In this document: piece by piece, positions 1 through 64,000 of the stretch | How positions within the stretch are numbered: the stretch's first letter is position 1 | Layout: each line of letters begins with the position of its first letter | Assembly (NCBI RefSeq): GCF_016862635.1 | Contig: NZ_BONI01000029.1 | Span: forward strand, 35,783-99,782 | Length of the DNA: 64,000 nt | From: Catellatospora coxensis | Lineage (GTDB): Bacteria > Actinomycetota > Actinomycetes > Mycobacteriales > Micromonosporaceae | Direction: 5' to 3' | Made by a program: the position numbers and the translations under genes | The notes under the pieces: generated by a model | Databases searched by the model: none | What the model was told of the DNA's origin: nothing | Seen by the model: only the letters and a program-made list of their open reading frames with translations

Positions 1-91
1 CGCGAACGCCGCGGCGGCTGACCGCTATTGAGCGGCGCACATCGTGGCTCCACCGCCGGTTGGCCTAGGCCATCGCTGTCGCGGCTGGGCT

Positions 92-155
92 TGATCCGTT
101 TTTGTGGACGATGGACGTCGCTATAGCAGCGGCAGGCGTCCACAAAAACGGATCA
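92..155. repeat. Perfect inverted repeat with GATC-ended arms
   Basis: Arms at 93-110 (GATCCGTTTTTGTGGACG) and 137-154 are exact reverse complements, giving an 18-bp stem (19 with the T/A at 92 and 155) around a 26-nt loop. It lies upstream of the RlpA-like gene and could end transcription from an upstream gene or be a small palindromic element like the others in this window. Bases 1-91 show no gene I can support; they may include the last codons of a gene cut by the window edge. Confidence 0.8.
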
Positions 156-237
156 TCGGCGGGTGGCGGGCCGCGGGGGCGTGTCGTTCGATCGGGCGAA
201 CCTTGTGGGGCAAAAGCACCCAATATGCTCGATCCTT

Positions 238-266
238 TTGACATGCCATGCGTACGCCTCGATACG
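238..266 (+). promoter_or_regulatory. Candidate promoter of the RlpA-like gene
   Basis: A perfect -35 hexamer TTGACA at 238-243 is followed after 17 bp by GATACG at 261-266, a partial match to a -10 box. It lies about 73 bp upstream of the chosen TTG start, leaving a moderate leader. This is pattern-based only. Confidence 0.4.
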
Positions 267-338
267 GTCGGCTTCGGCCCCGGTTCGCGTGAACGTGGCG
301 ACCGGCGCCCGTCCTGTTGCCTACGGAAGGTCAGCACC

Positions 339-899
339 TTGCCCGGCCGACATTCACTGCCCCGTAAGCCCCGTCGCAGGCTCGCCCCGTTCGCCACCGC
401 CACCGTCGCCACGGCCGTCCTGGTCGGAGGCGGTCTGATCGCCGCCGAAGTGGCCGCCGAACCCCAGCAGAACGATCCCACCGCCGCCGCCGGAGAGACC
501 GCCGCGACCCCGTCGCCGTCACCGAAGGTCACCGACGCCCGCCGCGAAGCCCCGCAGCGCCCGTCCCGCGGCAACCGCAACGCCCCCGCCTCGCCGACCG
601 AGACCGCCACGGTGCTCGACTCCGGCACCTGCAAGGCGTCCTACTACGACGAACCGCAGGGCACCGCCAACGGCGAGACCTTCGACCCGGACGCGCTGAC
701 CGCGGCGCACAAGTCGCTGAAGTTCAACACCCGGGTCCGGGTCACCAACACCGCCAACGGCAAGTCCGTCGTGGTACGCATCAACGACCGCGGCCCCTAC
801 ATCACCGGCCGCTGCCTGGACCTGTCCCGGGCCGCCTTCGCCGAGATCGCGAATCTGAGCAGCGGAGTGACGACCGTACGGTACGACATCCTGGCCTAG
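339..899 (+). CDS. RlpA-like double-psi beta-barrel secreted protein
   Basis: The product is 186 aa. Residues about 12-38 are a basic stretch followed by a hydrophobic segment, which reads as a signal or anchor sequence. A low-complexity Pro/Ala/Thr linker follows to about residue 95. The C-terminal 90 residues are a double-psi beta-barrel with KASYYDEP at its start, [17 protein letters not shown] in the middle and the acidic NDRGPY motif. RlpA-type proteins act on peptidoglycan; enzymatic activity here is unproven. The TTG start is chosen because GGAAGG lies 8 nt upstream. A longer reading frame from 102 would run through the inverted repeat at 92-155 and is less likely. Confidence 0.75.
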
Positions 900-925
900 C
901 CGTTCAGGCATGTCAGTATGTCCAT

Positions 926-1552
926 GTGGCTGCCATATACCTGGAACTCGGCTCAAAACGGATCTTCGCGTGCGCCCTGGAGTGGCCCGGCTGGTGCCGC
1001 TCCGGGCGTGACGCGCAGCACGCCCTCGCGGCGCTGACCTCCTACGCCGAGCGCTACGCGGTCGTCGCCGAGCGGGCGAAGATCCCGTTCGAGCCCGGTG
1101 ACGTACGCGTGGTGGAGCGCGTGCGCGGCGGCTCGACCACCGACTTCGGCGCGCCGGAGCAGCCCGCGTCCGCCGACTTCGCCCCACGCGACCACGACAC
1201 CGCGCAGCGGCAGGCCGCGCTCGTGCGGGCCGCCTGGGACGTCTTCGCCGACGTCGTCGCGGTCACCCCTGCCGAGCTGCGCAAAGGTCCGCGCGGCGGA
1301 GGGCGGGACCGGGACCGGATGGTCGAGCACGTGATCGCCGCGGAGGTGTCGTACGCCCGCCGGATCGGGGTCCGGCACCTCGCGCCCGGCGACACCGCGG
1401 CGCTGCGCGCCGAGGTCCTGGAGGTGCTGGGCAGCCCGACGGACGGCGCCCCGCCGCCGCGCGGCGGCTGGCCGCACTCCTACGCGGCCCGCCGGATCGC
1501 CTGGCACGTGCTCGACCACGCCTGGGAGATGCAGGACCGCGCCACGCCGTAA
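926..1552 (+). CDS. Conserved hypothetical protein, possible DinB-like C-terminal bundle
   Basis: The product is 208 aa, GTG start, 26 nt after the RlpA-like gene on the same strand. The first 60 residues (YLELGSKRIFACALEWPGWC and onwards) look like a small alpha/beta domain. The second half has helices with spaced histidines (MVEHVIAAEVSYARR and RIAWHVLDHAWEMQDR), which resemble DinB/YfiT-type helical bundles. No catalytic assignment can be made. Codon use is the same as that of the neighbours, so it is probably a real native gene. The next gene, proS, starts 97 nt downstream. Confidence 0.6.
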   Translation: MAAIYLELGSKRIFACALEWPGWCRSGRDAQHALAALTSYAERYAVVAERAKIPFEPGDVRVVERVRGGSTTDFGAPEQPASADFAPRDHDTAQRQAALVRAAWDVFADVVAVTPAELRKGPRGGGRDRDRMVEHVIAAEVSYARRIGVRHLAPGDTAALRAEVLEVLGSPTDGAPPPRGGWPHSYAARRIAWHVLDHAWEMQDRATP

Positions 1553-1648
1553 ACGGCTCGTACCGCGTACGCCCTGCTCATAGGATCGGCGGATCGCCCG
1601 GCGGGCACGCCGCCGGTCCGACAGGCAGAGAGTGCAGGTGTACGTGTA

Positions 1649-3349
1649 ATGCGCTGGTCAGAGCTCTACGTCCCGACCCTCCGCCAGGACCCGGCGGGGG
1701 CGGACGCCGTCAGCCACCGGCTGCTCCTGCGCGCGGGCTACATCCGGCAGCTGATGGCGGGCCACTACTCGCTGCTGCCGCTGGCCGTACGGGTCCGCGC
1801 GAAGATCATCGAGGTGATCCGCGAGGAGATGTCGCGCATCGGCGCGCAGGAGTTCCTGCTGCCCACCATGCAGCCGGCCGAGGTCTGGCAGAAGAGCGGC
1901 CGCTGGGACAAGATCGGCGCGGAGATGTTCCGGCTGACCGACCGCAAGGGCGTCGACGTCGCGATGGGCATGACCCACGAGGAGATCTTCACGACCATCG
2001 CCCAGGAGCTGCGCTCCTACCGCGACCTGCCCCAGCGCTGGTACCAGTTCCAGACGAAGTTCCGCGACGAGCCCCGCCCCAAGAGCGGCCTGATCCGGGT
2101 CCGCGAGTTCACCATGAAGGACTCCTACAGCTTCGACGTCGACGGCACCGGGCTCGACCGGTCCTTCGACCTGCACCACGAGGCGTACACGCGGATCTTC
2201 GCCCGGCTCGGCATCCCCGCCATCCCGGTCGAGGCCTCCAGCGGCATCATGGGCGGCAGCGACTCGATCGAGTTCATGTGCCCGACCGCCGCCGGCGAGG
2301 ACATCGTCGTGCACTGCGCCTGCGGGTACGCCGCGAACGTGGAGAAGGCCACCTCGCACCTGCCCCAGGTCGCCGACGGCGACGGCCTGAGCGCGCCCGA
2401 GGCGTTCGACACCCCGGCCGTGCGCACCATCGAGGACCTGGTCACCGGCTTCGGCGTCACCGCCGACCGCCAGGTCAAGACCCTGGTGTACGTCGTCGAC
2501 GACCAGCTCACCCTCGTGCTCATGCGCGGCGACCACGCCCTGGTCGAGCAGAAGCTCATCGACACCCTGGCCGCGGTGAACGTGCGCCCCGCCCACCCCG
2601 AGGAGATCCGCGAGGCCCTCGGCGCGCTGCCGGGCAGCCTCGGCGGCGTCGGCGTCACCGGCCTGCCGATCCTCGCCGACCTCGCCCTGCGCGGCCGCCG
2701 CGACATGACCACGGGCGCCAACCGCGACGGCGTACACCTGCGCGGCGTCGACGTCGACCGCGACATCGCCGTCAGCCGCTGGGCGGACCTGCGCGAAGTC
2801 GTCGCCGGCGAACCCTGCGCCCGCTGCGAGCAGCCCCTGGACGTGCTGCGCACCGTCGAGATCGGGCACATCTTCAAGCTCGGCGGCCGCTACACCGAGA
2901 CCCTGGGCGTCACCGTGCTCGGGGCCGACGGCGAGCGGGTCAACCCGGTCATGGGCTGCTACGGCATCGGCGTCGAACGCGCGCTGGCGGCGATCGTCGA
3001 GACGCACCACGACGACAAGGGCATCGTGTGGCCGGTGACGGTCGCGCCGTTCGACGTCGCGATCGCGGTGCTCGGCAACGCCGACGACGTCGTCTCGGCC
3101 GCCGAGTCGCTGTACGCCGGGCTGCGCGGGCAGCGCATGGACGTGCTGCTCGACGACCGGGCCGAACGCCCCGGGGTGAAGTTCAGCGACATCGAGCTGA
3201 TCGGTGTGCCGTACCGCATCACGGTCGCCGCCCGCGGGCTGGCCGAGGGCACCGTCGAGTTCACCGACCGGGCCACCGGCCACACCGAGCGCATCCCGCT
3301 GTCCGGCGCGGTCGCCCATGTCACCGCCGCGGTGCGCGCCACCGAGTGA
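1649..3349 (+). CDS. proS: Proline--tRNA ligase
   Basis: The product is 566 aa, the usual length of the bacterial-type enzyme with an inserted editing domain. It charges tRNA-Pro with proline in the cytoplasm. Class II motif 2 is seen around PRPKSGLIRVREFTMKDSY (about residues 140-160), the YbaK-like proofreading insertion occupies about residues 230-400, motif 3 is GCYGIGVERALAA near 435, and an anticodon-binding domain forms the C-terminus (VAPFDVAIAVLGN onwards). The ATG is the first in-frame start after a spaced leader. No truncation or frameshift is seen. Confidence 0.97.
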   Translation: MRWSELYVPTLRQDPAGADAVSHRLLLRAGYIRQLMAGHYSLLPLAVRVRAKIIEVIREEMSRIGAQEFLLPTMQPAEVWQKSGRWDKIGAEMFRLTDRKGVDVAMGMTHEEIFTTIAQELRSYRDLPQRWYQFQTKFRDEPRPKSGLIRVREFTMKDSYSFDVDGTGLDRSFDLHHEAYTRIFARLGIPAIPVEASSGIMGGSDSIEFMCPTAAGEDIVVHCACGYAANVEKATSHLPQVADGDGLSAPEAFDTPAVRTIEDLVTGFGVTADRQVKTLVYVVDDQLTLVLMRGDHALVEQKLIDTLAAVNVRPAHPEEIREALGALPGSLGGVGVTGLPILADLALRGRRDMTTGANRDGVHLRGVDVDRDIAVSRWADLREVVAGEPCARCEQPLDVLRTVEIGHIFKLGGRYTETLGVTVLGADGERVNPVMGCYGIGVERALAAIVETHHDDKGIVWPVTVAPFDVAIAVLGNADDVVSAAESLYAGLRGQRMDVLLDDRAERPGVKFSDIELIGVPYRITVAARGLAEGTVEFTDRATGHTERIPLSGAVAHVTAAVRATE

Positions 3350-3421
3350 CCACGAGCCGGTGCGCGCCGTACCGTTCACGCAACGGTGCGGCGCGCACTC
3401 CGGCCGGACGAGGAGGACGCC

Positions 3422-4060
3422 ATGTGGGCCAGGATCCGGATCGAGCGGTGCCATACCGGCACCATCGACTCCCGTGACCTGCGACGGGAGTTCGTCGCCG
3501 AACTGGCCCGCCGCTACCCCGAGCAGGACTTCAGCGCCGACGCGGAGACCAGCGAACTGCCGGTGCTCGACGCGCCCGGCGCGGCCTGGGTCGTGGTGTA
3601 CGACGGCGGCCAGCCGATCGGCTGCGGTGGCCTGCGCGGGCTCGACGAGCACACCGGCGAGATCAAATGGGTGTACGTACGAGAGGCGGCCCGGGGGCGG
3701 CAGGCCGGCCGCTTGCTGCTGGCCAAGCTGGAGGACACCGCGCGCGAGCTCGGTTACACCCGGATACGTCTGAGCACCGGCGACCGCCAGCCGGAAGCGC
3801 TGGGCCTGTACCACTCGACGGGTTACCGGCCCGTCGACGCCAGCGCGCCCACGCTGCACCGACTGGAGAAGGATCTGCGCCCCCTGCCCGACGACGCGCG
3901 AAACGAAGCCCAGGACCGGTGGAGCCGCCAGGAACGTCTCGCCGCGACCCGGCGATTGCTCGCCGACACAGGCCACGAGCTGACCGCCGACGGCATCGAG
4001 CGAATGCGAGCGCGCATCGCCGAGCACGAAGCACGCCGCGCCCGACCAGACCCGAACTGA
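3422..4060 (+). CDS. GNAT family N-acetyltransferase
   Basis: The product is 212 aa. A GNAT fold covers residues about 20-150, with the core strand VVVYDGGQPIGCGGLR and an acetyl-CoA-binding loop near EAARGRQAGRLLLAKLE. A conserved STGDRQPEALGLYHSTGY segment closes the domain. A charged helical tail of about 55 residues follows. The ATG at 3422 has GAGGAGG 7 nt upstream, so the in-frame ATG at 3386 is rejected. It is clearly paralogous to the N-terminal half of the protein at 6377-7348 (shared PIGCGGLR and TGDRQPEAL blocks). The acyl acceptor is unknown. Confidence 0.88.
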   Translation: MWARIRIERCHTGTIDSRDLRREFVAELARRYPEQDFSADAETSELPVLDAPGAAWVVVYDGGQPIGCGGLRGLDEHTGEIKWVYVREAARGRQAGRLLLAKLEDTARELGYTRIRLSTGDRQPEALGLYHSTGYRPVDASAPTLHRLEKDLRPLPDDARNEAQDRWSRQERLAATRRLLADTGHELTADGIERMRARIAEHEARRARPDPN

Positions 4061-4076
4061 CATCGCCGGCCAAACA

Positions 4077-4105
4077 TGACAGGAGCTGTCAGGGTTCGCT
4101 GACAG
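4077..4105. promoter_or_regulatory. Triple TGACAG/CTGTCA element upstream of SDR gene
   Basis: TGACAG (4077-4082), CTGTCA (4086-4091) and TGACAG (4100-4105) lie in the 54-bp gap ahead of the SDR gene, forming a 15-bp palindrome plus a third half-site. This layout is typical of a dimeric repressor operator. The regulator is not identified. Confidence 0.45.
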
Positions 4106-4114
4106 GATCGACTC

Positions 4115-5029
4115 ATGGACGACACGTTGGCAGGCAGGATCGCACTGGTCGCGGGTGGTACGCGGGGTGCGGGGCGGCAGATCGCCGTGCAGTTGGGTGC
4201 GCAGGGGGCCACGGTCTACCTGACCGGGCGCAGCACCGGCGCGCAGCGCTCGGAGATGGACCGCCCCGAGACGATCGAGGAGACGGCTGAGCTGGTCCGC
4301 GCCGCCGGCGGGACCGCGATCCCGGTGCAGGTCGACCACCTGGTCCCGGAGCAGGTCGAGCGGCTGATCCGGCGGATCGACGACGAGCAGGGCCGTCTCG
4401 ACGTCCTGGTCAACGCCATCTGGGGCGCCGAGAACCTGTTCAGCTGGGACAAGAAGCTGTGGGAGGACGACCTGGAGACGGGCCGGCGCATCCTGCGGCT
4501 GGCCGTCGACACCCACATCATCACCAGCCACTACGCGCTGCCGCTGCTGATCAAACAGCCCGGCGGCCTGGTGGTGGGGATGACCGACGGCACCGAGGAG
4601 TACAACCGCGCCAACTACCGGGTCGGCTTCTTCTACGACCTGGCCAAGACGTCCGTGCTGCGGATGGCGTTCGCCCAGGGCAAGGAACTCGCGCCGTACG
4701 GAGCCACCGCCGTCGCGCTGACCCCCGGCTGGATGCGCTCGGAGATCATGCTGGAGCACTACGGCGTGACCGAGGCCAACTGGCGCGACGCCGTCGCCGC
4801 GCAACCCCACTTCGCGATCTCCGAGTCCCCGGCGTACACCGGCCGCGCCGTCGCGGCGCTCGCCGCCGACCCGCAGGTCGCCCGGTGGAACGGCCAGTCG
4901 GTCTCCAGCGGGCAGCTCGCGCGGGAGTACGGGTTCACCGACCTCGACGGCAGCCGGCCGGACTGCTGGCGCTACCTGGTCGAGGTCCAGGACCCGGGCA
5001 AGCCGGCCGACGTCACCGGCTACCGCTAG
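4115..5029 (+). CDS. SDR family oxidoreductase
   Basis: The product is 304 aa. The N-terminus carries a Rossmann nucleotide-binding loop in the form AGGTRGAGRQIAVQLG (about residues 11-27), a variant of TGxxxGIG. The active-site Tyr-x3-Lys pair is YDLAK near residue 175. An alpha/beta NAD(P)-dependent dehydrogenase or reductase role follows from the family; the substrate is unknown. It is longer than a classical SDR, with a C-terminal extension that ends in a conserved DGSRPDCWRY stretch. It converges with the LCP gene, overlapping it by 4 nt. A candidate operator lies directly upstream. Confidence 0.85.
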   Translation: MDDTLAGRIALVAGGTRGAGRQIAVQLGAQGATVYLTGRSTGAQRSEMDRPETIEETAELVRAAGGTAIPVQVDHLVPEQVERLIRRIDDEQGRLDVLVNAIWGAENLFSWDKKLWEDDLETGRRILRLAVDTHIITSHYALPLLIKQPGGLVVGMTDGTEEYNRANYRVGFFYDLAKTSVLRMAFAQGKELAPYGATAVALTPGWMRSEIMLEHYGVTEANWRDAVAAQPHFAISESPAYTGRAVAALAADPQVARWNGQSVSSGQLAREYGFTDLDGSRPDCWRYLVEVQDPGKPADVTGYR

Positions 5030-6189
5030 ACCTTCTTGTTGACGACGATCGGGTTGAGCATGACGAACTCGCCCAGCTTGTCGAGCGAGGCGGCCTTGAA
5101 CATCAGCTTGGACAGGTCGTTGAGGTCCTCGAACGACTCGCCGTTGATCTCGTAGCCGTTGTACCAGCCGCCGTTGGTCTTCAGCGACAGCAGGTCGGCG
5201 GCGGCGATGTCCTGCATGGCGAAGAAGAAGTCGATGATGTCCATGCCCCGGGGCAGGCTCATCAGCATCGACTCGCCGGCCGCCCGGATCAGATTGTTGA
5301 CCTTGCCGATGTCGGTGAGCACCCCTGCCGAGGTCGCCTTCGCCATCATCGCCTGCATGAGCTGCTGCTGGTGGCGCTGGCGGCCGTAGTCGAGCGAGTT
5401 GTCCGGCAGGTAGCGCTGCCGGGCGAAGTCCAGCGCCTCCCAGTCCTGCATGTCCCGGCAGCCCTTCCGGTGCACGTACCGCTCGTTGCCGGTGTTGCGC
5501 GAATAGGCGTTGGCCTCCTTGTCGTCCTGCATACCGCCGACGTACTTCGGCTTGCCCTTGACCATGAAGTGGTGGATCGACCTGGTGTCGGCCTCCACGC
5601 ACATGCGCACACTGCCCAGCGCCTTGATGACCTTGTTGAAGCCGCTGAAGTCCACGACCACCGCCGCCTCGAACGTGATCCCGGTCAGCTTGCCGATCAC
5701 CTGCGCGGCGAGCTTCATCCCGCCCGCCCAGTCGCCCTTGGGCCCCAACCCGGCCTGGAACGCGCCGTTTACCTTGCGATAGCCGTGGCCCGGCACGTTG
5801 ACCCGCACGTCGCGCGGCACCGACAGCAGGTACGCCTCCCGGTGCGAGGCCGACACGTGCACGATCATGATGGTGTCCGACCGCGCGTTGTCGGCCTTCT
5901 GCCCCGACCGGGTGTCGATGCCCAGCAGCAGGATGTCGAACGCGCCCTTGAGCGCCTTCGCGTCGGGCGCGGCCGACCCCGACGGCCCCGCGAGCACCTC
6001 CGGCGCGGCGACCTCGACGCTGTCGCGCAGCGTGTCGGCGAAGGACTTGACCACGATCAGGCTCCCCCCGGAGATCATCATCAGCAGCGCCCCGAACGTC
6101 ACGGCGAGCATGCTCCACAGCGGCGCGCGGCGGCGGCGAGCGGACGGCGGGGCGGCTTTGGCGGATGCACGGCGGCGGCGCTGGGACAC
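5026..6189 (-). CDS. LCP (LytR-CpsA-Psr) family glycopolymer ligase
   Basis: The product is 387 aa. A short Arg-rich cytoplasmic tail precedes one membrane helix (about residues 22-45). The extracellular LCP domain follows, with DILLLGIDTR, ARSDTIMIVHV, SVPRDVRVNVPG and a late FARQRYLPDNSLDYGRQRHQ block carrying the conserved arginines. LCP enzymes move lipid-linked glycopolymers (teichoic acids, arabinogalactan or others) onto peptidoglycan. The GTG at 6189 is preferred because GAGAGGAG sits 6 nt upstream; a longer frame from 6297 lacks this support. Confidence 0.9.
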   Translation of the reverse strand: MSQRRRRASAKAAPPSARRRRAPLWSMLAVTFGALLMMISGGSLIVVKSFADTLRDSVEVAAPEVLAGPSGSAAPDAKALKGAFDILLLGIDTRSGQKADNARSDTIMIVHVSASHREAYLLSVPRDVRVNVPGHGYRKVNGAFQAGLGPKGDWAGGMKLAAQVIGKLTGITFEAAVVVDFSGFNKVIKALGSVRMCVEADTRSIHHFMVKGKPKYVGGMQDDKEANAYSRNTGNERYVHRKGCRDMQDWEALDFARQRYLPDNSLDYGRQRHQQQLMQAMMAKATSAGVLTDIGKVNNLIRAAGESMLMSLPRGMDIIDFFFAMQDIAAADLLSLKTNGGWYNGYEINGESFEDLNDLSKLMFKAASLDKLGEFVMLNPIVVNKKV

Positions 6190-6376
6190 AGGGCGCTCCT
6201 CTCGACGGGCGACGCGCCGCGCCGCCCACTCCCCCTGAGGACGGGTCCACCACCGCCGGATGTTGCCCCGATCCGGGGACCAATCCGTGCCGTCCACACC
6301 GGATGATCGGGGTGGCGTGGGCTGACCGGCGTCGATACGGCATTCTCGACCTGGAGCCGGACGAGGGAGGATCTAC

Positions 6377-7348
6377 GTGCCACAGGTGCGCATCACGGTG
6401 CAGGACCCCGACGACGACGTGTCGCGGGAGCTGACCGCCGAGTTCCTCGCCGACATCGGCGCCCGCTACGAGCGGTCCGGCACGGCCGCGGCCCCGGCCC
6501 TGGACCTCGCGGAGCTGCGCGCGCCGGACGGCACCTGGCTGGTGATGTACGACGGGGACGAACCGATCGGCTGCGGCGGCCTGCGCCGGTGCGACGACCA
6601 CAGCGCCGAGGTCCGGCGGGTGTTCCTGCGCCCCGCCGCGCGCGGACGCAACCTGGCCCGCACGATGATGGTCGAGCTGGAGGACGTCGCCCGGCGGCGC
6701 GGCTACCGGCGCATCCGGCTCGACACCGGCGACCGCCAGCCCGAAGCCCTCCAGCTGTACCGGACCGGCGGCTACCACGAGATCGGCGACTACAACGGCA
6801 ACCCGTACGCCCGGCACTGGCTGGAGAAGGACCTCGCGCCGCGGCCCGGCGACGTGCGCGTAGTCGCCCGCAAGTACGACGGCCGCCTGCACTGGCACGC
6901 CACCATGCCCCGGCTCGGCGAGGACGAGCACGGCGTCTGGCTGGGCGCGACGACGCACACGCCGTGGCGGCGCGGCGCGGAACCGGCCGTGTTCTTCCCG
7001 GTCGCGCACGTGGTGCTGATCCCGCACGAGGGCGACTGGGTGGCCGCGTTCAACGCCGCCCCGCACCGCACCGAGATCTACATCGACGTGTCCGACCGGC
7101 CCGTGTGGCACGGCCCGGACGAGGTCGTCTCCATCGACCTGGACCTCGACGTGGTCCGCCGCCGCGAGACCGGCGCGGTGGAACTGCTCGACGAGGACGA
7201 GTTCGACGAGCACCGGATCCTGTTCGGCTACCCCGACGACGTCGTCGCCGGAGCGCGGCGCAACGCCGAAGAGCTGCTGGCGGCGGTACGCGCGCACACC
7301 GAGCCCTTCGGCGAGGCAAGCCGACCGTGGCTGGAGCGGATGAGTTGA
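6377..7348 (+). CDS. GNAT acetyltransferase fused to a DUF402 domain
   Basis: The product is 323 aa with two domains. Residues 1-155 are a GNAT fold (VMYDGDEPIGCGGLRR, then RGRNLARTMMVELED) closely related to the protein at 3422-4060. Residues about 160-320 match DUF402: an N-terminal barrel segment, HRTEIYIDVSDRPVWHG, the acidic SIDLDLDVVRR and LLDEDEFDEHRI. Known DUF402 proteins include metal-dependent nucleoside di/triphosphatases such as FomD, so a bifunctional enzyme is possible but not demonstrated. The GTG start has GGGAGGA 6 nt upstream. The fusion is unusual enough to note separately. Confidence 0.85.
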   Translation: MPQVRITVQDPDDDVSRELTAEFLADIGARYERSGTAAAPALDLAELRAPDGTWLVMYDGDEPIGCGGLRRCDDHSAEVRRVFLRPAARGRNLARTMMVELEDVARRRGYRRIRLDTGDRQPEALQLYRTGGYHEIGDYNGNPYARHWLEKDLAPRPGDVRVVARKYDGRLHWHATMPRLGEDEHGVWLGATTHTPWRRGAEPAVFFPVAHVVLIPHEGDWVAAFNAAPHRTEIYIDVSDRPVWHGPDEVVSIDLDLDVVRRRETGAVELLDEDEFDEHRILFGYPDDVVAGARRNAEELLAAVRAHTEPFGEASRPWLERMS

Positions 7349-7376
7349 TCCGGCCGCAGCCGGTGGGGCCTGGCGG

Positions 7377-7655
7377 TCACACGACGAATCCCCTGTCCTT
7401 GTACTCCCATATGGCTTCCCAGGACAGGAAGTCGCAGTCGCCGCTTCTCAGGTCGACGCAGATCGGCCCGTTGCCCCCCAGCTCGGCGTCCTCAATGCCG
7501 TGATCGATGAGATCGACGGTGTTGTACGGCACGATGAGCCGGTGGCCGTCGAGGAAGGCGCGCTCGGGCCAGACCCGGATCTCGCCGACGCCGCTCGGAA
7601 TCTGCCGCGCAAGGTACCGGGCGGCCGCCGCGATCGCACTTTGTTCATCCAGCAT
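7377..7655 (-). CDS. YrhB/Imm35-like small protein
   Basis: The product is 92 aa from the ATG at 7655. The N-terminal helix (EQSAIAAAARYLARQI) and the compact alpha/beta remainder with VPYNTVDLIDHG and VDLRSGDC resemble the YrhB domain used by some polymorphic-toxin immunity proteins. No toxin gene lies beside it: the upstream gene is the GNAT-DUF402 fusion and the other neighbour is TetR, so it may be an orphan. No strong ribosome binding site is visible, and an upstream TTG or GTG remains possible. Confidence 0.55.
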   Translation of the reverse strand: MLDEQSAIAAAARYLARQIPSGVGEIRVWPERAFLDGHRLIVPYNTVDLIDHGIEDAELGGNGPICVDLRSGDCDFLSWEAIWEYKDRGFVV

Positions 7656-7702
7656 CAGGTGATGTTCTCGCGATCGCGCCCGTGCCGACACGGCACGGTC
7701 GG

Positions 7703-8251
7703 TCAATCGGCGGTGAGGTAGCGCTGGATCGTCGGGCCGAGCCAGGTGACCAGGTCGTCCTCGGACATGGCCACGACCGGCGGGAACTCCAGGATGTAGC
7801 GGGCCAGGCCGATGCCGAGCATCTGCGCGCTGACCATCGCGGCGCGCACCGGCGCGCTCGCCGGGTCACCGGTGAGCTGGGCGATCTTCGGGGCGAGCTG
7901 CCCGGCGAAGATCTCGCGCATGCGCTCGGCCGCGCCGTCGTTGGTGATGCCGGTGCGCAGCAGCACCTGCAGTGACTCGCCGGCCTCCCACTGGCGCAGG
8001 AAGTGCCGGACGAACTCCGCCCCGAGCCGCTCGCGCGGCACCTCGGCCAGGGCGTCGAACCGCAGGTCGAACTCGGCGGCCGCGGCGAACAGCTTCTCCT
8101 TGCTGCCGAAGTAGCGCATCACCATCGCCGGGTCGATCTTCGCGTCGGCGGCGATGGACCGGATGGTGGCGCGTTCGTAGCCGTCTGCGGCGAAGCGCTC
8201 GCGCGCCGCCGCCAGGATGATCGACTTCGTTTCCTCCGAGGTACGCCGCAT
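7703..8251 (-). CDS. TetR family regulator, divergent to the flavin monooxygenase
   Basis: The product is 182 aa. A TetR helix-turn-helix lies at residues about 8-55 (ILAAARERFAADGYERATIR through MVMRYFGSKEKLF), followed by an all-helical ligand-binding domain. The start codon directly abuts a 30-bp palindrome (8252-8281), leaving no room for a ribosome binding site, so the gene may be translated leaderless or be tightly autorepressed. The divergent FAD monooxygenase gene shares a second palindrome. The simplest model is that the regulator represses both genes and is released by an aromatic-type ligand (inference). Confidence 0.88.
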   Translation of the reverse strand: MRRTSEETKSIILAAARERFAADGYERATIRSIAADAKIDPAMVMRYFGSKEKLFAAAAEFDLRFDALAEVPRERLGAEFVRHFLRQWEAGESLQVLLRTGITNDGAAERMREIFAGQLAPKIAQLTGDPASAPVRAAMVSAQMLGIGLARYILEFPPVVAMSEDDLVTWLGPTIQRYLTAD

Positions 8252-8281
8252 GTCAACAACTGTAGGCCAACACTTGTTGAC
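8252..8281. promoter_or_regulatory. TetR operator O1
   Basis: A 30-bp imperfect palindrome begins GTCAACAA, has GGCCAAC near its centre and ends TTGTTGAC. It touches the ATG of the tetR gene. It shares outer GTCAAC/GTTGAC arms and the central GGCCAAC with O2. Confidence 0.8.
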
Positions 8282-8310
8282 AATCAACCCGGCCCGGGTC
8301 TACCGTCGAA

Positions 8311-8340
8311 GTCAACAAGCGTTGGCCAACGATCGTTGAC
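8311..8340. promoter_or_regulatory. TetR operator O2
   Basis: A second 30-bp palindrome (GTCAACAAGCGTTGGCCAAC, then GATCGTTGAC) lies 59 bp centre to centre from O1 and just ahead of the ribosome binding site of the monooxygenase gene. It probably controls that gene. Confidence 0.82.
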
Positions 8341-8352
8341 CTGGAGGAAACC

Positions 8353-9501
8353 ATGTCCACCCCGACCGTCGACATCCTGATCGTCGGAGCCGGCCCCGCC
8401 GGACTCACCGCCGCCGTCGCGCTGACCCAGCGCGGACACACCGTCACCGTCGTCGACACGCAGGCCGAGGGCGCCAACACGTCCCGCGCCGCGGTGGTGC
8501 ACGCCCGCACCCTGGAGGTGCTGGAGCCCTACGGCGTCACCGAGGAGCTGACGGCCCGCGGCATCCACGCGGCGCGGTTCACCATCCGCGACCGCGACCG
8601 GCTGCTCGTGCCGGTGCCGTTCGGCGGGCTGCCGACGCCGTTCCCGTACACGCTGATGATCTCCCAGGCGGAGACCGAGGCCGTGCTGCTGGCCCGGCTG
8701 AAGGAACTCGGCGGCACGGTGCTGCGCCCGGCCACGGTGACCGCCGTCCGGCAGGACGACACCGGCGTCACCGCCACCCTCGACGGCGGGCGGCAGATCC
8801 GCGCGGCCTACCTCATCGGGGCCGACGGCATGCACAGCACGGTCCGCCAGAACGCCGGGATCGGCTTCACCGGCAGCACGTACGCCGAGTCGTTCTCGCT
8901 CGCCGACGTCCGGCTCGACGGCGCGGTCTCCGACGCGGAGGTCGTGCTGTACTTCTCCCCCGCCGGGATGGTCGTCGTCGCGCCGCTGCCCGACGGGACG
9001 TTCCGCATCGTCGCGACCGTGGACAGTGCCCCAGAAGTGCCTGACGTCGCGTTCGTGCAGCAGCTGCTCGACACCCGCGGGCCGAAGGCCGCGCCGGTCG
9101 CCGTCCGCGAGGTGGTGTGGGGCTCGCGGTTCCGGGTGCACCACCGCGTCGCCGACACGTTCCGCCACGGCCGGGTGCTGCTGGCCGGCGACGCCGCCCA
9201 CGTCCACTCCCCGGCCGGCGGGCAGGGCATGAACCTCGGCATCGACGACGCGGCCGCGCTCGGCGAGGCGCTGTCCCGCGTGCTCCAGGGGGCCTCACCC
9301 GAGATCCTCGACGGGTACGCCGCCGCGCACCAGGCGCACGCCCGCAAGGTCGTCACCTTCGCCGGGCGGCTCACCACGCTGGCGACCATGCCCGCGTACT
9401 GGCGACCGGCTCGCAACCTGGTGCTCGGGCTGCTCGGCCGCAGCGCCGCCTTCCGCCGCCGCCTGGCCTGGCAGCTCGCCGGCCTGGACCGCCGTCGGTG
9501 A
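8353..9501 (+). CDS. FAD-dependent aromatic monooxygenase (PheA/TfdB type)
   Basis: The product is 382 aa. The FAD-binding GxGxxG fingerprint is VGAGPAGLTAAVALTQRG at residues about 11-28. The second flavin motif GDAAHVHSPAGGQGMNLGID lies near residue 280. These place it with class A flavoprotein hydroxylases that use NAD(P)H and O2 on phenolic or polyketide substrates. The ATG has GGAGG 6 nt upstream. It is transcribed away from a TetR gene with two shared operators, so induction by a substrate or xenobiotic is likely. The substrate is unknown. Confidence 0.9.
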   Translation: MSTPTVDILIVGAGPAGLTAAVALTQRGHTVTVVDTQAEGANTSRAAVVHARTLEVLEPYGVTEELTARGIHAARFTIRDRDRLLVPVPFGGLPTPFPYTLMISQAETEAVLLARLKELGGTVLRPATVTAVRQDDTGVTATLDGGRQIRAAYLIGADGMHSTVRQNAGIGFTGSTYAESFSLADVRLDGAVSDAEVVLYFSPAGMVVVAPLPDGTFRIVATVDSAPEVPDVAFVQQLLDTRGPKAAPVAVREVVWGSRFRVHHRVADTFRHGRVLLAGDAAHVHSPAGGQGMNLGIDDAAALGEALSRVLQGASPEILDGYAAAHQAHARKVVTFAGRLTTLATMPAYWRPARNLVLGLLGRSAAFRRRLAWQLAGLDRRR

Positions 9502-9561
9502 CCCGCACCGCCGCAACCCGCCTGCGGGCCACAAACCGCAGCTCCGCGACATCAGATGTTG

Positions 9562-9607
9562 GGAAGGGCACCTTCTACAACGCATGGCGTTGTGAAGGTG
9601 CCCTTCC
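9562..9607. repeat. GGAAGGGCRCCTTC palindrome, copy 1
   Basis: The stem pairs 9562-9583 with 9587-9607 over 21 bp with one bulged T, around an ATG trinucleotide loop. It lies between the convergent monooxygenase and MBL genes and would serve as a bidirectional terminator. Related copies occur near 19.3, 24.8, 27.0 and 29.5 kb. Confidence 0.85.
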
Positions 9608-9612
9608 TTTCT

Positions 9613-10314
9613 TCACAGCTGGAGGCGGAGGTTGGGGTGGGCGAGGATGACGGGGCAGCCTGCGTGCTGGGCGGCTTCGGCGAGGAGGCGGCCGTGGTCC
9701 AGCCAGGAGCGCAGGTGGGTCAGGATCAGTAGCTTGGCTCCGGCGCGGGCGGCGAGTCGACCGGCGTCGCCGGCGGTGAGGTGGCGCGGCACGCCGGTGT
9801 CGTCGAAGCCCGCGCCCTCGGCCAGCAGGACCTCGCAGCCCTGGGCCAGCTTGTCCAATGACTCGCAGGGGGCGGTGTCGCCGGTGTAGCAGAGGGTGTC
9901 GTCGACCCGGAAGGCGTACGACTCCATGCCGTGCTCGACCGCCGCGACCGTGACCCGCAGCGACCCGAGGCGCGGCGGCTCCGACGGCAGGTCGTGGAAC
10001 GTGAACTGCGGCGCGGGGTGCCGCCAGTTCAGCTCGTCGCGCAGGTTCGCCGGGCCGTACACGTCCAGCGGCGCGGCCTTGACCCGGTCCCGCACGTACG
10101 CGATCGGGCTCAGGTCGGAGCAGTGGTCGGCGTGCGCGTGCGAGATCAGCACCGCGTCCAGGGCCGCCGGATCGCAGTGGCGCTGCAGCGGGCCGACCGC
10201 ACCCGTGCCCACGTCGAGCAGCACCCGGTGCCCGTCCTGCTCGACCAGGTAGCAGGACCCGGCACTGTCGGGGCCGGGCACCGACCCGGCACACCCCACG
10301 ACTGTCAGCCTCAT
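9613..10314 (-). CDS. MBL fold metallo-hydrolase (RNase Z/phosphodiesterase-like)
   Basis: The product is 233 aa. The metal-binding HAHADH motif is at residues about 59-64, a further histidine lies in VEHGMESYAF, the bridging aspartate is in YTGDTAPC, and LTHLRSW supplies the last histidine. The fold and length resemble stand-alone RNase Z-like or cyclic-nucleotide phosphodiesterase-like hydrolases; the substrate cannot be told. The start is an ATG with GGGGAGG 8 nt upstream. The gene ends against a palindromic terminator shared with the converging monooxygenase. Confidence 0.85.
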   Translation of the reverse strand: MRLTVVGCAGSVPGPDSAGSCYLVEQDGHRVLLDVGTGAVGPLQRHCDPAALDAVLISHAHADHCSDLSPIAYVRDRVKAAPLDVYGPANLRDELNWRHPAPQFTFHDLPSEPPRLGSLRVTVAAVEHGMESYAFRVDDTLCYTGDTAPCESLDKLAQGCEVLLAEGAGFDDTGVPRHLTAGDAGRLAARAGAKLLILTHLRSWLDHGRLLAEAAQHAGCPVILAHPNLRLQL

Positions 10315-10448
10315 CGTCGAACCTCCCCGTCGAAGTCCCCATGATGCCGCAAAGCCGCGCTGTCACGTGACCGTCGCCATGGTGACCGGGTGTGGACGAT
10401 GTCCCACCAAGACCGCACAATGGACCACCCAGCGAAAGGACCTTGATC

Positions 10449-10763
10449 ATGTCCCGGTTCCCTGAGGTCGTCGAGCGCATGGCGATCGATCCCGAGTTCG
10501 CCGCGCACGCCCGCACCAACCCCGACGAGGTCAGCGCCGAGTACGGCCTGAGCCCAGACGAGGCCGCCCAGATGCTGGCGTTGACCGACGCCGGTTCGGG
10601 TGGCCCGACCGAGCTCGACCAGCGCCTTTCCAAGAGCGGCATCGGCAGCGGCGGCCTGGCCGGCCTGCTGGCGGGACTCGACCGGTCCAAGAAGGACGAC
10701 GACGAGAACAGCACCGACCGGCCGCTGGGCCGCTGGGTGGGACCCGGCGCGAACGACAAGTGA
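10449..10763 (+). CDS. Small Nif11-like/leader-type protein of unknown function
   Basis: The product is 104 aa. Residues 1-45 (FPEVVERMAIDPEFAAHA, then LSPDEAAQMLAL) have the pattern of Nif11 or Franean1_4349-type leader domains found on RiPP precursors. The rest is Gly-rich (SGIGSGGLAGLLAGL), then charged, with a tail ending GRWVGPGANDK and no cysteine. No maturase or exporter gene is nearby, so a peptide natural product is only a possibility. The ATG at 10449 has AAAGGA upstream. The gene converges with the DUF47 gene with 3 nt between their ends. Confidence 0.6.
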   Translation: MSRFPEVVERMAIDPEFAAHARTNPDEVSAEYGLSPDEAAQMLALTDAGSGGPTELDQRLSKSGIGSGGLAGLLAGLDRSKKDDDENSTDRPLGRWVGPGANDK

Positions 10764-10766
10764 ACG

Positions 10767-11405
10767 CTACAGGCTGCGTTTGAGCATCGCGTCGGCGAGC
10801 GCGTCGGCGCACTCGGCCAGGCGCAGCCCGACCACGTCGAGGCGGCGCAGCAGCTCGCGCTGCTTGAGCACGGGACCGGTGACCTCGCCGCTGAGCAGCT
10901 CGGCCAGACCCTGGGCGTATAGGTGGCGCACCCGGCCGGAGCGTTTGTGCGCGGCCAGCGCCGCCTCCGCCGCCTCGACCGGGCGGTCGACCAGCCGGTC
11001 CAGCGCCCGGCGCAGGTCGCGCAGGCCGATGGCGACCTGCTCCAGGATCGCCACCGCGTGGTGGTCCAGGCGTACGCCGTAGAGGTCCGTCTCGCGCACG
11101 TAGTCGCGCAGGTGGTCGAGCACGTCGTCGACGGAGCGGGACAGCCGGAACAGGTCCTCGCGGTCGATCGGGGTGGCCAGCGTCGCGGCCAGCTCGGCGA
11201 CCAGCCGGCCGCGGTGGGCGTCGCCGTCGTGCTCGATCTCGGCGATGCGCAGCCGGGCCAGCGGCGGCTCGATCTCGCCGATGGTCACCATCACGGCCAG
11301 CGCCACCCCTTCCAGGGCGGCGTCGATCTGCGCGAGCACGATCGCCAGCACCCGTTTCGGGGCGCGCCCCGCGAGGTCGTCGAGCACCCGCCGCAGCCTG
11401 ATCAC
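10767..11405 (-). CDS. DUF47 (PhoU-like) Pit accessory protein
   Basis: The product is 212 aa, all-helical and of the length expected for DUF47/PhoU-like proteins that accompany Pit phosphate permeases. Characteristic stretches are LFRLSRSVDDVLDHLRDYVRE and the acidic helices around it. It starts with GTG overlapping the stop of the Pit gene by 4 nt (GTGA), so the two are translationally coupled. The likely role is control of low-affinity phosphate uptake. A longer in-frame reading that continues upstream through the Pit gene is a shadow and is not used. Confidence 0.85.
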   Translation of the reverse strand: MIRLRRVLDDLAGRAPKRVLAIVLAQIDAALEGVALAVMVTIGEIEPPLARLRIAEIEHDGDAHRGRLVAELAATLATPIDREDLFRLSRSVDDVLDHLRDYVRETDLYGVRLDHHAVAILEQVAIGLRDLRRALDRLVDRPVEAAEAALAAHKRSGRVRHLYAQGLAELLSGEVTGPVLKQRELLRRLDVVGLRLAECADALADAMLKRSL

Positions 11406-12403
11406 AGCGTGCTCCGCAAAGCCAGGCCCGCGGCGTAGCCGAGGGTGAGGCTGGCGGGGACGGTGACCAGCCAGGCGGTCAGCACGGGGGTGGCGAACTG
11501 CCAGCGGATGCGGCGTACGCCGGTGCTGGCTCCCGCGCCGACCAGCCCCGCCGTGGCGGACTGGGTCATGCTGACGGGCACGCCCATGCCCGCGCTGCCG
11601 AACACCGCGGTGGCCGACGCGACCCCGGCCGTGACCAGGGTCCACGGGCGCTGCGGGGTGAGCCCGCCGGCCGCGCCCCGGGCCATGCGCCGCAGGCTCA
11701 GCACCGCCCCGGCCGCGAACACCAGCGCCGTCGCGCACAGCAGCAGCAGCGGCGGGGCCTGCATGCCGGGGGCCCGGTGGGCGACCCCGAGCGCGACGCC
11801 GACGACGGCGAACATCTTCTGCCCGTCGTTGGCGGCGTAGGCGAGGCTCTGCCCGGCGAACGCGGTGACGTGCGCGTACCGCATCGCGCGGGGCAGCCGG
11901 GACGTGGTGGGCAGGCGACGGGCGGCCAGGCCGAGCAGGTAGCCGAGGCCGCCGCCGAGCAGCGGGGCGAGCGCGGCGACCGCGAGCACGACGGCCAGGG
12001 TGGACCAGGCGGGCGGCACGCCCAGCCCGGCGCCGACCCCGGCCAGGCCGCCGAGCACGGCCAGGGTCACGCTGGTCGGCACCCCGCGCCAGGCCAGGGT
12101 CAGGACGAGGGCCAGCGCGACGCCGACCCCGGCGAGCACGACCAGGGGTCCCCGGACGCCGCCGGCGTCGACGAGGCGGTCGGTGAAGGTGTGCGCGACC
12201 GCGAGTCCGAACAGGGCCGGTCCGGCGATGATCGCGGCGAGCAGCACGGCGAGCACGCCGTAGAGGGGCAGTTCGCGCTGGCGCAGGGCGAGGGCGAGCA
12301 GGGCCGCGCCGTCGTTGGCGCCGCAGACGAAGACGAATCCGGTGGCCAGCATCGCAAAGCCGATCACCACGGCCGACCACCCCCGACTCCACCAGGAGTT
12401 CAC
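11402..12403 (-). CDS. pit: Inorganic phosphate transporter, Pit family
   Basis: The product is 333 aa with about ten membrane helices. The two Pit signatures are present: GANDGAA near residue 28 and AYAANDGQKMF near residue 178, plus GVPVSMTQS in the second repeat. The family carries metal-phosphate with a cation across the plasma membrane. It begins with GTG and leads a two-gene operon with the DUF47 gene. It is divergent from the unknown gene at 12494, with 90 bp between the starts. Confidence 0.92.
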   Translation of the reverse strand: MNSWWSRGWSAVVIGFAMLATGFVFVCGANDGAALLALALRQRELPLYGVLAVLLAAIIAGPALFGLAVAHTFTDRLVDAGGVRGPLVVLAGVGVALALVLTLAWRGVPTSVTLAVLGGLAGVGAGLGVPPAWSTLAVVLAVAALAPLLGGGLGYLLGLAARRLPTTSRLPRAMRYAHVTAFAGQSLAYAANDGQKMFAVVGVALGVAHRAPGMQAPPLLLLCATALVFAAGAVLSLRRMARGAAGGLTPQRPWTLVTAGVASATAVFGSAGMGVPVSMTQSATAGLVGAGASTGVRRIRWQFATPVLTAWLVTVPASLTLGYAAGLALRSTL

Positions 12404-12442
12404 CGTACTTGATCAACTGAGTTCGCACGGTCGGAATCCCGA

Positions 12443-12472
12443 TTGCCGCCCGACCGGGTGATCGTCTAGCGT
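12443..12472 (+). promoter_or_regulatory. Candidate promoter of the 12494 gene and RNA cassette
   Basis: TTGCCG at 12443-12448 and TAGCGT at 12467-12472 are separated by 18 bp, a good actinomycete vegetative-type promoter. The start codon lies 21 nt further, with GGGAGGAAC as ribosome binding site. Confidence 0.5.
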
Positions 12473-12493
12473 CACTCGCCGGGAGGAACACTG

Positions 12494-13225
12494 ATGGCGA
12501 AGCTGAACCAGATCATCGCGGTCGAGAAGGGCATCAAGAGCCGCTCGTTCCAGGACCTGACCGAGGCCCACCACGCCGTGCAGAAGCCGGCGCTGCTGTC
12601 GGGCATCTCGAGGACATACCAGGCCAAGGACGAGGAGGGCGAGCAGCTGCCGCCGGAGTCCACGAAGGTGCAGACCCGCGCCGAGGACGTGCTGCGCCAG
12701 ATCGGCGTCACCCTGTCGCGGCTGTTCGACGTGACCGCGACCAAGGACGCGACCAACTGCACGGCCCGCGCCGACGTGGTCGTCGACGACCGGGTGCTGC
12801 TGTCCGACGTGCCGGTGACGTACCTGCTGTTCCTGGAGAAGCAGCTCACCGACCTGCACACCTTCGTCAAGAAGCTGCCGGTGCTGGACGCCGCCGAGTC
12901 GTGGGTGTTCAGTGACTCCGCCGACTGCTGGTCCACCGAGCCGGTGCGCACCATCCGCACCAAGAAGGTGCCCCGCAACCACGTCAAGGCCGAGGCGACC
13001 GAGAAGCACCCGGCGCAGGTCGAGGTGTACTACGAGGACATCGCGGTGGGTTACTGGACCACGGTGAAGTTCTCCGGCGCGCTGCCGGCCAAGCGGGTGT
13101 CGACGCTGCTGGAGCGGGTGGAGAAGCTGCAGCAGGCGGTCAAGTTCGCCCGCGAGGAGGCCAACAACGCCGAGGCGGTCGACAAGCACGTCGGCGACCG
13201 CGTCTTCGGTTACCTGTTCGCCTGA
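12494..13225 (+). CDS. Conserved protein of unknown function next to tRNA-like RNAs
   Basis: The product is 243 aa, soluble and charged, with no signal peptide or membrane helix. Visible blocks are LNQIIAVEKGIKSR, LTEAHHAVQKPALLSGISR, TYLLFLEKQLTDLHTF, the Trp-rich AESWVFSDSADCW, and a basic RTIRTKKVPRNHVK patch. I recognise it as a conserved actinobacterial and actinophage protein (I recall the name DUF7873, unverified), with no known function. It is followed at once by a GC hairpin and two circularly permuted tRNA-like RNAs, so a role in binding or maturing them is a reasonable guess. The ATG has a strong GGGAGGA site. Confidence 0.8.
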   Translation: MAKLNQIIAVEKGIKSRSFQDLTEAHHAVQKPALLSGISRTYQAKDEEGEQLPPESTKVQTRAEDVLRQIGVTLSRLFDVTATKDATNCTARADVVVDDRVLLSDVPVTYLLFLEKQLTDLHTFVKKLPVLDAAESWVFSDSADCWSTEPVRTIRTKKVPRNHVKAEATEKHPAQVEVYYEDIAVGYWTTVKFSGALPAKRVSTLLERVEKLQQAVKFAREEANNAEAVDKHVGDRVFGYLFA

Positions 13226-13232
13226 CGAGACT

Positions 13233-13252
13233 CCCCCGCCGGAGGGCGGGGG
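13233..13252 (+). terminator. GC hairpin after the unknown gene
   Basis: CCCCCGCC (13233-13240) pairs with GGCGGGGG (13245-13252) across a GGAG loop, 8 nt after the stop codon. It may attenuate or process the transcript ahead of the tRNA-like cassette. Its 3' arm could also compete for the acceptor strand of the first tRNA-like RNA. Confidence 0.5.
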
Positions 13253-13259
13253 TGCGCGA

Positions 13260-13393
13260 GGAGCGCAAGCTGAAGCTGAAGCCGAAGCTGAACAACGCGG
13301 TGACAGTGTGGGTTCGAGTCCCACCCCCTGCACCACCTGCGGGGGTAGCCCAACTGGCAGAGGCAGCCGCGATCAAACTCAGATTCTCGCTCC
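13260..13393 (+). ncRNA. Circularly permuted tRNA-like RNA, unit 1
   Basis: The tRNA parts occur in the order 3' half then 5' half. They are: anticodon-stem 3' strand CGCGG (13296-13300), TGACAGT, T-arm GTGGG-TTCGAGT-CCCAC (13308-13324), acceptor 3' strand CCCCTGC (13325-13331), a 7-nt ACCACCT loop, acceptor 5' strand GCGGGGG (13339-13345), TA, D-arm GCCC-AACTGGCAG-AGGC (13348-13364), AG, and anticodon-stem 5' strand CCGCG (13367-13371). The acceptor has 7 bp with one G-U, the anticodon stem 5 bp and the T-stem 5 bp. The flanks pair weakly: GGAGCG 13260-13265 with CGCTCC 13388-13393, and GAAGCTGA 13284-13291 with TCAGATTC 13379-13386 (7 of 8). The ends meet at the anticodon loop, so the anticodon is not fixed. 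Confidence 0.75.
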
Positions 13394-13406
13394 AGACTCA
13401 GCATTC

Positions 13407-13567
13407 GCCGCCGAACACCAGGTCGACCGCGTACGGGCGAAATCCCCGGGGTGCCGGTTCGAGCCCGGCCCGCTCCTCTTCCTGGGGCGGTAGTCCAAAC
13501 GGTAGAGACACGGGGTCTTGATACTGACCCGTTCGCTTAAACGTACTGGTGTGTGCAATTCGGTGGC
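13407..13567 (+). ncRNA. Circularly permuted tRNA-like RNA, unit 2
   Basis: This has the same reversed order as unit 1: CCCCG (13444-13448), GGGT, T-arm GCCGG-TTCGAGC-CCGGC (13453-13469), acceptor CCGCTCC (13470-13476), 7-nt loop TCTTCCT, acceptor GGGGCGG (13484-13490), TA, D-arm GTCC-AAACGGTAG-AGAC (13493-13509), A, CGGGG (13511-13515). All stems pair, with one G-U in the acceptor and the same C-A mismatch in the D-stem as unit 1. The flanks form a long stem: GCCGCCGAA 13407-13415 with TTCGGTGGC 13559-13567, CACCA 13416-13420 with TGGTG 13547-13551, GTACG 13431-13435 with CGTAC 13542-13546, and GCGAA 13437-13441 with TTCGC 13532-13536. Confidence 0.78.
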
Positions 13568-13575
13568 ACCCCGAG

Positions 13576-13602
13576 GCCCGGGAGAAGGACAGTCTCCCGG
13601 GC
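13576..13602. terminator. Terminator between RNA cassette and beta-helix gene
   Basis: GCCCGGGAGA (13576-13585) pairs perfectly with TCTCCCGGGC (13593-13602) around a 7-nt loop. It lies 2 nt from the stop of the converging beta-helix gene and would stop transcription from both sides. Confidence 0.85.
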
Positions 13603-13603
13603 T

Positions 13604-14794
13604 TCACCATGTCCGGCGGCAGTCCGTGTCGGCAAAGCCCTTGGCGGCGCCGGAGACGGTGTTGTCGCAGGCGACGACGTTGCCGGCGACGGGCGTCAGG
13701 TGGAATCCCCAGCCCGGGCCGTCGACGGCGGCGGTGTTGGCGGTGAACACGTTGCGGTCGCCCCACCCGTCGGCGACACGGTGGGTCTGGAAGCCGTCGC
13801 CGCGCGAGTGCCGGCCCGTGTTGGCTTTGATCAGCCAGCCGTTGCCCTTCACGTCGACCCACGAGTCGGCGTACGAGCCGGTCATGGCCGCGCCGTCGAA
13901 CGTGTTGGCCTCGATGGTCCCGCCGGTGGTGCCCTCCTTGACGTCGACGGGTTCGGCCGTGGTGGCGCTGATCCGGTTGCCGCGGATCACGTTGCGGTCG
14001 CTGCGGTCGGGCTCGCAGGCGGTGACGTCGCACCAGTTGCTCTGCGCGGTGCCGACGTACACGCCCTCGCCGAACTTCGCCCGGCGCAGGCCGGTGTCGC
14101 GTACGACGCTGTCGCGCACCAGGTTGTCGGAGCTGAAGGCGCGCAGGTGGACCGCCTCGTCGCCGACGTGCTCCACGGTCAGGCCGGTGAGCACGGCGTG
14201 GCTGGTGCGGTCGAGCATGACGCCCTTCTGCGCGTTGCGGACCGTGAACCCGGTCAGCCGCCAGTGGTCCGCGCCGTCGAGGTGCAGGGCGTACCCGTGG
14301 CCGGTGCCCCCGCCGTCGAGCACCGCGCCGCGTCCGCCGCACAGGTGCACGGGTTTTCCAGCGGTGCCGGCGACGGTGGCGGCGAAGCGGCCCGCGTACA
14401 CCCCGTCCGCGAGCCTGATACTGTCCCCCGGCCGGGCCCGCGCCAGCGCGCCGGCCAGCGCCGACCCGTCTGCCACGGTCACCGTCGCGGGCGGGCAGGC
14501 CGCCGTGGCCCGGCTCGGCGTCGAGCCCGCGGCGGACCCGGCTCGGCCGGCGTCGGGTGCCGGGGTGGCTCCGGACGCCGCACCGGGATGCGGTCCCAGG
14601 CATCCGCCCAGCGCCATGAGCAGCAGCACGACCATCCCCGCCAGCAGGGACGTCGCCACGAACGGCAGCATTGGACCCCGGCCGCGCCGACGTGACCCGA
14701 GGCGGACTCCGTCGGCCGCCGCGACGCGCGCCGGCGAGGCCGGGCGGGGCGAGGCGTGCCGAGGGCTCGGCCGGCGCGGGGACGGTGCGGTCAT
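13604..14794 (-). CDS. Secreted right-handed parallel beta-helix protein
   Basis: The product is 396 aa. A basic N-terminus is followed by a hydrophobic segment ending LLMALGGC (about residues 43-66), compatible with a lipoprotein signal. From residue 100 the chain shows coils of a polysaccharide lyase or epimerase-like beta-helix (DSIRLADGVYAGRF, NVIRGNRISA, NVFTANTAAVDG), with a C-terminal pair CDNTVSG and TDCRRTW. Its ATG overlaps the stop of the upstream beta-helix gene by 4 nt. With the glycosyltransferase two genes up, it probably modifies or trims an extracellular polysaccharide; no catalytic residues can be assigned. Confidence 0.8.
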   Translation of the reverse strand: MTAPSPRRPSPRHASPRPASPARVAAADGVRLGSRRRGRGPMLPFVATSLLAGMVVLLLMALGGCLGPHPGAASGATPAPDAGRAGSAAGSTPSRATAACPPATVTVADGSALAGALARARPGDSIRLADGVYAGRFAATVAGTAGKPVHLCGGRGAVLDGGGTGHGYALHLDGADHWRLTGFTVRNAQKGVMLDRTSHAVLTGLTVEHVGDEAVHLRAFSSDNLVRDSVVRDTGLRRAKFGEGVYVGTAQSNWCDVTACEPDRSDRNVIRGNRISATTAEPVDVKEGTTGGTIEANTFDGAAMTGSYADSWVDVKGNGWLIKANTGRHSRGDGFQTHRVADGWGDRNVFTANTAAVDGPGWGFHLTPVAGNVVACDNTVSGAAKGFADTDCRRTW

Positions 14795-16707
14795 TCGGCC
14801 ATCACCACCCGGGCCCGGCCACGGGCCGTCTCGCGCGGGCTGGGCCGGCCGGGCTCGGACCGCCCCGGCGACGGCCCACCGGGGAACAGCGGTTTGGTCG
14901 CCGCGTACGGGTGGCCGTGGTCGTCGGGGCGGCGGCGGAACGCCAGCACGACGATGAGCAGCAGGATCGCGGTCCACAGCAGCGTCATCGGGCTGGCGTA
15001 GTGGCGCACCCGGGCCCACAGCGTGCTGGTGTCCAGCCACGCGTCGGTCTGGTTGTCGCGCACCGTGAGCCTGCCCTCGGCGCGGCCGGTGTCCACCGCG
15101 CTGGGGCCGATGCCGGTGATCGCGTTGCCGGCGGCGACCGAGCCGCCGACCGCGCCGACGAAGGTGACGCCGTGGCTGTTCGCGTCGTGGATGGTGTTGC
15201 CGCGCACCTCGGCGACGGAGTCGCGCACGTACACCCCGGTCCGGGTGCTCTCGATGAGGTTGCCGGTGATGCGGGCCCCGGCGACGCCGTCGCGGATCGC
15301 GATCGCCTGGCGGCGCTGGTCGGAGAGCCGGTTGGCGGTGAGGGTCAGGTCGCGCGTGCCGAGCCGGGCCACGATGCCCATGTCGCCGCCCTCGATCTGG
15401 TTCTCCTGGATGCTGACGTTCAGCCCGCCCAGGATCTCGAAGCCGTAGTGGCCGTTGCCGCGGGCGGTGCTGTGCGAGACCGTGTTCGCGCCGTAGCTGG
15501 CGGTGGACTGGCCGGACGCCGAGGGCCCGTCGGCCAGCGGCCGCCCGCTGAGGGTGAACCCGTTGCCGCCGTTGCGTTCGGCGGTCGTGTTGGTGATGCG
15601 GACCTGCTGGGTGGCCCGGGACAGCAGGAAGCCGTCGCCGCCGTTGTGCTGGGACACGGTGCGTTCGATGACCGCGTTGGTGGCGAAGCGGTGCAGCACC
15701 AGGCCGTGCTGCAGGCTGTCGCGCACCTTCGTGTCGGTGATCTTGATACCGTCGGCGCTGGACACGAACAGCCCGTACGCGTTGCCGACGAACTCGCTGT
15801 TGCCGATGGTCCCGGACACGTAGGACAGGCTCGGCACGGTGAACCGGCTGTCCGGGCTGGCCACCCGGCCCCCGGACGAGATGCGCACCTCGCCGGGCAG
15901 GATCCGGCCGGGCGTCGCGGCGCTCGGCCCCTCGACCGCGCCGGTGTCGGGCCGGTCGGTGCCGGTCAGGCTGACCCCGCCGGTGCGGCCACTCCAGAAC
16001 CCGAGATGCGACGCGCGGGCATGGCTCATGGCGAAGTTGCCGCCGATCGCCCGCAGGTAGGCCCGTCCGTCACGGACGTCGGTGTCGGGTTTGCCGGTAC
16101 GCGGATCCCAGCTGGTCACGCGCACCGGGGCCTGCTTGGTGCCCGCCAGGGTCAGGCCGCCGCCGAACGACACGATCGCCACGAAGCCGCTGCTGCGGCT
16201 GGCCAGGCGCAGTTCCAGGCCGCCGGGGTGGGCCAGCTTCAGCCGCGCCCCGGAGTTGAGGTAGATGTTCTCGGTCAGCAGGTACGCGCCCTGCTGCTGG
16301 CGGACGAACGTCTGCGGGGCGAGCCGCAGCAGGTCGTCGACCGTGTACGCGGCGGTGCGCGCGGTCAGCACCAGCGTGTAGCCGCCGGCGGTGTCGAGCC
16401 GGTAGGGCCGGTCCCACTTCTGCGTGGTGCTGCCCGGGGCCCGGCTGAGCAGATCACGCAGCGGGGCGACCGCGGTGACCGCCCTGACCTGGTTGAGCCA
16501 CCGGTCCTCGGCCGCCACCAGCGCGGCCTGCCGCTCGGCATCGGCCGGCGCGGCTTCGGCGGCGGCGGCGCGATGGGCCGCGGGTCGGGCCGCGGACGAG
16601 GGCGCGGCGGATGCGCCGAACGCGGCGAGCAGCACGGCGGCCGTGGCGGCACCGGCGAGCGCGGACGCGACCCGCCGAAAGGGCGCGGCTGCCCGGGGCC
16701 GGTTCAT
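14791..16707 (-). CDS. Membrane-anchored parallel beta-helix protein (epimerase/lyase-like)
   Basis: The product is 638 aa. It has an N-terminal signal or anchor (AGAATAAVLLAAFGASAA, about residues 17-34), a helical Ala-rich region, then a long parallel beta-helix (about residues 130-560) built from Asn/Gly coils such as SQHNGGDGFLLSR, TAERNGGNGFTLSG and GNGHYGFEI. A C-terminal membrane helix (LLWTAILLLIVVLAFRRR) and a basic tail follow. The architecture recalls AlgG-type mannuronan epimerases and related carbohydrate-active beta-helices. It overlaps the glycosyltransferase stop and the next beta-helix start by 4 nt each. The polymer and the reaction are unknown. Confidence 0.82.
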   Translation of the reverse strand: MNRPRAAAPFRRVASALAGAATAAVLLAAFGASAAPSSAARPAAHRAAAAEAAPADAERQAALVAAEDRWLNQVRAVTAVAPLRDLLSRAPGSTTQKWDRPYRLDTAGGYTLVLTARTAAYTVDDLLRLAPQTFVRQQQGAYLLTENIYLNSGARLKLAHPGGLELRLASRSSGFVAIVSFGGGLTLAGTKQAPVRVTSWDPRTGKPDTDVRDGRAYLRAIGGNFAMSHARASHLGFWSGRTGGVSLTGTDRPDTGAVEGPSAATPGRILPGEVRISSGGRVASPDSRFTVPSLSYVSGTIGNSEFVGNAYGLFVSSADGIKITDTKVRDSLQHGLVLHRFATNAVIERTVSQHNGGDGFLLSRATQQVRITNTTAERNGGNGFTLSGRPLADGPSASGQSTASYGANTVSHSTARGNGHYGFEILGGLNVSIQENQIEGGDMGIVARLGTRDLTLTANRLSDQRRQAIAIRDGVAGARITGNLIESTRTGVYVRDSVAEVRGNTIHDANSHGVTFVGAVGGSVAAGNAITGIGPSAVDTGRAEGRLTVRDNQTDAWLDTSTLWARVRHYASPMTLLWTAILLLIVVLAFRRRPDDHGHPYAATKPLFPGGPSPGRSEPGRPSPRETARGRARVVMAE

Positions 16708-17999
16708 GCGGCGTCCGACGAGACGGCCACGGCGCGGCGCCGGGCACGGGTGGGCGGGGACAGCGTGCTCGCGCCCTGGCCGTCGCCGCCGATCCGGTCC
16801 GCGCCGCGGGTCAGCCAGCCCTGCCGGTTCATGGTCGCGAACGCGTACAGCTTGATCGGTAGCGAGATTCCGATGACCACGGCCGCGACCAGCGGCAGCA
16901 TCAGCAGTTCCCGCGGATGGCGGCGCAGATGCGACCAGCCGCGGATGCCGCGCCCGACCAGCAGCCAGAACAGCACCACGATCGCGCCGCGCGGGCTCAG
17001 CTCCAGCCGGGACAGCAGCAGGTAGCCCAGGGCCATGCCCATGGTGACCGGCGTGAGCAGGATCTGCAGCACGGTGATCTTCGTGATCAGCGGGGTACGC
17101 CACAGCCAGCCCTTCCACAGCGCGGTCAGGTAGCAGCGGTAGGAGTTGCGGCTCCAGCGCACCCGCTGCTTGACGAAGGCCCGCAGCGTCGACGGGAACA
17201 TCGACATGGCCCGCGCCGAGGACTGGTGCACGGTGCGGTAGCCCGAGGCCAGCACCAGCCAGGTCAGCCTGCCGTCGTCCCCGGCCACGCAGCGCCGGCC
17301 GAGGAAGAACTCGTTCTCCAGGTGGTCGAGCACGGGCAGCACCACCGACCGCCGGTACGCCGCGGTGCGCCCGGACAGGCACGCCACGGCCCCGGCCCGG
17401 CCCATCGCCGGCACGTAGTCGTAGTAGCGCAGGTTGACCAGCCAGTCCGCGACCCGCCGCCAGACGCTGGTGGCGCGCTGGTGCACGTTCTGCTGGGTGC
17501 CGACGCCGCCGACGGTCGGGTCGGCGAACGGCATCTGCACCGCCGCCAGCAGCCCGCGCTGCCAGCGCGTGTCGGAGTCCACCAGCACGACGAGCTCGCC
17601 GCGGGCGGCGCGGATGCCGACACCCAGCGCCGAGCGCTTGCCCCGGTGCGTGAACGGCAGCACCCGCAGCCGCGGGTCCTCGACGTCGGCCAGCCGCCGC
17701 AGCACCTCGGTGTCGCCGACGTCGGGCACGAGCACGACCTCGTCGGGGTTCTGGGCGAGCCAGCTGCGCAGGCACTCCAGCAGGATGTCCGGATCCTCGC
17801 GGTAGGACGGCACCACCACCGACACCGACGTGCGGAAGTCGTTGAGGACCGGCCGGTCGAGCCGGGACAGCAGCACCCGGTAGAACCACAGCCCCCATAC
17901 GAACGCGCCGGCCAGGCCCAGCGGCATCAGCTCGCGCCACGAGGTCTCGGCGGCCGCGGCGACCAGCCACGACCAGACGCCGTCGATGAACCGGGACAA
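16704..17999 (-). CDS. Processive family 2 glycosyltransferase (HAS/NodC/Alg8-like)
   Basis: The product is 431 aa. It has an N-terminal membrane helix (about 27-45), the GT-A domain with VVVPSYRE, the DxD-type motif VDSDTRW near residue 140, the acceptor/catalytic GDD motif near 240 and the processivity motif KQRVRWSRNSYR near 275, then several C-terminal membrane helices. This set is typical of synthases that polymerise and export a polysaccharide, such as hyaluronan, chitin-oligosaccharide or alginate synthases. The TTG start is supported by GGAGGC upstream. It leads a coupled operon with two beta-helix proteins, which argues for an exopolysaccharide. Confidence 0.88.
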   Translation of the reverse strand: MSRFIDGVWSWLVAAAAETSWRELMPLGLAGAFVWGLWFYRVLLSRLDRPVLNDFRTSVSVVVPSYREDPDILLECLRSWLAQNPDEVVLVPDVGDTEVLRRLADVEDPRLRVLPFTHRGKRSALGVGIRAARGELVVLVDSDTRWQRGLLAAVQMPFADPTVGGVGTQQNVHQRATSVWRRVADWLVNLRYYDYVPAMGRAGAVACLSGRTAAYRRSVVLPVLDHLENEFFLGRRCVAGDDGRLTWLVLASGYRTVHQSSARAMSMFPSTLRAFVKQRVRWSRNSYRCYLTALWKGWLWRTPLITKITVLQILLTPVTMGMALGYLLLSRLELSPRGAIVVLFWLLVGRGIRGWSHLRRHPRELLMLPLVAAVVIGISLPIKLYAFATMNRQGWLTRGADRIGGDGQGASTLSPPTRARRRAVAVSSDAA

Positions 18000-18153
18000 G
18001 GGGCGCCTCCAGCGATCCGGCGGGCCGCCGCGGCCCGCTCCACCGCTGTAAACCGGCGTACGCCCGGAAACGGGCCGGGTGGCCCGGCGATTACCGGCCG
18101 GTATTAGCTCCGCATTAACCCCGCTATGGGGTGGTCTGGAGTAAATTCATGTT

Positions 18154-18885
18154 ATGACCGAACCCGCGAGGGCGCGGCATGGCGTGCCGGGCCTCGCCCT
18201 CGGTGCCGCGATGCTCGTCGCCGAACGACTCCGCAGGCTGACCGGCCCGGTCGACCCGGCCGAACAGGCCCGCATCGAAGACATGCTCACCAGCGGCGTC
18301 GAGCCCTCGCCCGCCGACGCCCGCTCGCCGGTCGCCATCGCCGTCGGCCTCACCCAGCAGAGCTACGACCTCGCCAGACGCACCGGAGCCCAGCTCGGCG
18401 AAGCCACCCGCAACCAGGCCCGCAAGCTCGCCGGAGCCACCCGCGCCGCGCTGCCGGCGAACTCCCCGATCGACACCGCCCGCGACGTCGTCACCGCCGC
18501 CGGGCTGCGCGGGCGCGACACCCTGGTCTCCAGCCGCGCCGCCGCGGCCGTCGCGCTGCGCGACACCGTCGACGAGAGCCTGACCTGGGTCGAGAAGTCG
18601 ATCGTGCCGCGCATGGTGGACAACCTGATGCCATACCTGATCAACAGCGTGGTGCCGCGGCTCGTCGAGGGCGCCATCCCCGAGATCAGGCGCAAAGTCA
18701 TCCCCGTCGTCATCGACGACATGACCCGAGACCCCCGGCTCCAGGAGCTGATCACCGAGCAGAGCCGCGGCGTGCTCGCCAGCGCCACCGACGAGCTGCG
18801 CGAGACCTCCGCGACCGCCGACGACCGGATCGAGTCGTCGTTCCGGCGGGTCTTCCACCGCCACCACGCGAACGGTGAGCGGTGA
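18154..18885 (+). CDS. Conserved actinobacterial protein of unknown function
   Basis: The product is 243 aa, Ala/Arg-rich and largely helical, with no clear membrane helix. A central block (WVEKSIVPRMVDNLMPYLIN, VVPRLVEGAIPEIRRKVIP, VVIDDMTRDPRLQELI) is repetitive in style and suggests an amphipathic membrane-associated domain. It overlaps the RDD gene by 4 nt (GTGA), so the two are probably made and act together at the membrane. No enzymatic motif is visible. A small ACCCC/GGGGT hairpin lies about 30 nt before the start. Confidence 0.7.
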   Translation: MTEPARARHGVPGLALGAAMLVAERLRRLTGPVDPAEQARIEDMLTSGVEPSPADARSPVAIAVGLTQQSYDLARRTGAQLGEATRNQARKLAGATRAALPANSPIDTARDVVTAAGLRGRDTLVSSRAAAAVALRDTVDESLTWVEKSIVPRMVDNLMPYLINSVVPRLVEGAIPEIRRKVIPVVIDDMTRDPRLQELITEQSRGVLASATDELRETSATADDRIESSFRRVFHRHHANGER

Positions 18886-19328
18886 CCGCGGCTGGCCACC
18901 ATCCACCGTACGCAGGCATGGTGTCCCGGGTCTCCGGGCTGGCCATCGACGCCGGGATGCTCGCGATCGCCTCGTCGCTGGCCGTGTCCGGCGTGCCCGC
19001 GGTCTGGTCCGCGCTGGCCGGCCAGGCCCCCGGCTGGCTCAAGGCGGCATCCGCGGTGGTCGCCGCGGTGCTGCCGGTCGTCTACTTCACCGCCTGCTGG
19101 TGGATGACCGGCCAGACCCTCGGCTCCCTGCTGTTCGGCACCGTCGTCCGCCGCACCGACGGCCGCCACGTAGGCCTCTGCCGCGCCTTCCTCCGCGCCG
19201 TCGTAGGCCTCGCCATCCCCGTCCTCTGGCTGATCGGCATGGTCGGCGTCCTGACGGACTCCAAACGCCGAGCCTGGCACGACCACCTCTTCGGCACCGT
19301 AGTCCTCTACATCGACCGCACGCCCTAA
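18882..19328 (+). CDS. RDD family membrane protein
   Basis: The product is 148 aa with four predicted membrane segments and a short N-terminal loop GHHPPYAGMVSRVSGLAIDAG, in which the R and D of the RDD motif are visible. QTLGSLLFGTVV and the C-terminal RRAWHDHLFGTVV are typical of the family, whose function is mostly unknown (some act in ion or compatible-solute transport). The GTG start overlaps the upstream stop codon by 4 nt. A direct repeat of the dispersed GGAAGGGCACC element begins 1 nt after the stop. Confidence 0.88.
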   Translation: MTAAGHHPPYAGMVSRVSGLAIDAGMLAIASSLAVSGVPAVWSALAGQAPGWLKAASAVVAAVLPVVYFTACWWMTGQTLGSLLFGTVVRRTDGRHVGLCRAFLRAVVGLAIPVLWLIGMVGVLTDSKRRAWHDHLFGTVVLYIDRTP

Positions 19329-19376
19329 GGAAGGGCACCTTCTTATCGCTATTCGTAGAGGAAGGGCACCTTCTTA
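19329..19376. repeat. GGAAGGGCACCTTCTTA direct repeat, copy 2
   Basis: The same 17-nt sequence occurs at 19329-19345 and 19360-19376. Each contains the small hairpin GAAGG-GCA-CCTTC. Here the units are in direct rather than inverted order, unlike the other copies. The remainder of the gap to 19542 shows nothing else I can support. Confidence 0.8.
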
Positions 19377-19542
19377 ACGTCGCAGCGCCGTGACCTGCGG
19401 ATTCGAGCGCCTGCCGGGCGGTGGCGTTCAGGCGGCCGGGGGCGGCGTGTTGGCCGAGGCCCAGACCGACCAGGCGGCGGACCACGCCCCGTCCGCGGAC
19501 GCGCGGACAGTTGCGGGACACCCGCGGGAGTAGGGTCGGCGG

Positions 19543-20235
19543 GTGCGTTTCCCCCTCGTAGCCGCCGGCCTGGCGACCGCGCTCACCCTCGCCGCCTGTT
19601 CCGGGCCGACGGCCGGGCCCGCCTTCGTGCCGGCCGCCGCGCCGACGGCCGTCCCGTCCACGACACCGGCGGCCTCGCCGTCACCGTCGGCCGCCGCCTC
19701 GCCGTCGGCCGCCGCCACCCACCACGTGTTCCCCGTGCTCGGCAAGAGCTCCTACGGGCGTACCCACCACGACTACCAGGCCACGGACGTGATGGCGCCG
19801 TGCGGGGCGACCGTCGTCGCGGTCACCGACGGCGTGGTGCTGGAGATCTCGCCGGTCGACCTGTACGACCCGAAGACCGACGACGGCGCGCTGCGCGGCG
19901 GCAAGTCGGTGTCGCTGCTCGGCGACGACGGCGTGCGCTACTACGGCTCGCACTTCTCCGCGATCGACGGCAAGATCCGCGCGGGCGTACGCGTGAAGGC
20001 GGGCCAGCCGCTGGGCAAGGTGGGCCGTACCGGCCTGGCCAGCGCCTGCCATCTGCACTTCGGCATGTCCCCGGAGTGTGCGAGCACCGGGGACTGGTGG
20101 ATCCGGCGCGGCGTGATCTGGCCGTGGCGCTACCTCGACGCGTGGCGCAAGGGCGCCGTCAAGTCCCCCGTCACCGAGATCGACACCTGGGAACGCAAGA
20201 ACGGCTGCTCCACCAAGCCGCCGAAGGGCGCCTGA
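19543..20235 (+). CDS. M23 family metallopeptidase lipoprotein
   Basis: The product is 230 aa. A lipoprotein signal ends in the lipobox LAAC (about residues 15-18), followed by a Pro/Ala/Ser linker. The LytM domain carries the first zinc ligands in HHDYQATDVMAP and the second pair in ACHLHFGMS. M23 enzymes cut peptide cross-bridges in peptidoglycan or, if inactive, regulate amidases; both histidine motifs are present, so activity is plausible. The protein is therefore likely anchored outside the membrane. It starts with GTG. A 57-bp palindrome follows the stop. Confidence 0.88.
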   Translation: MRFPLVAAGLATALTLAACSGPTAGPAFVPAAAPTAVPSTTPAASPSPSAAASPSAAATHHVFPVLGKSSYGRTHHDYQATDVMAPCGATVVAVTDGVVLEISPVDLYDPKTDDGALRGGKSVSLLGDDGVRYYGSHFSAIDGKIRAGVRVKAGQPLGKVGRTGLASACHLHFGMSPECASTGDWWIRRGVIWPWRYLDAWRKGAVKSPVTEIDTWERKNGCSTKPPKGA

Positions 20236-20253
20236 CGCGCCCCCCATACACAG

Positions 20254-20310
20254 ACGTTGGCCTATCTCATCGAAAATCCGAGACTCGAATTCGATGAGAT
20301 AGGCCAACGT
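20254..20310. repeat. ACGTTGGCCTATCTCATCGA palindrome, copy 1
   Basis: Perfect 21-bp arms at 20254-20274 and 20290-20310 enclose a 15-nt loop, for a total of 57 bp. It lies between the convergent M23 and MFS genes. A second 57-bp copy is at 49309-49365. Confidence 0.9.
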
Positions 20311-20330
20311 TTATGGCAAACGACGGCGCG

Positions 20331-21842
20331 TCAGCCGACGTGCACCGCGCCCTCCGCCGGCAGGTCGGACTTGCGGACCTTGATCAGTACGGTGATCACG
20401 ATCGCCGACACGACCAGCAGCCCGCCGCCCCACGCGAACGCCGTCGCGAACCCGTGCACCGCCGCCTCGGCCTGCACGAACCCGGCCACCTGCGGGTCCA
20501 TCCCCGGCTTGAGGTGCTCGGCCGCGTAGTCCGTGGTCGCGTTGAGCGCGAACGTGCTCAGCAGCGCCGCGCCCAGCGAGCCGCCCACCTGCTGGGTGGC
20601 GTTCAGCGTCGCGCTGGCCGCGCCGGCGTCGTGCTGCGGCACACCGACCAGCGCGAGGCTGGACAGCGGCACGAAGGTGAAGCCCAGGCCGAGGCCGAGC
20701 ACGATCGCGCCGGGCAGCACGTGGCTGGCGTACGACGTGGTCACGCCGATCTGGGTGAGGAACAGCATGGAGCCCGCGGCCAGCACCGCACCGGCGATCA
20801 TCAGCGGCTTCGCGCCCAGCTTGGGCAGCAGCTGGCTGGCGACACCCGCGGAGATGAACACGCCCGCCGAGATCGGCAGCGAGGCGAGACCGGCCTCGAT
20901 CGGGGTGTAGCCGAGCACGCCCTGGAAGTAGAAGGTCAGGAAGAAGAACGCGCCCATCAGGCCGGCGCCGGTCAGGGTGCTGGACAGGTACGCGCCGCCG
21001 CGGTTGCGGTCGAGCAGGATGCGCAGCGGCAGCAGCGGGTTCTTCGAGAACTTCTGGATGACGACGAACGCGACCAGCAGCAGCGCGCCGCCGATCATGT
21101 AGGCGAGCGCCTCCGGGGAGTCCCAGCCGTGCTCCGGCTCGGCCGCCTTGGTCAGGCCGTACACGAGGGAGATCAGGCCCAGGGTGACCACGATCGCGCC
21201 GGGGATGTCGTAGCGGGTGTTGCCCTCGGCCTTGCTCTCGGGCACGAACGGGATCGCCGCGGCGATGGCGATGATCGCGATCGGGATGTTGACCAGCAGG
21301 CACCAGCGCCAGTCGGCGTACTCGGTGAGCACCCCGCCCAGCAGCAGGCCGACCGCCGCGCCGCCACCGGCGATCGCGCCGTACACGGCGAACGCCTTGG
21401 CGCGCTCCTTGGCGTCGGTGAACAGCACCGTCAGCAGGGCCAGACCGGCCGGGGCGAGCAACGCGCCGAACGCGCCCTGCAGGCCGCGCGCCGCGAACAG
21501 GCTCAGGCCGTCCCAGGCCAGACCGCCCAGGGCGGACGCGGCCGCGAAGCCGATCGCGCCGGCGACGAAGGTCCGCTTGCGGCCCCAGTAGTCGGCGATG
21601 CGGCCGCCGAGCAGCAGCAGACCACCGAAGGTCAGGGTGTACGCGGTGAGCACCCACTGCCGCTCGGCGTCGGTGATGCCCAGGTCGTCCTGCATGGCGG
21701 GCAGCGCGATGTTCACGATGGTCGCGTCGAGCACCACCATGAGCTGCGCGATCGCGATGATCGTCAGCGCCAGCCAGCGCCGGGGGTTCGGGGCGGCGGC
21801 GGAGGGTTCCGCTGCCTCGGGTCGGGAGACCGTGGTGGTCAT
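20331..21842 (-). CDS. DHA2-type MFS multidrug exporter (EmrB/QacA)
   Basis: The product is 503 aa with about 14 membrane helices, the size of the DHA2 drug:H+ antiporters. The family-typical first helix motif MVVLDATIVNIALPAM, the motif-A region GGRIADYWGRKRTFV and the motif-C region GAIAGGGAAVGLLLGG are visible. It would export cationic or amphipathic drugs or an endogenous metabolite. The tetR gene lies 28 nt upstream on the same strand, so the pair forms an autoregulated operon. A palindromic repeat follows the stop. Confidence 0.93.
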   Translation of the reverse strand: MTTTVSRPEAAEPSAAAPNPRRWLALTIIAIAQLMVVLDATIVNIALPAMQDDLGITDAERQWVLTAYTLTFGGLLLLGGRIADYWGRKRTFVAGAIGFAAASALGGLAWDGLSLFAARGLQGAFGALLAPAGLALLTVLFTDAKERAKAFAVYGAIAGGGAAVGLLLGGVLTEYADWRWCLLVNIPIAIIAIAAAIPFVPESKAEGNTRYDIPGAIVVTLGLISLVYGLTKAAEPEHGWDSPEALAYMIGGALLLVAFVVIQKFSKNPLLPLRILLDRNRGGAYLSSTLTGAGLMGAFFFLTFYFQGVLGYTPIEAGLASLPISAGVFISAGVASQLLPKLGAKPLMIAGAVLAAGSMLFLTQIGVTTSYASHVLPGAIVLGLGLGFTFVPLSSLALVGVPQHDAGAASATLNATQQVGGSLGAALLSTFALNATTDYAAEHLKPGMDPQVAGFVQAEAAVHGFATAFAWGGGLLVVSAIVITVLIKVRKSDLPAEGAVHVG

Positions 21843-21870
21843 CGTGGTGCCTTTCGGTGGTGAGGGTGTT

Positions 21871-22431
21871 TCAGCGGGCCAGGACGGGCAGGAGGATCTC
21901 GTCGCAGACCCGGGCCAGGTACTCGTCGTCGAGCGCCCGGCCGTGTCCGAGGTGCCTCGCCATAAGCTGCGCCGTGACGAGGTCGGGGAAGAGGCTGTCG
22001 TAGGGCTGCGGCTTGATCTCGCCGCGCTGCACGGCCCGTTCCAGCAGCGCCTCGGTGTGCCGGTGGATCTCCGGGTACACCTGGCCGCGGACGATGCCGG
22101 CGAGCTCGGGGTTCGACTGCATCTCGAACGACAGCGCGTGGATCAGCGGGCCCTCGTCGACGACGCAGCGGGCCGCGGTGGCGAGCAGCTCGATCAGGTC
22201 GCCGCGCAGGCTGCCGGTGTCGGCCGGGGCGACGTCCTCGGTCTGCTGCTGGCGCAGCACCTGGGCGACCAGGTCGGGCTTGCCGGGCCAGTGCCGGTAC
22301 AGGGTCGCCTTGCTCATGTGGGCGCGCGCCGCGATCGCGTCCATGGTCATCTTGTCGTAGCCGACCTCGCGCAGCAGCTCGCGCACGGCGGCGCACAGGG
22401 GCGCTCCGGCGGGCACGCGGGCACGGCTCAT
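21871..22431 (-). CDS. TetR family regulator of the MFS exporter
   Basis: The product is 186 aa. The helix-turn-helix covers about residues 12-58 (LLREVGYDKMTMDAIAARAH through SKATLYRHWPGK), followed by a helical ligand domain. It is the first gene of a two-gene unit with the exporter, the usual arrangement for drug-responsive self-repression. A GAAAC/GTTTC palindrome sits 26 nt upstream of the ATG and is the likely binding site. Loss of repression on drug binding is inferred from the family. Confidence 0.9.
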   Translation of the reverse strand: MSRARVPAGAPLCAAVRELLREVGYDKMTMDAIAARAHMSKATLYRHWPGKPDLVAQVLRQQQTEDVAPADTGSLRGDLIELLATAARCVVDEGPLIHALSFEMQSNPELAGIVRGQVYPEIHRHTEALLERAVQRGEIKPQPYDSLFPDLVTAQLMARHLGHGRALDDEYLARVCDEILLPVLAR

Positions 22432-22456
22432 GACAGGCTCCGGGGGAAGGGAGATG

Positions 22457-22474
22457 CGAAACGGAACGGTTTCG
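22457..22474. promoter_or_regulatory. TetR operator upstream of tetR-MFS
   Basis: CGAAAC-GGAACG-GTTTCG is an 18-bp palindrome with 6-bp perfect arms, located 26 nt from the tetR start. A further GTTTC overlaps its right edge. Confidence 0.7.
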
Positions 22475-22606
22475 TTTCCTGACCATACGCAGCTGACCTG
22501 CTCAGGCGCGCTCCCCTGAGAGACGGATCACCCGATCGACGACGGCCTGTCGCACCGGGGGCGGCGGGGGCGAGATGATCGGTGTGGGCGATGGACGAGA
22601 TCGGAC

Positions 22607-22633
22607 CCATCCACGGGGGCCTCGGTGCCGAAT
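22607..22633 (+). promoter_or_regulatory. SigK-type autoregulatory promoter
   Basis: CCATCCA (22607-22613) and CCGAAT (22628-22633) are 14 bp apart. This matches my recollection of the mycobacterial SigK consensus closely and lies 54 bp ahead of the sigma gene, implying autoregulation. Confidence 0.65.
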
Positions 22634-22687
22634 GCTCAGTGATACGCAAGTGACGGGTGAACAGATCCACGCCGAAAGGGCGGAACT

Positions 22688-23305
22688 GTGAACGGTGACG
22701 AACAGCCGTACCAACGGCCCGACCGCCTGGCCAGCGTGCCGGACCCGGCCGCGCCCGCGGACGCCGAATCCCTGCTGCGGGCCGTGGCCCGCGGCGACGA
22801 GGCCGCCTTCACCAGGCTGTACGAGCTGGTCGCGCCGCGCGTCTACGGCCTGGCCCGCCGCGTCGTGCGTGATCCGGCGCAGGCCGAGGAGGTCGCGCAG
22901 GAGGCGCTGGTCGAGGTGTGGCGCACCGCGAGCCGCTTCGATCCGGCCCGCGGCTCGGCCACCGCCTGGGTCTTCACCATCACCCACCGGCGGGCCGTGG
23001 ACCGGGTGCGCTCCGAGCAGGCGGCGCTGGACCGGGTGCAGCGGATGGCGCCGGAGGCGACGCAGACGCCCGCCGACGAGGTGGTCGAGCAGGCCACCGC
23101 CCGGTTGCAGCGCCAGCAGGTGCGCCGGTGCATCAAGACGCTGACCGACCTGCAGCGTGAGGCGATCACCCTGGCCTACTACGGCGGTTACACCTACCAG
23201 CAGGTCGCCCAGCTGCTCGGCGCCGGGCTGCCCACCGTGAAGACCCGCATGCGCGACGGCCTGATCCGGCTGCGCGACTGCCTCGGCGTGGAGGTGTCGG
23301 CATGA
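22688..23305 (+). CDS. sigK: ECF sigma factor, SigK type
   Basis: The product is 205 aa. Region 2 is seen as ARGDEAAFTRLYELVAPRVY through GSATAWVFTITHRRAVDRV, and region 4 as DLQREAITLAYYGGYTYQQV with a final helix-turn-helix. The next gene overlaps it by 4 nt and encodes a RskA-like anti-sigma factor, then a fasciclin lipoprotein: the same set as the SigK/RskA/MPT83 module of mycobacteria. The predicted role is to direct RNA polymerase to CCGAAT-type promoters when RskA is degraded. The GTG start is adopted; no better site is nearby. Confidence 0.92.
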   Translation: MNGDEQPYQRPDRLASVPDPAAPADAESLLRAVARGDEAAFTRLYELVAPRVYGLARRVVRDPAQAEEVAQEALVEVWRTASRFDPARGSATAWVFTITHRRAVDRVRSEQAALDRVQRMAPEATQTPADEVVEQATARLQRQQVRRCIKTLTDLQREAITLAYYGGYTYQQVAQLLGAGLPTVKTRMRDGLIRLRDCLGVEVSA

Positions 23306-24039
23306 GCGAGATCCACTCTCTGGCCGGGCCGTATGTGCTGCATGCGCTGGACGAGGCCGAGCGCGAGACGTTCATCCAGCATCTGCGCGGGTGTGAGACG
23401 TGCGCGGCGGAGGTCGCCGAGCTGCACGAGACCGTGGCGCGGCTGGCCGACGACGCCTGGTCGGTGCCGCCGCCCGCGCTGCGGGACAACGTGCTGGCGG
23501 CGGTGCGGCGTACCCGGCAGATCCCGCCGGCCCGGCCGGTGCGCGCACGGCGCGAGCCGACCCGCTGGTGGCGGCATCCGGCTGCGTTGACAGCCGCGGC
23601 GTGCCTGCTCGTCGCGGCCCTGGTCGGCGGGGCGACGTTCGCGGTGCAGGAGCGGCGGTTGCGCGAGGAGCGGGCGGCGACGGCGGCGGCGCAGCAGGAG
23701 CTGGCGCGTACGCAGGCGGTGCTGACCGCGCCGGACGCAACGGTGCGCACCTCCGGCGTGGCCGGTGGCGGCAAGGTCACCGTGGTGTCCTCGGCGGGCC
23801 AGGACGCGGCGGTGATCCTGCTGGCGACGCACTCGCCCGGGGCACAGAAGGCGTACCAGTTCTGGCTGATGGAGGGCACGACGCCGCACTCGGCCGGGGT
23901 GCTCGCCGCGGGGCAGGGCACCGCCACGCACCTGGTCAGCGGTGTCAACGCCGCCGACGCGATGGGCCTGACGGTGGAACCGGCCGGTGGTTCGGCCAGT
24001 CCCACACTGCCCATCATCGCTGAGATACCCATGAAATAG
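23302..24039 (+). CDS. rskA: Anti-sigma-K factor RskA
   Basis: The product is 245 aa. The N-terminal cytoplasmic anti-sigma domain (IHSLAGPYVLHALDEAERE, with a CETCAAEV motif) spans about residues 1-70. One membrane helix lies near residues 93-112 (ALTAAACLLVAALVGGATFA). The outer C-terminal domain has the family pattern AYQFWLMEGTTPHSAGVL. RskA holds SigK at the membrane until regulated proteolysis releases it. The ATG overlaps the sigK stop (ATGA). The sequence turns AT-rich right after the stop, marking the regulatory gap before the fasciclin gene. Confidence 0.92.
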   Translation: MSEIHSLAGPYVLHALDEAERETFIQHLRGCETCAAEVAELHETVARLADDAWSVPPPALRDNVLAAVRRTRQIPPARPVRARREPTRWWRHPAALTAAACLLVAALVGGATFAVQERRLREERAATAAAQQELARTQAVLTAPDATVRTSGVAGGGKVTVVSSAGQDAAVILLATHSPGAQKAYQFWLMEGTTPHSAGVLAAGQGTATHLVSGVNAADAMGLTVEPAGGSASPTLPIIAEIPMK

Positions 24040-24070
24040 AAAAAAACAGACAGAAATCGCGCTAATCGCA

Positions 24071-24098
24071 CCAAACTATGACGGGTTCAGTGTCGAAT
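24071..24098 (+). promoter_or_regulatory. Candidate SigK promoter of the fasciclin gene
   Basis: CCAAACT (24071-24077) and TCGAAT (24093-24098) are 15 bp apart. The 11-mer TCGAATCACCG recurs exactly at 26511, which supports it as a conserved -10 region. Confidence 0.5.
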
Positions 24099-24138
24099 CA
24101 CCGGTGGAGGTCTTCACCGGAGGAAAGGAACCACCGTC

Positions 24139-24792
24139 ATGTACGGCAAGAGGAAACTCACCGCGCTCGCGGCCGTCGCCGCGTTCTCGCTCTCGCTGGC
24201 GCTCAGCGCCTGCGGGGGCGGGAACACGGCGGCCACCACGCAGCCGACCGGTATGCCGACCGGCGTACCCACCACGGTGCCGACGGCCCTGCCGTCCATG
24301 CCCGGCGCCGCGGGCGGCGAGTTCGGGCCGGCCTGCGCCACCATTCCCAAGGACCCGGCCAACCCGGGCAGCCTGGAGATGATGGCCCAGCAGCCGGTGG
24401 CCACCGCGGCCGCGGCGAACCCGCAGCTGTCCACGCTGGCCGCCGCGATCCAGGCCGGCGAGCTGGCCGACACGCTCAACAACGCCGAGGCCGTCACGGT
24501 CTTCGCGCCCACCAACGAGGCCTTCGCCAAGATCCCGAAGGCCGATCTGGACAAGGTGCTCGCCGACAAGGAACTGCTCAAGAAGATCCTCGCCTACCAC
24601 GTCGTGGACGGGAAGACCGCGCCCGACGCCCTCGCCGGCGCCCACAAGACCCTGGAGGGCCAGGACATCACGGTCACCGGCAGCGGCACCGAGTTCAAGG
24701 TCAACGACACCGCGATGATCGTCTGCGGCAACATCCAGACCCGCAACGGCGTGGTCTACCTCGTCGACAGCGTGCTCATGCCTCCGTCCTGA
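24139..24792 (+). CDS. Fasciclin-domain lipoprotein (MPT83/MPT70-like)
   Basis: The product is 217 aa. A lipoprotein signal with lipobox LSAC ends near residue 28, followed by a Thr/Pro-rich linker. The FAS1 domain occupies about residues 85-215, with the H1-type segment AVTVFAPTNEAFAKIPK, the YHVVDGK box and the final DSVLMPPS. Such proteins are surface adhesion or matrix-binding factors; in mycobacteria MPT70/83 are SigK-controlled. Its place right after sigK-rskA and behind a TCGAAT promoter supports the same control here. It is followed by a long palindromic terminator. Confidence 0.92.
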   Translation: MYGKRKLTALAAVAAFSLSLALSACGGGNTAATTQPTGMPTGVPTTVPTALPSMPGAAGGEFGPACATIPKDPANPGSLEMMAQQPVATAAAANPQLSTLAAAIQAGELADTLNNAEAVTVFAPTNEAFAKIPKADLDKVLADKELLKKILAYHVVDGKTAPDALAGAHKTLEGQDITVTGSGTEFKVNDTAMIVCGNIQTRNGVVYLVDSVLMPPS

Positions 24793-24800
24793 CGGACGGC

Positions 24801-24862
24801 AGGAAGGGCGCCTGGGCGGCACACCTCGCCGCTCCGCTTTCCGGACACCAGGCGCCCTTCCT
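24801..24862. repeat. AGGAAGGGCGCCTGG palindrome, copy 3
   Basis: Perfect 15-bp arms at 24801-24815 and 24848-24862 enclose a 32-nt loop. It lies between two same-strand genes and would attenuate readthrough from the fasciclin gene into the molybdoenzyme gene. Confidence 0.85.
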
Positions 24863-24883
24863 GACTCCCCGAGGAGGACTCCC

Positions 24884-26488
24884 ATGCGACGCCTCATCCG
24901 CCCCGCGCTGAGCGGGCTGCTGGCCGCCGCGGGCGGCATCGCCACCGCGGAACTCGTCGCCTCGCCGGTGCGGCCCGAGTCCTCGCCCCTGGTCGCCATC
25001 GGCGGCACCGTCATCGACGCGACCCCCACGCCGGTGAAGGAGTACGCGGTCGCGACCTTCGGCACGTACGACAAGCCCCTGCTCATCGGCACCATCCTGG
25101 CCGTGCTCGCCCTGCTGGCCGCCGCCGTCGGCGTGCTCGCGGTCCACCACCGCGCCGCGGCGCTGCTCGCCATCGGCGCACTCGGACTGGTCGGCGCGGC
25201 CGCGGCGCTGACCAGGCCCATGGCCCGCCCGATCGACGCCCTGCCCGCCCTGCTCGCCGGCGCCGTCTCCGCCGGGCTGCTGGCCTGGCTGGCCCCGAAA
25301 GCCGCCACCGCACCCCCGCCCCCATCCCCGGTGCCGGGAACCGGTCCCGCCACCGACGGCGCACCTGCGGGCGAACCGGCGGCGGTCCCCGCCGCAGCGG
25401 CAGGTGACACGAGTCGCGACGACCGAGCGGCCGCACGAACCGGCCGGCGCGCATTCCTGGTCGCCGCAGGCCTGGTCGCGCTCGGCACCGCGCTCGCGGG
25501 CGGACTCGCCGCGATCATCCGGCGCAGCGGCGCCCAGGCCGCCGATGAGGCCCGCGCGGCGATCGCCCTGCCCGCACCCGCCGACCCCGGGCCGCCGCCG
25601 GAGCAGACGCCCGGCTTCTACACGCCCAACCAGGACTTCTACCGTGTCGACATCGCGCTGACCGTGCCGCGCGTCGACCCGCGCCAGTGGACGCTGCAGA
25701 TCACCGGCATGGTCGACCGGCCCACCGAGCTGACCTTCGACGACCTGCTCAAGCAGCCGCTCATCGAACGCGACATCACGCTCAACTGCGTGTCCAACGA
25801 GGTCGGCGGCCCGTACGTCGGCAACGCGCGCTGGCTCGGCGTGCCGCTCGCGCCGCTGCTGCGGGCCGCGGGCGTGCAGGCCGGCGCGGACCAGATCGTC
25901 GCCCGGGGCGCGGACGGCATCACCATCGGCACCCCTGTGGCCACCGTGCTCGACGGCCGCGACGCGATACTGGCGCTGGGCATGAACGGCCAGGCCCTAC
26001 CGCCGGAGCACGGCTTCCCGGTTCGCATGCTCACCCCCGGCCTGTACGGCTACGTCGGCGCCGCCAAGTGGATCACCTCATTGGAGCTGGCCACGTTCAG
26101 CAGCTTCGACGCGTACTGGGTACAGCGCGGCTGGGCCGCGACGGGCCCGGTCAAGACCGCCTCCCGCATCGACCGGCCCAAGGCGTTCGCCCAGCTCGCC
26201 GCGGGCACGGTGCCCGTGGCCGGGGTCGCCTGGGCGCAGCACCGCGGCATCAGCGCGGTCGAGGTCCAGGTCGACGACGCACCGTGGCAGCAGGCCCGGC
26301 TGCTGCCGGTGCCGTCCACCGACACCTGGGTCCAGTGGACCTGGGACTGGCCCGCCGCCACCGCCGGCAGCCACACGCTGCGGGTACGCGCCGTCGACGG
26401 CACCGGCGCGCTGCAGACCGAGCAGCGGGCCGACCCGTTCCCAAACGGGGCGTCGGGCTGGCAGAGCGTCCTCGTGACGGTGGCCTGA
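24884..26488 (+). CDS. Membrane-bound sulfite-oxidase-like molybdopterin oxidoreductase
   Basis: The product is 534 aa. The N-terminal 210 residues contain about four to five membrane segments. The catalytic domain (about residues 235-430) is of the sulfite oxidase family: LTFDDLLKQPLIERDITLNC with the molybdenum-ligating Cys in TLNCVSNEVGG, then ALPPEHGFPVRMLTPGLYG. A Mo-co dimerisation-type beta domain ends the protein. Its active site is expected outside the membrane. The substrate is unknown. Its position after sigK, rskA and the fasciclin gene suggests membership of the same envelope-stress regulon. Confidence 0.9.
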   Translation: MRRLIRPALSGLLAAAGGIATAELVASPVRPESSPLVAIGGTVIDATPTPVKEYAVATFGTYDKPLLIGTILAVLALLAAAVGVLAVHHRAAALLAIGALGLVGAAAALTRPMARPIDALPALLAGAVSAGLLAWLAPKAATAPPPPSPVPGTGPATDGAPAGEPAAVPAAAAGDTSRDDRAAARTGRRAFLVAAGLVALGTALAGGLAAIIRRSGAQAADEARAAIALPAPADPGPPPEQTPGFYTPNQDFYRVDIALTVPRVDPRQWTLQITGMVDRPTELTFDDLLKQPLIERDITLNCVSNEVGGPYVGNARWLGVPLAPLLRAAGVQAGADQIVARGADGITIGTPVATVLDGRDAILALGMNGQALPPEHGFPVRMLTPGLYGYVGAAKWITSLELATFSSFDAYWVQRGWAATGPVKTASRIDRPKAFAQLAAGTVPVAGVAWAQHRGISAVEVQVDDAPWQQARLLPVPSTDTWVQWTWDWPAATAGSHTLRVRAVDGTGALQTEQRADPFPNGASGWQSVLVTVA

Positions 26489-26516
26489 CCCACGGTCGCC
26501 CGGTCCCACGTCGAAT
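26489..26516 (+). promoter_or_regulatory. Candidate SigK promoter of the ACT-domain gene
   Basis: CCCACGG (26489-26495) and TCGAAT (26511-26516) have the same 15-bp spacing as the fasciclin promoter and share TCGAATCACCG exactly. The -35 match is weak. Confidence 0.4.
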
Positions 26517-26563
26517 CACCGCTCGGAGTGAGGTGCCCAGAGATGACCCGCGGAGCTGACATC

Positions 26564-26983
26564 ATGTGTGGCGTGACCGGAGAACGCGACCTCGGTGCGC
26601 TGCTGCACGGGCTACAACCCCAGCGCCACCCGTACGAGTACGTCTTCACCACCGTCACCGGCGCCGTGCCGCCGGGCGTGCACCCGGTCGTGATGGTCGC
26701 CGAGCCCGAGGGCACGACCCTGGTGGTGATGCGCGCCGAGGCCGACGCGGCCGGGCTGCCGTACGACTTCGTCGCCGCGTGGATCACCCTGCGGGTGCAC
26801 TCGGCGCTGGACGCCGTCGGGCTGACCGCGGCCGTCTCCGGTGCCCTGGCCGACGTCGGCATCAGCTGCAACGTGGTGGCCGGCTACTTCCACGACCACC
26901 TGTTCGTCGGCTGCGCCGACGCCGACCAGGCGATGGCCGTGCTGGCCGGCCTGTCCACCGCCACCCGCCCGATCAACGCCTGA
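26564..26983 (+). CDS. ACT domain-containing protein
   Basis: The product is 139 aa from ATG 26564, chosen because GGAG lies 8 nt upstream and because relatives, as I recall, begin close to GERDLGALL. Two ACT-like beta-alpha-beta halves are visible: HPYEYVFTTVTG with VVMVAEPEGTTLVVMR, and LTAAVSGALADVGISCNVVA with FHDHLFVGCADADQAM. ACT folds bind small ligands such as amino acids. Upstream in-frame GTG and ATG codons at 26528 and 26543 would overlap the proposed promoter start region. Confidence 0.8.
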   Translation: MCGVTGERDLGALLHGLQPQRHPYEYVFTTVTGAVPPGVHPVVMVAEPEGTTLVVMRAEADAAGLPYDFVAAWITLRVHSALDAVGLTAAVSGALADVGISCNVVAGYFHDHLFVGCADADQAMAVLAGLSTATRPINA

Positions 26984-27012
26984 GCCGCAGGTCACCGGCC
27001 GTGCAGCGTTAA

Positions 27013-27056
27013 CAAGGGCACCTTCCGCCACGCATGGCGATGTGAAGGTGCCCTTG
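27013..27056. repeat. CAAGGGCACCTTC palindrome, copy 4
   Basis: Arms CAAGGGCACCTTC (27013-27025) and GAAGGTGCCCTTG (27044-27056) pair perfectly. The loop carries a second partial stem around CACGC-ATG-GCG, as in copy 1. It follows the ACT gene. Confidence 0.85.
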
Positions 27057-27135
27057 CTTGTACTCCGGGGGGAGTAGGCGGGGAGACTCCCGGTGTGCGA
27101 CGACGGGAGGGTGGCGGTCGGCCTAGCGTGGGGGC

Positions 27136-28248
27136 ATGACCTGGGACCATCGTTATCCGCCCCGCCGACGGCGGTTGTTTCCGCTGCTCATCGCCGTCAT
27201 TCAGGTGATCGGGGTGACTTTCGCGAGCCGGGTGGCAGCGGTGGAGGGCGGCGTGCAGTTCCGGGCGCTGGACTGGCTCGGGTACGCGCTGCTGGTGGGG
27301 TCGGCGGCGGCGATGTGGCTGTGGCGGGTGCACATGGTCGCGGCGCTCACCGCGGTGACCGCGCTGACCGGGGCGTACGTGCCACTCGGCTACCCGCCGG
27401 GGCCGTTCTTCCTGGCGTTCCTGCTGACCCTCGTCGGAGCGGTCGTGCTCGGGCACAGGATCGCCGCCTGGGTCACCGCCGCCGCGGGCTGGCTGGGGTT
27501 CATGCTCCTCGGCTGGGCGGAACACCCGCTGCTGTGGCGCGGCGTGGTCTCCGGCGCGGTGCTGGTCGGCGTGCTGCTCATCGCGCAGGTCATCGCCAGC
27601 AACCGCGACCGGATCATCGAGCAGCGCCGCCGCCGCATCGGCGACGAGCGGCTGCGCATGGCCCGCGAGGTGCACGACGTCGTCGCCCACCACATCTCCC
27701 TGATCAACGTGCAGGCGGGGGTCGCGCTGCACCTGCTCGACGACGACCCGGAGCAGGCCCGCACCGCGCTCGCCGCGATCAAGACGGCCAGCCGGGACAC
27801 CCTGCGCGAGCTGCGCGCCACCCTCGGCGTGCTGCGCGCCGTCGACGAGCAGGCCCCGCGGAGCCCCGCGCCGAGCATCGACCGGCTCGACGAGCTGGTC
27901 GCCCGGTTCGCCGGGGCCGGGCTGCGGGTCGACGTGCGGGTCACCGGCACACCGCGCGAGCTGCCCACGCCGGTGGATCTGGCCGCGTACCGGATCGTGC
28001 AGGAGTCGCTGACCAATGTGCACCGCCATGCCGGGGTCGACGCCGCCCAGGTGTCCGTCGGCTACGACACCGACGAGCTGGTCCTCGACATCACCGACCG
28101 GGGCCGGGGCGGCGAGACCGCGGACGGCAACGGCCTGTCCGGCATCCGCGAGCGGGTCGCCGCGCTGGGTGGCACGGTCGCGATCGGCCCGCGTCCCGAG
28201 GGCGGGTTCACCGTCTGTGCGGTCCTGCCCACCGGAGGAACCTCATGA
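27136..28248 (+). CDS. Two-component sensor histidine kinase (HisKA_3 type)
   Basis: The product is 370 aa. Four to five membrane helices fill the first 150 residues. The phosphorylated histidine lies in MAREVHDVVAHHISLI near residue 180, followed by a dimerisation helix pair. The ATPase domain has LAAYRIVQESLTNVHRH (N box), DITDRGRGG (G1) and GLSGIRERVAALGG (G2). It phosphorylates the LuxR-type regulator encoded next, whose ATG overlaps the kinase stop by 4 nt. The stimulus is unknown; the membrane sensor has little extracellular domain. Confidence 0.93.
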   Translation: MTWDHRYPPRRRRLFPLLIAVIQVIGVTFASRVAAVEGGVQFRALDWLGYALLVGSAAAMWLWRVHMVAALTAVTALTGAYVPLGYPPGPFFLAFLLTLVGAVVLGHRIAAWVTAAAGWLGFMLLGWAEHPLLWRGVVSGAVLVGVLLIAQVIASNRDRIIEQRRRRIGDERLRMAREVHDVVAHHISLINVQAGVALHLLDDDPEQARTALAAIKTASRDTLRELRATLGVLRAVDEQAPRSPAPSIDRLDELVARFAGAGLRVDVRVTGTPRELPTPVDLAAYRIVQESLTNVHRHAGVDAAQVSVGYDTDELVLDITDRGRGGETADGNGLSGIRERVAALGGTVAIGPRPEGGFTVCAVLPTGGTS

Positions 28249-28928
28249 TCAACGTGTTGCTGGTGGACGACCAGGCACTGGTCCGCGCCGGGTTCCGGGC
28301 GCTGCTGTCCGCGCAGGACGACATCACCGTCGTGGGCGAGGCCGCCGACGGCGAGGAGGCGGTACGCCAGACCGCCGCGCTGCGCCCCGACGTGGTGCTC
28401 ATGGACATCCGCATGCCGCGCCTGGACGGCATCGAGGCCACCCGGCGCATCGCGGCCGACCCGGCCCTGGCCGAGGTGAGGGTGGTCATCCTGACCACGT
28501 TCGACCTCGACGAGTACGTGTTCGACGCGCTGCGCGACGGAGCCAGCGGCTTCCTGGTCAAGGACACCGAACCCGCCGACCTGATCCAGGCCGTCCGGGT
28601 GGTCGCCCGCGGCGACGCGCTGCTGTCGCCCGGGGTCACCCGGCGGCTCATCGCCGAGTACGCCCAGCGCTCGCGGCGGCCCAGGGACTCCGCCCGCCTC
28701 GCCGCGCTGGACGCGCTCACCGACCGCGAACGCGAGGTGATGGCCCTGGTCGCGGCAGGGCTGTCCAACGACGAGATCGGCGAGCGGCTGTTCGTCAGCC
28801 CCGCCACCGCCAAGACCCACGTCAGCCGGGCCATGGTCAAACTCGGCGCGCGCGACCGCGCCCACCTGGTCGTCGAGGCGTACGAATCGGGCCTGGTCCG
28901 GCCCGGCTGGACAGGAGAAGCCCCATGA
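28245..28928 (+). CDS. NarL/LuxR-type response regulator
   Basis: The product is 227 aa. The receiver domain (residues 1-125) has the acidic pair near residue 9, the phosphoacceptor Asp in VVLMDIRMP near residue 54 and the conserved Lys in FLVKDTEP. The C-terminal LuxR helix-turn-helix is LTDREREVMALVAAG through SPATAKTHVSR. It pairs with the kinase upstream and overlaps the following membrane-protein gene by 4 nt, so all three are one operon. The targets are unknown. Confidence 0.94.
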   Translation: MINVLLVDDQALVRAGFRALLSAQDDITVVGEAADGEEAVRQTAALRPDVVLMDIRMPRLDGIEATRRIAADPALAEVRVVILTTFDLDEYVFDALRDGASGFLVKDTEPADLIQAVRVVARGDALLSPGVTRRLIAEYAQRSRRPRDSARLAALDALTDREREVMALVAAGLSNDEIGERLFVSPATAKTHVSRAMVKLGARDRAHLVVEAYESGLVRPGWTGEAP

Positions 28929-29449
28929 CCGCCCTGGACACCCCGACCCGGCGCTCGCCGCGCACCCGGCCCGGCCCGCCGCGGCTGCCCCGCAACGCGC
29001 GCCGCTTCCTGCTCACCGCGCACATCGTCACCTCGGTCGGCTGGCTCGGCGTGGCCTACGCGCTGCTCGTCATGGCGCTGACCGCACGGGCCGCCGACGA
29101 CCCGGCCACCCGCGCCACGACGTACCAGCTGATGCTGGACTTCGACACCGCCGCGATGCTGCCGCTGGGCCTGGCCGCCCTGGTCACCGGCGTCATCCTC
29201 GGCCTGGGCAGCCACTGGGGCCTGCTGCGCCACTGGTGGGTCGCGATCAAGCTCGTGCTGAACGTGGCCGTGCTCGTCGTCCCGATGCTCACCCGCCACC
29301 CCGCCCTCGTCGACGCCGTCGACGCCGCCCGCGCCGGCCTGCTCACCGACCCCGCCCAGCAGGTCCTCGACGGCTCCATCGCCTCCGTCATCGTCCTCAC
29401 CGCCGCCACCGTCCTGTCCACCTACAAACCCTGGGGCAAAACCCGCTGA
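28925..29449 (+). CDS. DUF2269-like membrane protein
   Basis: The product is 174 aa with four membrane helices after a Pro/Arg-rich cytoplasmic start. The pattern RFLLTAHIVTSVGWLGVAYAL with a histidine in the first helix, and LRHWWVAIKLVLNVAVLVV in the third, is typical of small DUF2269-like proteins of unknown role. Its ATG overlaps the response regulator stop, so it is co-expressed with the two-component pair and may be its output or a sensor accessory. A long perfect palindrome follows. Confidence 0.8.
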   Translation: MTALDTPTRRSPRTRPGPPRLPRNARRFLLTAHIVTSVGWLGVAYALLVMALTARAADDPATRATTYQLMLDFDTAAMLPLGLAALVTGVILGLGSHWGLLRHWWVAIKLVLNVAVLVVPMLTRHPALVDAVDAARAGLLTDPAQQVLDGSIASVIVLTAATVLSTYKPWGKTR

Positions 29450-29455
29450 GAGATG

Positions 29456-29502
29456 GGAAGGGCGCCTTCTACAACGCGGAGCGTTGTAGAAGGCGCCCTT
29501 CC
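29456..29502. repeat. GGAAGGGCGCCTTC palindrome, copy 5 (perfect)
   Basis: Perfect 22-bp arms (29456-29477 and 29481-29502) surround a GGA loop. It starts 7 nt after the operon's last stop codon and is the longest and best-paired member of the family. Confidence 0.9.
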
Positions 29503-29568
29503 TTTCGCGGCAAGCCGCCGAGCAGCGCCGGGCACACCGGAAGCCCGCAGCCGCCTACGCTCACCGGC

Positions 29569-30261
29569 ATGGACCGGGAACTGGCCGCGGCGGTGGGCTC
29601 GCTCTACACCGTGTTCGCCCGCTACCCGCTCGCCCCCGGCGTCGAGCAGCGCCTGCGGCGGCCGGACACCGAACCCGGGCTGGCCCGGACGCCGCTGCGC
29701 GAGCTGACCGCCCATCAACTGGACGCGCACCTGTTCGCCGGATGGCGCGACGAGGACGACTTCAGCCACTTCCTGCCCCGCGTCCTGGAACTGTTCGCCA
29801 CGGGCGAGCACCGCGACGGCGCGCTGCTCCGCAAGAACCTGAGCGAGGCCCACCGCCCGGACCGGCCCGCCGACGAACGCGCCGCCCTGCACCGCTACCA
29901 CCTGGCCCTGTGGCGGCAGATCCGGTCCGCGGCCGACCCCGCCTTCACCGCCGAGGACGTGCTCGGCGCGTGCAGCCTGCACGACCACGACGTGCTGCCG
30001 TACCTCGCGGACTGGGCGGCCGACCCGTCACCGGCCGCCGCCCTGCTGCTGGCCCGGTTCATCGGCGGCGGCCGCATGCCGAGCTGGGGCGGCGAGCGCT
30101 ACCTCGGTGACATCGCGGACTGGCTCGGCAGTGCCGCGCCCGCCGCCGCGCTGACCGCGGCCCTGGCCGCCACGACCGACCCGGCCGCCCGCCGGGACCT
30201 CGCGTACGGCCTGGAGCTGCTCGAACTCGACTGGCAGCGGGACGATCCGGTGATGCGGTAG
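29569..30261 (+). CDS. Uncharacterised protein, first of a tandem paralogue pair
   Basis: The product is 230 aa, soluble and helical. The opening MDRELAAAVGSLYTVFARYPL and the block DDFSHFLPRVLELFATGE match the next gene at 30361 closely, so the two are tandem duplicates. This copy lacks the Cys-x-His-Cys motif carried by its partner, which suggests divergence or loss of a metal site. No domain with a known activity is recognised. The ATG is the first start after the palindrome. A 99-nt gap separates it from its paralogue. Confidence 0.7.
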   Translation: MDRELAAAVGSLYTVFARYPLAPGVEQRLRRPDTEPGLARTPLRELTAHQLDAHLFAGWRDEDDFSHFLPRVLELFATGEHRDGALLRKNLSEAHRPDRPADERAALHRYHLALWRQIRSAADPAFTAEDVLGACSLHDHDVLPYLADWAADPSPAAALLLARFIGGGRMPSWGGERYLGDIADWLGSAAPAAALTAALAATTDPAARRDLAYGLELLELDWQRDDPVMR

Positions 30262-30360
30262 CGCCGAGCCCACGCATCCGATGTGGATGCTTCACGGTCC
30301 GTCGGCCGCCATCCGGAAAAGAACGGGAAGGCGCGCTCCGGGTTGGCCTAGCATCGCCGC

Positions 30361-31053
30361 ATGCACCCCGATCTGCAGGCGGCCGTGGAGCAGCTCTACA
30401 CCGCGTTCGCCCGGCACCCGCGCGCGGACCGGATCGGCTACTGCGGTCACTGCGTGAGCGACGAGGAGGCCATGGTCCTGCAGCGGACGCCGCTGCGCCG
30501 GCTGACCGCGGACGACCTCGAACGGTTCACCTTCAAGCTTTTGTCCACCTGGGGCGACGAGGCGGATCTCCGGCACTTCCTGCCACGCATCCTGGAACTG
30601 TTCGCCACCGGCGAGCAGCACGACGGCCACCTGCTGACCAAGACGCTCAGCAACGTGCGCTACCACGGGGCGGCCTGGGGAGCCGACGAGCTGGCGGCCG
30701 TCGAGGCATACCTGCTGGCCCTGATGCGGCAGATCCTCACCGACCGCGGCTCGGCCCTCAAGGTCGACGCGGTGCTCGAAGGGGCCGCCGAGAACGGGCA
30801 CACCGTCGAGCCGTACCTCGCCGTCTGGACGCGCGAGCCCGGCGAGACGGCGACCACGCACCTGGCCTGGTTCGTCGAGGACTTCGGCTGGACCTTCTCC
30901 CGCGACGACCGCTACCACCACGAGGTCAGAGCCTGGTTGCGTACGGGTCTTCCCGCGCACCGGCTGGAGGCGGCGTTCCTGGCCACCACCGACCCCGAGG
31001 CGACGCGCTGCTTCGGCCAGGCGCTCGAACAGCTCGAGTTCCTGGTTGTCTGA
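30361..31053 (+). CDS. Uncharacterised protein, second paralogue, with CxHC motif
   Basis: The product is 230 aa, the same length as its upstream paralogue. Shared blocks are LYTAFARHPR, TPLRRLTADDLERF and LRHFLPRILELFATGE. This copy has GYCGHCVSDEE near residue 26, a possible metal-binding or redox motif. The C-terminal region EAAFLATTDPEA corresponds to AALAATTDPAA in the first copy. The function is unknown; the tandem arrangement with differing cysteine content is the main clue. Confidence 0.75.
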   Translation: MHPDLQAAVEQLYTAFARHPRADRIGYCGHCVSDEEAMVLQRTPLRRLTADDLERFTFKLLSTWGDEADLRHFLPRILELFATGEQHDGHLLTKTLSNVRYHGAAWGADELAAVEAYLLALMRQILTDRGSALKVDAVLEGAAENGHTVEPYLAVWTREPGETATTHLAWFVEDFGWTFSRDDRYHHEVRAWLRTGLPAHRLEAAFLATTDPEATRCFGQALEQLEFLVV

Positions 31054-31196
31054 CGTTCCCGGTCACCGGTCGCGGACCCGCGTCGGCGCGAGCCGTTAAC
31101 GCGCTCGCAACAGCCGATGGCTAGCATCGGCGACCATCAACGCGGCAGACGACGGCGTCAGGTCGGGTCGCTTCGAGGGAACTCGGGAGTACCGCT

Positions 31197-33245
31197 ATGG
31201 CACAGCACCTCCTGGTGGTCGACTTCGGCACGTACCAGACCACGGCTGCGCTCGTCGCGGGCACGCAGGTCCACCCCGTGCCGTGCCCGGTGACCGGCGC
31301 GCTCAGCAGGCCGTCGGCGGTCTGCCTGGACGGTGACGACCTGCTGGTGGGCAGCGCCGCGGTGCGCCGGCGCGAGGTGCTGCCGCGCGGGTTCGCGGCC
31401 GGGCCGCGCCAGTCGCTGGACAGCGGCGAGCCGGTCCGCCTGGGCGACCGGCAGGCCTCCGCCCAGGAGGTGCTGGCCGTGTTCCTGCGTACGCTGCGGC
31501 ACGACGCCGAACGCCGCTTCGGTGTCACCGTCGACCGGCTGGCGCTGACCGTGCCCGCCGCGTACACGCCGCACGACGCGCGACGCAGCCTGCTCGTCGC
31601 GCTGGCCACCGACGCCGGTTTCCCGGACGTGGAACTGGTCGGCGACGCCACCGCCGCGGTCATGGACCCCTACACCCACGGCGACCAGCCGGACGGCGCG
31701 CTGGTGCTGGTCTGCGACCTGGGCGCGTCGTGGACGGTGTCGCTGGCCCGGATGCACGGCGAGCGCCCCGAGGTGCTGGCGCACGAGACGTCGGGCAGCG
31801 GCCAGGACTTCGACCGGCTGCTCGTCGACGACCTGCGGGCGGCGCTGCACGACTGGCTCGCCCCCGCGCTGCAGTCCGGCGGCGACACCGGCCTGCACGC
31901 CCGGTACGCGGCGGGCGAGTTCGTCCGCTCGGTCAAGCACCGGCTGGCAGACACCGACGAGGTCGTGGACCGGATGACCCCGCACGCCCCGCCGTACCGG
32001 CTGGACCGGGCCGGCCTGGACCGGCTGGCCGAGCCGGCGCTGCGCTGGCTGGTCGCGAGCTGCCGCGCGGTGGTGGCCCGTGCCGGGTTCACCCTCGCCG
32101 ATGTCGGTGGCGTGCTGCTGGTCGGCGGGGCGTCCCGGCTGCCCGCGGCCCGTGCGGTGCTGCACGCCGAGCTGGGCCGGCCGGTGCGCCAGCCGAGCGA
32201 GCCGGAGTACGCGGTGATCCGCGGCGCGGCGCGCTGGGCCGGGCGGGTCGCCGCGCGGCGGGTGCCGGCCAACACCGCGTCGTGGCGGATGGAGCCGCTG
32301 AGCTGGGACCTGCCCGACGGCCGTGCCCGGCTGGTGCGCTGGCTGGTCGGCCCGGGGCAGCAGTACGGTCCGGGCGCGGCCCTGGCCCAGGTGCGCACCG
32401 CCGACGACCGGGTGTACGACCTGACCGCGCAGCGCGAAGGCATCCTCCTGGAGCACCGCACCGCCGCCGGAGACTTCCTGACCTCCGACACCGTCGCGGC
32501 GGTGGCCCGCTCGGCGAAGCTGATCAGCGGCGACCGGGCCGCCAAACGCCATCAGATGCGCGTCGCCGGGGACTGGCTGCTCACCCCCGACCACGAGCTG
32601 CTCGTGGAGTGCGAGCGCTCCGGCGCGTACGTGCGGATGCGCTCCATCGCCACCGGCGCGGTCGTCAACGAGGTGCGCCCCAAGCAGCGCGTCGGCGACG
32701 GCACCGGCAAGGTGTTCGTCGGGCCGGGCGGCCGGCTGGCCCTGGTCGCCTGGAACCCCGACGGGCAGTTCACCGTGTGGGACGTCGCCAGTGGTCACCT
32801 GACCAGCAGTTTCAAGGCGGCGTCGAACAACCGGCCGGTGAAGGTGCTGGTGCACGAGGGCCAGTGGCGGCTCATCGCCGAGGCCGACCGCAAGGTCCAC
32901 GTCGGACGGTACGTGCGCGACGTGGCGACGATGTGGGACCTGGGCACGGGCACGGTCGTCGAGGAGATGGTCGGCGAGGACCTGCACCGTCGCTACGACG
33001 GCTACGCCGAGCACAGCCCGCACGACGGCTTCGCGCCGCAGTGCGACAGCCCCGACGGGCGGCTGCGGGCCGGGGCCGCGGGCAACGCGGTGTGGCTGCA
33101 CGAGTCGGGCACCGACGAGGAGGTGTTCCGCACCGACATCGCCGCCGCGCGCTCGGTGCGCACCGCGTTCAGCGCCGACGGCCACCACCTGCTGGCCCGC
33201 TGGTCCACCGCGGACACCACCTGCGTCGACGTCTGGCAGGTCTGA
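31197..33245 (+). CDS. Hsp70-like ATPase fused to lipoyl-like and beta-propeller segments
   Basis: The product is 682 aa. Residues 1-360 are an actin-like/Hsp70 ATPase domain: LVVDFGTYQTTAAL (phosphate 1), VLVCDLGASWTVSL (phosphate 2) and VGGVLLVGGASRLPAARAVL (adenosine). Residues about 375-445 look like a biotinyl/lipoyl-type hammerhead (VGPGQQYGPGAALAQVR, then REGILLEHRTAAGDFL). The rest resembles WD-type blades (VWDVASGHL, MWDLGTGTVVEEM, DVWQV). There is no DnaK substrate-binding domain, so it is not a classical chaperone; a client- or membrane-associated regulator is possible. The gene ends at a perfect terminator. Confidence 0.8.
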   Translation: MAQHLLVVDFGTYQTTAALVAGTQVHPVPCPVTGALSRPSAVCLDGDDLLVGSAAVRRREVLPRGFAAGPRQSLDSGEPVRLGDRQASAQEVLAVFLRTLRHDAERRFGVTVDRLALTVPAAYTPHDARRSLLVALATDAGFPDVELVGDATAAVMDPYTHGDQPDGALVLVCDLGASWTVSLARMHGERPEVLAHETSGSGQDFDRLLVDDLRAALHDWLAPALQSGGDTGLHARYAAGEFVRSVKHRLADTDEVVDRMTPHAPPYRLDRAGLDRLAEPALRWLVASCRAVVARAGFTLADVGGVLLVGGASRLPAARAVLHAELGRPVRQPSEPEYAVIRGAARWAGRVAARRVPANTASWRMEPLSWDLPDGRARLVRWLVGPGQQYGPGAALAQVRTADDRVYDLTAQREGILLEHRTAAGDFLTSDTVAAVARSAKLISGDRAAKRHQMRVAGDWLLTPDHELLVECERSGAYVRMRSIATGAVVNEVRPKQRVGDGTGKVFVGPGGRLALVAWNPDGQFTVWDVASGHLTSSFKAASNNRPVKVLVHEGQWRLIAEADRKVHVGRYVRDVATMWDLGTGTVVEEMVGEDLHRRYDGYAEHSPHDGFAPQCDSPDGRLRAGAAGNAVWLHESGTDEEVFRTDIAAARSVRTAFSADGHHLLARWSTADTTCVDVWQV

Positions 33246-33279
33246 CCGCCGGCCCCGCCAGGTGTGGCGGGGCCGGCGG
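33246..33279. terminator. Bidirectional terminator
   Basis: CCGCCGGCCCCGCC (33246-33259) pairs perfectly with 33266-33279 around AGGTGT. It starts at the base after the Hsp70-like stop and ends 2 nt before the stop of the converging membrane-protein gene. Confidence 0.9.
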
Positions 33280-33280
33280 G

Positions 33281-33847
33281 TCAGCAGGAGGTGACGGGGC
33301 GGATGGTGGCGACGGTGGTGAGGTGGACCTCCAGGGTCTCGCCGGCCGTCGTGTTCAGCCACATGGCGCCGGCGGGGGCGCCCTCGGCGACCTGGCCGCA
33401 GGCCTTGCCGCCGTTGCCGAGGCTGACCTCGACCGACGGGGCCGCCTCGGTCGGCCACCACGCGGACAGGCCCGCGAACGCCATCAGCGCCACCGCGGCG
33501 ATGGTGGTGCGGATGCCGGAGCGCAGCTGACCGCTCATCTCGGCGGGGTCCGCGGGCGCGGCGGGGTCGCCGACCGGCCAGGCCACCTTGCCGACCATGA
33601 CGATCGACCACAGGGCCGTCACGAACGCGCCCACCGAGCCGCCGGTGGCCAGCCACTGCAGCCAGTCGGGGCCGGGCGCTTGCGCGCCCATCTTCAGCAC
33701 GCCGCAGAAGCCGATGAAACCGAGCACGCCGAGTTGTACGCCGTGCCAGCCGCGCGCCGAGTCGATCAGCTTGGCCAGCGGATCGGCGCTGTCGGCCGTG
33801 GACACGGCGGAGGGGAGGATGCCGTCGGGTTGCATGCCGACAGTCAT
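33281..33847 (-). CDS. Small membrane protein of unknown function
   Basis: The product is 188 aa with about three membrane helices (LGVLGFIGFCGVL, GGSVGAFVTALWSIVMV and IAAVALMAFAGLSAW), then a 60-residue extracytoplasmic tail with two cysteines (KACGQ and the final TSC) that could form a disulfide. No family is recognised. It is separated from the AI-2E transporter gene by 46 nt on the same strand. An alternative start at 33835 is possible. Confidence 0.6.
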   Translation of the reverse strand: MTVGMQPDGILPSAVSTADSADPLAKLIDSARGWHGVQLGVLGFIGFCGVLKMGAQAPGPDWLQWLATGGSVGAFVTALWSIVMVGKVAWPVGDPAAPADPAEMSGQLRSGIRTTIAAVALMAFAGLSAWWPTEAAPSVEVSLGNGGKACGQVAEGAPAGAMWLNTTAGETLEVHLTTVATIRPVTSC

Positions 33848-33893
33848 ACCGCATACCTGGAGGTGGTGGTGTGTCGGCCTTCCGTCGCCGCGC

Positions 33894-35021
33894 TCAGATG
33901 CGGTCCAGGTGCGGCATCGCGATCTTCCGCATGGTCAGCTGCACCCCGGCGACCACCGGGATCGCGATCAATGCGCCGAGCGCGCCCAGCAGCACCGCCC
34001 CGATCAGCGCGGACAGGATCACGGCCAGGTCGGAGACGTCGACCGAGCGCCGCAGCACACGAGGTGCGATCACCCAGTTCTCCAGCTGCTGGTACAGGAT
34101 GAAGAAGATCACGCAGGCGATGCCGGCCTCGGGCGAGTGCGCGAACCCGGCGATGACCACCACGACCGCGCCCAGCGTCGCGCCGATCTGCGGGATCAGG
34201 TCGCACACCGCGACGACCATGGCCAGCGCGAACGCGTACGACACCCCGAGGATGAGCAGGAACACGAACGTGCTCAGCCCGGCGACGAAGGCGATGGCCA
34301 GCGAGCCCAGCAGGTACGCGCCGATCTTCTCGAAGATCTCGTCGCCGAGCTCGCGGGCGGTGTCCCGGCGCGAGGCCGGGAACAGCCGGTAGAAGCCCTC
34401 CTTGAGCCGGGTCCATGCGGCCAGGAAGTAGATGGTGAGGATGAACACGGTGAGCACGTTGAAGATGACGCCGAAGACGGCCTGCACCCCGCCCAGCGCG
34501 CCGCCGAGCGCCTTGGTGATGTTCTCGTTGGTGGCGGCGTCCTTCAGCCGGTCGATCACGTCGAAGCGCTGGTTGAAGTCGGCGACCTGTGGGTTGCGGT
34601 TCAGCTCGTCGAGGTAGCCGGGCAGGTTCGTGATCAGTTCACTGGTCTGCGTGATCAGCGGCGGAGCCAGCGCACCGAGACCGCCGCACGCGACCAGCAC
34701 CACACCGAGCGCGACCACGGTCACCGCGAGGCCGCGCGGCAGGCCGCGCCGCTGCAGCCAGGCGACCGCCGGGTGCAGGCCGATCGCCAGGAACAGGGCC
34801 GCGAACATCAGCAGCAGCACCGACAGCGTCTCGCGTACCGCCCAGGTGAGGATGATGGCGCACATCAGGCCGAGCCCGCCGAGGAAGCCGACGACGAACA
34901 CGTGCCGGTTGCGGCGCGCCGCCTGCGCGTCCGGGGTGTCCGGGTCCACCTCCGGCCGCCGCTGCGCCGGAGCCGGGGCCTGCGTGGCCTCGTCCCGCGC
35001 TGCCGTGTCCTCTGCCGCCAT
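33894..35021 (-). CDS. AI-2E family transporter
   Basis: The product is 375 aa. A polar N-terminus is followed by the typical arrangement of two early membrane helices (VFVVGFLGGLGLMCAIIL, LLMFAALFLAIGLHPAVAWL), a large central soluble part and five or six more helices including LPLCD-equivalent VVAVCDLIPQIGATLGAVVV and the final AIPVVAGVQLTMR. Members export autoinducer-2 or act as Na+/H+ antiporters; the substrate here is unknown. The ATG at 35021 has GGAGG 6 nt upstream. The gene is divergent from the MacA-like gene. Confidence 0.88.
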   Translation of the reverse strand: MAAEDTAARDEATQAPAPAQRRPEVDPDTPDAQAARRNRHVFVVGFLGGLGLMCAIILTWAVRETLSVLLLMFAALFLAIGLHPAVAWLQRRGLPRGLAVTVVALGVVLVACGGLGALAPPLITQTSELITNLPGYLDELNRNPQVADFNQRFDVIDRLKDAATNENITKALGGALGGVQAVFGVIFNVLTVFILTIYFLAAWTRLKEGFYRLFPASRRDTARELGDEIFEKIGAYLLGSLAIAFVAGLSTFVFLLILGVSYAFALAMVVAVCDLIPQIGATLGAVVVVIAGFAHSPEAGIACVIFFILYQQLENWVIAPRVLRRSVDVSDLAVILSALIGAVLLGALGALIAIPVVAGVQLTMRKIAMPHLDRI

Positions 35022-35095
35022 CACGCACCTCCGCGAAGAGACTGCCACACCGGGCCGCGTCGCCGCAGCGCCCGGATGGCCACGGGTGGACCGCC

Positions 35096-36451
35096 ATGGA
35101 TAGGCTCCGGCAGGTGCGCACACCCCTCCGCAGCGCCGCCCGGCCCGCGCTCGCCCTCGGCACGGTGCTCCTGCTGACCTCGCTGACCGCGGCGTCCTGC
35201 GACGACGGCCTCGACGTGACCGTGGCCCAGGTCGGCCGATCGACGGTCAGCGAGGTCGTCGACGCCCCCGCCTCGGTCACCGCGCGTGCCGCCGCGACCG
35301 TGACCGCGCCCGCCGAGGGCATCCTGGCCAGGCTCGCCGTCACCCCGGGCCAGCAGGTCGCCAAGGGCCAGCTGCTGGCCGTGGTCGACTCCCCCGCCAG
35401 CCGAACCCGGCTGCGCCAGGCCAAGCAGGCGCTGGACGCGTCGAAGCGCTCGGGCGGCGGCGGGGTGCGGGTGGACCTGTCCGCCGCGCGCCGCAAGCTG
35501 GACCGCTCCGCCCGCGAGGCGTTCGACCACGCGCGGGACGCGGCCGAGCAGGTCACCGACCCGTCGACCAGGGACGCGCTGCTCGCGCACATCACCGCCG
35601 CGGAGGCCGGCTACCGGCAGGCTTCGGCGGGCGTGGCCGCGGCCGCCGACGCGGTGCAGCGGGGCGTGGCGAGCCTCGGTTCGGCTATGCAGGCGCTGGG
35701 GTCCGCGCAGCGGCTGCAGGCACAGCAGGCGTACGACCTGGCGAAGGCGAGCGTGGACGCGCTGACCCTGCGCGCCCCCATCGCCGGGGTCGTGCAGCTG
35801 GGCGGCACCTCCTCCGCGGCGGCGAGCCCCGATCTGAGCAGCCTGCTCGGCGGCTTGAACGCGGGCGCGCCGGCCGGAGTGGCCGGGCCGGTCGCGGCGC
35901 CCGCCGGGGTCGCCGCCGCACCGGCCGTCGGCGCGCCGGTCAGCGCCGGCACCGCGATCGTCACCGTGGTCGACACGAGCGTGCTCGGCATCGTCGCCGA
36001 CGTCGACGAGACCGACATCCTGCTGGTGCGCACCGGGATCAGCGCCGAGGTGGAGCTCGACGCCGCGCCGGGCGTGCAGTACCCGGCCCGGGTCGGCGCG
36101 GTCGACGTGCTGCCGACCCCGAACAGCCGCGGCGCGGTCGCCTACCGGGTGCACCTGACGCTGGAGACGCCCGCGGACGCGCCGACGCCGCGACCGGGCA
36201 TGAGCGCGGTCGCCCGGCTGAAGGTACGCGAGGCCGCCGGTGTGATCGCGGTGCCCGCAGCGGCCGTGTTCACCGGCGAGGGGCGCGACTGCGTCTGGGT
36301 ACGCGGCGCGGACGGCAGGGCGCAGCGGCGTTTCGTGACCGTCGGCGCGTCCGGGATGGACACCCTGCAGATCACCGACGGGCTGGCCGAGGGCGAGCGC
36401 ATCGTGGTGCGCGGCGTGGACCGGGTCACCGAGGGAACGGACCTGCCGTGA
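35096..36451 (+). CDS. MacA/HlyD-like efflux adaptor
   Basis: The product is 451 aa. A signal sequence (LALGTVLLLTSLTAASC) precedes a Cys that may be lipidated. The first lipoyl half is ARAAATVTAPAEGILARLAV with VTPGQQVAKGQLLAVVDSP, a helical hairpin of about 130 residues follows, then the second lipoyl half (DALTLRAPIAGVVQLGG), a beta-barrel and a membrane-proximal domain (VFTGEGRDCVWVRGADG). Adaptors of this class work with MacB-type ABC transporters, here the next two genes, joined by 4-nt overlaps. The exported substrate is unknown. GTG 35114 is an alternative start. Confidence 0.9.
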   Translation: MDRLRQVRTPLRSAARPALALGTVLLLTSLTAASCDDGLDVTVAQVGRSTVSEVVDAPASVTARAAATVTAPAEGILARLAVTPGQQVAKGQLLAVVDSPASRTRLRQAKQALDASKRSGGGGVRVDLSAARRKLDRSAREAFDHARDAAEQVTDPSTRDALLAHITAAEAGYRQASAGVAAAADAVQRGVASLGSAMQALGSAQRLQAQQAYDLAKASVDALTLRAPIAGVVQLGGTSSAAASPDLSSLLGGLNAGAPAGVAGPVAAPAGVAAAPAVGAPVSAGTAIVTVVDTSVLGIVADVDETDILLVRTGISAEVELDAAPGVQYPARVGAVDVLPTPNSRGAVAYRVHLTLETPADAPTPRPGMSAVARLKVREAAGVIAVPAAAVFTGEGRDCVWVRGADGRAQRRFVTVGASGMDTLQITDGLAEGERIVVRGVDRVTEGTDLP

Positions 36452-37185
36452 CCGGCGACGCCGCGATCGAGGCGATCGACGTGGCGCGCACGTACGCCCT
36501 GGACGGGGTGGGCGTGCCGGCGCTGCGCGGGGTGACGCTGACCGTGGCGCACGGCGAGTACACCGCCGTCGTCGGCCCGTCGGGCTCGGGCAAGTCGACG
36601 CTGATGCACCTGCTCGGCGGCCTCGACCAGCCGACGTCGGGCCGGCTGCGCATCGGCGGGCGCGACGTGGCCGGGCTGACCCCCGCCGAGATGGCGCACC
36701 TGCGCAACGCCACCATCGGCTTCGTCTTCCAGTCGTTCCACCTGCTGTCGCGTACCAGCGCGCTGGACAACGTGGCACTGCCGCTGGTCTACCGCGGCCT
36801 GAGCGCGCGCGAGCGCCGCGAGCGAGCCGCCCGGATGCTGGAGCGGGTCGGCCTGTCGCACCGCATCGGGCACCGGCCCAACCAGTTGTCCGGCGGCGAG
36901 CAGCAGCGCGTGGCGATCGCGCGGGCGCTGGTCACCGAACCGGCGGTGCTGCTGGCCGACGAACCGACGGGCAACCTCGACCAGGCCACCGGCCTGGCGG
37001 TGCTGGAACTGCTGGAGCAGCTCAACACCGCCGAGGGTGTGGCGGTGATGCTGGTGACCCACGACCGGGAGGTCGCGGCACGCGCCCGCCGCCAGATCAC
37101 GATGCGCGACGGCCGCATCGTGTCGGACACCGGATCGGTCTCGACGGGCTCGGCCGGCGACGGCGACGCGGAGGTGCGCGCATGA
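36448..37185 (+). CDS. MacB-type ABC transporter ATP-binding protein
   Basis: The product is 245 aa. Walker A is GPSGSGKST near residue 43, the Q-loop is in FVFQSFHLLSR, the signature is LSGGEQQRVAIARAL and Walker B is VLLADEPTGNLD, all intact. The sequence belongs to the LolD/MacB branch, which powers extraction or mechanotransmission rather than classical alternating access. It overlaps the adaptor stop (GTGA) and the permease start (ATGA). It drives efflux by the tripartite-like complex with its neighbours. Confidence 0.95.
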   Translation: MTGDAAIEAIDVARTYALDGVGVPALRGVTLTVAHGEYTAVVGPSGSGKSTLMHLLGGLDQPTSGRLRIGGRDVAGLTPAEMAHLRNATIGFVFQSFHLLSRTSALDNVALPLVYRGLSARERRERAARMLERVGLSHRIGHRPNQLSGGEQQRVAIARALVTEPAVLLADEPTGNLDQATGLAVLELLEQLNTAEGVAVMLVTHDREVAARARRQITMRDGRIVSDTGSVSTGSAGDGDAEVRA

Positions 37186-38366
37186 GGCTGGCGGAGGCGT
37201 GGCGGGTGGCGCTGGACGCGCTGCGGGCCAACCGGCTGCGCAGCGGGCTGACCATGCTGGGCATGGTGATCGGCGTCGGCGCGGTGGTGATCCTGGTCGC
37301 GCTGGGCACCGGCACCAAGAACGAGGTGCAGGCCCAGGTGGAAGGGCTGGGTTCGAACCTGCTGCTGGTGGTCCCCGGCCAGGTCAGCCTGAACGCCGCC
37401 CCGGCGGTGTCGCGACTGGACCAGTCCGATCTGGATGCCGTGATCCGGATCGCGGGCGACCGGGACCGGGTCGCCGTGTCGCTGACCTCGGGCGAGAACG
37501 TGCGCGCGGGCAAGGAGCAGGTGTTCACCAGCCTGCTCGGCGTGCTGGAGACGACCCCGAAGGTGTTCCTGCGCGACGTGCGCGCCGGGGCGTACCTGAC
37601 CCGCACCGACGTGGAGACCGGGCGCCGGGTCGCGGTGCTCGGCAGCTCCGTGGCCAGGACCCTGTTCGGCGAACGCGACCCGATCGGCCAGCAGGTCACC
37701 ATCGCGGGCGTGCGGTTCCGGGTGATCGGGGTGTTCGCGCCGCTCGGGCAGAGCCTGGGCGTGGACCGCGACAACGAGGTGCACGTGCCGCTGACCACGG
37801 CGCAGCGGCTGCTGGCGACCAAACGCGTGGACGCGTTCGCGGTCAAGGCCCCCGACGCCGAGACCATCGACCGGCTCGGCCGCGACATCGTCGCCGAGCT
37901 GCACCGCCGCCACCCCGACGAGGAGTTCAGCGCCGTCACGCAGGAGCAGATCCTCGGCGTGCTCGGCGACATCCTGGGCGTGCTGACCGCCGTGCTGGCC
38001 GCGATCGCGGGCATCTCGCTGCTGGTCGGCGGCGTCGGCGTGTCCAACATCATGCTGGTCTCGGTGCGCGAGCGCACCCGCGAGATCGGGCTGCGCATGG
38101 CGCTGGGCGCGCGGCCGCGCGACATCGGGCTGCAGTTCCTGCTGGAGGCGGTGCTGCTGACCACCATCGGCGGCCTGCTCGGCATCGCGTTCGGCGTCGG
38201 CGCGTCGCTGGCCACGGCCGCGCTGAGCCCGGTGCCCGCCGCGCTGACCTGGTGGTCGATCGCGCTGGCGTTCGGGGTCAGCTGCGCCGTCGGCATCGTG
38301 TTCGGCGTGGTGCCCGCGCAGCGGGCAGGCCGCCTCGACCCGGTCGTGGCGCTGCGTTCCGAGTGA
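37182..38366 (+). CDS. MacB-type FtsX-domain permease
   Basis: The product is 394 aa. One N-terminal membrane helix (LTMLGMVIGVGAVVILVAL), a large extracellular MacB-PCD domain (about residues 45-260), then three helices of the FtsX domain (VLTAVLAAIAGISLLVGGVG, VLLTTIGGLLGIAFGVG and ALAFGVSCAVGIVFGVV) are visible. The coupling stretch VSNIMLVSVRERTREIGLRM, typical of this family, is present. It pairs with the ATPase and adaptor encoded upstream. The substrate is unknown. Confidence 0.94.
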   Translation: MRLAEAWRVALDALRANRLRSGLTMLGMVIGVGAVVILVALGTGTKNEVQAQVEGLGSNLLLVVPGQVSLNAAPAVSRLDQSDLDAVIRIAGDRDRVAVSLTSGENVRAGKEQVFTSLLGVLETTPKVFLRDVRAGAYLTRTDVETGRRVAVLGSSVARTLFGERDPIGQQVTIAGVRFRVIGVFAPLGQSLGVDRDNEVHVPLTTAQRLLATKRVDAFAVKAPDAETIDRLGRDIVAELHRRHPDEEFSAVTQEQILGVLGDILGVLTAVLAAIAGISLLVGGVGVSNIMLVSVRERTREIGLRMALGARPRDIGLQFLLEAVLLTTIGGLLGIAFGVGASLATAALSPVPAALTWWSIALAFGVSCAVGIVFGVVPAQRAGRLDPVVALRSE

Positions 38367-38439
38367 CGGGAACGTGAGTGAACCCTCGCCGCGGCGGCTC
38401 GTAGGCTGAGTGCCGACGCACATCCACCTCGGAGGCAAC

Positions 38440-41310
38440 GTGTCGATCTTGTTTCGGCTGCTGGGGCCGGTGGCCCTCGGCCGGAGCGGGAATCCCGGCG
38501 CGATCACCGTGCCCAAGGTCCGCTGCATGCTGGCGGTGCTGCTGCTCGACGCCGACCGGGTGGTCAGCCTGGAACGGCTCACCGACGAGCTGTGGGGCGA
38601 CCAGCCGCCGCGCTCGGCCGTGGCCAACCTGCGCTCGTACGCCCTCGCGCTGCGCCGCGCCCTGGCCGCCGCGGGCATCGACCCCGACCGGCTGGCCACC
38701 ACACCCGGCGGCTACCGGCTGCACCTCGCCCCCGGCGAGTACGACGTGCCCGTCTGGGAGAAGCTCGCCGCCGAGGGCACCGCGGCGCTGGCCGAGGGCC
38801 GGGCCCAGGACGCGGTCTCCCGCCTCGGCCGGGCGCTGGCCTGCTGGACCGGACCGGCCCTGGCCGACGTTCCGGTCGGCCCGGCGCTGGCGGCGCGGGC
38901 CACCGCGCTCGACGAGCTGCGCACCGCCCACACCGAGCACCTGTTCGAGGCGCGCCTGCTGTCCGGTGAAGGCATCGCCCTGGTCACGCCGCTGCGCGAG
39001 CACATCGCCGCCCACCCCACCCGCGAACCCGCCTACGGCCAGCTCATGCGGGTGCTGTACGCCGCCGGCGACGCCGCCGCCGCACTCGACGTCTACCAGC
39101 AGGCCCGGCAGGCCCTCGCCGACGGGCTGGGCCTGGAGCCCGGCGACGGGCTACGCGAGGTCCAGGCCGCGATCCTGCGTCGTGACCCGGCACTGGCACC
39201 GGGGCGCGGGCTGGTCGAGGCGCGGCCCCGGCAGCTGCCGCCCGACGCGACCGTCCTGGTGGGACGCGAGCGCGAGCTCGCCGAGCTGAGCAGCGCCACC
39301 GCCCGGGTGCGCAACATCCACGGGCCCGGCGGGGTCGGCAAGTCGGCGCTGGCGATCCGGCTCGCCCACGCCCTGGCCGACGAGCACCCCGACGGGCAGC
39401 TGTACCTCGACCTGCAGGGTTCCAACCCTCGGCTCACCCCCTTGGAGCCCGGCGACGTGCTCCACCGTTTCCTGCGCGCGCTGGGCACGCCCGAGGGCGA
39501 CATCCCCGCCGACCCCGCCGAAGCAGCCGGGCTGTTCCGCACCCGGCTGGCCGGGCGGCGGATGCTGGTGCTGCTCGACAACGCCGTGGACGCCGCCCAG
39601 GTGCGGCCGCTGCTGCCGGGCACCGCCGACTGCCTGGTGCTGGTCACCAGCCGCCGCGCGCTGACCTCGCTCGACTCCGCCGCGCTGCTGCCGCTGGACG
39701 TGCTCGACGAGGACGACGCGCTGCGGCTGCTCGGCAGCCGCGCCGACGCGCAGGCGGCGCACCGGCTGGCGGCGCTGTGCGGGCGACTGCCGCTGGCACT
39801 GCGTATCGCCGCGGCGCGGCTCGACGCCCGACCGGACTGGTCGGCGGCGGACCTCGTCGGACGGCTGGTCGACGAGCGCAGCCGCCTCGACGAGCTGCAC
39901 ACCGACGACATGGCCGTGCGCTCCTGCTTCCAGGCCAGCTACCGGGCCCTGAACGAGGCGGCGGCGCGGGCGTTCCGGATGGCGGGCCTGGCCCGCGCGC
40001 CGCACCTGAGCGTGACCGCGATGGCGGCGCTGCTGGGCCGGTCCCGGGGGTACGCCGCCTCCGCGCTGGACCGGCTCGTCGAGGCACGGCTCGTGGACAT
40101 GTCCGGCGGCCGCGTCCAGCTGCACGACCTGCTGCGCCTGTACGCGGCCGAGTGCGCGCTGCACGACGACCCGCCGCAGGAGCGGGCCGAGGCGCTGCAC
40201 CGCCTGTTCGTGTACTACGTGGGCACCGCGTACCGGGCCCTGCAGCTGGTGGTGGGCGTACGGCGGCCGATCGACGCCGCGCTGCAGGGCCTGGAGGGCA
40301 CCGACCTCGCGCCGGTCGAGACCCTGGCCGAGGCGAGCAGCTGGCTCGACGCCGAGCTGCCGGCGGCCCTGGCGGTCGCCGCGCAGGCGGGCGAGGCCAC
40401 CCCGGTGGACCGGCGGTATCCGGCGCAGCTGCTGCGGGCGATGAGCAACTACCTGCTGCGCCGGGCTCCCGACGAGGTGGAGCGGCTGGCCGCGCTGGCG
40501 CTGCGCCTGCACGCCCCGGAGGACCCGCACTCGGCCGGTATCGCGTACAACATGCGCGGGCAGTCCTACTACTACCGGGGCCGCTACGCCGAGTCGCGGG
40601 AGTCGCTGGAACAGGCGGCGGCGTTCTGGCGGGCGCGCGACGACCTCGACGGGATCGCCATGGTCGCCAACAGCCTCGGCATCCTCGCCAGCCGGACGGG
40701 CGAACTCGACGAGGCGCTGCGCCAGTTCCAGGACAGCCACGACGCGCTCGCCCGGCTCGGCGCGACGATGCTGCAGGCGCTGGTGCTGGTCAACATCGGC
40801 GAGGTGCTCGCCGCCCAGGACCGGCTCGACGAGGCCATCACCGCCGTGCACCGCAGCCTGGAACTGGTCCGCAGCGACCGCCGGACCAGCCACACCATGA
40901 TGGCGCTGGGCCTGCTGGCCGTGCTGCAGGCCAAGGCCGGCGGCTTCCGGCGGGCACTGGGCTACTGCCGGCGCAGCCTGGCGATCGCCGACGCGCACGG
41001 CGACATGGCCTATTTCGTGGACATGGCCCTGGTCCGCTCGGAGATCCTGCTGCGGGTCCGGCGGCCCGACCTGGCGCGCACCGACGCGCAGTCTGCCCTG
41101 CGCCGGGCCCGCGACGTCGACGACCACGGCCGGCAGGGCGCGGCGCTGTGGCAGGTCGCCAAGGTGGCGCAGGCGGACGGCGACCGCGCCACCGCGGCCC
41201 GCTGCCGGGCTGAGGCGACCCGGCTGTTCGCCACGTACGGCAGGTCGCAGGAGAAGGTCGTGGAGACGTTCCTCACCGGCGATGGCCCGGCCTTCCCGCA
41301 CCCTCCGTAG
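38440..41310 (+). CDS. AfsR/SARP-type regulator with NB-ARC and TPR domains
   Basis: The product is 956 aa. An OmpR-type winged helix (residues 1-95) and a BTAD domain (about 95-240) make the SARP part. The P-loop GPGGVGKSALAIRLAH lies near residue 296, with the Walker B-like RMLVLLDNAV and GLPL-equivalent GRLPLALRIAAARL. TPR-like repeats fill the last 400 residues. Such large SARPs switch on antibiotic clusters or development genes in response to signals. No biosynthetic cluster is next to it. The GTG at 38440 has GGAGG 4 nt upstream and is preferred over an ATG 30 nt earlier. Confidence 0.92.
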   Translation: MSILFRLLGPVALGRSGNPGAITVPKVRCMLAVLLLDADRVVSLERLTDELWGDQPPRSAVANLRSYALALRRALAAAGIDPDRLATTPGGYRLHLAPGEYDVPVWEKLAAEGTAALAEGRAQDAVSRLGRALACWTGPALADVPVGPALAARATALDELRTAHTEHLFEARLLSGEGIALVTPLREHIAAHPTREPAYGQLMRVLYAAGDAAAALDVYQQARQALADGLGLEPGDGLREVQAAILRRDPALAPGRGLVEARPRQLPPDATVLVGRERELAELSSATARVRNIHGPGGVGKSALAIRLAHALADEHPDGQLYLDLQGSNPRLTPLEPGDVLHRFLRALGTPEGDIPADPAEAAGLFRTRLAGRRMLVLLDNAVDAAQVRPLLPGTADCLVLVTSRRALTSLDSAALLPLDVLDEDDALRLLGSRADAQAAHRLAALCGRLPLALRIAAARLDARPDWSAADLVGRLVDERSRLDELHTDDMAVRSCFQASYRALNEAAARAFRMAGLARAPHLSVTAMAALLGRSRGYAASALDRLVEARLVDMSGGRVQLHDLLRLYAAECALHDDPPQERAEALHRLFVYYVGTAYRALQLVVGVRRPIDAALQGLEGTDLAPVETLAEASSWLDAELPAALAVAAQAGEATPVDRRYPAQLLRAMSNYLLRRAPDEVERLAALALRLHAPEDPHSAGIAYNMRGQSYYYRGRYAESRESLEQAAAFWRARDDLDGIAMVANSLGILASRTGELDEALRQFQDSHDALARLGATMLQALVLVNIGEVLAAQDRLDEAITAVHRSLELVRSDRRTSHTMMALGLLAVLQAKAGGFRRALGYCRRSLAIADAHGDMAYFVDMALVRSEILLRVRRPDLARTDAQSALRRARDVDDHGRQGAALWQVAKVAQADGDRATAARCRAEATRLFATYGRSQEKVVETFLTGDGPAFPHPP

Positions 41311-41453
41311 GCAGCTCGCGCTGCCAGCGTGGGATGACCGGGCCATCACCGCTTCCCCGCGACCGCACCCCCGTCCCGGTCACGGTGCACACACCATAGG
41401 CAGCACCGCATACAGCGATCCATATAGTGATTGTCTTCGAACTACAGGCCGCG

Positions 41454-41939
41454 TCAGCGCACGTAGCTCCAGCTCACCATCTCGCCGTCGCGGTAGGGCA
41501 TGACGCCGTGGAACGGGCGAGGGTCGTCGTCGAAGACCATCGGCAGCCATTCACGGTCACTGGCCCACATCGGCACCTCGTACAGGCGCTCGCGCGGCAC
41601 CCAGCCCAGGGTGCCCTCGTGGTTGCCCTGGTGCGGCTCGCCGTCGAACTCGTCGACGCGGAACACGAAGCCGAACCAGTCCTCGCCGCGGCGGCCGAAG
41701 CCTGGCCAGGACACCGTGCCACGCAGCGACAGCCGCCGGGCGATCAGCCCCGACTCCTCCTCGACCTCGCGTTTCACGCCGGTGAGCACGTCCTCGTCGC
41801 GCTCGACCCGCCCGCCGAGGCCGATGTGCTTGCCGAAGTGGATGTCGTCGGGCCGCTTGTCGCGGTGCAGCAGCAGCACGCTGCCGCCGTCGGGCGACAG
41901 CACGTAGGCGAGGGTGGCGATGATCGGCGTGAGCGGCAT
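41454..41939 (-). CDS. NUDIX hydrolase (MutT-like)
   Basis: The product is 161 aa. The Nudix box is intact: GGRVERDEDVLTGVKREVEE followed by ESGL, matching Gx5Ex7REUxEExGU. Flanking elements (LLLHRDKRPDDIHFGKHIGL, WPGFGRRGEDWFGFVFRV, GWVPRERLYEVPMW) resemble bacterial 8-oxo-dGTP diphosphatases. A cytoplasmic role in cleaning the nucleotide pool is likely, though not certain. The gene stands alone. The 143 bp between the SARP gene and this one hold nothing I can identify. Confidence 0.93.
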   Translation of the reverse strand: MPLTPIIATLAYVLSPDGGSVLLLHRDKRPDDIHFGKHIGLGGRVERDEDVLTGVKREVEEESGLIARRLSLRGTVSWPGFGRRGEDWFGFVFRVDEFDGEPHQGNHEGTLGWVPRERLYEVPMWASDREWLPMVFDDDPRPFHGVMPYRDGEMVSWSYVR

Positions 41940-42078
41940 GAGGCGATGGTCGCACGCCCGGCGGCCGGTGCCCCGTGTGCCCCATTAACACAAAAAGATG
42001 GTAAATGAGTACCAAATGATTACGTCTTCATTCACGATGGATATACCACTCTTATCGGACTTTCAGGAGGTGGTGTCC

Positions 42079-42492
42079 ATGCGTGACGTCGTCAACCGCG
42101 CGGGTGTGCTGGTGGTGACCACAGACCAGCTGCCGGGCCACGTGGTCCGGGCCGTCTACGGCGAGGTGCTGGGGCTGTCCGCACGGACGCTCAGCCCGTA
42201 CACCGAGGGCTTCAAGTCGGCGATGGACGGCAGCGGGGTGAGCATGCCCGAGCGCATCCACATGCTGACCGAGTGCCGCCTGGAGGCCGTCGACCGCATG
42301 GCGCGCGTCGCCGCGCGGATGGGCGCGAACGCGGTCCTGGCCATGCGGTTCGACCACCGGCCGATCACCGAGTCGTGGATCGAGATCTGCGCGTACGGCA
42401 CCGCGGTGCGGGCGGAGGAGGTCCGGATGCCGCGCCCTAGAAAGCCGGCAACCCCGGCCACCGAAGCTGACATGTCGTTAAAATCCGCTTAG
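42079..42492 (+). CDS. YbjQ/DUF74 heavy-metal-binding-domain protein
   Basis: The product is 137 aa. The compact domain pattern (VLVVTTDQLPGHVVRAVYGEVLG, then ECRLEAVDRMARVAARMGANAVLAMRF and a final beta strand WIEICAYGTAV) is that of the pentameric YbjQ/DUF74 family, whose function is poorly known. A polar tail of 25 residues follows. The ATG at 42079 has AGGAGGTGG upstream; a longer in-frame start at 41998 lies in AT-rich leader DNA and is rejected. The sigma factor gene follows. Confidence 0.9.
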   Translation: MRDVVNRAGVLVVTTDQLPGHVVRAVYGEVLGLSARTLSPYTEGFKSAMDGSGVSMPERIHMLTECRLEAVDRMARVAARMGANAVLAMRFDHRPITESWIEICAYGTAVRAEEVRMPRPRKPATPATEADMSLKSA

Positions 42493-42559
42493 TGAGTCTG
42501 ACTGCTGAAGGCCGGTGACCCGATGCCGCGTGGGGCGGCGCGACCGGCGTGACCAGCGG

Positions 42560-43414
42560 ATGGCGGCGATGAGCACCCATGCGGACGCGTTGAGGATCGA
42601 TGCTGTGCTTGGCGTGGGCTCCCTGGAGCCCGCGGGTGAGGTGTGGACCGCCGAGCGCGACCGCCGGGTGTCCGTGGCCCTGGCCAGGCTGCACCGGCTG
42701 GCGCCGGACGACCCGGCCCGGGAACGCGCCCGTGCCGCGGTGATCCACGCCGGCATGCCGCTGGCCCGGCGGCTGGCCCGGCGGTTCAGCTTCCGCGGCG
42801 AGGACCCCGACGACCTGGTCCAGGTCGCGCTGCTGGGCTTGATCAAGTCGGTGGACCGCTACGACAGCAGCCACGGTGTGCGGTTCGAGCACTTCGCCGG
42901 GCCCACCATGCTCGGCGAGCTGCGCCGGCACTTCCGCGACCGGGGCTGGGCGCTGCGCGTGCACCGCCGGCTGCAGGAACTGCACCTGGAGATCAGCCGG
43001 GCGGTGCCGCAGCTGTCGCAGACCCTGCAGCGCACCCCCGACATCCGGGACCTGGCCGCGCACCTGGGACGCGACGAGGGCGACATCCGCGACGGGCTGG
43101 AGTGCGCGCACGCGTACGCCATCGGCTCCCTCAACAGCGTCGTGCGCAGCGGCAACGGCTTCGCCGAGCTGGGTGAGCTGCTCGGCGAACAGGACCGGCG
43201 GCTGGAGTCGCTGCCCGACCGCCACGCCATCGGCCGCGCCGTGGCCGGGCTGTCCCCGCGCGACCGCCACATCCTCGCGCTGCGCTTCGCCGCCGACCTG
43301 ACCCAGGCCGAGATCGCCCAGCGGCTCGGCCTGTCCCAGATGCACGTCTCCCGCCTGCTCACCCGCTGCCTGCAGCACCTGCGCCAGTCCCTGACCGCCC
43401 AGGGACTGAGCTGA
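42560..43414 (+). CDS. SigB/F/G-type sigma-70 factor
   Basis: The product is 284 aa. Region 2 (EDPDDLVQVALLGLIKSVDR, then FEHFAGPTMLGELRRHFRDR), region 3 (LQELHLEISRAVPQLSQTL with TPDIRDLAAHLG) and region 4 (LSPRDRHILALRFAADLTQ plus a helix-turn-helix IAQRLGLSQMHVSRLL) make a group 3 stress or sporulation-type sigma factor. No anti-sigma gene is adjacent, so partner control must be elsewhere. ATG 42560 or 42569 are the likely starts. An 8-bp GC hairpin follows the stop by 2 nt. Confidence 0.9.
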   Translation: MAAMSTHADALRIDAVLGVGSLEPAGEVWTAERDRRVSVALARLHRLAPDDPARERARAAVIHAGMPLARRLARRFSFRGEDPDDLVQVALLGLIKSVDRYDSSHGVRFEHFAGPTMLGELRRHFRDRGWALRVHRRLQELHLEISRAVPQLSQTLQRTPDIRDLAAHLGRDEGDIRDGLECAHAYAIGSLNSVVRSGNGFAELGELLGEQDRRLESLPDRHAIGRAVAGLSPRDRHILALRFAADLTQAEIAQRLGLSQMHVSRLLTRCLQHLRQSLTAQGLS

Positions 43415-43416
43415 TG

Positions 43417-43436
43417 GCGCCCGCCTCCGCGGGCGC
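43417..43436. terminator. Hairpin after the sigma gene
   Basis: GCGCCCGC (43417-43424) and GCGGGCGC (43429-43436) form an 8-bp stem with a 4-nt loop, between convergent sigma-factor and glucosidase genes. Confidence 0.7.
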
Positions 43437-43529
43437 GCGGTCCGGCCCCGGAAGCCTCCCTTACCCTCCGGTCGCTCGTCGCTTCGCGACTTCCGCGCCT
43501 GTCGGGTGCGGTCGGCGGCCGGACCGTCC

Positions 43530-45641
43530 TCAGTTGATGACCGTCGACGGTTCCGGCAGGCCGCGGACCTCGGCCTCGGTGCCCGACGCGGTGATCTTCA
43601 GCAGCGACCCGGCGAACGGCAGCCGGTCCACCGTCACGGTGCCCCACTCCTGGGGCAGCCGCGGCCGCAGCACCAGGCTGCGCTTGGGCACGTCCAGGTC
43701 CAGGCCGAGAAAGGCGCGCACGATCAGCAGCGGCGCGCCGCTGGCCCACGCCTGCGGCGAGCACGACGTCGGGTACGGCACCGGCGGGCGGAACTGGTCC
43801 GCCGGGAAGCCGCAGAACAGCTCGGGCAGCCGCCCGCCGAACGACATCGCGGCCCGCAGCAGCCCGTCGGTGAGCCGGTGCGCCAGCTCGACCGCGCCCG
43901 GGATGTGGGCGTAGCGCATCAGCCCGGCCACGCACAGCGCGGTGTCGTGCGGCCACACCGACCCGTTGTGGTAGCTCATCGGGTTGTACGCGCCCATCCG
44001 GTCCGACAGCGTACGCAGCCCGTACCCGCTGTCCATGTCCGGTTCCGACAGCCGGGCGACCAGCTGCGCGGCGTGCTCGTCGGTGACGATGCCGGCCCAC
44101 AGGCAGTGCCCGACGTTGCTGGACATGGCGTCCATCCGGCGCTTGCGCCCGTCCAGCGCGATCGCGAAGTAGCCCTCGTCGGGCAGCCAGAACGCCTCGG
44201 CGAACAGCGAACGCAGCTTGTCGGCGCGGGCCCGGCAGGACTCGGCCAGCGCCGGCTCGCCGAACGCGTCGGCCAGGTCGGCCCGGGCCAGCCAGGCCGC
44301 GTACGCGTACGCCTGCACCTCGGCGAGCGCGATCGGCGGCTCGGCCAGCTGCCCCGCCGCGTCGTTGACCCCGTCCCAGCTGTCCTTCCAGCCCTGGTTG
44401 AACAGGCCGCGATCGGTGGCCCGCTGGTACTCGACGAAGCCGTCGCCGTCACGGTCGCCGAAGCCGTCGATCCAGGCGAGCACCGCGTCGGCGGCCGGCA
44501 GCAGCGCCCGCACGTCCGACTCGGCCGCGCCCCACTTCCAGGCCTCGCCGAGCAGCGCGACGAACAGCGGGCTGGCGTCGATGGTGCCGTAGTAGTGCGA
44601 GCCGCCCAGCGCCGACGTGCTCTGCGGGCCCAGCCGCAGCTCGTGCAGGATGCGTCCGGGCTCCTCCTCGGTGCACGGGTCGACCTGGCGGCCCTGCAGC
44701 GCGGCCAGGGTGTAGAGGGTGCCGACGGCCAGCGACGGGTCCAGCGGCAGCGCCATCCACGAGGTGAGCAGGCTGTCCCGGCCGAACAGGGTCATGAACC
44801 AGGGCGCGCCCGCGGCCACGAAGGTGTGCGCGGAGTCCTCCCCCGCCGCGATGCGCAGCGCGTCGAGGTCGCGCACGCTGCGCCGCAGCACCAGCCCCAG
44901 CTGCTCGTGCTGGGTCCGGATCGAGGTGACCTGGCGCCGCCACGAGTGCTCCTCGGCCTCCTCGGGGCTCAGGTGCTCGCGGAAGCGCGGCTCGATGCGC
45001 CGGCTGTCCACCACCGGGTGCACGATGATCTCGGTGCGCCACTCGTCCCGGGCCGGGATGACGATCTGCCAGCTCAACCCGTTGTGGCTGCTGACCGGCT
45101 CGCCGGTGGCGTGCACGAGCAGCCCGCGCGAGTTGTCGGGCCGGCTGAACACCAGGTTGACCCCGCTGGCCTGGGCGTGCGTGGCCGTGCCCGCGGCGTG
45201 GCCTTCCTTGACCGCGAACAGGTCGGCGAAGTCGGCGTCGACGTGCAGTTCCAGGTGCACCAGGGTGGCCTCACGGCCGACGTTGGTCAGCGTGACGACC
45301 TCGCGCATGCCCTCGCCGACGATGCGCTGACGCACCACCAGCAGGGTGCTGTCGGCGTGCCCGGCCGTGGGCGCGCGCCGCAGCATGAACCGGGACGCGA
45401 AGGTGTCGGTGTCGGCCACCGACAGCGGCTGCGGCTGCTGGCCGTCGATGCGCAGCTGCCAGCGCGAGATGATCCGGGTGTCGCGGAAGAAAAGGCCCTG
45501 CGCGCCCCCGGGGTCCATGTCCCCGTTGGGCGCGCAGATGCTGAAGGTCGTGCCTTCGACGATGGTGACCTGACCCTGGCCGAGCGGCTGCGGGTCGCCT
45601 GCGTTGAGCGGTGCCGGCTGGGCCGGCCCGAACACCGTCAC
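43530..45641 (-). CDS. Amylo-alpha-1,6-glucosidase / glycogen debranching-type protein
   Basis: The product is 703 aa. The N-terminal beta-sandwich (FSICAPNGDMDPGGAQGLFFRDTR onwards) corresponds to the GDE N-terminal family. The catalytic (alpha/alpha) barrel spans about residues 270-640, with WFMTLFGRDSLLTSW, YGTIDASPLF, IDGFGDRDGDGFVEY and ELFCGFP. It probably hydrolyses alpha-glucosidic branches of glycogen or a related glucan; the exact bond is not certain. The GTG start overlaps the upstream glycosyltransferase stop by 4 nt, so synthesis of the two is coupled. Confidence 0.9.
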   Translation of the reverse strand: MTVFGPAQPAPLNAGDPQPLGQGQVTIVEGTTFSICAPNGDMDPGGAQGLFFRDTRIISRWQLRIDGQQPQPLSVADTDTFASRFMLRRAPTAGHADSTLLVVRQRIVGEGMREVVTLTNVGREATLVHLELHVDADFADLFAVKEGHAAGTATHAQASGVNLVFSRPDNSRGLLVHATGEPVSSHNGLSWQIVIPARDEWRTEIIVHPVVDSRRIEPRFREHLSPEEAEEHSWRRQVTSIRTQHEQLGLVLRRSVRDLDALRIAAGEDSAHTFVAAGAPWFMTLFGRDSLLTSWMALPLDPSLAVGTLYTLAALQGRQVDPCTEEEPGRILHELRLGPQSTSALGGSHYYGTIDASPLFVALLGEAWKWGAAESDVRALLPAADAVLAWIDGFGDRDGDGFVEYQRATDRGLFNQGWKDSWDGVNDAAGQLAEPPIALAEVQAYAYAAWLARADLADAFGEPALAESCRARADKLRSLFAEAFWLPDEGYFAIALDGRKRRMDAMSSNVGHCLWAGIVTDEHAAQLVARLSEPDMDSGYGLRTLSDRMGAYNPMSYHNGSVWPHDTALCVAGLMRYAHIPGAVELAHRLTDGLLRAAMSFGGRLPELFCGFPADQFRPPVPYPTSCSPQAWASGAPLLIVRAFLGLDLDVPKRSLVLRPRLPQEWGTVTVDRLPFAGSLLKITASGTEAEVRGLPEPSTVIN

Positions 45642-46843
45642 CGCTCACCCGCCGACGTCAGCCGTCCGACGCGTGCCATCGCACGACCGCCCCGGCCGGG
45701 CAGCCGCGGCCTGCGCCGCTCCGCCAGCGCCGCCCGGTATGCCTGCACGTAGCCGACCGCCGTCCGCTCGTCGCTGAACCGGCGCACCACCTGCTCGCGG
45801 CACTCGGCTGGGTCGAGTTCGGACACCGCGCGCAGCGCCGCCGGCAGCTCGGCCGGATCGTCGCAGATGAAACCGCTGACGCCGTGCTCGACCACCTCGG
45901 GCACCGCGCCGCGGCGCAGCGCCACCACGGGCGTGCCGCAGATCATCGCCTCGATCATCACCATGCCGAACGGTTCCTCCCATTGGATAGGGAACAACAG
46001 ACAGCGGGCATTTGCCAGCAACTCACGCTTGAGTGTCGCGTCGGCGATCCCGATCATCTGGTCGTTCGGTCCGAGCAGCGGCTCCACCTGCTCGGCGTAG
46101 TACTTCTTCTCGGCGGGCTCGGCGCACTTGCCGGCCAGGATCAGCGGCAGCCCGGCCGCGTGCGCGGCGTGCACGGCGGTGTGCGCGCCCTTGTCGGCGT
46201 TGAACCGGCCCAGGAACAGCGCGTAGTCCTTCTTCTCCCGCTGGAAGGGCCAGTCGGCCGGGCGCAGCCCGTTGTGCACGACGCCGATCCAGTTCAGCTC
46301 CGGGGCCAGCGAGCGCTGCCGCTCGCTGATGCCGACGAGGGACAGGTCCCGGTCCAGGGTCTGGTAGTAGCCGCGCAGTTCGGAGTCGACCGGGCCGTGC
46401 ACCGTGGCGATCGTGGGCAGACCCATCGCCTCGTACGCCGGAGCGTTGAGCGGCCCCGCGAAGGTGTGGTCGTGGACCACGTCGACCTCACCCGCGGTGG
46501 CCAGGTTCTCGATGACCCGGCGGGTCAGCGTCGCGTAGATGATCTCGGGCCCGGGCTCGCCCAGCCGTTCGGGCACGGCCCGGTCCCACACCTGCCAGAA
46601 TCTCGCCCTCGTGCCGTCCTTGCCCGCGCCGATCATGGTGACTTGGTGTCCCAGGTCCACCAGGGCGTTGGACAGGTCGGCGAGCACCGCCTCGATACCG
46701 CCGTAGGCGGCTGGTGGCACGTCGAAGTAGGGCGGCGCCACCATCGCGATCTTCAACGGGGCGATGCCGTTGGCAGGCAGGGTGCTCTGCACCCTGGCGA
46801 GATGTTCGGGCGTGGGTACACCCTTCACCAGCGTGGTTATCAC
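45638..46843 (-). CDS. Family 4 glycosyltransferase
   Basis: The product is 401 aa with a GT-B fold. The N-terminal domain has MVAPPYFDVPPAAYGGIE, VVHDHTFAG and the donor-side phosphate contact region LFLGRFNADKGAHTA. The EX7E motif is in EPFGMVMIEAMICGTPVVAL. It transfers a sugar from a nucleotide donor; acceptor and donor are unknown. It is the first gene of a pair with the glucosidase, suggesting a shared role in alpha-glucan or storage carbohydrate metabolism. A strong hairpin upstream isolates it from the MFS gene. Confidence 0.92.
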   Translation of the reverse strand: MITTLVKGVPTPEHLARVQSTLPANGIAPLKIAMVAPPYFDVPPAAYGGIEAVLADLSNALVDLGHQVTMIGAGKDGTRARFWQVWDRAVPERLGEPGPEIIYATLTRRVIENLATAGEVDVVHDHTFAGPLNAPAYEAMGLPTIATVHGPVDSELRGYYQTLDRDLSLVGISERQRSLAPELNWIGVVHNGLRPADWPFQREKKDYALFLGRFNADKGAHTAVHAAHAAGLPLILAGKCAEPAEKKYYAEQVEPLLGPNDQMIGIADATLKRELLANARCLLFPIQWEEPFGMVMIEAMICGTPVVALRRGAVPEVVEHGVSGFICDDPAELPAALRAVSELDPAECREQVVRRFSDERTAVGYVQAYRAALAERRRPRLPGRGGRAMARVGRLTSAGER

Positions 46844-46878
46844 GAGCGCTCATATACCCGCAGTGACCGCATTTCATG

Positions 46879-46912
46879 CCTGCCCCGACCCCCGGCTCGG
46901 CGTCGGGGCAGG
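46879..46912. terminator. Terminator between MFS and glycosyltransferase genes
   Basis: CCTGCCCCGAC (46879-46889) pairs with GTCGGGGCAGG (46902-46912) around a 12-nt loop. It lies 8 nt after the MFS stop on the minus strand. Confidence 0.85.
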
Positions 46913-46920
46913 TCAACCGG

Positions 46921-48192
46921 TCAGGCGGCGAGCCGCCAGCGCCGGACCACCCCCGGCCGGACGATCGCCAGGGACATCGCGGTCGCAGCCAGTGACAGCA
47001 GCCCCGCCCCGTAGAACGCCGCGGCGTACGAGCCGCTGCTGTCCCGGACCAGGCCCGCGACCAGCGCGATACCGGCCGCCCCGAACTGGTGCGAGGCGAA
47101 GACCCAGCCGAACACGATCGCCCCGGACGCGCCGAAGTGCTTGCGGCACAGCGCGATCGTCGGCGGCACGGTGGCCACCCAGTCCAGGCCGTAGAACAGG
47201 ATGAAGACCAGCATGCTCGGGTGCGGGTCGGCGGCGAACAGCCCCGGCAGGATCATCAGCGACAGCCCGCGCAGCGCGTAGTAGATGCCCAGCAGCCAGC
47301 GCGGGTCGAAGCGGTCGGTGAGCCAGCCCGAGGCGATGGTGCCGACGATGTCGAAGACGCCGACCAGCGCCAGCAGGCTCGCCGCGGTCGTGGTGGGCAT
47401 GCCGTGGTCGTGTGCGGCGGGGATGAAGTGCGTGCCCACGAGGCCGTTCGTCGTCGCGCCGCAGATCGCGAAACCGCCCGCCAGCAGCCAGAACGTACGC
47501 GTCTTCGCGGCGTCGCGCAGCGCGCCCAGCGCTCGGCGGGCCGCACCCGTGCTCACCGCCGGAGGGGCGGGCGGGGTGTCGGGGTCCGCGCCGTACGCGG
47601 TGATGCCCAGGTCGGCGGGGTCGTCGCGGAGCAGCCAGAGCACCAGCGGCACCACCAGCAGCGCCGACCCGGCGACGGTCAGCGCCGCCACCCGCCAGTC
47701 GTAGGCCTGCACCAGGCTCGCCAGCAGCGGCAGGAACACCAGCTGCCCGGCCGCGCCGCCCGCGGTCAGCACTCCGGTCACCAGGCCCCGGTGCTTGACG
47801 AACCAGCGGCTGGTGAACGTGGCCACGAACGCCAGCGCCATCGAGCCGGTGCCCAGACCGACCAGCACACCCCACAGCAGCATCAGCTGCCAGCTCGCGG
47901 TCATGAACACGGTCAGCCCGCTGCCGGTGGCGACCAGCAGCAGCGCCCCGGCCACCACCCGGCGCATGCCGAAGCGCTCCATCAGCGCCGCGGCGAAGGG
48001 GGAGGTCAGCCCGTACAGCACCAGGTTGATCGACACAGCGGCCGAGATGGTGCCGCGCGACCAGCCGAAAGCCTGCTCCAGCGGCTCGATGAGCACACCG
48101 GGCGTGGCCCGGAAGCCGGCCGCGCCGACGATCGACACCAGCGCCACGGCGGCGACCGCCCAGGCGAGATTCTGGCTCCGCGTCCTGTTCAC
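46921..48192 (-). CDS. MFS transporter, OFA/MCT-like
   Basis: The product is 423 aa with 12 membrane helices. The first helix region (GAAGFRATPGVLIEPLEQAF followed by GWSRG) and the loop RFGMRRVVAGALLL resemble monocarboxylate or oxalate/formate-type MFS proteins. The GTG at 48192 is used because GGAAAACAGG lies before it; upstream GTG 48213 is an alternative. It is divergent from a GlxA-type regulator with a palindrome between, so it is probably regulated by that protein. Confidence 0.88.
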   Translation of the reverse strand: MNRTRSQNLAWAVAAVALVSIVGAAGFRATPGVLIEPLEQAFGWSRGTISAAVSINLVLYGLTSPFAAALMERFGMRRVVAGALLLVATGSGLTVFMTASWQLMLLWGVLVGLGTGSMALAFVATFTSRWFVKHRGLVTGVLTAGGAAGQLVFLPLLASLVQAYDWRVAALTVAGSALLVVPLVLWLLRDDPADLGITAYGADPDTPPAPPAVSTGAARRALGALRDAAKTRTFWLLAGGFAICGATTNGLVGTHFIPAAHDHGMPTTTAASLLALVGVFDIVGTIASGWLTDRFDPRWLLGIYYALRGLSLMILPGLFAADPHPSMLVFILFYGLDWVATVPPTIALCRKHFGASGAIVFGWVFASHQFGAAGIALVAGLVRDSSGSYAAAFYGAGLLSLAATAMSLAIVRPGVVRRWRLAA

Positions 48193-48247
48193 CCTGTTTT
48201 CCAGCAACGTCACGCGGTAATCGTGCGCGATCCCCCCACCGCGAAAC

Positions 48248-48265
48248 AGTGGCCTGAACGCCACT
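48248..48265. promoter_or_regulatory. Palindrome between divergent MFS and GlxA genes
   Basis: AGTGGC-CTGAAC-GCCACT is an 18-bp palindrome with perfect 6-bp arms, 19 nt ahead of the glxA-type start and 56 nt from the MFS start. It is a likely operator. Confidence 0.6.
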
Positions 48266-48283
48266 ATGTGAAAGAATCGAGCC

Positions 48284-49249
48284 ATGACCGCTCGCCACCG
48301 GATCGCCGTGCTCGCCCTCGACGGGGTGATGGCTCTCGACCTCGGCATCCCCAGCCAGGTGTTCGGCTGCGCCGCCGACAGCGCCGGCCACCGGCTGTAC
48401 GAGACCCGGGTCTGCACCCCCGACGGCGGCCCGATCCGCGCCAGCGCAGGCTTCTCCGTGCAGCCCGACTACGGTCTGGACCTGCTCGACTGGGCCGACA
48501 CCGTGATCGTGCCCGGCGTCCACCGCGACCGCCTCGACGCCCCCACCACGGTCCAGGCCGTCACCGCGCTCCGCGCCGCCCGCACCGCCGGCAAACGGAT
48601 CATGTCCATCTGCACCGGGGCGTACGTGCTGGCCGCCGCCGGCCTGCTCGACGGCCGCCCCGCCGCCACCCACTGGGCCTACGCCGAGGACTTCCGCAGC
48701 CGCTTCCCGCAGGTCGAGCTCGACGCCGACGTGCTGTTCATCGACGACGGCGACGTGCTCACCTCGGCCGGCGTCGCCGCCGGGCTCGACCTGTGCCTGC
48801 ACGTGATCCGCCGCGACCACGGCAGCGAGGTCGCCAACCGGGCCGCCCGCCGCTGCGTCGTCGCCCCCTGGCGCGACGGCGGTCAGTCCCAGTTCATCGA
48901 GCGGCCCCTGCCCGCGCCCGGCGACGCCTCCACCGCGGCCACCCGCGAATGGGTGCTGGCCCGCCTCGGCGAACCCCTCGACCTGGACCAGCTCGCCCGC
49001 CACGCCCGCATGAGCGTACGCACGTTCACCCGGCGGTTCCGGGAGGAGACCGGGCTGTCACCGGGCCGCTGGCTCACCCGCCAGCGCGTCGAGCACGCCC
49101 GCCACCTGCTGGAGAGCACGGACCTGACCATCGATCAGGTCGCCGACCGGGCCGGCTTCGGCACCGCCGTCTCCCTGCGCCAGCACCTGCGCGCCACCGT
49201 CGGCACGGCCCCCCTCGCCTACCGCCGCACCTTCCGCACCCCCACCTGA
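48284..49249 (+). CDS. GlxA family transcriptional regulator (DJ-1/PfpI plus AraC)
   Basis: The product is 321 aa. The N-terminal DJ-1/PfpI domain (about residues 5-190) has the nucleophile-elbow cysteine in SICTGAYVLAAAGLLDG. The C-terminal AraC/XylS double helix-turn-helix spans LDQLARHARMSVRTFTRRFR and VADRAGFGTAVSLRQHLRA. Members activate adjacent transport or catabolic genes in response to small metabolites, here probably the divergent MFS gene. A CCCA tetranucleotide tract follows the stop. Confidence 0.93.
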   Translation: MTARHRIAVLALDGVMALDLGIPSQVFGCAADSAGHRLYETRVCTPDGGPIRASAGFSVQPDYGLDLLDWADTVIVPGVHRDRLDAPTTVQAVTALRAARTAGKRIMSICTGAYVLAAAGLLDGRPAATHWAYAEDFRSRFPQVELDADVLFIDDGDVLTSAGVAAGLDLCLHVIRRDHGSEVANRAARRCVVAPWRDGGQSQFIERPLPAPGDASTAATREWVLARLGEPLDLDQLARHARMSVRTFTRRFREETGLSPGRWLTRQRVEHARHLLESTDLTIDQVADRAGFGTAVSLRQHLRATVGTAPLAYRRTFRTPT

Positions 49250-49260
49250 TCCCCCACCGC

Positions 49261-49290
49261 CCCACCCACCCACCCACCCACCCACCCACC
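49261..49290. repeat. CCCA tetranucleotide microsatellite
   Basis: About 7.5 tandem copies of CCCA fill 49261-49290, in the gap after the GlxA gene. Slippage-prone, non-coding. Confidence 0.95.
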
Positions 49291-49308
49291 CGGCCCCGCC
49301 CTACGTCG

Positions 49309-49365
49309 ACGTTGGCCTATCTCATCGACTCCGGCGGCCGGATTTTCAATGTGATAGGCCAACGT
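49309..49365. repeat. ACGTTGGCCTATCTCATCGA palindrome, copy 2
   Basis: The left arm 49309-49328 is identical to the copy at 20254. The right arm 49346-49365 has two mismatches. The total length is again 57 bp. It lies between convergent genes. Confidence 0.9.
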
Positions 49366-49416
49366 CTATTGAAGAACGGGCCGCGGCCGGAGCCCGCTGG
49401 GCACGACGCAGCGGCG

Positions 49417-50301
49417 TCAGCGGGTGGCCGCAGTCGGGGCCGGGTCGGGCTGAGCAGCGGAGCTTGGTGCGGGGGTGAAGTGGCCGTTGCGGCCCGCGCG
49501 CCACAGCCCCCACAGCGCCAGCAGCGCTGCCACCAGCAGCGGGCCGCCGTCGCGGACCAGCCCGTCCACGCCGAGCATGGCCAGGCACAGCGGCAGGTGC
49601 ACCACCAGCACCAGCAGGGTCAGCAGCACCAGCTGCAGCCGGACCCACCGCTTGCCCTTGACCAGGAAGATGCTCAGGAACAGCGCCACGTAGCTGACCA
49701 GCAGCGCGAACACGAACCAGCCCACGATCACGGGCAGCAGGCCCACGTCCCCGTCGAACAGCCGCCCCGCCGCCACCACGCAGGCGACCAGCATCAGTGC
49801 GCTGTAGCTGAACACGGCGACCCGGGTCGTCAGCACCCAGCCGGGCACCTGCGGCCGCGCCGGCATCGGCTTGCGGGTCAGCCCGTCCCGGCTGATCCAC
49901 CAGCGCAGCTTCGGCCGGGCCAGATACTCCTGCACGCTCGCCGACCGGTACAGCAGCAGCACCACGGTCAGGCACAGCGCCGCGACCACGCCGAATCCGA
50001 GGACCCCGGGCAGCGCCGGGGCGCCCTGCCGAGGCACGACCAGCCGGGCCAGTGAGAACAGCGTCGTCACCGCCAGGATCAGCCCGAACGGCGCCGCGCC
50101 GTGCCTGCCCCGCCACAGGTGGAAGATCAGCACCAGGAACAGCAGCGAGCGCAGCAGCGCCCAGCCGGTACGCACGAACAGCGGGTAGCCCCCGTCGATG
50201 GCGTAGTACCAGTTCAGCCACTCGACTGACGCCGTGGCCAGCGCGGTCAGGGCGAGCAGGACGGCCAGCACGCGTACGGCGGCGGGTCGGCTCTCGGTCA
50301 T
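49417..50301 (-). CDS. Polytopic membrane protein of unknown function
   Basis: The product is 294 aa with about eight membrane helices (for example VLAVLLALTALATASVEWLN, LLRSLLFLVLIFHLW and FALLVSYVALFLSIFLV) and a Pro/Ala-rich C-terminal tail. A cytoplasmic loop carries EYLARPKLRWW and basic residues. No family is recognised. ATG 50301 is taken as start; GTG 50319 is possible. It is divergent from the DUF2277 gene with 52 bp between. Confidence 0.65.
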   Translation of the reverse strand: MTESRPAAVRVLAVLLALTALATASVEWLNWYYAIDGGYPLFVRTGWALLRSLLFLVLIFHLWRGRHGAAPFGLILAVTTLFSLARLVVPRQGAPALPGVLGFGVVAALCLTVVLLLYRSASVQEYLARPKLRWWISRDGLTRKPMPARPQVPGWVLTTRVAVFSYSALMLVACVVAAGRLFDGDVGLLPVIVGWFVFALLVSYVALFLSIFLVKGKRWVRLQLVLLTLLVLVVHLPLCLAMLGVDGLVRDGGPLLVAALLALWGLWRAGRNGHFTPAPSSAAQPDPAPTAATR

Positions 50302-50353
50302 CGGCGCGGCAGCGGACACCCGTCCATCATGCCCACGGAGCACAATGGCAACC

Positions 50354-50560
50354 ATGTGCCGCAGCATCAAGACCCTTCGCCCGCCGTTCCAGGAGATCGT
50401 CACCGAGGAGGACATGCAGGCCGCCGCGCTGCAGTACGTCCGCAAGATCTCCGGTTTCCGCGCCCCGGCCGCGCACAACGCCGAGGCCTTCGACAAGGCG
50501 GTGGCCGCCGTCGCCGCCGCGACCGCCGAACTCCTGGCGACCCTGCAGGTGCGCCGCTAG
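50354..50560 (+). CDS. DUF2277 small conserved protein
   Basis: The product is 68 aa. It begins MCRSIKTLRPPF, the hallmark start of DUF2277, followed by EIVTEEDMQAAALQYVRKIS and a helical end. DUF2277 proteins are small helical proteins of unknown function, common in actinobacteria and proteobacteria. The start is fixed by the family pattern; no strong ribosome binding site is visible. A flavin reductase-like gene follows 103 nt later. Confidence 0.9.
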   Translation: MCRSIKTLRPPFQEIVTEEDMQAAALQYVRKISGFRAPAAHNAEAFDKAVAAVAAATAELLATLQVRR

Positions 50561-50663
50561 CTCCGATGCCGTGTCCGTTCCCCGCCAGCACGGCGGCCGG
50601 TCGCCCGGCAGGCTCGGCATCGGCCCCGGCACCTCGGGGCACGGACGCGGCGTTAGGACGGCA

Positions 50664-51305
50664 GTGCACCAGACCCTCGACCTCAAGGTGCTGTACTTCG
50701 GCACCCCCGTAGTGATCATCAGTTCCCGCAACCCGGACGGCACGACCAACCTGGCCCCGATGTCGTCAGCCTGGTGGCTGGGCAGCACCTGCGTGCTCGG
50801 CCTGGGCGACAGCGCGCAGACCGCCGCCAACCTGCGGCGCGAGCGCGAGTGCGTGCTCAACCTGGTGCCGTCGACGCTGGTCGACGCCGTGGACCGGCTC
50901 GCGCTGACCACCGGCGCGCCGCAGCCTTCACCGCGCAAGCTGGCGATGGGCTACCGGCACGTGCCCGACAAGTTCGCCGCCGCCGGGCTGGACCCGATGC
51001 CCTCGGAACTGGTCGCGCCCGACCGGATCGCGCAGTGCCCGATCCAGCTCGAATGCGAGATCAGCGGCGCCTTCCCGATCGGCGGCCCGGAGCCGTTCGC
51101 CACCGCGTTCACCGCCGAGGTCCGCCGCGCCCACGTCGAGCCGGACCTGATCATCCCCGGTACGCAGCACGTCGACCCGGTCGCCTGGGACCCGCTGATC
51201 ATGAAGTTCTGCGAGTTCTTCGGCGGCGGCGACAACGTGCACCCCTCCCGCCTGGCCGCCGGCTGGCAGATGCCCCACCACCGCAGCCTCACCCCCGCCC
51301 TCTAG
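50664..51305 (+). CDS. Flavin reductase-like FMN-binding protein
   Basis: The product is 213 aa. A split-barrel FMN-binding fold is suggested by TPVVIISSRNPDGTTNLAPM, SAWWLGSTCVLGLGD, ERECVLNLVPSTLV and a C-terminal FCEFFGGGDNVHPSRL. Members reduce flavins for partner oxygenases or act as stand-alone oxidoreductases; the partner is unknown. The GTG start has AGGA 5 nt before. Its stop codon lies next to the first of two 75-bp palindromes, which overlaps the last base of the gene. Confidence 0.85.
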   Translation: MHQTLDLKVLYFGTPVVIISSRNPDGTTNLAPMSSAWWLGSTCVLGLGDSAQTAANLRRERECVLNLVPSTLVDAVDRLALTTGAPQPSPRKLAMGYRHVPDKFAAAGLDPMPSELVAPDRIAQCPIQLECEISGAFPIGGPEPFATAFTAEVRRAHVEPDLIIPGTQHVDPVAWDPLIMKFCEFFGGGDNVHPSRLAAGWQMPHHRSLTPAL

Positions 51306-51379
51306 ATCGACCGACTTGCCGGGCACCTGTGCGTCTAAGCAGCCAAGATACGCACAGGTGCCTGGCAGGTTCGCAGATC
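51305..51379. repeat. 75-bp GATC-ended palindrome, left copy
   Basis: The inner arms 51317-51334 and 51350-51367 pair over 18 bp with one mismatch, and GATC ends extend the symmetry. The same 75-bp length recurs at 52619-52693, on the other side of the Spo0M gene. Confidence 0.85.
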
Positions 51380-51398
51380 TTGGGAGGGTCGCGGCGGC

Positions 51399-52586
51399 AT
51401 GATGGAAGGCATGGTCCTGCGGCGCATTCTCAGCAGCCTGGGGTTCGGCGGCGTCGACGTCGACACCGTCCTGTCCACTCCGGCGACCCGGCCGGGCGGC
51501 GCGTTCTCCGGGCAGGTCCGGCTGCACGCCAAGGGCGATGTCGAGATCACCTCGGTGTGGTTGCTGCTGGTCGCCGACGGGGGCGGCGCGCAGACGGAAC
51601 TGGCCCGCTACCCGGTGGCCGACCGGGTGCCACTGACCGGCGGCACCGGCCACGCCGTCGGCTTCCACCTGGCCACGCCGTACGCCGTGCCGGTCACGCT
51701 CGTCTACGGGCACCCGATGCCCGGGGTCGCCGTCGGGGTGCGCACCGAGGTCACCGTCGCCCAGGGCTCGGCGAAGACCGACTTCGACCCGCTCGGCGTC
51801 GAACCCACCGAGATCCAGCAGGCGGTGCTCGACGCGTTGGGCACGATCGGCTGCCGGTTCGTACGCAGCGAACTGCGCCCCGGCTCGCCGGTGACCCAGG
51901 CGATCACCTTCTACGCGCCGGTCCCGCAGGGCCAGCCGGTCGGCCCGCACATCCCGCAGCTCGCGTTCACCTTCGCCGCCGACCCGCAGGGGCTCACCGT
52001 GGTCGCCGATCTGGCCGGACGGCCCGGACCCGGTGAGGTGCACCGGGTGGCCGAGCCGGAGTTCCGGCAGCTGATCGCGCAGCCCGCCCAGTGGATCGAG
52101 CTGGTCGACGGCTGGGTGCGCCGTGCCCTGGACCGGGTCGCGGCGCTGCCCGACCAGGACCCAGGATCGTTCATGCGGCCATCGGTGCAGGCCGGGCCGA
52201 CCGCGCCCGGGCAGCCCCGCAAGCCGTACGCCTACCCCGCGCAGGGTTTCGGCGGCTACCGCTACGGCGGCTACCGGGGCGCCGGCACGATGATCGGCGC
52301 GGGACTGGGCGGCGCCGCCCTGGGCTTCCTCGGCGGGATCATCGTCGGCGACATGATCCACGACGCGCTCACCCCGGACGTCTCCCCGGACGCGACCGCC
52401 GACGCCCAGGGCGCGGCGGACGCCCAGGACGCCGGCACGGCCGATACCTACACCGACACCGGCTACGCCGACCAGGGCCAGAACGTCGCGGACTCCGGCG
52501 GCGGCTACGAAGCCGGCGGCTACGACCCCGGCGGCTACGACTCCGGCGGGTTCGACTCCGGCTTCGGCGACTTCGGCGACTTCTGA
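51399..52586 (+). CDS. Spo0M-family sporulation control protein
   Basis: The product is 395 aa. The arrestin-like Spo0M fold (about residues 10-240) begins LRRILSSLGFGGVDVDTVLS and includes the beta strands GQVRLHAKGDVEITSVWLLL. A Gly/Tyr-rich segment and a Gly-rich hydrophobic stretch (GAGLGGAALGFLGGIIVGD) follow, then an acidic Gly/Tyr/Asp tail of about 75 residues. Spo0M influences sporulation or cell division in Bacillus; its role in actinomycetes is unknown. The start at 51399 has GGGAGGG upstream. It is bracketed by two matching palindromes. Confidence 0.85.
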   Translation: MMEGMVLRRILSSLGFGGVDVDTVLSTPATRPGGAFSGQVRLHAKGDVEITSVWLLLVADGGGAQTELARYPVADRVPLTGGTGHAVGFHLATPYAVPVTLVYGHPMPGVAVGVRTEVTVAQGSAKTDFDPLGVEPTEIQQAVLDALGTIGCRFVRSELRPGSPVTQAITFYAPVPQGQPVGPHIPQLAFTFAADPQGLTVVADLAGRPGPGEVHRVAEPEFRQLIAQPAQWIELVDGWVRRALDRVAALPDQDPGSFMRPSVQAGPTAPGQPRKPYAYPAQGFGGYRYGGYRGAGTMIGAGLGGAALGFLGGIIVGDMIHDALTPDVSPDATADAQGAADAQDAGTADTYTDTGYADQGQNVADSGGGYEAGGYDPGGYDSGGFDSGFGDFGDF

Positions 52587-52618
52587 CCGCCGCGCTTTCG
52601 CCGTCCGGATGCCCCGAA

Positions 52619-52693
52619 GATCGTCGGACTTGCCCGGCACCCGTGCGTATCTTGACCGCGTATACGCCCACGTGCCTGGCAAATCGAACGATC
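52619..52693. repeat. 75-bp GATC-ended palindrome, right copy
   Basis: The outer GATCGT/ACGATC ends and the inner 21-nt arms (17 matches) fold into one long stem. It is related in sequence and identical in length to the copy at 51305-51379. It lies between Spo0M and the converging MFS gene. Confidence 0.85.
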
Positions 52694-52712
52694 AGGCGCC
52701 GGGGCGGCACCG

Positions 52713-54263
52713 TCAGGCGTCGTAGAAGGCCTGGCCGGTGACGGCGCGGGTGTGCGGGGCCTGGTCGGCCGGCGGGGACGGGCGGTCAGGGACGGCGGTC
52801 ACGGGCGTGCCCTGCGGAGCGGCATGCCGGCCGGTGGCGGCGCGGCGGCTCGCGTACACGTCGATCAAGGCGATGACCAGCGACAGCACCACAAAGGCGA
52901 TGGTCACCCACAGGCCGTGCCGGAACCCGAGCGCGAAGTCGCCGCCGCTGTCCGCGATGGAGGCGAAGAAGACCGCGCCGACCACGGCGATGCCCACCGC
53001 CGCGCCGATGCGCTGGCCTGTCTGCAGCACTCCCCCGGCGCTGCCCGCCCCGGCGACGGGCACCTCGGCCAGCGTCAGCGTCTGGTTCGGCGCGATGACC
53101 AGACCACTGCCGATACCGGCGATCAGCAGCGGCAGCGCCGTCGCCCAGCCGTCGTGGCCGCCCGGCACCAGCTCGACGGCGATCTCGACCCCGACCAGGC
53201 CGATCAGCACCAGGCCGAGTCCGATCGCGATCAACGTGCGGCCGACCCGAGTCACGATCGGCCCGCCGAGGCTGGCCGACGCCGCCGAGCCGAGCGCGAA
53301 CGGCACCGTCGCCAGACCTGCCTGCAACGCCGTGTAGTGCAGGCCCTGCTGCAGATAGAGGGTGTAGATGAAGAAGATCGCGGTGAACCCGGCGAAGTAG
53401 GCCAGGCCCAGCAGCGCGCCCAGGGCGTACGAGCGGCGGCGGAACAGGTTCAGGTCGACCATGGGATGCGCGTGGCGGGCGTACCGGCGCTCCCAGGCGA
53501 CGAAGCCGGCCAGCACCGCCACCCCGGCGGCGAGCAGCAGCCACTTGCTCTGCCCGACCCACGCCTCCTCTTGGATCAGCGGCAGCAGCACCAGCACCAC
53601 ACCTGTGGCCAGCAGCACCACCCCGACCGGGTCGAAGCTCTCCTTGCGCCGCTGGTCGTCGCAGAACTTCGGAATGAAGCGGTACGCCAGTCCGATCGCC
53701 AGCGCCCCGACCGGCACGTTGACGTAGAAGACCCAGCGCCAGCCCTCGGTCGTCCCGGCGGCCTGGATCAGCAGGCCGCCGAGCAGCGGCCCGATCGCGG
53801 TGGAGATGCCGACGGTCGCGCCGAGCATGCCGAACGCGCGGCCCCGCTCGGCGCCCCGGAACAGCTGCTGGATGAGCCCGCTGATCTGCGGGTTGATGAT
53901 GCCGCCCGCAGCGCCCTGCACGATGCGCGCGATCACCAGCCACAGCGCGCTCTGGGCCAGCCCGGCCCCGGCGCTGGCCAGGGTGAACAGCGCGACCCCG
54001 GCGACGAACGCGTTGCGCCGCCCCTTCATGTCGCCGAACCGGCCGGCGGGCACCAGCAGCAGTCCGAAAGCGAGGGCGTACCCGGAGACCACCCACTGCA
54101 GGGCGCTGTCCGAGGCGTCGAGGCCTTCGCGGATCGACGGCAGCGCGACGTTGACGATGCTGACGTCGAGCAGCGCCATGAACCCGCCCACCAGGCACAC
54201 GCTCAGTGCACGCCAGCGGCGCGGGTCCGGCGTGTAACCGTCGCCCTCGCCACCCGTACGCAC
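52713..54263 (-). CDS. DHA2-type MFS exporter
   Basis: The product is 516 aa with about 14 membrane helices. MALLDVSIVNVALPSIRE marks the first helix, AGRFGDMKGRRNAFVAG the motif-A loop and GATVGISTAIGPLLGGLL motif C. It is the second DHA2 pump in the window and is only distantly related to the one at 20331. There is no regulator beside it. The GTG start is adopted. It exports unknown hydrophobic compounds by proton antiport (family inference). Confidence 0.92.
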   Translation of the reverse strand: MRTGGEGDGYTPDPRRWRALSVCLVGGFMALLDVSIVNVALPSIREGLDASDSALQWVVSGYALAFGLLLVPAGRFGDMKGRRNAFVAGVALFTLASAGAGLAQSALWLVIARIVQGAAGGIINPQISGLIQQLFRGAERGRAFGMLGATVGISTAIGPLLGGLLIQAAGTTEGWRWVFYVNVPVGALAIGLAYRFIPKFCDDQRRKESFDPVGVVLLATGVVLVLLPLIQEEAWVGQSKWLLLAAGVAVLAGFVAWERRYARHAHPMVDLNLFRRRSYALGALLGLAYFAGFTAIFFIYTLYLQQGLHYTALQAGLATVPFALGSAASASLGGPIVTRVGRTLIAIGLGLVLIGLVGVEIAVELVPGGHDGWATALPLLIAGIGSGLVIAPNQTLTLAEVPVAGAGSAGGVLQTGQRIGAAVGIAVVGAVFFASIADSGGDFALGFRHGLWVTIAFVVLSLVIALIDVYASRRAATGRHAAPQGTPVTAVPDRPSPPADQAPHTRAVTGQAFYDA

Positions 54264-54311
54264 AGGTCAGAGCCTATCGGCGAACCATGCCCGCGAGTCG
54301 GCTTTCGCCCG

Positions 54312-54869
54312 TCACCGCCCGGATCGCCCCTGCTGCACCGCACAGACCGCGGTCAGCAGCCGCCGCAGCCGCTCCCGCCGTACCGCCTCGTTGATCAGCC
54401 GCGCCGTCTCCTCGCTCGGGCGGGGCTTGCGCCGCCAGGGGTTGACCACGACCCGCATGACCGCGGCTGCGGTCGTCTGCTCACCGTCGGCGAGCCGGAG
54501 CCGGACCCCGCCGAGCCGCGCGGTCGCCAGCTCCACCTGAGCCAACGGCACTTCGCGCCGGGCACCGGCGAAGTTCTCGACGATGACCGCATCGTCGGTC
54601 AGGGTCAGCGTCTCGCGCCAGGCGGCACGCACGACGAGCACAGCGGGGACCACCATCAGGCCCTGCACGATCAACGAGACGGTGCCCTCGTCGTCTGCCC
54701 CGATCCAGCCGCGCACGATCCGGCCGGCGAGGTAAAGGTACAAGAGCACCAGCACGCCGCAGCGGAGCAGACGATTCGCAGGTGTGGGCCAGGTGCGCGA
54801 CACCGGCGGAGCATAGGCCACCCCGCGCCGCCACCCGAACCACCGGTCCTCGCGGCCACCAGCCGTCAC
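54312..54869 (-). CDS. PH-like domain membrane protein
   Basis: The product is 185 aa. Two membrane helices (LLRCGVLVLLYLYLAG and LIVQGLMVVPAVLVV) precede a beta-rich segment (ETLTLTDDAVIVENFAGARR, EVPLAQVELATARLGGV) that resembles bacterial PH-type domains in small actinobacterial membrane proteins. A basic helical tail follows. No function is known. The start is a GTG; the region upstream (54870-54943) carries no gene. Confidence 0.7.
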   Translation of the reverse strand: MTAGGREDRWFGWRRGVAYAPPVSRTWPTPANRLLRCGVLVLLYLYLAGRIVRGWIGADDEGTVSLIVQGLMVVPAVLVVRAAWRETLTLTDDAVIVENFAGARREVPLAQVELATARLGGVRLRLADGEQTTAAAVMRVVVNPWRRKPRPSEETARLINEAVRRERLRRLLTAVCAVQQGRSGR

Positions 54870-54943
54870 ACTCGGCCGATCTAGATGAATTGTGGTCGTC
54901 AGAGCAGCGACAAGTCATCCAGATCCGGCGCTGACGATGGCTG

Positions 54944-55285
54944 TCACCGGCCGGTTTCGGCAGATACCCAGTCCAGGTAGGCGGGGTTGCCGGCGAGCAC
55001 GGGCATGCAGATGATCTCGGGGTTGTCGTACGGGTGCCGGTCGAGGATGTGCCGCTCCAGCGCCGGGTAGCCGGCCGCGGTGGTCTTGAAGACGAGCGGG
55101 TGCTCCTCGGCCTCCTCGATCCCGCCCTGCCAGCGGTACACGCTACGGGTCGGGCCGCCGAGCTGGGCGCAGGCCGCGACCCGCGCCTCGACCGCCGACC
55201 GGGCCAGCGCCAGGGCCGCGTCCCGGTCGTCCAGGGTCGTGACGACCTGGACGTACTCCGCGCCGCCCATCTCCACTTCCGTCAT
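54944..55285 (-). CDS. cutA: CutA divalent ion tolerance protein
   Basis: The product is 113 aa from ATG 55285 (an ATG at 55270 is also possible, with GGAAG before it). The trimeric CutA fold shows VQVVTTLDDRDAALALARSA, VEARVAACAQLGG, SVYRWQGGIEEAEEHPLVFK and the closing DNPEIICMPVLAG. CutA is implicated in metal tolerance or as a PII-like signalling trimer; the physiological role is unsettled. It stands alone between the PH-like and esterase genes. Confidence 0.93.
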   Translation of the reverse strand: MTEVEMGGAEYVQVVTTLDDRDAALALARSAVEARVAACAQLGGPTRSVYRWQGGIEEAEEHPLVFKTTAAGYPALERHILDRHPYDNPEIICMPVLAGNPAYLDWVSAETGR

Positions 55286-55359
55286 ACCGGTCACGCTAAC
55301 GCCCGCGGCGGTCTCCGGTCGCACCCCGCAGGGCGCGACCGGGGACCGCGGTCATCGGG

Positions 55360-56697
55360 TCACGCGATGGTGCAGGTGCTGCCGTTGAGAGTGAACGACG
55401 GCGGTCTGCCGGTGTTGCCGGTGTGGTTGGCGTTGAAGCCGATCGTGGTGCTCGCGCCCGGCGCGAGGGTGCCGTTGTAGTTCAGGTTGCGGGCGGTCAC
55501 CGCACCGCTGGCCGGCGAGTAGGTCGCGTTCCAGCCGGAGGTGATCGCCTGCCCGCCGGGCAGGGTGAACGCCAGCGCCCAGCCGTTGACCGTGGACGAT
55601 CCGGTGTTCGTGATGGTGATGTTCGCGGTCAGGCCGGTGTTCCACGGGTTGACCGTGTACGCGACCCGGCACGCGCCCGGCGGCTGCGGGCTCGGCGGCA
55701 CGCTCGGCGAGGGCGGGGTGCTGGGCGACGGGGGCGTGCTCGGCGACGGCGGGGCCGACGGGCTCGGCGGCGCGGAGGTGAGGCCGAAGAACTGGATCGC
55801 CATCAGGGCCTGGCCGCTCAGCGGCAGGTTGTGGCCGACCCCGGCCAGGCTGACGCCTTCGACCGCGACGTTGACGCCCGAGCCGCCGTAACGGGTGCGG
55901 GTCCAGCCGGACTGCGGGGTGTCGGTGTACGTCGGGGTCTGGCTCAGGCCGTGCACGTTGGTCCACTGCTTGATCGCCTCGCCGAAGTTCGGGTAGCGCA
56001 GCGTCGTGTCGTCGGTGCCGTGGAACAGCTGCATGCGCGGCCGGGGGCCGGTGTATCCGGGGTAGGCGGCGCGGACCTGGTCGCCCCACTGCTGGGCCGT
56101 CTTGATGAGCTGGCCGTTGGCGCAGGTGCTGTTCCACATCGAGCCGTCGGTCGTGGCGAAGCACCCGAACGGCACTCCCATGAACGACGATCCCGCCTTG
56201 AACACGTCCGGGTACGCCCCCAGCAGCACGTTGGTCATCATGCCGCCGGACGACGCGCCGGTGGCGTAGACCCGGTTCGCGTCGCCGTCGCGGTTCTGGA
56301 CCACCCAGCGCACCATCGACACGATGCTGAGCGAGTCGCTGCCGCCGTTGTGGGTCAGCGACGCCGGCGACGACACGTCGAAGCACGCGCCGCTGCGCGT
56401 CGCCGACGGGTAGATCACGATGAACTTGTACTGGTCGGCGAGCTGCGCGAACTGCGTGCCCGAGTAGAAGGCCGGGCCGGTGCCGGTGCAGTAGTGCACG
56501 GCGACCACGACCGCGGGCCGGGTGCCGATGTTGTCGGGCACGTACAGGTGCATCCGCAGGTTGCTGGGGTTGGTCCCGAAGTTGGTGACCTCGGTGAGCT
56601 GCGCCGCCACGGCCGGTGGTGAGGCGACGACGAGTCCCCCCACGACGGCCAGGGCTGACGCGGCGACCGCCAGCAGCGTCCTGACTCCTTTGCGCAT
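55360..56697 (-). CDS. Secreted CE1/PHB-depolymerase-type esterase with CBM2
   Basis: The product is 445 aa. A signal peptide ends after AVAA near residue 32. The alpha/beta-hydrolase domain carries the nucleophile in ATGASSGGMM, HGTDDTTLRYPN and a late histidine in GVGHNLPLSG. A Pro/Ser-rich linker (about 315-345) leads to a family 2 carbohydrate-binding module with paired cysteines (ACRVAYTVNPWNTG to STCTIA). It probably deacetylates or deferuloylates xylan on cellulose. The ATG has GGAGGAG upstream, and palindromic LacI-type sites precede it. Confidence 0.93.
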   Translation of the reverse strand: MRKGVRTLLAVAASALAVVGGLVVASPPAVAAQLTEVTNFGTNPSNLRMHLYVPDNIGTRPAVVVAVHYCTGTGPAFYSGTQFAQLADQYKFIVIYPSATRSGACFDVSSPASLTHNGGSDSLSIVSMVRWVVQNRDGDANRVYATGASSGGMMTNVLLGAYPDVFKAGSSFMGVPFGCFATTDGSMWNSTCANGQLIKTAQQWGDQVRAAYPGYTGPRPRMQLFHGTDDTTLRYPNFGEAIKQWTNVHGLSQTPTYTDTPQSGWTRTRYGGSGVNVAVEGVSLAGVGHNLPLSGQALMAIQFFGLTSAPPSPSAPPSPSTPPSPSTPPSPSVPPSPQPPGACRVAYTVNPWNTGLTANITITNTGSSTVNGWALAFTLPGGQAITSGWNATYSPASGAVTARNLNYNGTLAPGASTTIGFNANHTGNTGRPPSFTLNGSTCTIA

Positions 56698-56731
56698 GGT
56701 GTCTCCTCCCGCGGCGGGGCAGCGCCGCTGA

Positions 56732-56764
56732 GAAACGTTTCCAATATGTAGTCGAATGCATTCG
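56732..56764. promoter_or_regulatory. LacI-type operator and second palindrome
   Basis: GAAACGTTTC (56732-56741) is a perfect palindrome of the kind bound by LacI repressors. CGAATGCATTCG (56753-56764) is another. Both lie within 70 bp upstream of the esterase start; a LacI gene is next door. Confidence 0.6.
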
Positions 56765-56897
56765 CTCGAACCATAAGCGTCGATACGACGCGGGTCAAGG
56801 CGAGCAGGCGACCGGTACTTTCGGCGGGCGAGGCCTCAGCCGGTGATCACGGCGGCAGGGTGGTGACACGCCGCCGGACACGTCCGCAAGTTCATGA

Positions 56898-58061
56898 TCA
56901 ACGGGCCAGGGGTGGGGCGGTGCTCGCGCGGATGACAAGGTCGGTGGCGAGGTCTACGCGCAGGCGGGGTGGGGTGTCGCCGGCGGCGAGGGTGAGGGCC
57001 AGGTCGGCGGCGACCGCGCCCATCTCGGCCAGCGGCTGGCGCACCGTGGTCAGGGCGGGGCCGCTCCAGCGGGCGAACTCCAGGTCGTCGAAGCCGACCA
57101 CGCTCAGGTCGTCGGGCACCCGGCGGCCGGCCCGGCGGGCCGCCTCGTACACGCCGAGGGCCAGCAGGTCGTTGCAGCAGAACACGGCCGTCGGCGGCGC
57201 GGCCAGGGCCAGCAGGTCCTGCCCGTGGCGCAGGCCGTCCTCGTAGGACAGCGAGCCGGTGCGCAGCAGCGCGGGCTCGACGGGCGCGCCGGCGGCGTCC
57301 ATCGCCGCCCGGAAGCCGTCGAGGCGGGCGCGGGCGGCGAGGAAGCCGGGCGGCCCGCCGACCATCGCGATCCGGCGGTGGCCCAGTTCCAGCAGATGGC
57401 GGGTGGCGGTGAGGCCGCCGTTCCAGTTCGCCGCGCCGACCGAGGGCACGCTGTGCACCGGCTCGCCGGTCGGGTCCAGCGCCACCAGCGGGATGCCGCT
57501 GGCCGCGAGCCGGGCGTGCTCGCGGCGCATGGCCGCGCCGTACACCGCGATGACCGCGATCGGACGCCGTCGCAGCACCTGGTCGAGCCAGCCGGGTGCC
57601 GACGCCGTCTCGGTGAACCCGACCGCGAGCTGCCGTACGCCCGCGACCTGCGCGACCCCGCGCATGATCTCGATGGCCAGGTGGCTCTCCAGCGCCTGGA
57701 AGACGACCTCCAGCATCGGTGCCTGGGTGACCGCGTCGGGGCGGCGGTAGTCCTGCTCCCGCAGCACCTGCTCGACCCGGGCCCGGGTCTCGGCGGCCAC
57801 GCCGGGATGCCCGTTGAGCACTTTGGACACCGTCGGCGCGGACACCCCGGCCAGCCGCGCGACGACCGCGACCGTGGTCTCCCCGCGCCGCCTGCCCCGC
57901 CGCGCGACCGGCACGCCCTTCACGGCCCGCGACGATGCGGGCGCGTCCGCAGCGCCGCGCGCCGGTGCGGGCACGGCCCCGGCGGCGTCGGGATACCCGG
58001 AACCGCCGGGCAGGGCCGGCGGTTCGGGCAGGGCATGGGCGGCCGGATCGGTAGTGGTCAC
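56898..58061 (-). CDS. LacI family transcriptional regulator
   Basis: The product is 387 aa. An unusual Pro/Ala-rich N-terminal extension of about 55 residues precedes the helix-turn-helix (TTVAVVARLAGVSAPTVSKV with LNGHPGVA). The periplasmic-binding-type sensor domain has FCCNDLLALGVYEAARRAG and the closing FDDLEFARWSGPALTTV. The GTG start overlaps the EcsC stop by 4 nt. It may repress the neighbouring esterase gene through the GAAACGTTTC site and respond to a sugar; that link is inferred. Confidence 0.9.
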   Translation of the reverse strand: MTTTDPAAHALPEPPALPGGSGYPDAAGAVPAPARGAADAPASSRAVKGVPVARRGRRRGETTVAVVARLAGVSAPTVSKVLNGHPGVAAETRARVEQVLREQDYRRPDAVTQAPMLEVVFQALESHLAIEIMRGVAQVAGVRQLAVGFTETASAPGWLDQVLRRRPIAVIAVYGAAMRREHARLAASGIPLVALDPTGEPVHSVPSVGAANWNGGLTATRHLLELGHRRIAMVGGPPGFLAARARLDGFRAAMDAAGAPVEPALLRTGSLSYEDGLRHGQDLLALAAPPTAVFCCNDLLALGVYEAARRAGRRVPDDLSVVGFDDLEFARWSGPALTTVRQPLAEMGAVAADLALTLAAGDTPPRLRVDLATDLVIRASTAPPLAR

Positions 58062-58798
58062 CGCGGGGCCGGGCGCTGGTGCGGCACGGCGGTCAGCGTC
58101 GGCGACCGGTACAGGTTGATCGCGCGTGAGGCCAGGTCGTTGACGGTCGAGGCGTTCGCCCACGCGCCGAACACGATCGCCGCGAACGGGATCGCTTTCG
58201 CGGCGACCTTGCGCACCGCCCGCATCCCGGCCATCTGCGCGAGCTTCCAGCTCAACCGGCCCAGCGCGCGGCCGACGGGTGCGCGGCTCGTGGTCGTGCC
58301 GACGCCCTTGGCCAGCGCCGTGCCGATGCCCTCGCGGCCCTGGGCGACGCCGAGCGCCAGCCGGGCCGCCTCGGTCGCCTTGTGCACCCGCTGCAGCACC
58401 AGCAGGTCGGTGGCCCGGTCGGGGTGGGTCGGGTCGACGCCGTACACGGCGGCCAGGTGCAGCACCAGCCGGCTCTGCGTCCAGGCCAGGGTGGCCAGGT
58501 CGGCGATCGCGCCGGGCAGCCCGACCGAGCCCGACACCGCGCCGGTGAACCGGGCGTGCCGCCGGAACCGCTTGACCGCGAGCTGGGCCAGGCCGTCGGG
58601 GTGCATGTTCGGATATCTGGTGCGCATGCGCGCGACCCAGGCCGCGGCCTGCGGCCCGATCCGGGCCACCGCCTCCAGCGCCAGGTGTTCGGGGGCGTAC
58701 TGGGGGTCGGCTTTCATGCGCTGCCACAGCCCCGGCGGCGGGGCGTCGCGGACGTCGAGGTCGGCGTCGGCCGGCGCGAGCGCGCCCGGTTCGGTCAT
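58058..58798 (-). CDS. EcsC family protein
   Basis: The product is 246 aa. The EcsC pattern is seen in RYPNMHPDGLAQLAVKRFRR, SVGLPGAIADLATLAWTQSR, VLQRVHKATEAARLALG and AKAIPFAAIVFGAWANASTV, with hydrophobic stretches that suggest membrane association. EcsC is linked to ABC transport or secretion in Bacillus; its molecular role is unclear. It overlaps the amidase stop and the LacI start by 4 nt each, an unexpected operon partner for both. Confidence 0.85.
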   Translation of the reverse strand: MTEPGALAPADADLDVRDAPPPGLWQRMKADPQYAPEHLALEAVARIGPQAAAWVARMRTRYPNMHPDGLAQLAVKRFRRHARFTGAVSGSVGLPGAIADLATLAWTQSRLVLHLAAVYGVDPTHPDRATDLLVLQRVHKATEAARLALGVAQGREGIGTALAKGVGTTTSRAPVGRALGRLSWKLAQMAGMRAVRKVAAKAIPFAAIVFGAWANASTVNDLASRAINLYRSPTLTAVPHQRPAPR

Positions 58799-59958
58799 CG
58801 CAATACCTCCGCGAGGTCGAGCAGGGACTCGTCCGTGCCGGGTGCGCCGACCAGGCACAGCCCGACGGGCAGGCCGCCGACGGTCGCGCCGGGCACGCTG
58901 AGCGAGGGCAGGCCGACGACGCTGGAGATGCCGGTCAGGCCGAGGATCGGGGCGCGCAGCGGGCCGGTGTCGGCGCCGCGGGCCGGGGCGGGCGCGGGCG
59001 CGGTCGGGATGACCAGCACCGCGCCGTCGAGCAGCTGCGCCATCGCGGTGCGGACCGCGGTGATCTCCCGGTCGGCGGCGATCAGTTCCGGGTGGGTACG
59101 CCCCGAGGCCGCGCGCACCCGCTCGCCCACCCCGGGGCCGAAGACGGGCTCGTGCCGCTGCACCCATTCGCCGTGGCGCTGCCAGAACTCCCAGCCGGTA
59201 CGGACCGCGTACGCGAACCGGTAGTCCGGGGCGGGGGCCGAGCCCCACAGCGGCTTCTCGTCGCAGGGCAGCGTCGCGGCCAGCCGTTCCAGGGCCGGTT
59301 GCAGCGCCTGGCGCACGGCCGGTTCGGCGAGCTCCCACAGGTCGGCCGGGGCGACGAGCCCGCGGATCGGGGTGGTGTCGGGGCCGCCGGTCAGCAGCAC
59401 GCCGGTCGCGGTGCGCAGCAGCGGCAGGTCCCGGGTGAGCAGGCCGGGCACGTCGAACGAGCCGCACAGCGGCACCACCCCGGACCGGCTGACCCGGCTG
59501 TGGCTGGGCCGCAGGCCGTACAGGCCGCACCAGCCGGCGGGGATGCGCACGGAGCCGCCGGTGTCAGTGCCCAGCCCCAGGTCGGCCGAGCCCTCCGCGA
59601 CCGCGGCGGCGGTGCCGTTGGACGAGCCGCCGGTGATGTGGCCGGGTGCCGCCGGGTTGTCCGGCGCGCCGTAGTGCGCGTTGGTGCCGAACAGGCTGTA
59701 CGCCATCTCGCCGGTGTGCGTCTTGCCGACGATGTGCGCGCCCGCGCCGGTCAGCACGGCCACCGCCGCGGCGTCCCGGGTCGCGGGTGGATGCGTGGCG
59801 AGCCAGGTGGGGTTGCCGGCGCCGGTGGGCAGGCCGGCGACGTCGAACAGGTCCTTGACGGCCAGGCGTACGCCTCGCAGCGGTCCGCCGGTCTCGGGGC
59901 GCGGCGGGATCTCGGTCACCCAGGGCACGTACGGGCCGGGGATCGGCAGCTCGGTCAT
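58795..59958 (-). CDS. Amidase signature family hydrolase
   Basis: The product is 387 aa. The catalytic Lys lies in LAVKDLFDVAG near residue 34, the cis-Ser in ITGGSSNGTAAAVAEG and the nucleophilic Ser in LGLGTDTGGSVRIPAGWCG, so the Ser-cisSer-Lys triad is intact. Substrates of this family range from aliphatic amides to Glu-tRNA; the single-gene form and operon suggest a small-molecule amidase. The ATG at 59958 has AGGAGAG 6 nt before. Upstream sits a decayed duplicate of the 61923 gene. Confidence 0.92.
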   Translation of the reverse strand: MTELPIPGPYVPWVTEIPPRPETGGPLRGVRLAVKDLFDVAGLPTGAGNPTWLATHPPATRDAAAVAVLTGAGAHIVGKTHTGEMAYSLFGTNAHYGAPDNPAAPGHITGGSSNGTAAAVAEGSADLGLGTDTGGSVRIPAGWCGLYGLRPSHSRVSRSGVVPLCGSFDVPGLLTRDLPLLRTATGVLLTGGPDTTPIRGLVAPADLWELAEPAVRQALQPALERLAATLPCDEKPLWGSAPAPDYRFAYAVRTGWEFWQRHGEWVQRHEPVFGPGVGERVRAASGRTHPELIAADREITAVRTAMAQLLDGAVLVIPTAPAPAPARGADTGPLRAPILGLTGISSVVGLPSLSVPGATVGGLPVGLCLVGAPGTDESLLDLAEVLR

Positions 59959-60022
59959 CGGCACTCTCCTACCACGAACGCCCGGCCGGACCGGCGGGCG
60001 CACCACGTAGCTTAAATGCCTA

Positions 60023-60200
60023 TGGCCCCCGTGCTCAGTCGTCAAACACTCAACCGCGCCGTACTGCGCTCCACGTCCTGCTGCGCCGGGCGCGGAACTA
60101 GGTGCACGAGGCGGTAGCGCACCTGGGCGGGCTCCAGGCCGAGGCCCCGAACCCGCCGTAAGTAGCACTGTGGAACCAGTCGGCGGACTCGCCCAACCCG
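60023..60200 (+). pseudogene. Truncated, decayed copy of the winged-helix gene at 61923
   Basis: Bases 60001-60060 match 61908-61967 with two differences, covering the leader (GTAGCTTAAATGCC) and the first codons (MAPVLSRQTLNRA). Homology continues weakly, with indels, to about 60200 (shared GAGGCCCCGAACCCGCCGTA-type stretch and TGGAACC). Frameshifts and stop codons follow, so only about the first 60 codons are represented. The leader copy is better preserved than the coding part. Confidence 0.85.
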
Positions 60201-60296
60201 AACTCTCCTAGCCGGCCACCGGGTGCTTGCGGCACGGCCCGCTTGGCATCGGAGGCATCTGCGGTCGAGTACCGCCGCGATAAGCCGACCTCACCG

Positions 60297-61358
60297 TCAA
60301 CGGTCACCGCTTCCGGTAGCGATGATCCATTGATCGATCGCCTTGGTAACTGCGGCAAAGGCACCGACCGCCAGCCCACCGGGCAAGAACGTCAACAGAT
60401 GAGGAATAGCAGGACCACCTGATCCGTACTCGTCCACCGTCCCGTCGCCACGGCGTCCTTCCGCGGGTACGACCGACACCAACCCCAGCCGTGAAAGTAG
60501 TTCATGCGAGCCATATGCATCACGACTGATGCCCATATGCAACAACCTGACCGACGAGATAACCCGAAAGCCGTCGGGATTCGACGCGTGAAAATACGCA
60601 AGCATCAGTAGAAATGTCAGCTCACTGTCTTCCAGGACGTGGATCCAGCCTTTTGTGAAGACTTCGGCGGGCAGGATGAAGTGCGGTTCGTCCGGCCGCG
60701 GTACCCGGTAGCGGGAGTTCGGCCCTGCACTGCGACGCCCCGACTCACGGTTCAGCAGGAAATTCTCATACTTGTTTCGGGCGCGGGCCGCGTGGGGCAG
60801 GGAGATGAGTTCTTCAGCCGCCAATTTCTTCAGCGCCGCCGTCAGGTGGCGTGATTGCTTATCCTGCACGGTCATATAAACCTGACCATTACCCATCGCC
60901 TTGGCGTCCGTGGCGAACAGGTCGGTCCAACCGACGTCTTCGCCCACCGCAAGAATGGGTCGACGGTTGTCCGGCTGCCCGCCGGGCCTCGTCCGGGCCT
61001 GCGCCTCGAACAAGGCGATGAGCATGCAACGCAATGCGGTGCCGCGCGACGTGACCAGGCGAGTAGCCGGTGGCCGGTGCTCGCCCCTGGGGGGACGGCG
61101 GTCAGAGGGCTCACCGGGTGCGGGCTGCGCCCGGAAGACGAACTCGTTGCGGATGCGCACGCCGGTAAGTTCGCCCTGCTCCGCGATCGCCGCGAGATTG
61201 GCAGTCGCCTGGCTGCAGGACTTCTCGGACTCGTAAAGCCGGTTCAGCCGCAAGTCCATTTGGTCGAACTTTTGCTGAGCCGCAGTGCGCCTCGGCGCGG
61301 AGGCGGAGGCGGAGGCGGAGGCGGAGGCGGAGGGATCAGACAAAATCGCTGCTCTCAT
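60297..61358 (-). CDS. Unknown accessory protein, possible replication/partition-type winged helix
   Basis: The product is 353 aa. The N-terminus contains twelve residues of alternating Ser-Ala encoded by a hexanucleotide repeat, then a coiled-coil-like stretch (QQKFDQMDLRLNRLYESEKS). The C-terminal half (FILPAEVFTKGWIHVLEDSE, LTFLLMLAYFHASNPDGF, SSVRLLHMGISRDAYGSHEL) resembles winged-helix proteins of actinobacterial accessory elements; this is a weak impression. Base composition is noticeably more AT-rich than neighbours, which fits horizontal origin. An upstream palindrome may be its own operator. Confidence 0.65.
   Translation of the reverse strand: MRAAILSDPSASASASASASAPRRTAAQQKFDQMDLRLNRLYESEKSCSQATANLAAIAEQGELTGVRIRNEFVFRAQPAPGEPSDRRPPRGEHRPPATRLVTSRGTALRCMLIALFEAQARTRPGGQPDNRRPILAVGEDVGWTDLFATDAKAMGNGQVYMTVQDKQSRHLTAALKKLAAEELISLPHAARARNKYENFLLNRESGRRSAGPNSRYRVPRPDEPHFILPAEVFTKGWIHVLEDSELTFLLMLAYFHASNPDGFRVISSVRLLHMGISRDAYGSHELLSRLGLVSVVPAEGRRGDGTVDEYGSGGPAIPHLLTFLPGGLAVGAFAAVTKAIDQWIIATGSGDR
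61297..61332. repeat. GCGGAG hexanucleotide tandem repeat
   Basis: Six perfect copies lie inside the coding sequence of the 60297-61358 gene, near its 5' end, and encode Ser-Ala pairs. Copy-number change keeps the frame, so length variation between strains is expected. Confidence 0.95.
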
Positions 61359-61372
61359 TCCGAACGTTTCAA

Positions 61373-61428
61373 TCAGCCTGACTCAACTCTCTGAGTCATC
61401 CATTATTTAGGTGTGTGAAGCAGGCTGA
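61373..61428. promoter_or_regulatory. Nested inverted repeats upstream of the unknown gene
   Basis: TGACTCA (61379-61385) and TGAGTCA (61392-61398) form a palindrome with a 6-nt spacer. TCAGCCTG (61373-61380) and CAGGCTGA (61421-61428) form a wider one. They begin 15 nt upstream of the ATG at 61358. The remaining bases up to 61655 hold no other gene I can support. Confidence 0.6.
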
Positions 61429-61655
61429 TCGAGCCGCTTCCACAGTGTACATGATCATCCTTTCCCGCCGGGCGTCGGGAAGGCAGTATCGAACTGAACG
61501 CGGCGAAGACCGTCGCGTGGCAGCGACCCGGCGTGCCGGACGCTGTCGTGCCGAACGCGCCGCAGCCGGTCCGCGCCTATAGCGGACGGCCCCCGGGTGG
61601 TGCCCCGGAGGCCGCGTACGGCGTCCCCAACCCGTTGAGATGAGGTTCTTTCCGC

Positions 61656-61841
61656 ATGTCCAGACTACGTCGAGAACAGAAACAAGTACCGCCTGCCCCA
61701 CAACGGCTGCCGCTGCGATGGGCGGTGATCGCCATTGTGTCGTTCGCGGCCGGGCTAGTCGGCTACGTGGTCGGAGGCCCCGTATCCGCCATCGTGGTCG
61801 CGACGACTGTGGTCGGGGTCGCCCACAAGGTGCTCGACTAA
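61656..61841 (+). CDS. Small two-helix membrane protein
   Basis: The product is 61 aa. A basic, Pro-containing start (MSRLRREQKQVPPAPQRLPL) precedes two close hydrophobic stretches (WAVIAIVSFAAGLVGYVVGG and VSAIVVATTVVGVAHKVL). No family is recognised. It is read away from the unknown accessory gene and is followed by a strong hairpin 9 nt after its stop, which supports its reality. It lies between the decayed and intact copies of the winged-helix gene. Confidence 0.55.
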   Translation: MSRLRREQKQVPPAPQRLPLRWAVIAIVSFAAGLVGYVVGGPVSAIVVATTVVGVAHKVLD

Positions 61842-61850
61842 TGGCCGCTC

Positions 61851-61884
61851 GCGGGACGCACGTGGTCTCCCACGTGCGTCCCGC
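61851..61884. terminator. Strong terminator after the small membrane-protein gene
   Basis: GCGGGACGCACGTGG (61851-61865) pairs perfectly with 61870-61884 around a 4-nt loop. Confidence 0.9.
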
Positions 61885-61922
61885 TGTTGGTCGGCCGGAC
61901 GGCGGCGCACCACGTAGCTTAA

Positions 61923-63020
61923 ATGCCCATGGCCCCTGTGCTCAGTCGTCAAACACTCAACCGCGCCCTGCTGTCGCGCCAACTGCTGCTGCAACGTACG
62001 CGGCTGCCGGTGCACGACGCGGTCGCGCACCTGTTCGGACTGCAGGCGCAGGCCCCGAACCCGCCGTACGTCGCGCTGTGGAACCGGCTCGAAGACTTCG
62101 CACCGGGCGAGCTGTCGCAGCTGATCACCAACCGGCGGGTGGTCCGCATCTCGCTGATGCGCTCGACGATCCACCTGGTCACCGCCGAGGACTGCCTGGC
62201 GCTGCGGCCGGTGCTGGCCGCTTCCATGGAACGAGGGCTGGCCGCCGGGTACGGCAAGCAGTTGGTCGGGCTGGACCTGGACGCGGTCGCCGCGCACGGC
62301 CGGGAGCTGGTCGAGCAGCGGCCGCTCACCTGGGCCGAACTCGGTGCGCTGCTGGCCGAACGTTTTCCGGGCTACGAGGCGGGCGCGCTGGCGCCGGTGG
62401 TGCGCACCCGGGTGCCGCTGGTGCAGGTGCCGCCGCGCGGGCTGTGGGGATCGAGCGGCCAGGCCGCGCACACCTCGGCGGAGTCGTGGCTGTCGGCCGC
62501 GCTCGCCGAGCCGTCGGCCGAGGCCATGGTGCTGCGCTACCTGGCCGCGTACGGCCCGGCGAGTGTGCGCGACGTGCAGGCCTGGGCGGGGGTGACCCGG
62601 CTGAAGGAGGTCGTCGAGCGGCTGCGGCCGCGGCTGGCGACGTTCCGCGACGAGCAGGGTGTCGAGCTGTTCGACCTGCCCGACGCGCCTCGGCCGGACG
62701 CGGACGAACCCGCGCCGGTGCGGCTGCTGGGCGAGTTCGACAGCGTGCTGCTGGCGCACGCCGACCGCACCCGGATCATCTCCGACGAGCACCGCAGGCG
62801 CATCTTCACCATCAACGGCATCATCCGGGCGACCGTCCTGATCGGCGGATCGGTCGCCGGGATGTGGCGGATCGAGCGCGAGCGCGGCCGCGCCGTGCTG
62901 GCCGTCGAGCCGTTCTCGGAGTTCGCCGCCACCGATCGCGATGCGGTCATCTCGGAGGGGGCGCGGCTGCTGGCCTTCACCGACCCGGATACGGCGACGC
63001 GCGAGGTCCAGATCGCCTGA
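61923..63020 (+). CDS. Winged helix DNA-binding domain protein (AlkZ-like)
   Basis: The product is 365 aa. The start LSRQTLNRALLSRQLLLQRT, then LFGLQAQAPNPPYVALWNRL, RISLMRSTIHLVTAEDCLAL and the C-terminal LLGEFDSVLLAHADRTRIIS are typical of the HTH_42 family, which includes the AlkZ-type glycosylases that unhook interstrand crosslinks in antibiotic producers. The QxQ motif of AlkZ is present as LQAQAP. A glycosylase role is possible, unproven. ATG 61923 and ATG 61929 are both possible; no ribosome binding site is seen, so translation may be leaderless. A decayed copy lies at 60023. Confidence 0.85.
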   Translation: MPMAPVLSRQTLNRALLSRQLLLQRTRLPVHDAVAHLFGLQAQAPNPPYVALWNRLEDFAPGELSQLITNRRVVRISLMRSTIHLVTAEDCLALRPVLAASMERGLAAGYGKQLVGLDLDAVAAHGRELVEQRPLTWAELGALLAERFPGYEAGALAPVVRTRVPLVQVPPRGLWGSSGQAAHTSAESWLSAALAEPSAEAMVLRYLAAYGPASVRDVQAWAGVTRLKEVVERLRPRLATFRDEQGVELFDLPDAPRPDADEPAPVRLLGEFDSVLLAHADRTRIISDEHRRRIFTINGIIRATVLIGGSVAGMWRIERERGRAVLAVEPFSEFAATDRDAVISEGARLLAFTDPDTATREVQIA

Positions 63021-63149
63021 GACACTGTCACTTACAGTACTGCGCCGACGCTGCTGGGTAGCCGACAGACAGCGGTCGGGTGCCCCGACGCCACTTACCG
63101 TGACCGGCGAGCGACCTCACGCTCATCGATCTCAGGGAGAGTGGTTCCG

Positions 63150-63674
63150 ATGGCAATCGACGCGCACAGCCCTGTTCGACGCGGCCGACCGACCCGGCTG
63201 GTCGCGACGCTGCTCGCGGCGACGCTGCTCACGCTCGGCCTTTCCGTCACCGCCAACGTGGTGACGGCGGCGCCCGCACAGGCACTCTGCGTCACCCCGG
63301 CGATGGAGGGCGACTGGCACAACATCGACCCGGCCACCAGGTCCATCGTCCGCACGCAGGTGCAGTTCGTGTGCAACGACGTGATCATCTGCGACGCGGA
63401 CACCGGCATCTGCACCGGCGGGACCAGCTTCTACCGGATCCGCCCGTGGGGCTCCTGCAGTCCCACCGCCTGCGACTGGGGGTGGCGCGACACCGTCCGG
63501 ATGAGCGACGGCTGGGTCAAGGCGACGTACGTCTACAGCTACAAGACGGTGGACGTGTGGGCCCGCACCGAGGCCTGGTACGGGTCGACCTACCTGCGGG
63601 TGTGGACCAGTACGGACTACACGGCGGCCGACGGCCGCGCCGACTACACGAGCAACGACTGGTTCCTGAATTGA
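63150..63674 (+). CDS. Secreted small protein of unknown function
   Basis: The product is 174 aa. A signal peptide (about residues 15-45: LVATLLAATLLTLGLSVTA and AAPAQA) precedes a mature part rich in Trp, Tyr and Cys (CVTPAMEGDWHNID, CNDVIICDADTGIC, CSPTACDWGWRDT). Several short-spaced cysteines suggest disulfides. No enzyme family is recognised. ATG 63150 has GGGAGA 9 nt upstream. The last codons meet the end of an IS element: the stop TGA lies within TTGA at 63671-63674, so the C-terminus may have been altered by insertion. Confidence 0.75.
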   Translation: MAIDAHSPVRRGRPTRLVATLLAATLLTLGLSVTANVVTAAPAQALCVTPAMEGDWHNIDPATRSIVRTQVQFVCNDVIICDADTGICTGGTSFYRIRPWGSCSPTACDWGWRDTVRMSDGWVKATYVYSYKTVDVWARTEAWYGSTYLRVWTSTDYTAADGRADYTSNDWFLN

Positions 63675-64000
63675 CTGCTCCTCACCTGAAGGCGGGGACT
63701 TCTTCCCGCCTTCAGGCTATGGGGATTCCTGACTCAGGCAGCCACTCGAGCCAGCGGCTCGGGTGGTCTTACGCCCTCAGTGCCAGCAGGGCACAGACCA
63801 GCCCTGATAAGCATCACGCGGGCGGAGTTCTTGTCCCGTGGGGACACGGCTCCGCACGTGGTACAGGTGTAGGTGCGTTCACCCAGCGGCAGCGCATGCT
63901 TGGCTCTCGTCATGCAGTGCGCGCAGTCCATCGTGGTGTGCGCGGGATGTACGAGCCGGACGTCCCGGCCGTGCTTGCGGGCCATCTCGACCAGTGCGGC
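63671..64000 (-). mobile_element. IS200/IS605-type element, right end plus tnpB 3' part
   Basis: Reading on the minus strand, a tnpB-type gene is followed by a hairpin with perfect 12-bp arms (63685-63696 and 63705-63716, loop GACTTCTT) and then TCAA at 63674-63671. Subterminal hairpins and a TCAA-like cleavage site are typical of RE ends of this family (for example ISDra2). The left end lies outside the window. In this family the guide-like omega RNA is made from this end. Confidence 0.75.
63734..64000 (-). CDS. tnpB: TnpB (RNA-guided endonuclease/OrfB), C-terminal part
   Basis: Only the last about 89 residues are present; the gene continues past the window edge. The zinc ribbon is visible as CAHCMTRAKHALPLGERTYT with CTTCG, followed by the RuvC-III region SPRDKNSARVMLIRAG, which carries the final catalytic aspartate. 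The C-terminal tail CPAGTEGVRPPEPLARVAA is typical of actinobacterial copies. TnpB is a nuclease guided by RNA copied from the element's right end and promotes element retention. Whether this copy is intact cannot be judged. Confidence 0.88.
   Translation of the reverse strand, partial: AALVEMARKHGRDVRLVHPAHTTMDCAHCMTRAKHALPLGERTYTCTTCGAVSPRDKNSARVMLIRAGLCPAGTEGVRPPEPLARVAA

What the first reader, a model, noticed from the sequence alone, without database searches (positions are those of the whole stretch)
13296..13515. Two tRNA-like RNAs with reversed (circularly permuted) halves
Seen directly: at 13296-13371 and 13444-13515 every tRNA arm can be formed, but the T-arm/acceptor-3' half comes before the acceptor-5'/D-arm half. 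Acceptor stems of 7 bp (each with one G-U), anticodon stems of 5 bp, T-stems of 5 bp with TTCGAGT/TTCGAGC loops, and 9-nt D-loops containing GG all fit, and both units share the same layout. Circularly permuted tRNA genes are established in some algae and archaea. Inference: these are permuted tRNAs or tRNA mimics, a form I would not expect from ordinary annotation.
Basis: partly seen in the sequence, partly recalled or inferred. Interest (0 to 1): 0.95.

Follow-up and report, generated by a model that had tools for sequence, protein, structure and literature searches.

The report
Twin tRNA-mimic RNA beside DUF7873
Just downstream of a gene of unknown function, this actinobacterium, many relatives and many phages carry a conserved sequence whose base-pairing pattern spells two tRNA look-alikes with their halves in swapped order; it is predicted to be a non-coding RNA that likely partners the neighbouring protein and would hold or distract tRNA-handling enzymes, rather than becoming tRNA.

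Summary
Units 13296-13371 and 13444-13515 form full tRNA cores in permuted order; a perfect-stem descriptor gives 0 hits in 60 shuffles of the window. They are arms of one conserved ~340-nt element directly downstream of a DUF7873 gene (12494-13225). In 41 relatives RNAalifold, without hints, recovers the T, acceptor and D stems of both mimics (not their anticodon-position stems) and three further helices; 50 of 61 pairs show double changes. In 150 Streptomyces genomes DUF7873 and the RNA occur in exactly the same 69. In 4 of 9 phage records viewed the module sits in a tRNA array. It is not a permuted tRNA gene: no common anticodon loop, flanks form their own helices, and in 12 of 80 genome loci mimic 1 is a plain hairpin. 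The closest known RNA is YrlA, the tRNA-mimicking bacterial Y RNA (27.9 and 19.3 bits, cut-off 69). Yet Ro60 is not its neighbour and 28 of the 69 genomes have no Ro60 match. Best reading: a Ro60-independent, Y-RNA-like scaffold or decoy paired with DUF7873. Expression, binding and function are untested.

The parts
12494..13225 (+). DUF7873 (PF25283) coding sequence, 243 aa; constant neighbour and likely protein partner of the RNA
   Evidence: Pfam E 3.2e-119; one copy in the genome; 7635 homologues among 7998 candidates scored; occurs in exactly the same 69 of 150 Streptomyces genomes as the RNA
13233..13267 (+). 5' leader of two hairpins (13233-13252 and 13253-13267) before arm 1; whether they belong to the RNA is inferred
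   Evidence: minimum-free-energy fold; similar GC-rich stretches in many relatives, read by eye
13269..13291 (+). 5' strand of the irregular basal stem of arm 1 (GCTGA 13269-13273 ... CTGA 13288-13291)
   Evidence: RNAalifold pairs the outer part; pair counts 93.7% and 86.6% of cells paired, modest covariation; MFE fold
13296..13371 (+). tRNA mimic 1, permuted, open at the anticodon stem; acceptor strands joined by ACCA plus 3 nt; a plain hairpin in 12 of 80 genome loci
13379..13402 (+). 3' strand of the basal stem of arm 1 (TCAG 13379-13382 ... TCAGC 13398-13402)
13407..13419 (+). 5' strands of stems A (GCCGCCGAA) and B (CACC) of arm 2
   Evidence: covarying with 13548-13567
13429..13437 (+). 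5' strand of stem C of arm 2 (GCGTACGGG)
   Evidence: 9 of 9 pairs with double changes, 91.3% of cells paired
13444..13515 (+). tRNA mimic 2, permuted; found with model R1 (84-118 bits) in 79 of 80 DUF7873 genome loci
13528..13543 (+). 3' strand of stem C (CCCGTTCGC) and the conserved TTAAACG linker
13548..13567 (+). 3' strands of stems B and A
13573..13605 (+). 3' hairpin, 13-bp stem and 7-nt loop AGGACAG; probable 3' end of the RNA (no U-tract, so not a classical terminator)
   Evidence: loop matches GG[AC][TCA]A in 54 of 78 relatives in which a hairpin was picked; no terminator-like site found

Best explanation
The region holds a conserved two-armed tRNA-mimic element that is the constant neighbour of a DUF7873 gene in bacteria; it is predicted to be transcribed, and the RNA likely binds the DUF7873 protein to form a ribonucleoprotein. 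Shown: each arm is a basal stem capped by a tRNA core written in permuted order (T-arm, acceptor, D-arm), so that the arm grows out of the position of the anticodon stem, as in bacterial Y RNAs; arm 2 is kept in 79 of 80 genome loci, arm 1 can be reduced to a hairpin; the element co-occurs one-to-one with DUF7873 in Streptomyces and not with Ro60. Inferred: the stems and the unpaired joints (such as TTAAACG) would be held by DUF7873, in the place Ro60 has in Y RNPs; the tRNA cores, with T-loop and D-loop residues intact, would dock proteins that read the tRNA elbow and acceptor (tRNA-modifying or processing enzymes, PNPase-like nucleases, or tRNA-cutting defence enzymes), tethering or titrating them. 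The acceptor linkers (4-56 nt, with a CCA in a third of units) may be trimmed by tRNA-processing enzymes; that is untested.
For: Structure: de novo RNAalifold and pair counts; tRNA core positions T8, T54-T55-C56, A58, G18-G19 and A21 nearly invariant in 41 RNAs. Link to DUF7873: 69 of 69 against 0 of 81 in Streptomyces; 6 of 6 at >60 bits against 0 of 240 in 246 actinobacterial genomes; 79 of 80 genome loci (29 of these trained the model, 50 of the 51 others hit at 87 bits or more). No other neighbouring frame is shared by more than 4 of 39 diverse loci. Y-RNA-like design: YrlA is the best Rfam match and spans both units full length, below cut-off; this genome's Ro60-linked RNAs show the same permuted units. 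Arm 1 is a hairpin in 12 of 80 loci. 4 of 9 phage records viewed have the module within a tRNA array.
Against: No transcript, binding or phenotype data were available. The predicted DUF7873 fold (pLDDT 91) matches no RNA-binding fold convincingly, so RNA binding rests on synteny alone. In viruses the link is looser: of 13 viral loci given to the model 11 hit at 60 bits or more (8 of them trained it), of 11 phage/plasmid records 7 (3 trained it); L085 has DUF7873 without a detectable RNA, Rhizobium, Vibrio and Klebsiella phages give only 27-42 bits, and in the Microcoleus phage weak units lie about 2 kb away. RNAalifold does not recover the anticodon-position stems; in the plain alignment these pair in 61% and 68% of cells and the D-stem of unit 2 as first written in 30% (79% and 87% for unit 2 in the second alignment). 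Arm 1's basal stem is conserved mostly in sequence and its covariation is modest. The single-sequence fold is unremarkable (z -2.87) and does not form mimic 1. A cis-regulatory 3' element would give the same synteny.
Confidence: 0.62

Rival explanations
1. A decoy or antidefence element: the mimics titrate host or phage nucleases that attack tRNA, and DUF7873 stabilises or delivers the RNA. Phages would carry it within tRNA arrays to protect their tRNAs.
For: In 4 of 9 phage records viewed the module lies inside a tRNA array and in others a few tRNAs are near; patchy distribution, 69 of 150 Streptomyces and 6 of 246 actinobacteria, also 4 plasmid records; tRNA arrays are called a putative antidefense system (PMC12803027, start of abstract in the listing).
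Against: The anticodon loop, the usual target of tRNA nucleases (recalled), is missing from the mimics; no shared defence neighbour among 39 loci; two of nine phage records show no annotated tRNA near. Compatible with the best explanation.
Confidence: 0.22
2. A true Y RNA that works with Ro60 in trans, only encoded elsewhere.
For: Same permuted tRNA-like domain as the genome's Ro60-linked RNAs; Rfam YrlA matches 27.9 and 19.3 bits; the own genome does have one Ro60 gene, as do 41 of 69 Streptomyces with the RNA; two viral loci carry both.
Against: 28 of 69 Streptomyces genomes with the RNA have no TROVE match, and DUF7873 x TROVE is not associated, 41/28 against 39/42, P 0.19; TACTTC, seen beside 11 of 14 Ro60-linked units (1 of the 2 in this genome), occurs in 1 of 98 DUF7873 RNAs, and there in the 3' hairpin of L133.
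Confidence: 0.1
3. Circularly permuted tRNA genes: the transcript is joined in the anticodon loop and cut at the acceptor linker to give two tRNAs.
For: tRNA core positions and, in 59 of 183 units, an encoded NCCA are kept; the layout equals algal and archaeal permuted genes (listing and recall).
Against: Flanks form conserved helices A, B, C with covariation; no consistent anticodon (by eye); mimic 1 is a hairpin in 12 of 80 genome loci; ordinary tRNA genes for 19 amino acids (Phe not seen, one tRNA cluster runs to a contig end); splicing-type tRNA processing is not known in actinobacteria (recalled).
Confidence: 0.03
4. A cis-acting 3' element of the DUF7873 mRNA (stability or feedback control) with no role of its own.
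For: Downstream on the same strand in all 69 genomes, the model match starting 154-359 nt after the DUF7873 match; no promoter found between (E. coli-type consensus only).
Against: Size and elaboration, two tRNA cores with tertiary positions intact; in a Ktedonobacterales genome it starts roughly 480 nt away and in one phage weak units lie about 2 kb away.
Confidence: 0.06
5. Chance, att-site remnants or tandem ordinary tRNA genes.
For: Tandem or neighbouring tRNA genes do give weak model hits elsewhere: 7 of 8 such hits looked at (33-42 bits and one of 29.8) lie on tRNA pairs.
Against: No ordinary tRNA here; 0 hits in shuffles and strong covariation.
Confidence: 0.01

Closest known systems
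YrlA / bacterial Y RNAs (Rfam RF02553), partners of Ro60 (Rsr)
   Same: Basal stem formed by the two ends, capped by a tRNA-like domain of D, T and acceptor arms (passages of PMC8394870); the Ro60-linked units read here have the same permuted order with the acceptor closed by a linker, and several stand in pairs.
   Different: Partner gene is DUF7873, not Ro60; two mimics in one ~340-nt element with further conserved helices A-C and TTAAACG; Rfam score far below cut-off (so is that of this genome's Ro60-linked RNAs); TACTTC of most Ro60-linked units absent from 97 of 98; occurs in genomes without a Ro60 match.
Circularly permuted tRNA genes (algae, archaea)
   Same: Order of halves: T-arm/acceptor half before acceptor/D-arm half, break in the anticodon region, linker between acceptor strands.
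   Different: No reconstructed anticodon loop; flanks are conserved structure; domain 1 can be a plain hairpin. Compared from recall and the listing.
tmRNA (including two-piece permuted tmRNA)
   Same: Non-coding RNA with a tRNA-like domain whose anticodon arm is replaced by a longer helix (recalled).
   Different: D-arm complete, two mimics, Rfam tmRNA only 10.3 bits against a cut-off of 47.
GOLLD/ROOL large RNAs of phage tRNA arrays
   Same: Structured non-coding RNAs found within tRNA arrays (GOLLD in Mycobacterium tRNA arrays is cited in PMC9569102, passage; otherwise recalled).
   Different: Much larger and without mimics of this kind (recalled); no Rfam match here at gathering score.

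Membership tests
Bacterial Y RNA (YrlA) | tRNA-like domain of T, acceptor and D arms, permuted, open at the anticodon side | tested here: met
   same layout in this genome's Ro60-linked units
Bacterial Y RNA (YrlA) | Basal stem from the two ends of the domain | tested here: met
   arm 2 stems A-C strongly covarying; arm 1 stem conserved, modest covariation
Bacterial Y RNA (YrlA) | Encoded beside a Ro60/TROVE gene | tested here: not met
   TROVE lies on another contig; tblastn with that protein finds TROVE in 2 of the 99 loci; no association in 150 Streptomyces
Bacterial Y RNA (YrlA) | Score above the Rfam RF02553 gathering cut-off of 69 bits | tested here: not met
   27.9 and 19.3 bits; but the Ro60-linked RNAs of this genome also fail, 43.4 and 27.5 bits, so the test is not sharp
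Bacterial Y RNA (YrlA) | Sequence signature of Ro60-linked Y RNAs (TACTTC near the basal stem; derived here, not from the literature) | tested here: not met
   11 of 14 Ro60-linked units (1 of 2 in this genome) against 0 of 93 loci in 420 nt after the stop and 1 of 98 RNAs over the whole element, in the 3' hairpin of L133
Bacterial Y RNA (YrlA) | Binds Ro60 | not testable with these tools
   needs pull-down or gel shift
Circularly permuted tRNA gene | Acceptor/D half follows T/acceptor half with all tRNA stems | tested here: met
Circularly permuted tRNA gene | Joined anticodon loop of 7 nt with T33 and a constant anticodon among orthologues | tested here: not met
   sequences next to the stems vary, unit 2 has no T33 in the window, and they continue into helices; read by eye from the alignment
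Circularly permuted tRNA gene | Mature joined tRNA in the cell | not testable with these tools
   needs RNA sequencing
tmRNA | tmRNA match by ARAGORN or Rfam | tested here: not met
   ARAGORN finds no tmRNA in the window; Rfam 10.3 bits against a cut-off of 47
DUF7873 (PF25283) protein | Pfam profile over the curated cut-off, full length | tested here: met
   397.5 bits against 27, residues 1-242

The most novel reading that the evidence does not exclude
A second, Ro60-independent class of Y-RNA-like ribonucleoprotein: DUF7873 and its twin tRNA-mimic RNA form a dedicated two-part machine, spread by tRNA-array phages, that grips tRNA enzymes or tRNA-cutting defence nucleases through the mimicked tRNA elbows and so controls tRNA damage, repair or decay.
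Probability: 0.45. Interest if true: 0.92.

Novelty: new variant of a known kind. Interest (0 to 1): 0.8.

Why it matters
In the papers I could see, tRNA mimicry by bacterial Y RNAs is described only with Ro60. Here the same permuted design is tied one-to-one, in bacteria, to an unrelated protein family with more than 7600 homologues and no assigned function, and it recurs in phages of actinobacteria, cyanobacteria and others. It gives DUF7873 a testable role, gives a Y-like RNA a new partner, and makes the open question of what the tRNA-like domain of Y RNAs is for addressable in a system without Ro60. The natural series in which arm 1 is a hairpin while arm 2 stays is a ready-made domain-deletion experiment.

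Tried and rejected
Rejected: ordinary or degenerate tRNA genes, chance, permuted tRNA genes (see rivals), tmRNA, genuine Ro60 Y RNA.

Literature: searches in the held library: 0 papers name DUF7873, and I saw none in the listings on permuted tRNA-like RNAs apart from Ro60; most subscription papers are not held. Seen as passages: PMC8394870, PMC7790460, PMC7824862, PMC9569102. Seen only as listing or start of abstract: PMC3978253, PMC3218864, PMC12803027. Chen 2014 (10.1261/rna.047241.114) and Wang 2018 (10.1016/j.str.2018.09.001) were not held; what I say of them comes from those passages and recall.

Full report
WHAT IS THERE. ARAGORN and Rfam at its own cut-offs see nothing in the window. 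A descriptor for a permuted cloverleaf with all stems perfect fires twice in the 64-kb window, at these two places, and never in 60 dinucleotide shuffles on both strands.

CONTEXT. The gene just upstream, 12494-13225, is DUF7873 (PF25283, 397.5 bits), present once in this genome, whose nearest relatives are Catellatospora. Relatives were fetched: 80 genome loci (the best 80 of at least 555) and 19 viral loci. In 92 of these 99 (7 viral loci left out as near-duplicates or truncated) the perfect descriptor gives 128 hits in the 900 nt downstream of the gene and 1 elsewhere in 2.08 Mb; 84 of 92 have at least one unit. By comparison the single far hit is in L094, just before a Ro60 gene.

ONE ELEMENT, TWO ARMS. 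Reading the downstream regions side by side showed constant blocks around and between the units. I hand-picked 52 loci with both units located, leaving out those without unit 1 and many with long unit-1 linkers, kept 41 after removing near-duplicates and aligned them by sequence alone (A2). RNAalifold, given no hint, recovers T, acceptor and D stems of both units, part of the basal stem of arm 1, three helices that carry unit 2 (A in part, B, C) and part of the 3' hairpin, but not the two anticodon-position stems; 50 of 61 pairs have at least one sequence with both sides changed. For the structure as I wrote it, 86.7% of cells pair against 69.6% in shuffles, and the covariation score is 0.472 against 0.163, 0 of 500 shuffles reaching it; sliding the partner by 1-3 columns drops pairing to 41-49%. 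For unit 2 with helix C alone (A3) the score is 0.667 against 0.216. Weak spots: in A2 the anticodon-position stems pair in only 61% and 68% of cells and the D-stem of unit 2 as first written in 30%; in A3 they reach 79% and 87%. With register freed, the anticodon-position stem is 5/5 in 91 of 130 distinct units against a shuffled mean of 21 and maximum of 33 in 500. The tRNA core is intact: in 41 RNAs (unit 1, unit 2) T8 41 and 40, TTC of the T-loop 41 and 40, A58 41 and 39, G19 and A21 at least 40. The acceptor linker varies from 4 to 56 nt among units found with links up to 59, and an NCCA follows the acceptor in 59 of 183 units.

LINK TO DUF7873. A covariance model of unit 2 plus helix C (R1) finds a full-length match of 84-118 bits in 79 of 80 DUF7873 genome loci; the exception, L030, has an insertion of about 130 nt in the acceptor linker and scores 25.7 bits. 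29 of these loci trained the model; of the 51 others 50 match at 87 bits or more. Among 246 actinobacterial genomes the six with DUF7873 are the only ones above 60 bits. Among 150 Streptomyces genomes DUF7873 and the RNA (E up to 1e-8) occur in the same 69, on the same contig and strand, 154-359 nt apart. Among 39 diverse loci no other frame of 90 aa or more was shared by more than 4 (the Ro60 frame of L094 matches L088 and, weakly over 88 aa, L142). In viruses the link is looser: 11 of 13 viral loci (8 of them used in training) and 7 of 11 phage/plasmid records (3 used in training) match at 60 bits or more; L085 shows none, L100 none (its gene match is partial), Rhizobium, Vibrio and Klebsiella phages give 27-42 bits, and in a Microcoleus phage weak units lie about 2 kb away. 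In 4 of 9 phage records viewed (Arthrobacter Mimi, Gordonia Phendrix, Rhodococcus NiceHouse, Rhizobium TM21B) the module stands in a tRNA array; the other five show two or no annotated tRNAs nearby.

RELATION TO Y RNA. The genome's only Ro60/TROVE match, on another contig, is preceded by two units of the same permuted layout, as are several TROVE genes of Streptomyces (not all: the descriptor saw none at L121 and none at L123). R1 finds four places at E below 1e-3 in the 9.35-Mb genome: the two units here and those two; the next, E 0.036, spans two neighbouring ordinary tRNA genes. Rfam's YrlA family, always below its cut-off of 69 bits, matches over its full length both units here (27.9 and 19.3 bits) and both units of a plasmid relative (24.7 and 24.5), and the Ro60-linked RNAs (43.4 full length and 27.5 partial), but not a divergent phage copy (L097). 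Published descriptions of YrlA as a basal stem plus a tRNA-like domain of D, T and acceptor arms (passages) fit. But Ro60 is not the constant partner: TROVE is found in 41 of the 69 genomes with the RNA and in 39 of the 81 without (P 0.19). TACTTC, seen beside 11 of 14 Ro60-linked units though only 1 of the 2 in this genome, occurs in 1 of 98 DUF7873 RNAs, in a 3' hairpin. I therefore say it works like a Y RNA and do not file it as one.

WHY NOT A tRNA. The sequences at the open ends do not make a common anticodon loop but continue into helices. Of 14 genome loci in which unit 1 was not located, 12 (L016, L033, L042, L043, L053, L058, L059, L061, L065, L066, L074, L081) fold as a plain hairpin on the same basal stem; L005 keeps a unit with an altered acceptor and L030 was not folded. 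In several phages mimic 1 instead carries an extra hairpin between D-arm and stem, as if derived from a long-arm tRNA. The genome has 55 tRNA matches, covering 19 amino acids by ARAGORN; Phe was not seen, with a tRNA cluster at the end of contig C134.

MECHANISM. Shown: pairing pattern, conservation, synteny. Inferred: transcription, DUF7873 binding, docking or titration of tRNA-reading proteins. AlphaFold2 gives a confident DUF7873 model of long helices and beta hairpins (pLDDT 91) without a useful structural match; conserved K158, H172-P173-A174-Q175 and A219-R220-E221 are candidates for an RNA-binding or catalytic surface.

VERDICT. Real, conserved and unannotated; a Ro60-independent relative in design of tRNA-mimicking Y RNAs with a new likely protein partner. 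Function untested.

Noticed in passing
L242 5432-5496, minus strand (genome G075, contig C16): An orphan permuted tRNA mimic (R1 40.8 bits; YrlA 30.7 bits full length) in a genome where neither a DUF7873 nor a TROVE match was found; ARAGORN sees no tRNA. Frames nearby match DUF4379/DUF559 and an AAA_21 ATPase, others no Pfam family. Possibly a third partner for such RNAs.
   Followed up: partly
13573-13605 and the same place in relatives: The 3' hairpin has a loop with GG[AC][TCA]A in 54 of 78 relatives (CGGCTAC, AGGCTAC, TGGATAC ...) although the stem varies; it resembles the GGNTAC part of the Ro60-linked GGNTACTTC sequence.
   Followed up: partly
L118 around 11647-11876, minus strand (own genome, contig C7): Two unannotated Y-RNA-like permuted units just upstream of the Ro60/TROVE gene; Streptomyces TROVE loci L119, L120, L122, L124, L125 look alike.
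   Followed up: partly
L094 6741-10304: A viral contig that carries both the DUF7873 RNA and, 1-3 kb on, three Y-RNA-like units followed by a Ro60 gene.
   Followed up: partly
L088, L090, L092, L095, L097, L098, L099: Mimic 1 of these phages has an extra hairpin between D-arm and the open stem, where a long-arm tRNA has its anticodon arm (read by eye).
   Followed up: no
L030 6988-7180: The acceptor linker of mimic 2 holds an insertion of about 130 nt, showing how freely this end can vary.
   Followed up: no
model m1550286d1520 (DUF7873): The one viral structure match with high probability is an uncharacterised protein of uncultured phage cr118_1 (crAss-like, recalled): A0A7M1RW91, probability 1.00, TM 0.46/0.61, E 0.032.
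   Followed up: no
L085 6729-7150: A viral DUF7873 gene with no detectable RNA downstream.
   Followed up: no
L211-L214, L216-L218 (other genomes): Neighbouring ordinary tRNA genes (Asn-Asn, Val-Val, Gly-Gly and mixed pairs) give weak hits to a permuted model, a confounder for any such scan.
   Followed up: yes
window 13604-15040, minus strand: The next gene is a beta-helix protein with a weak NosD match, convergent with the RNA.
   Followed up: no
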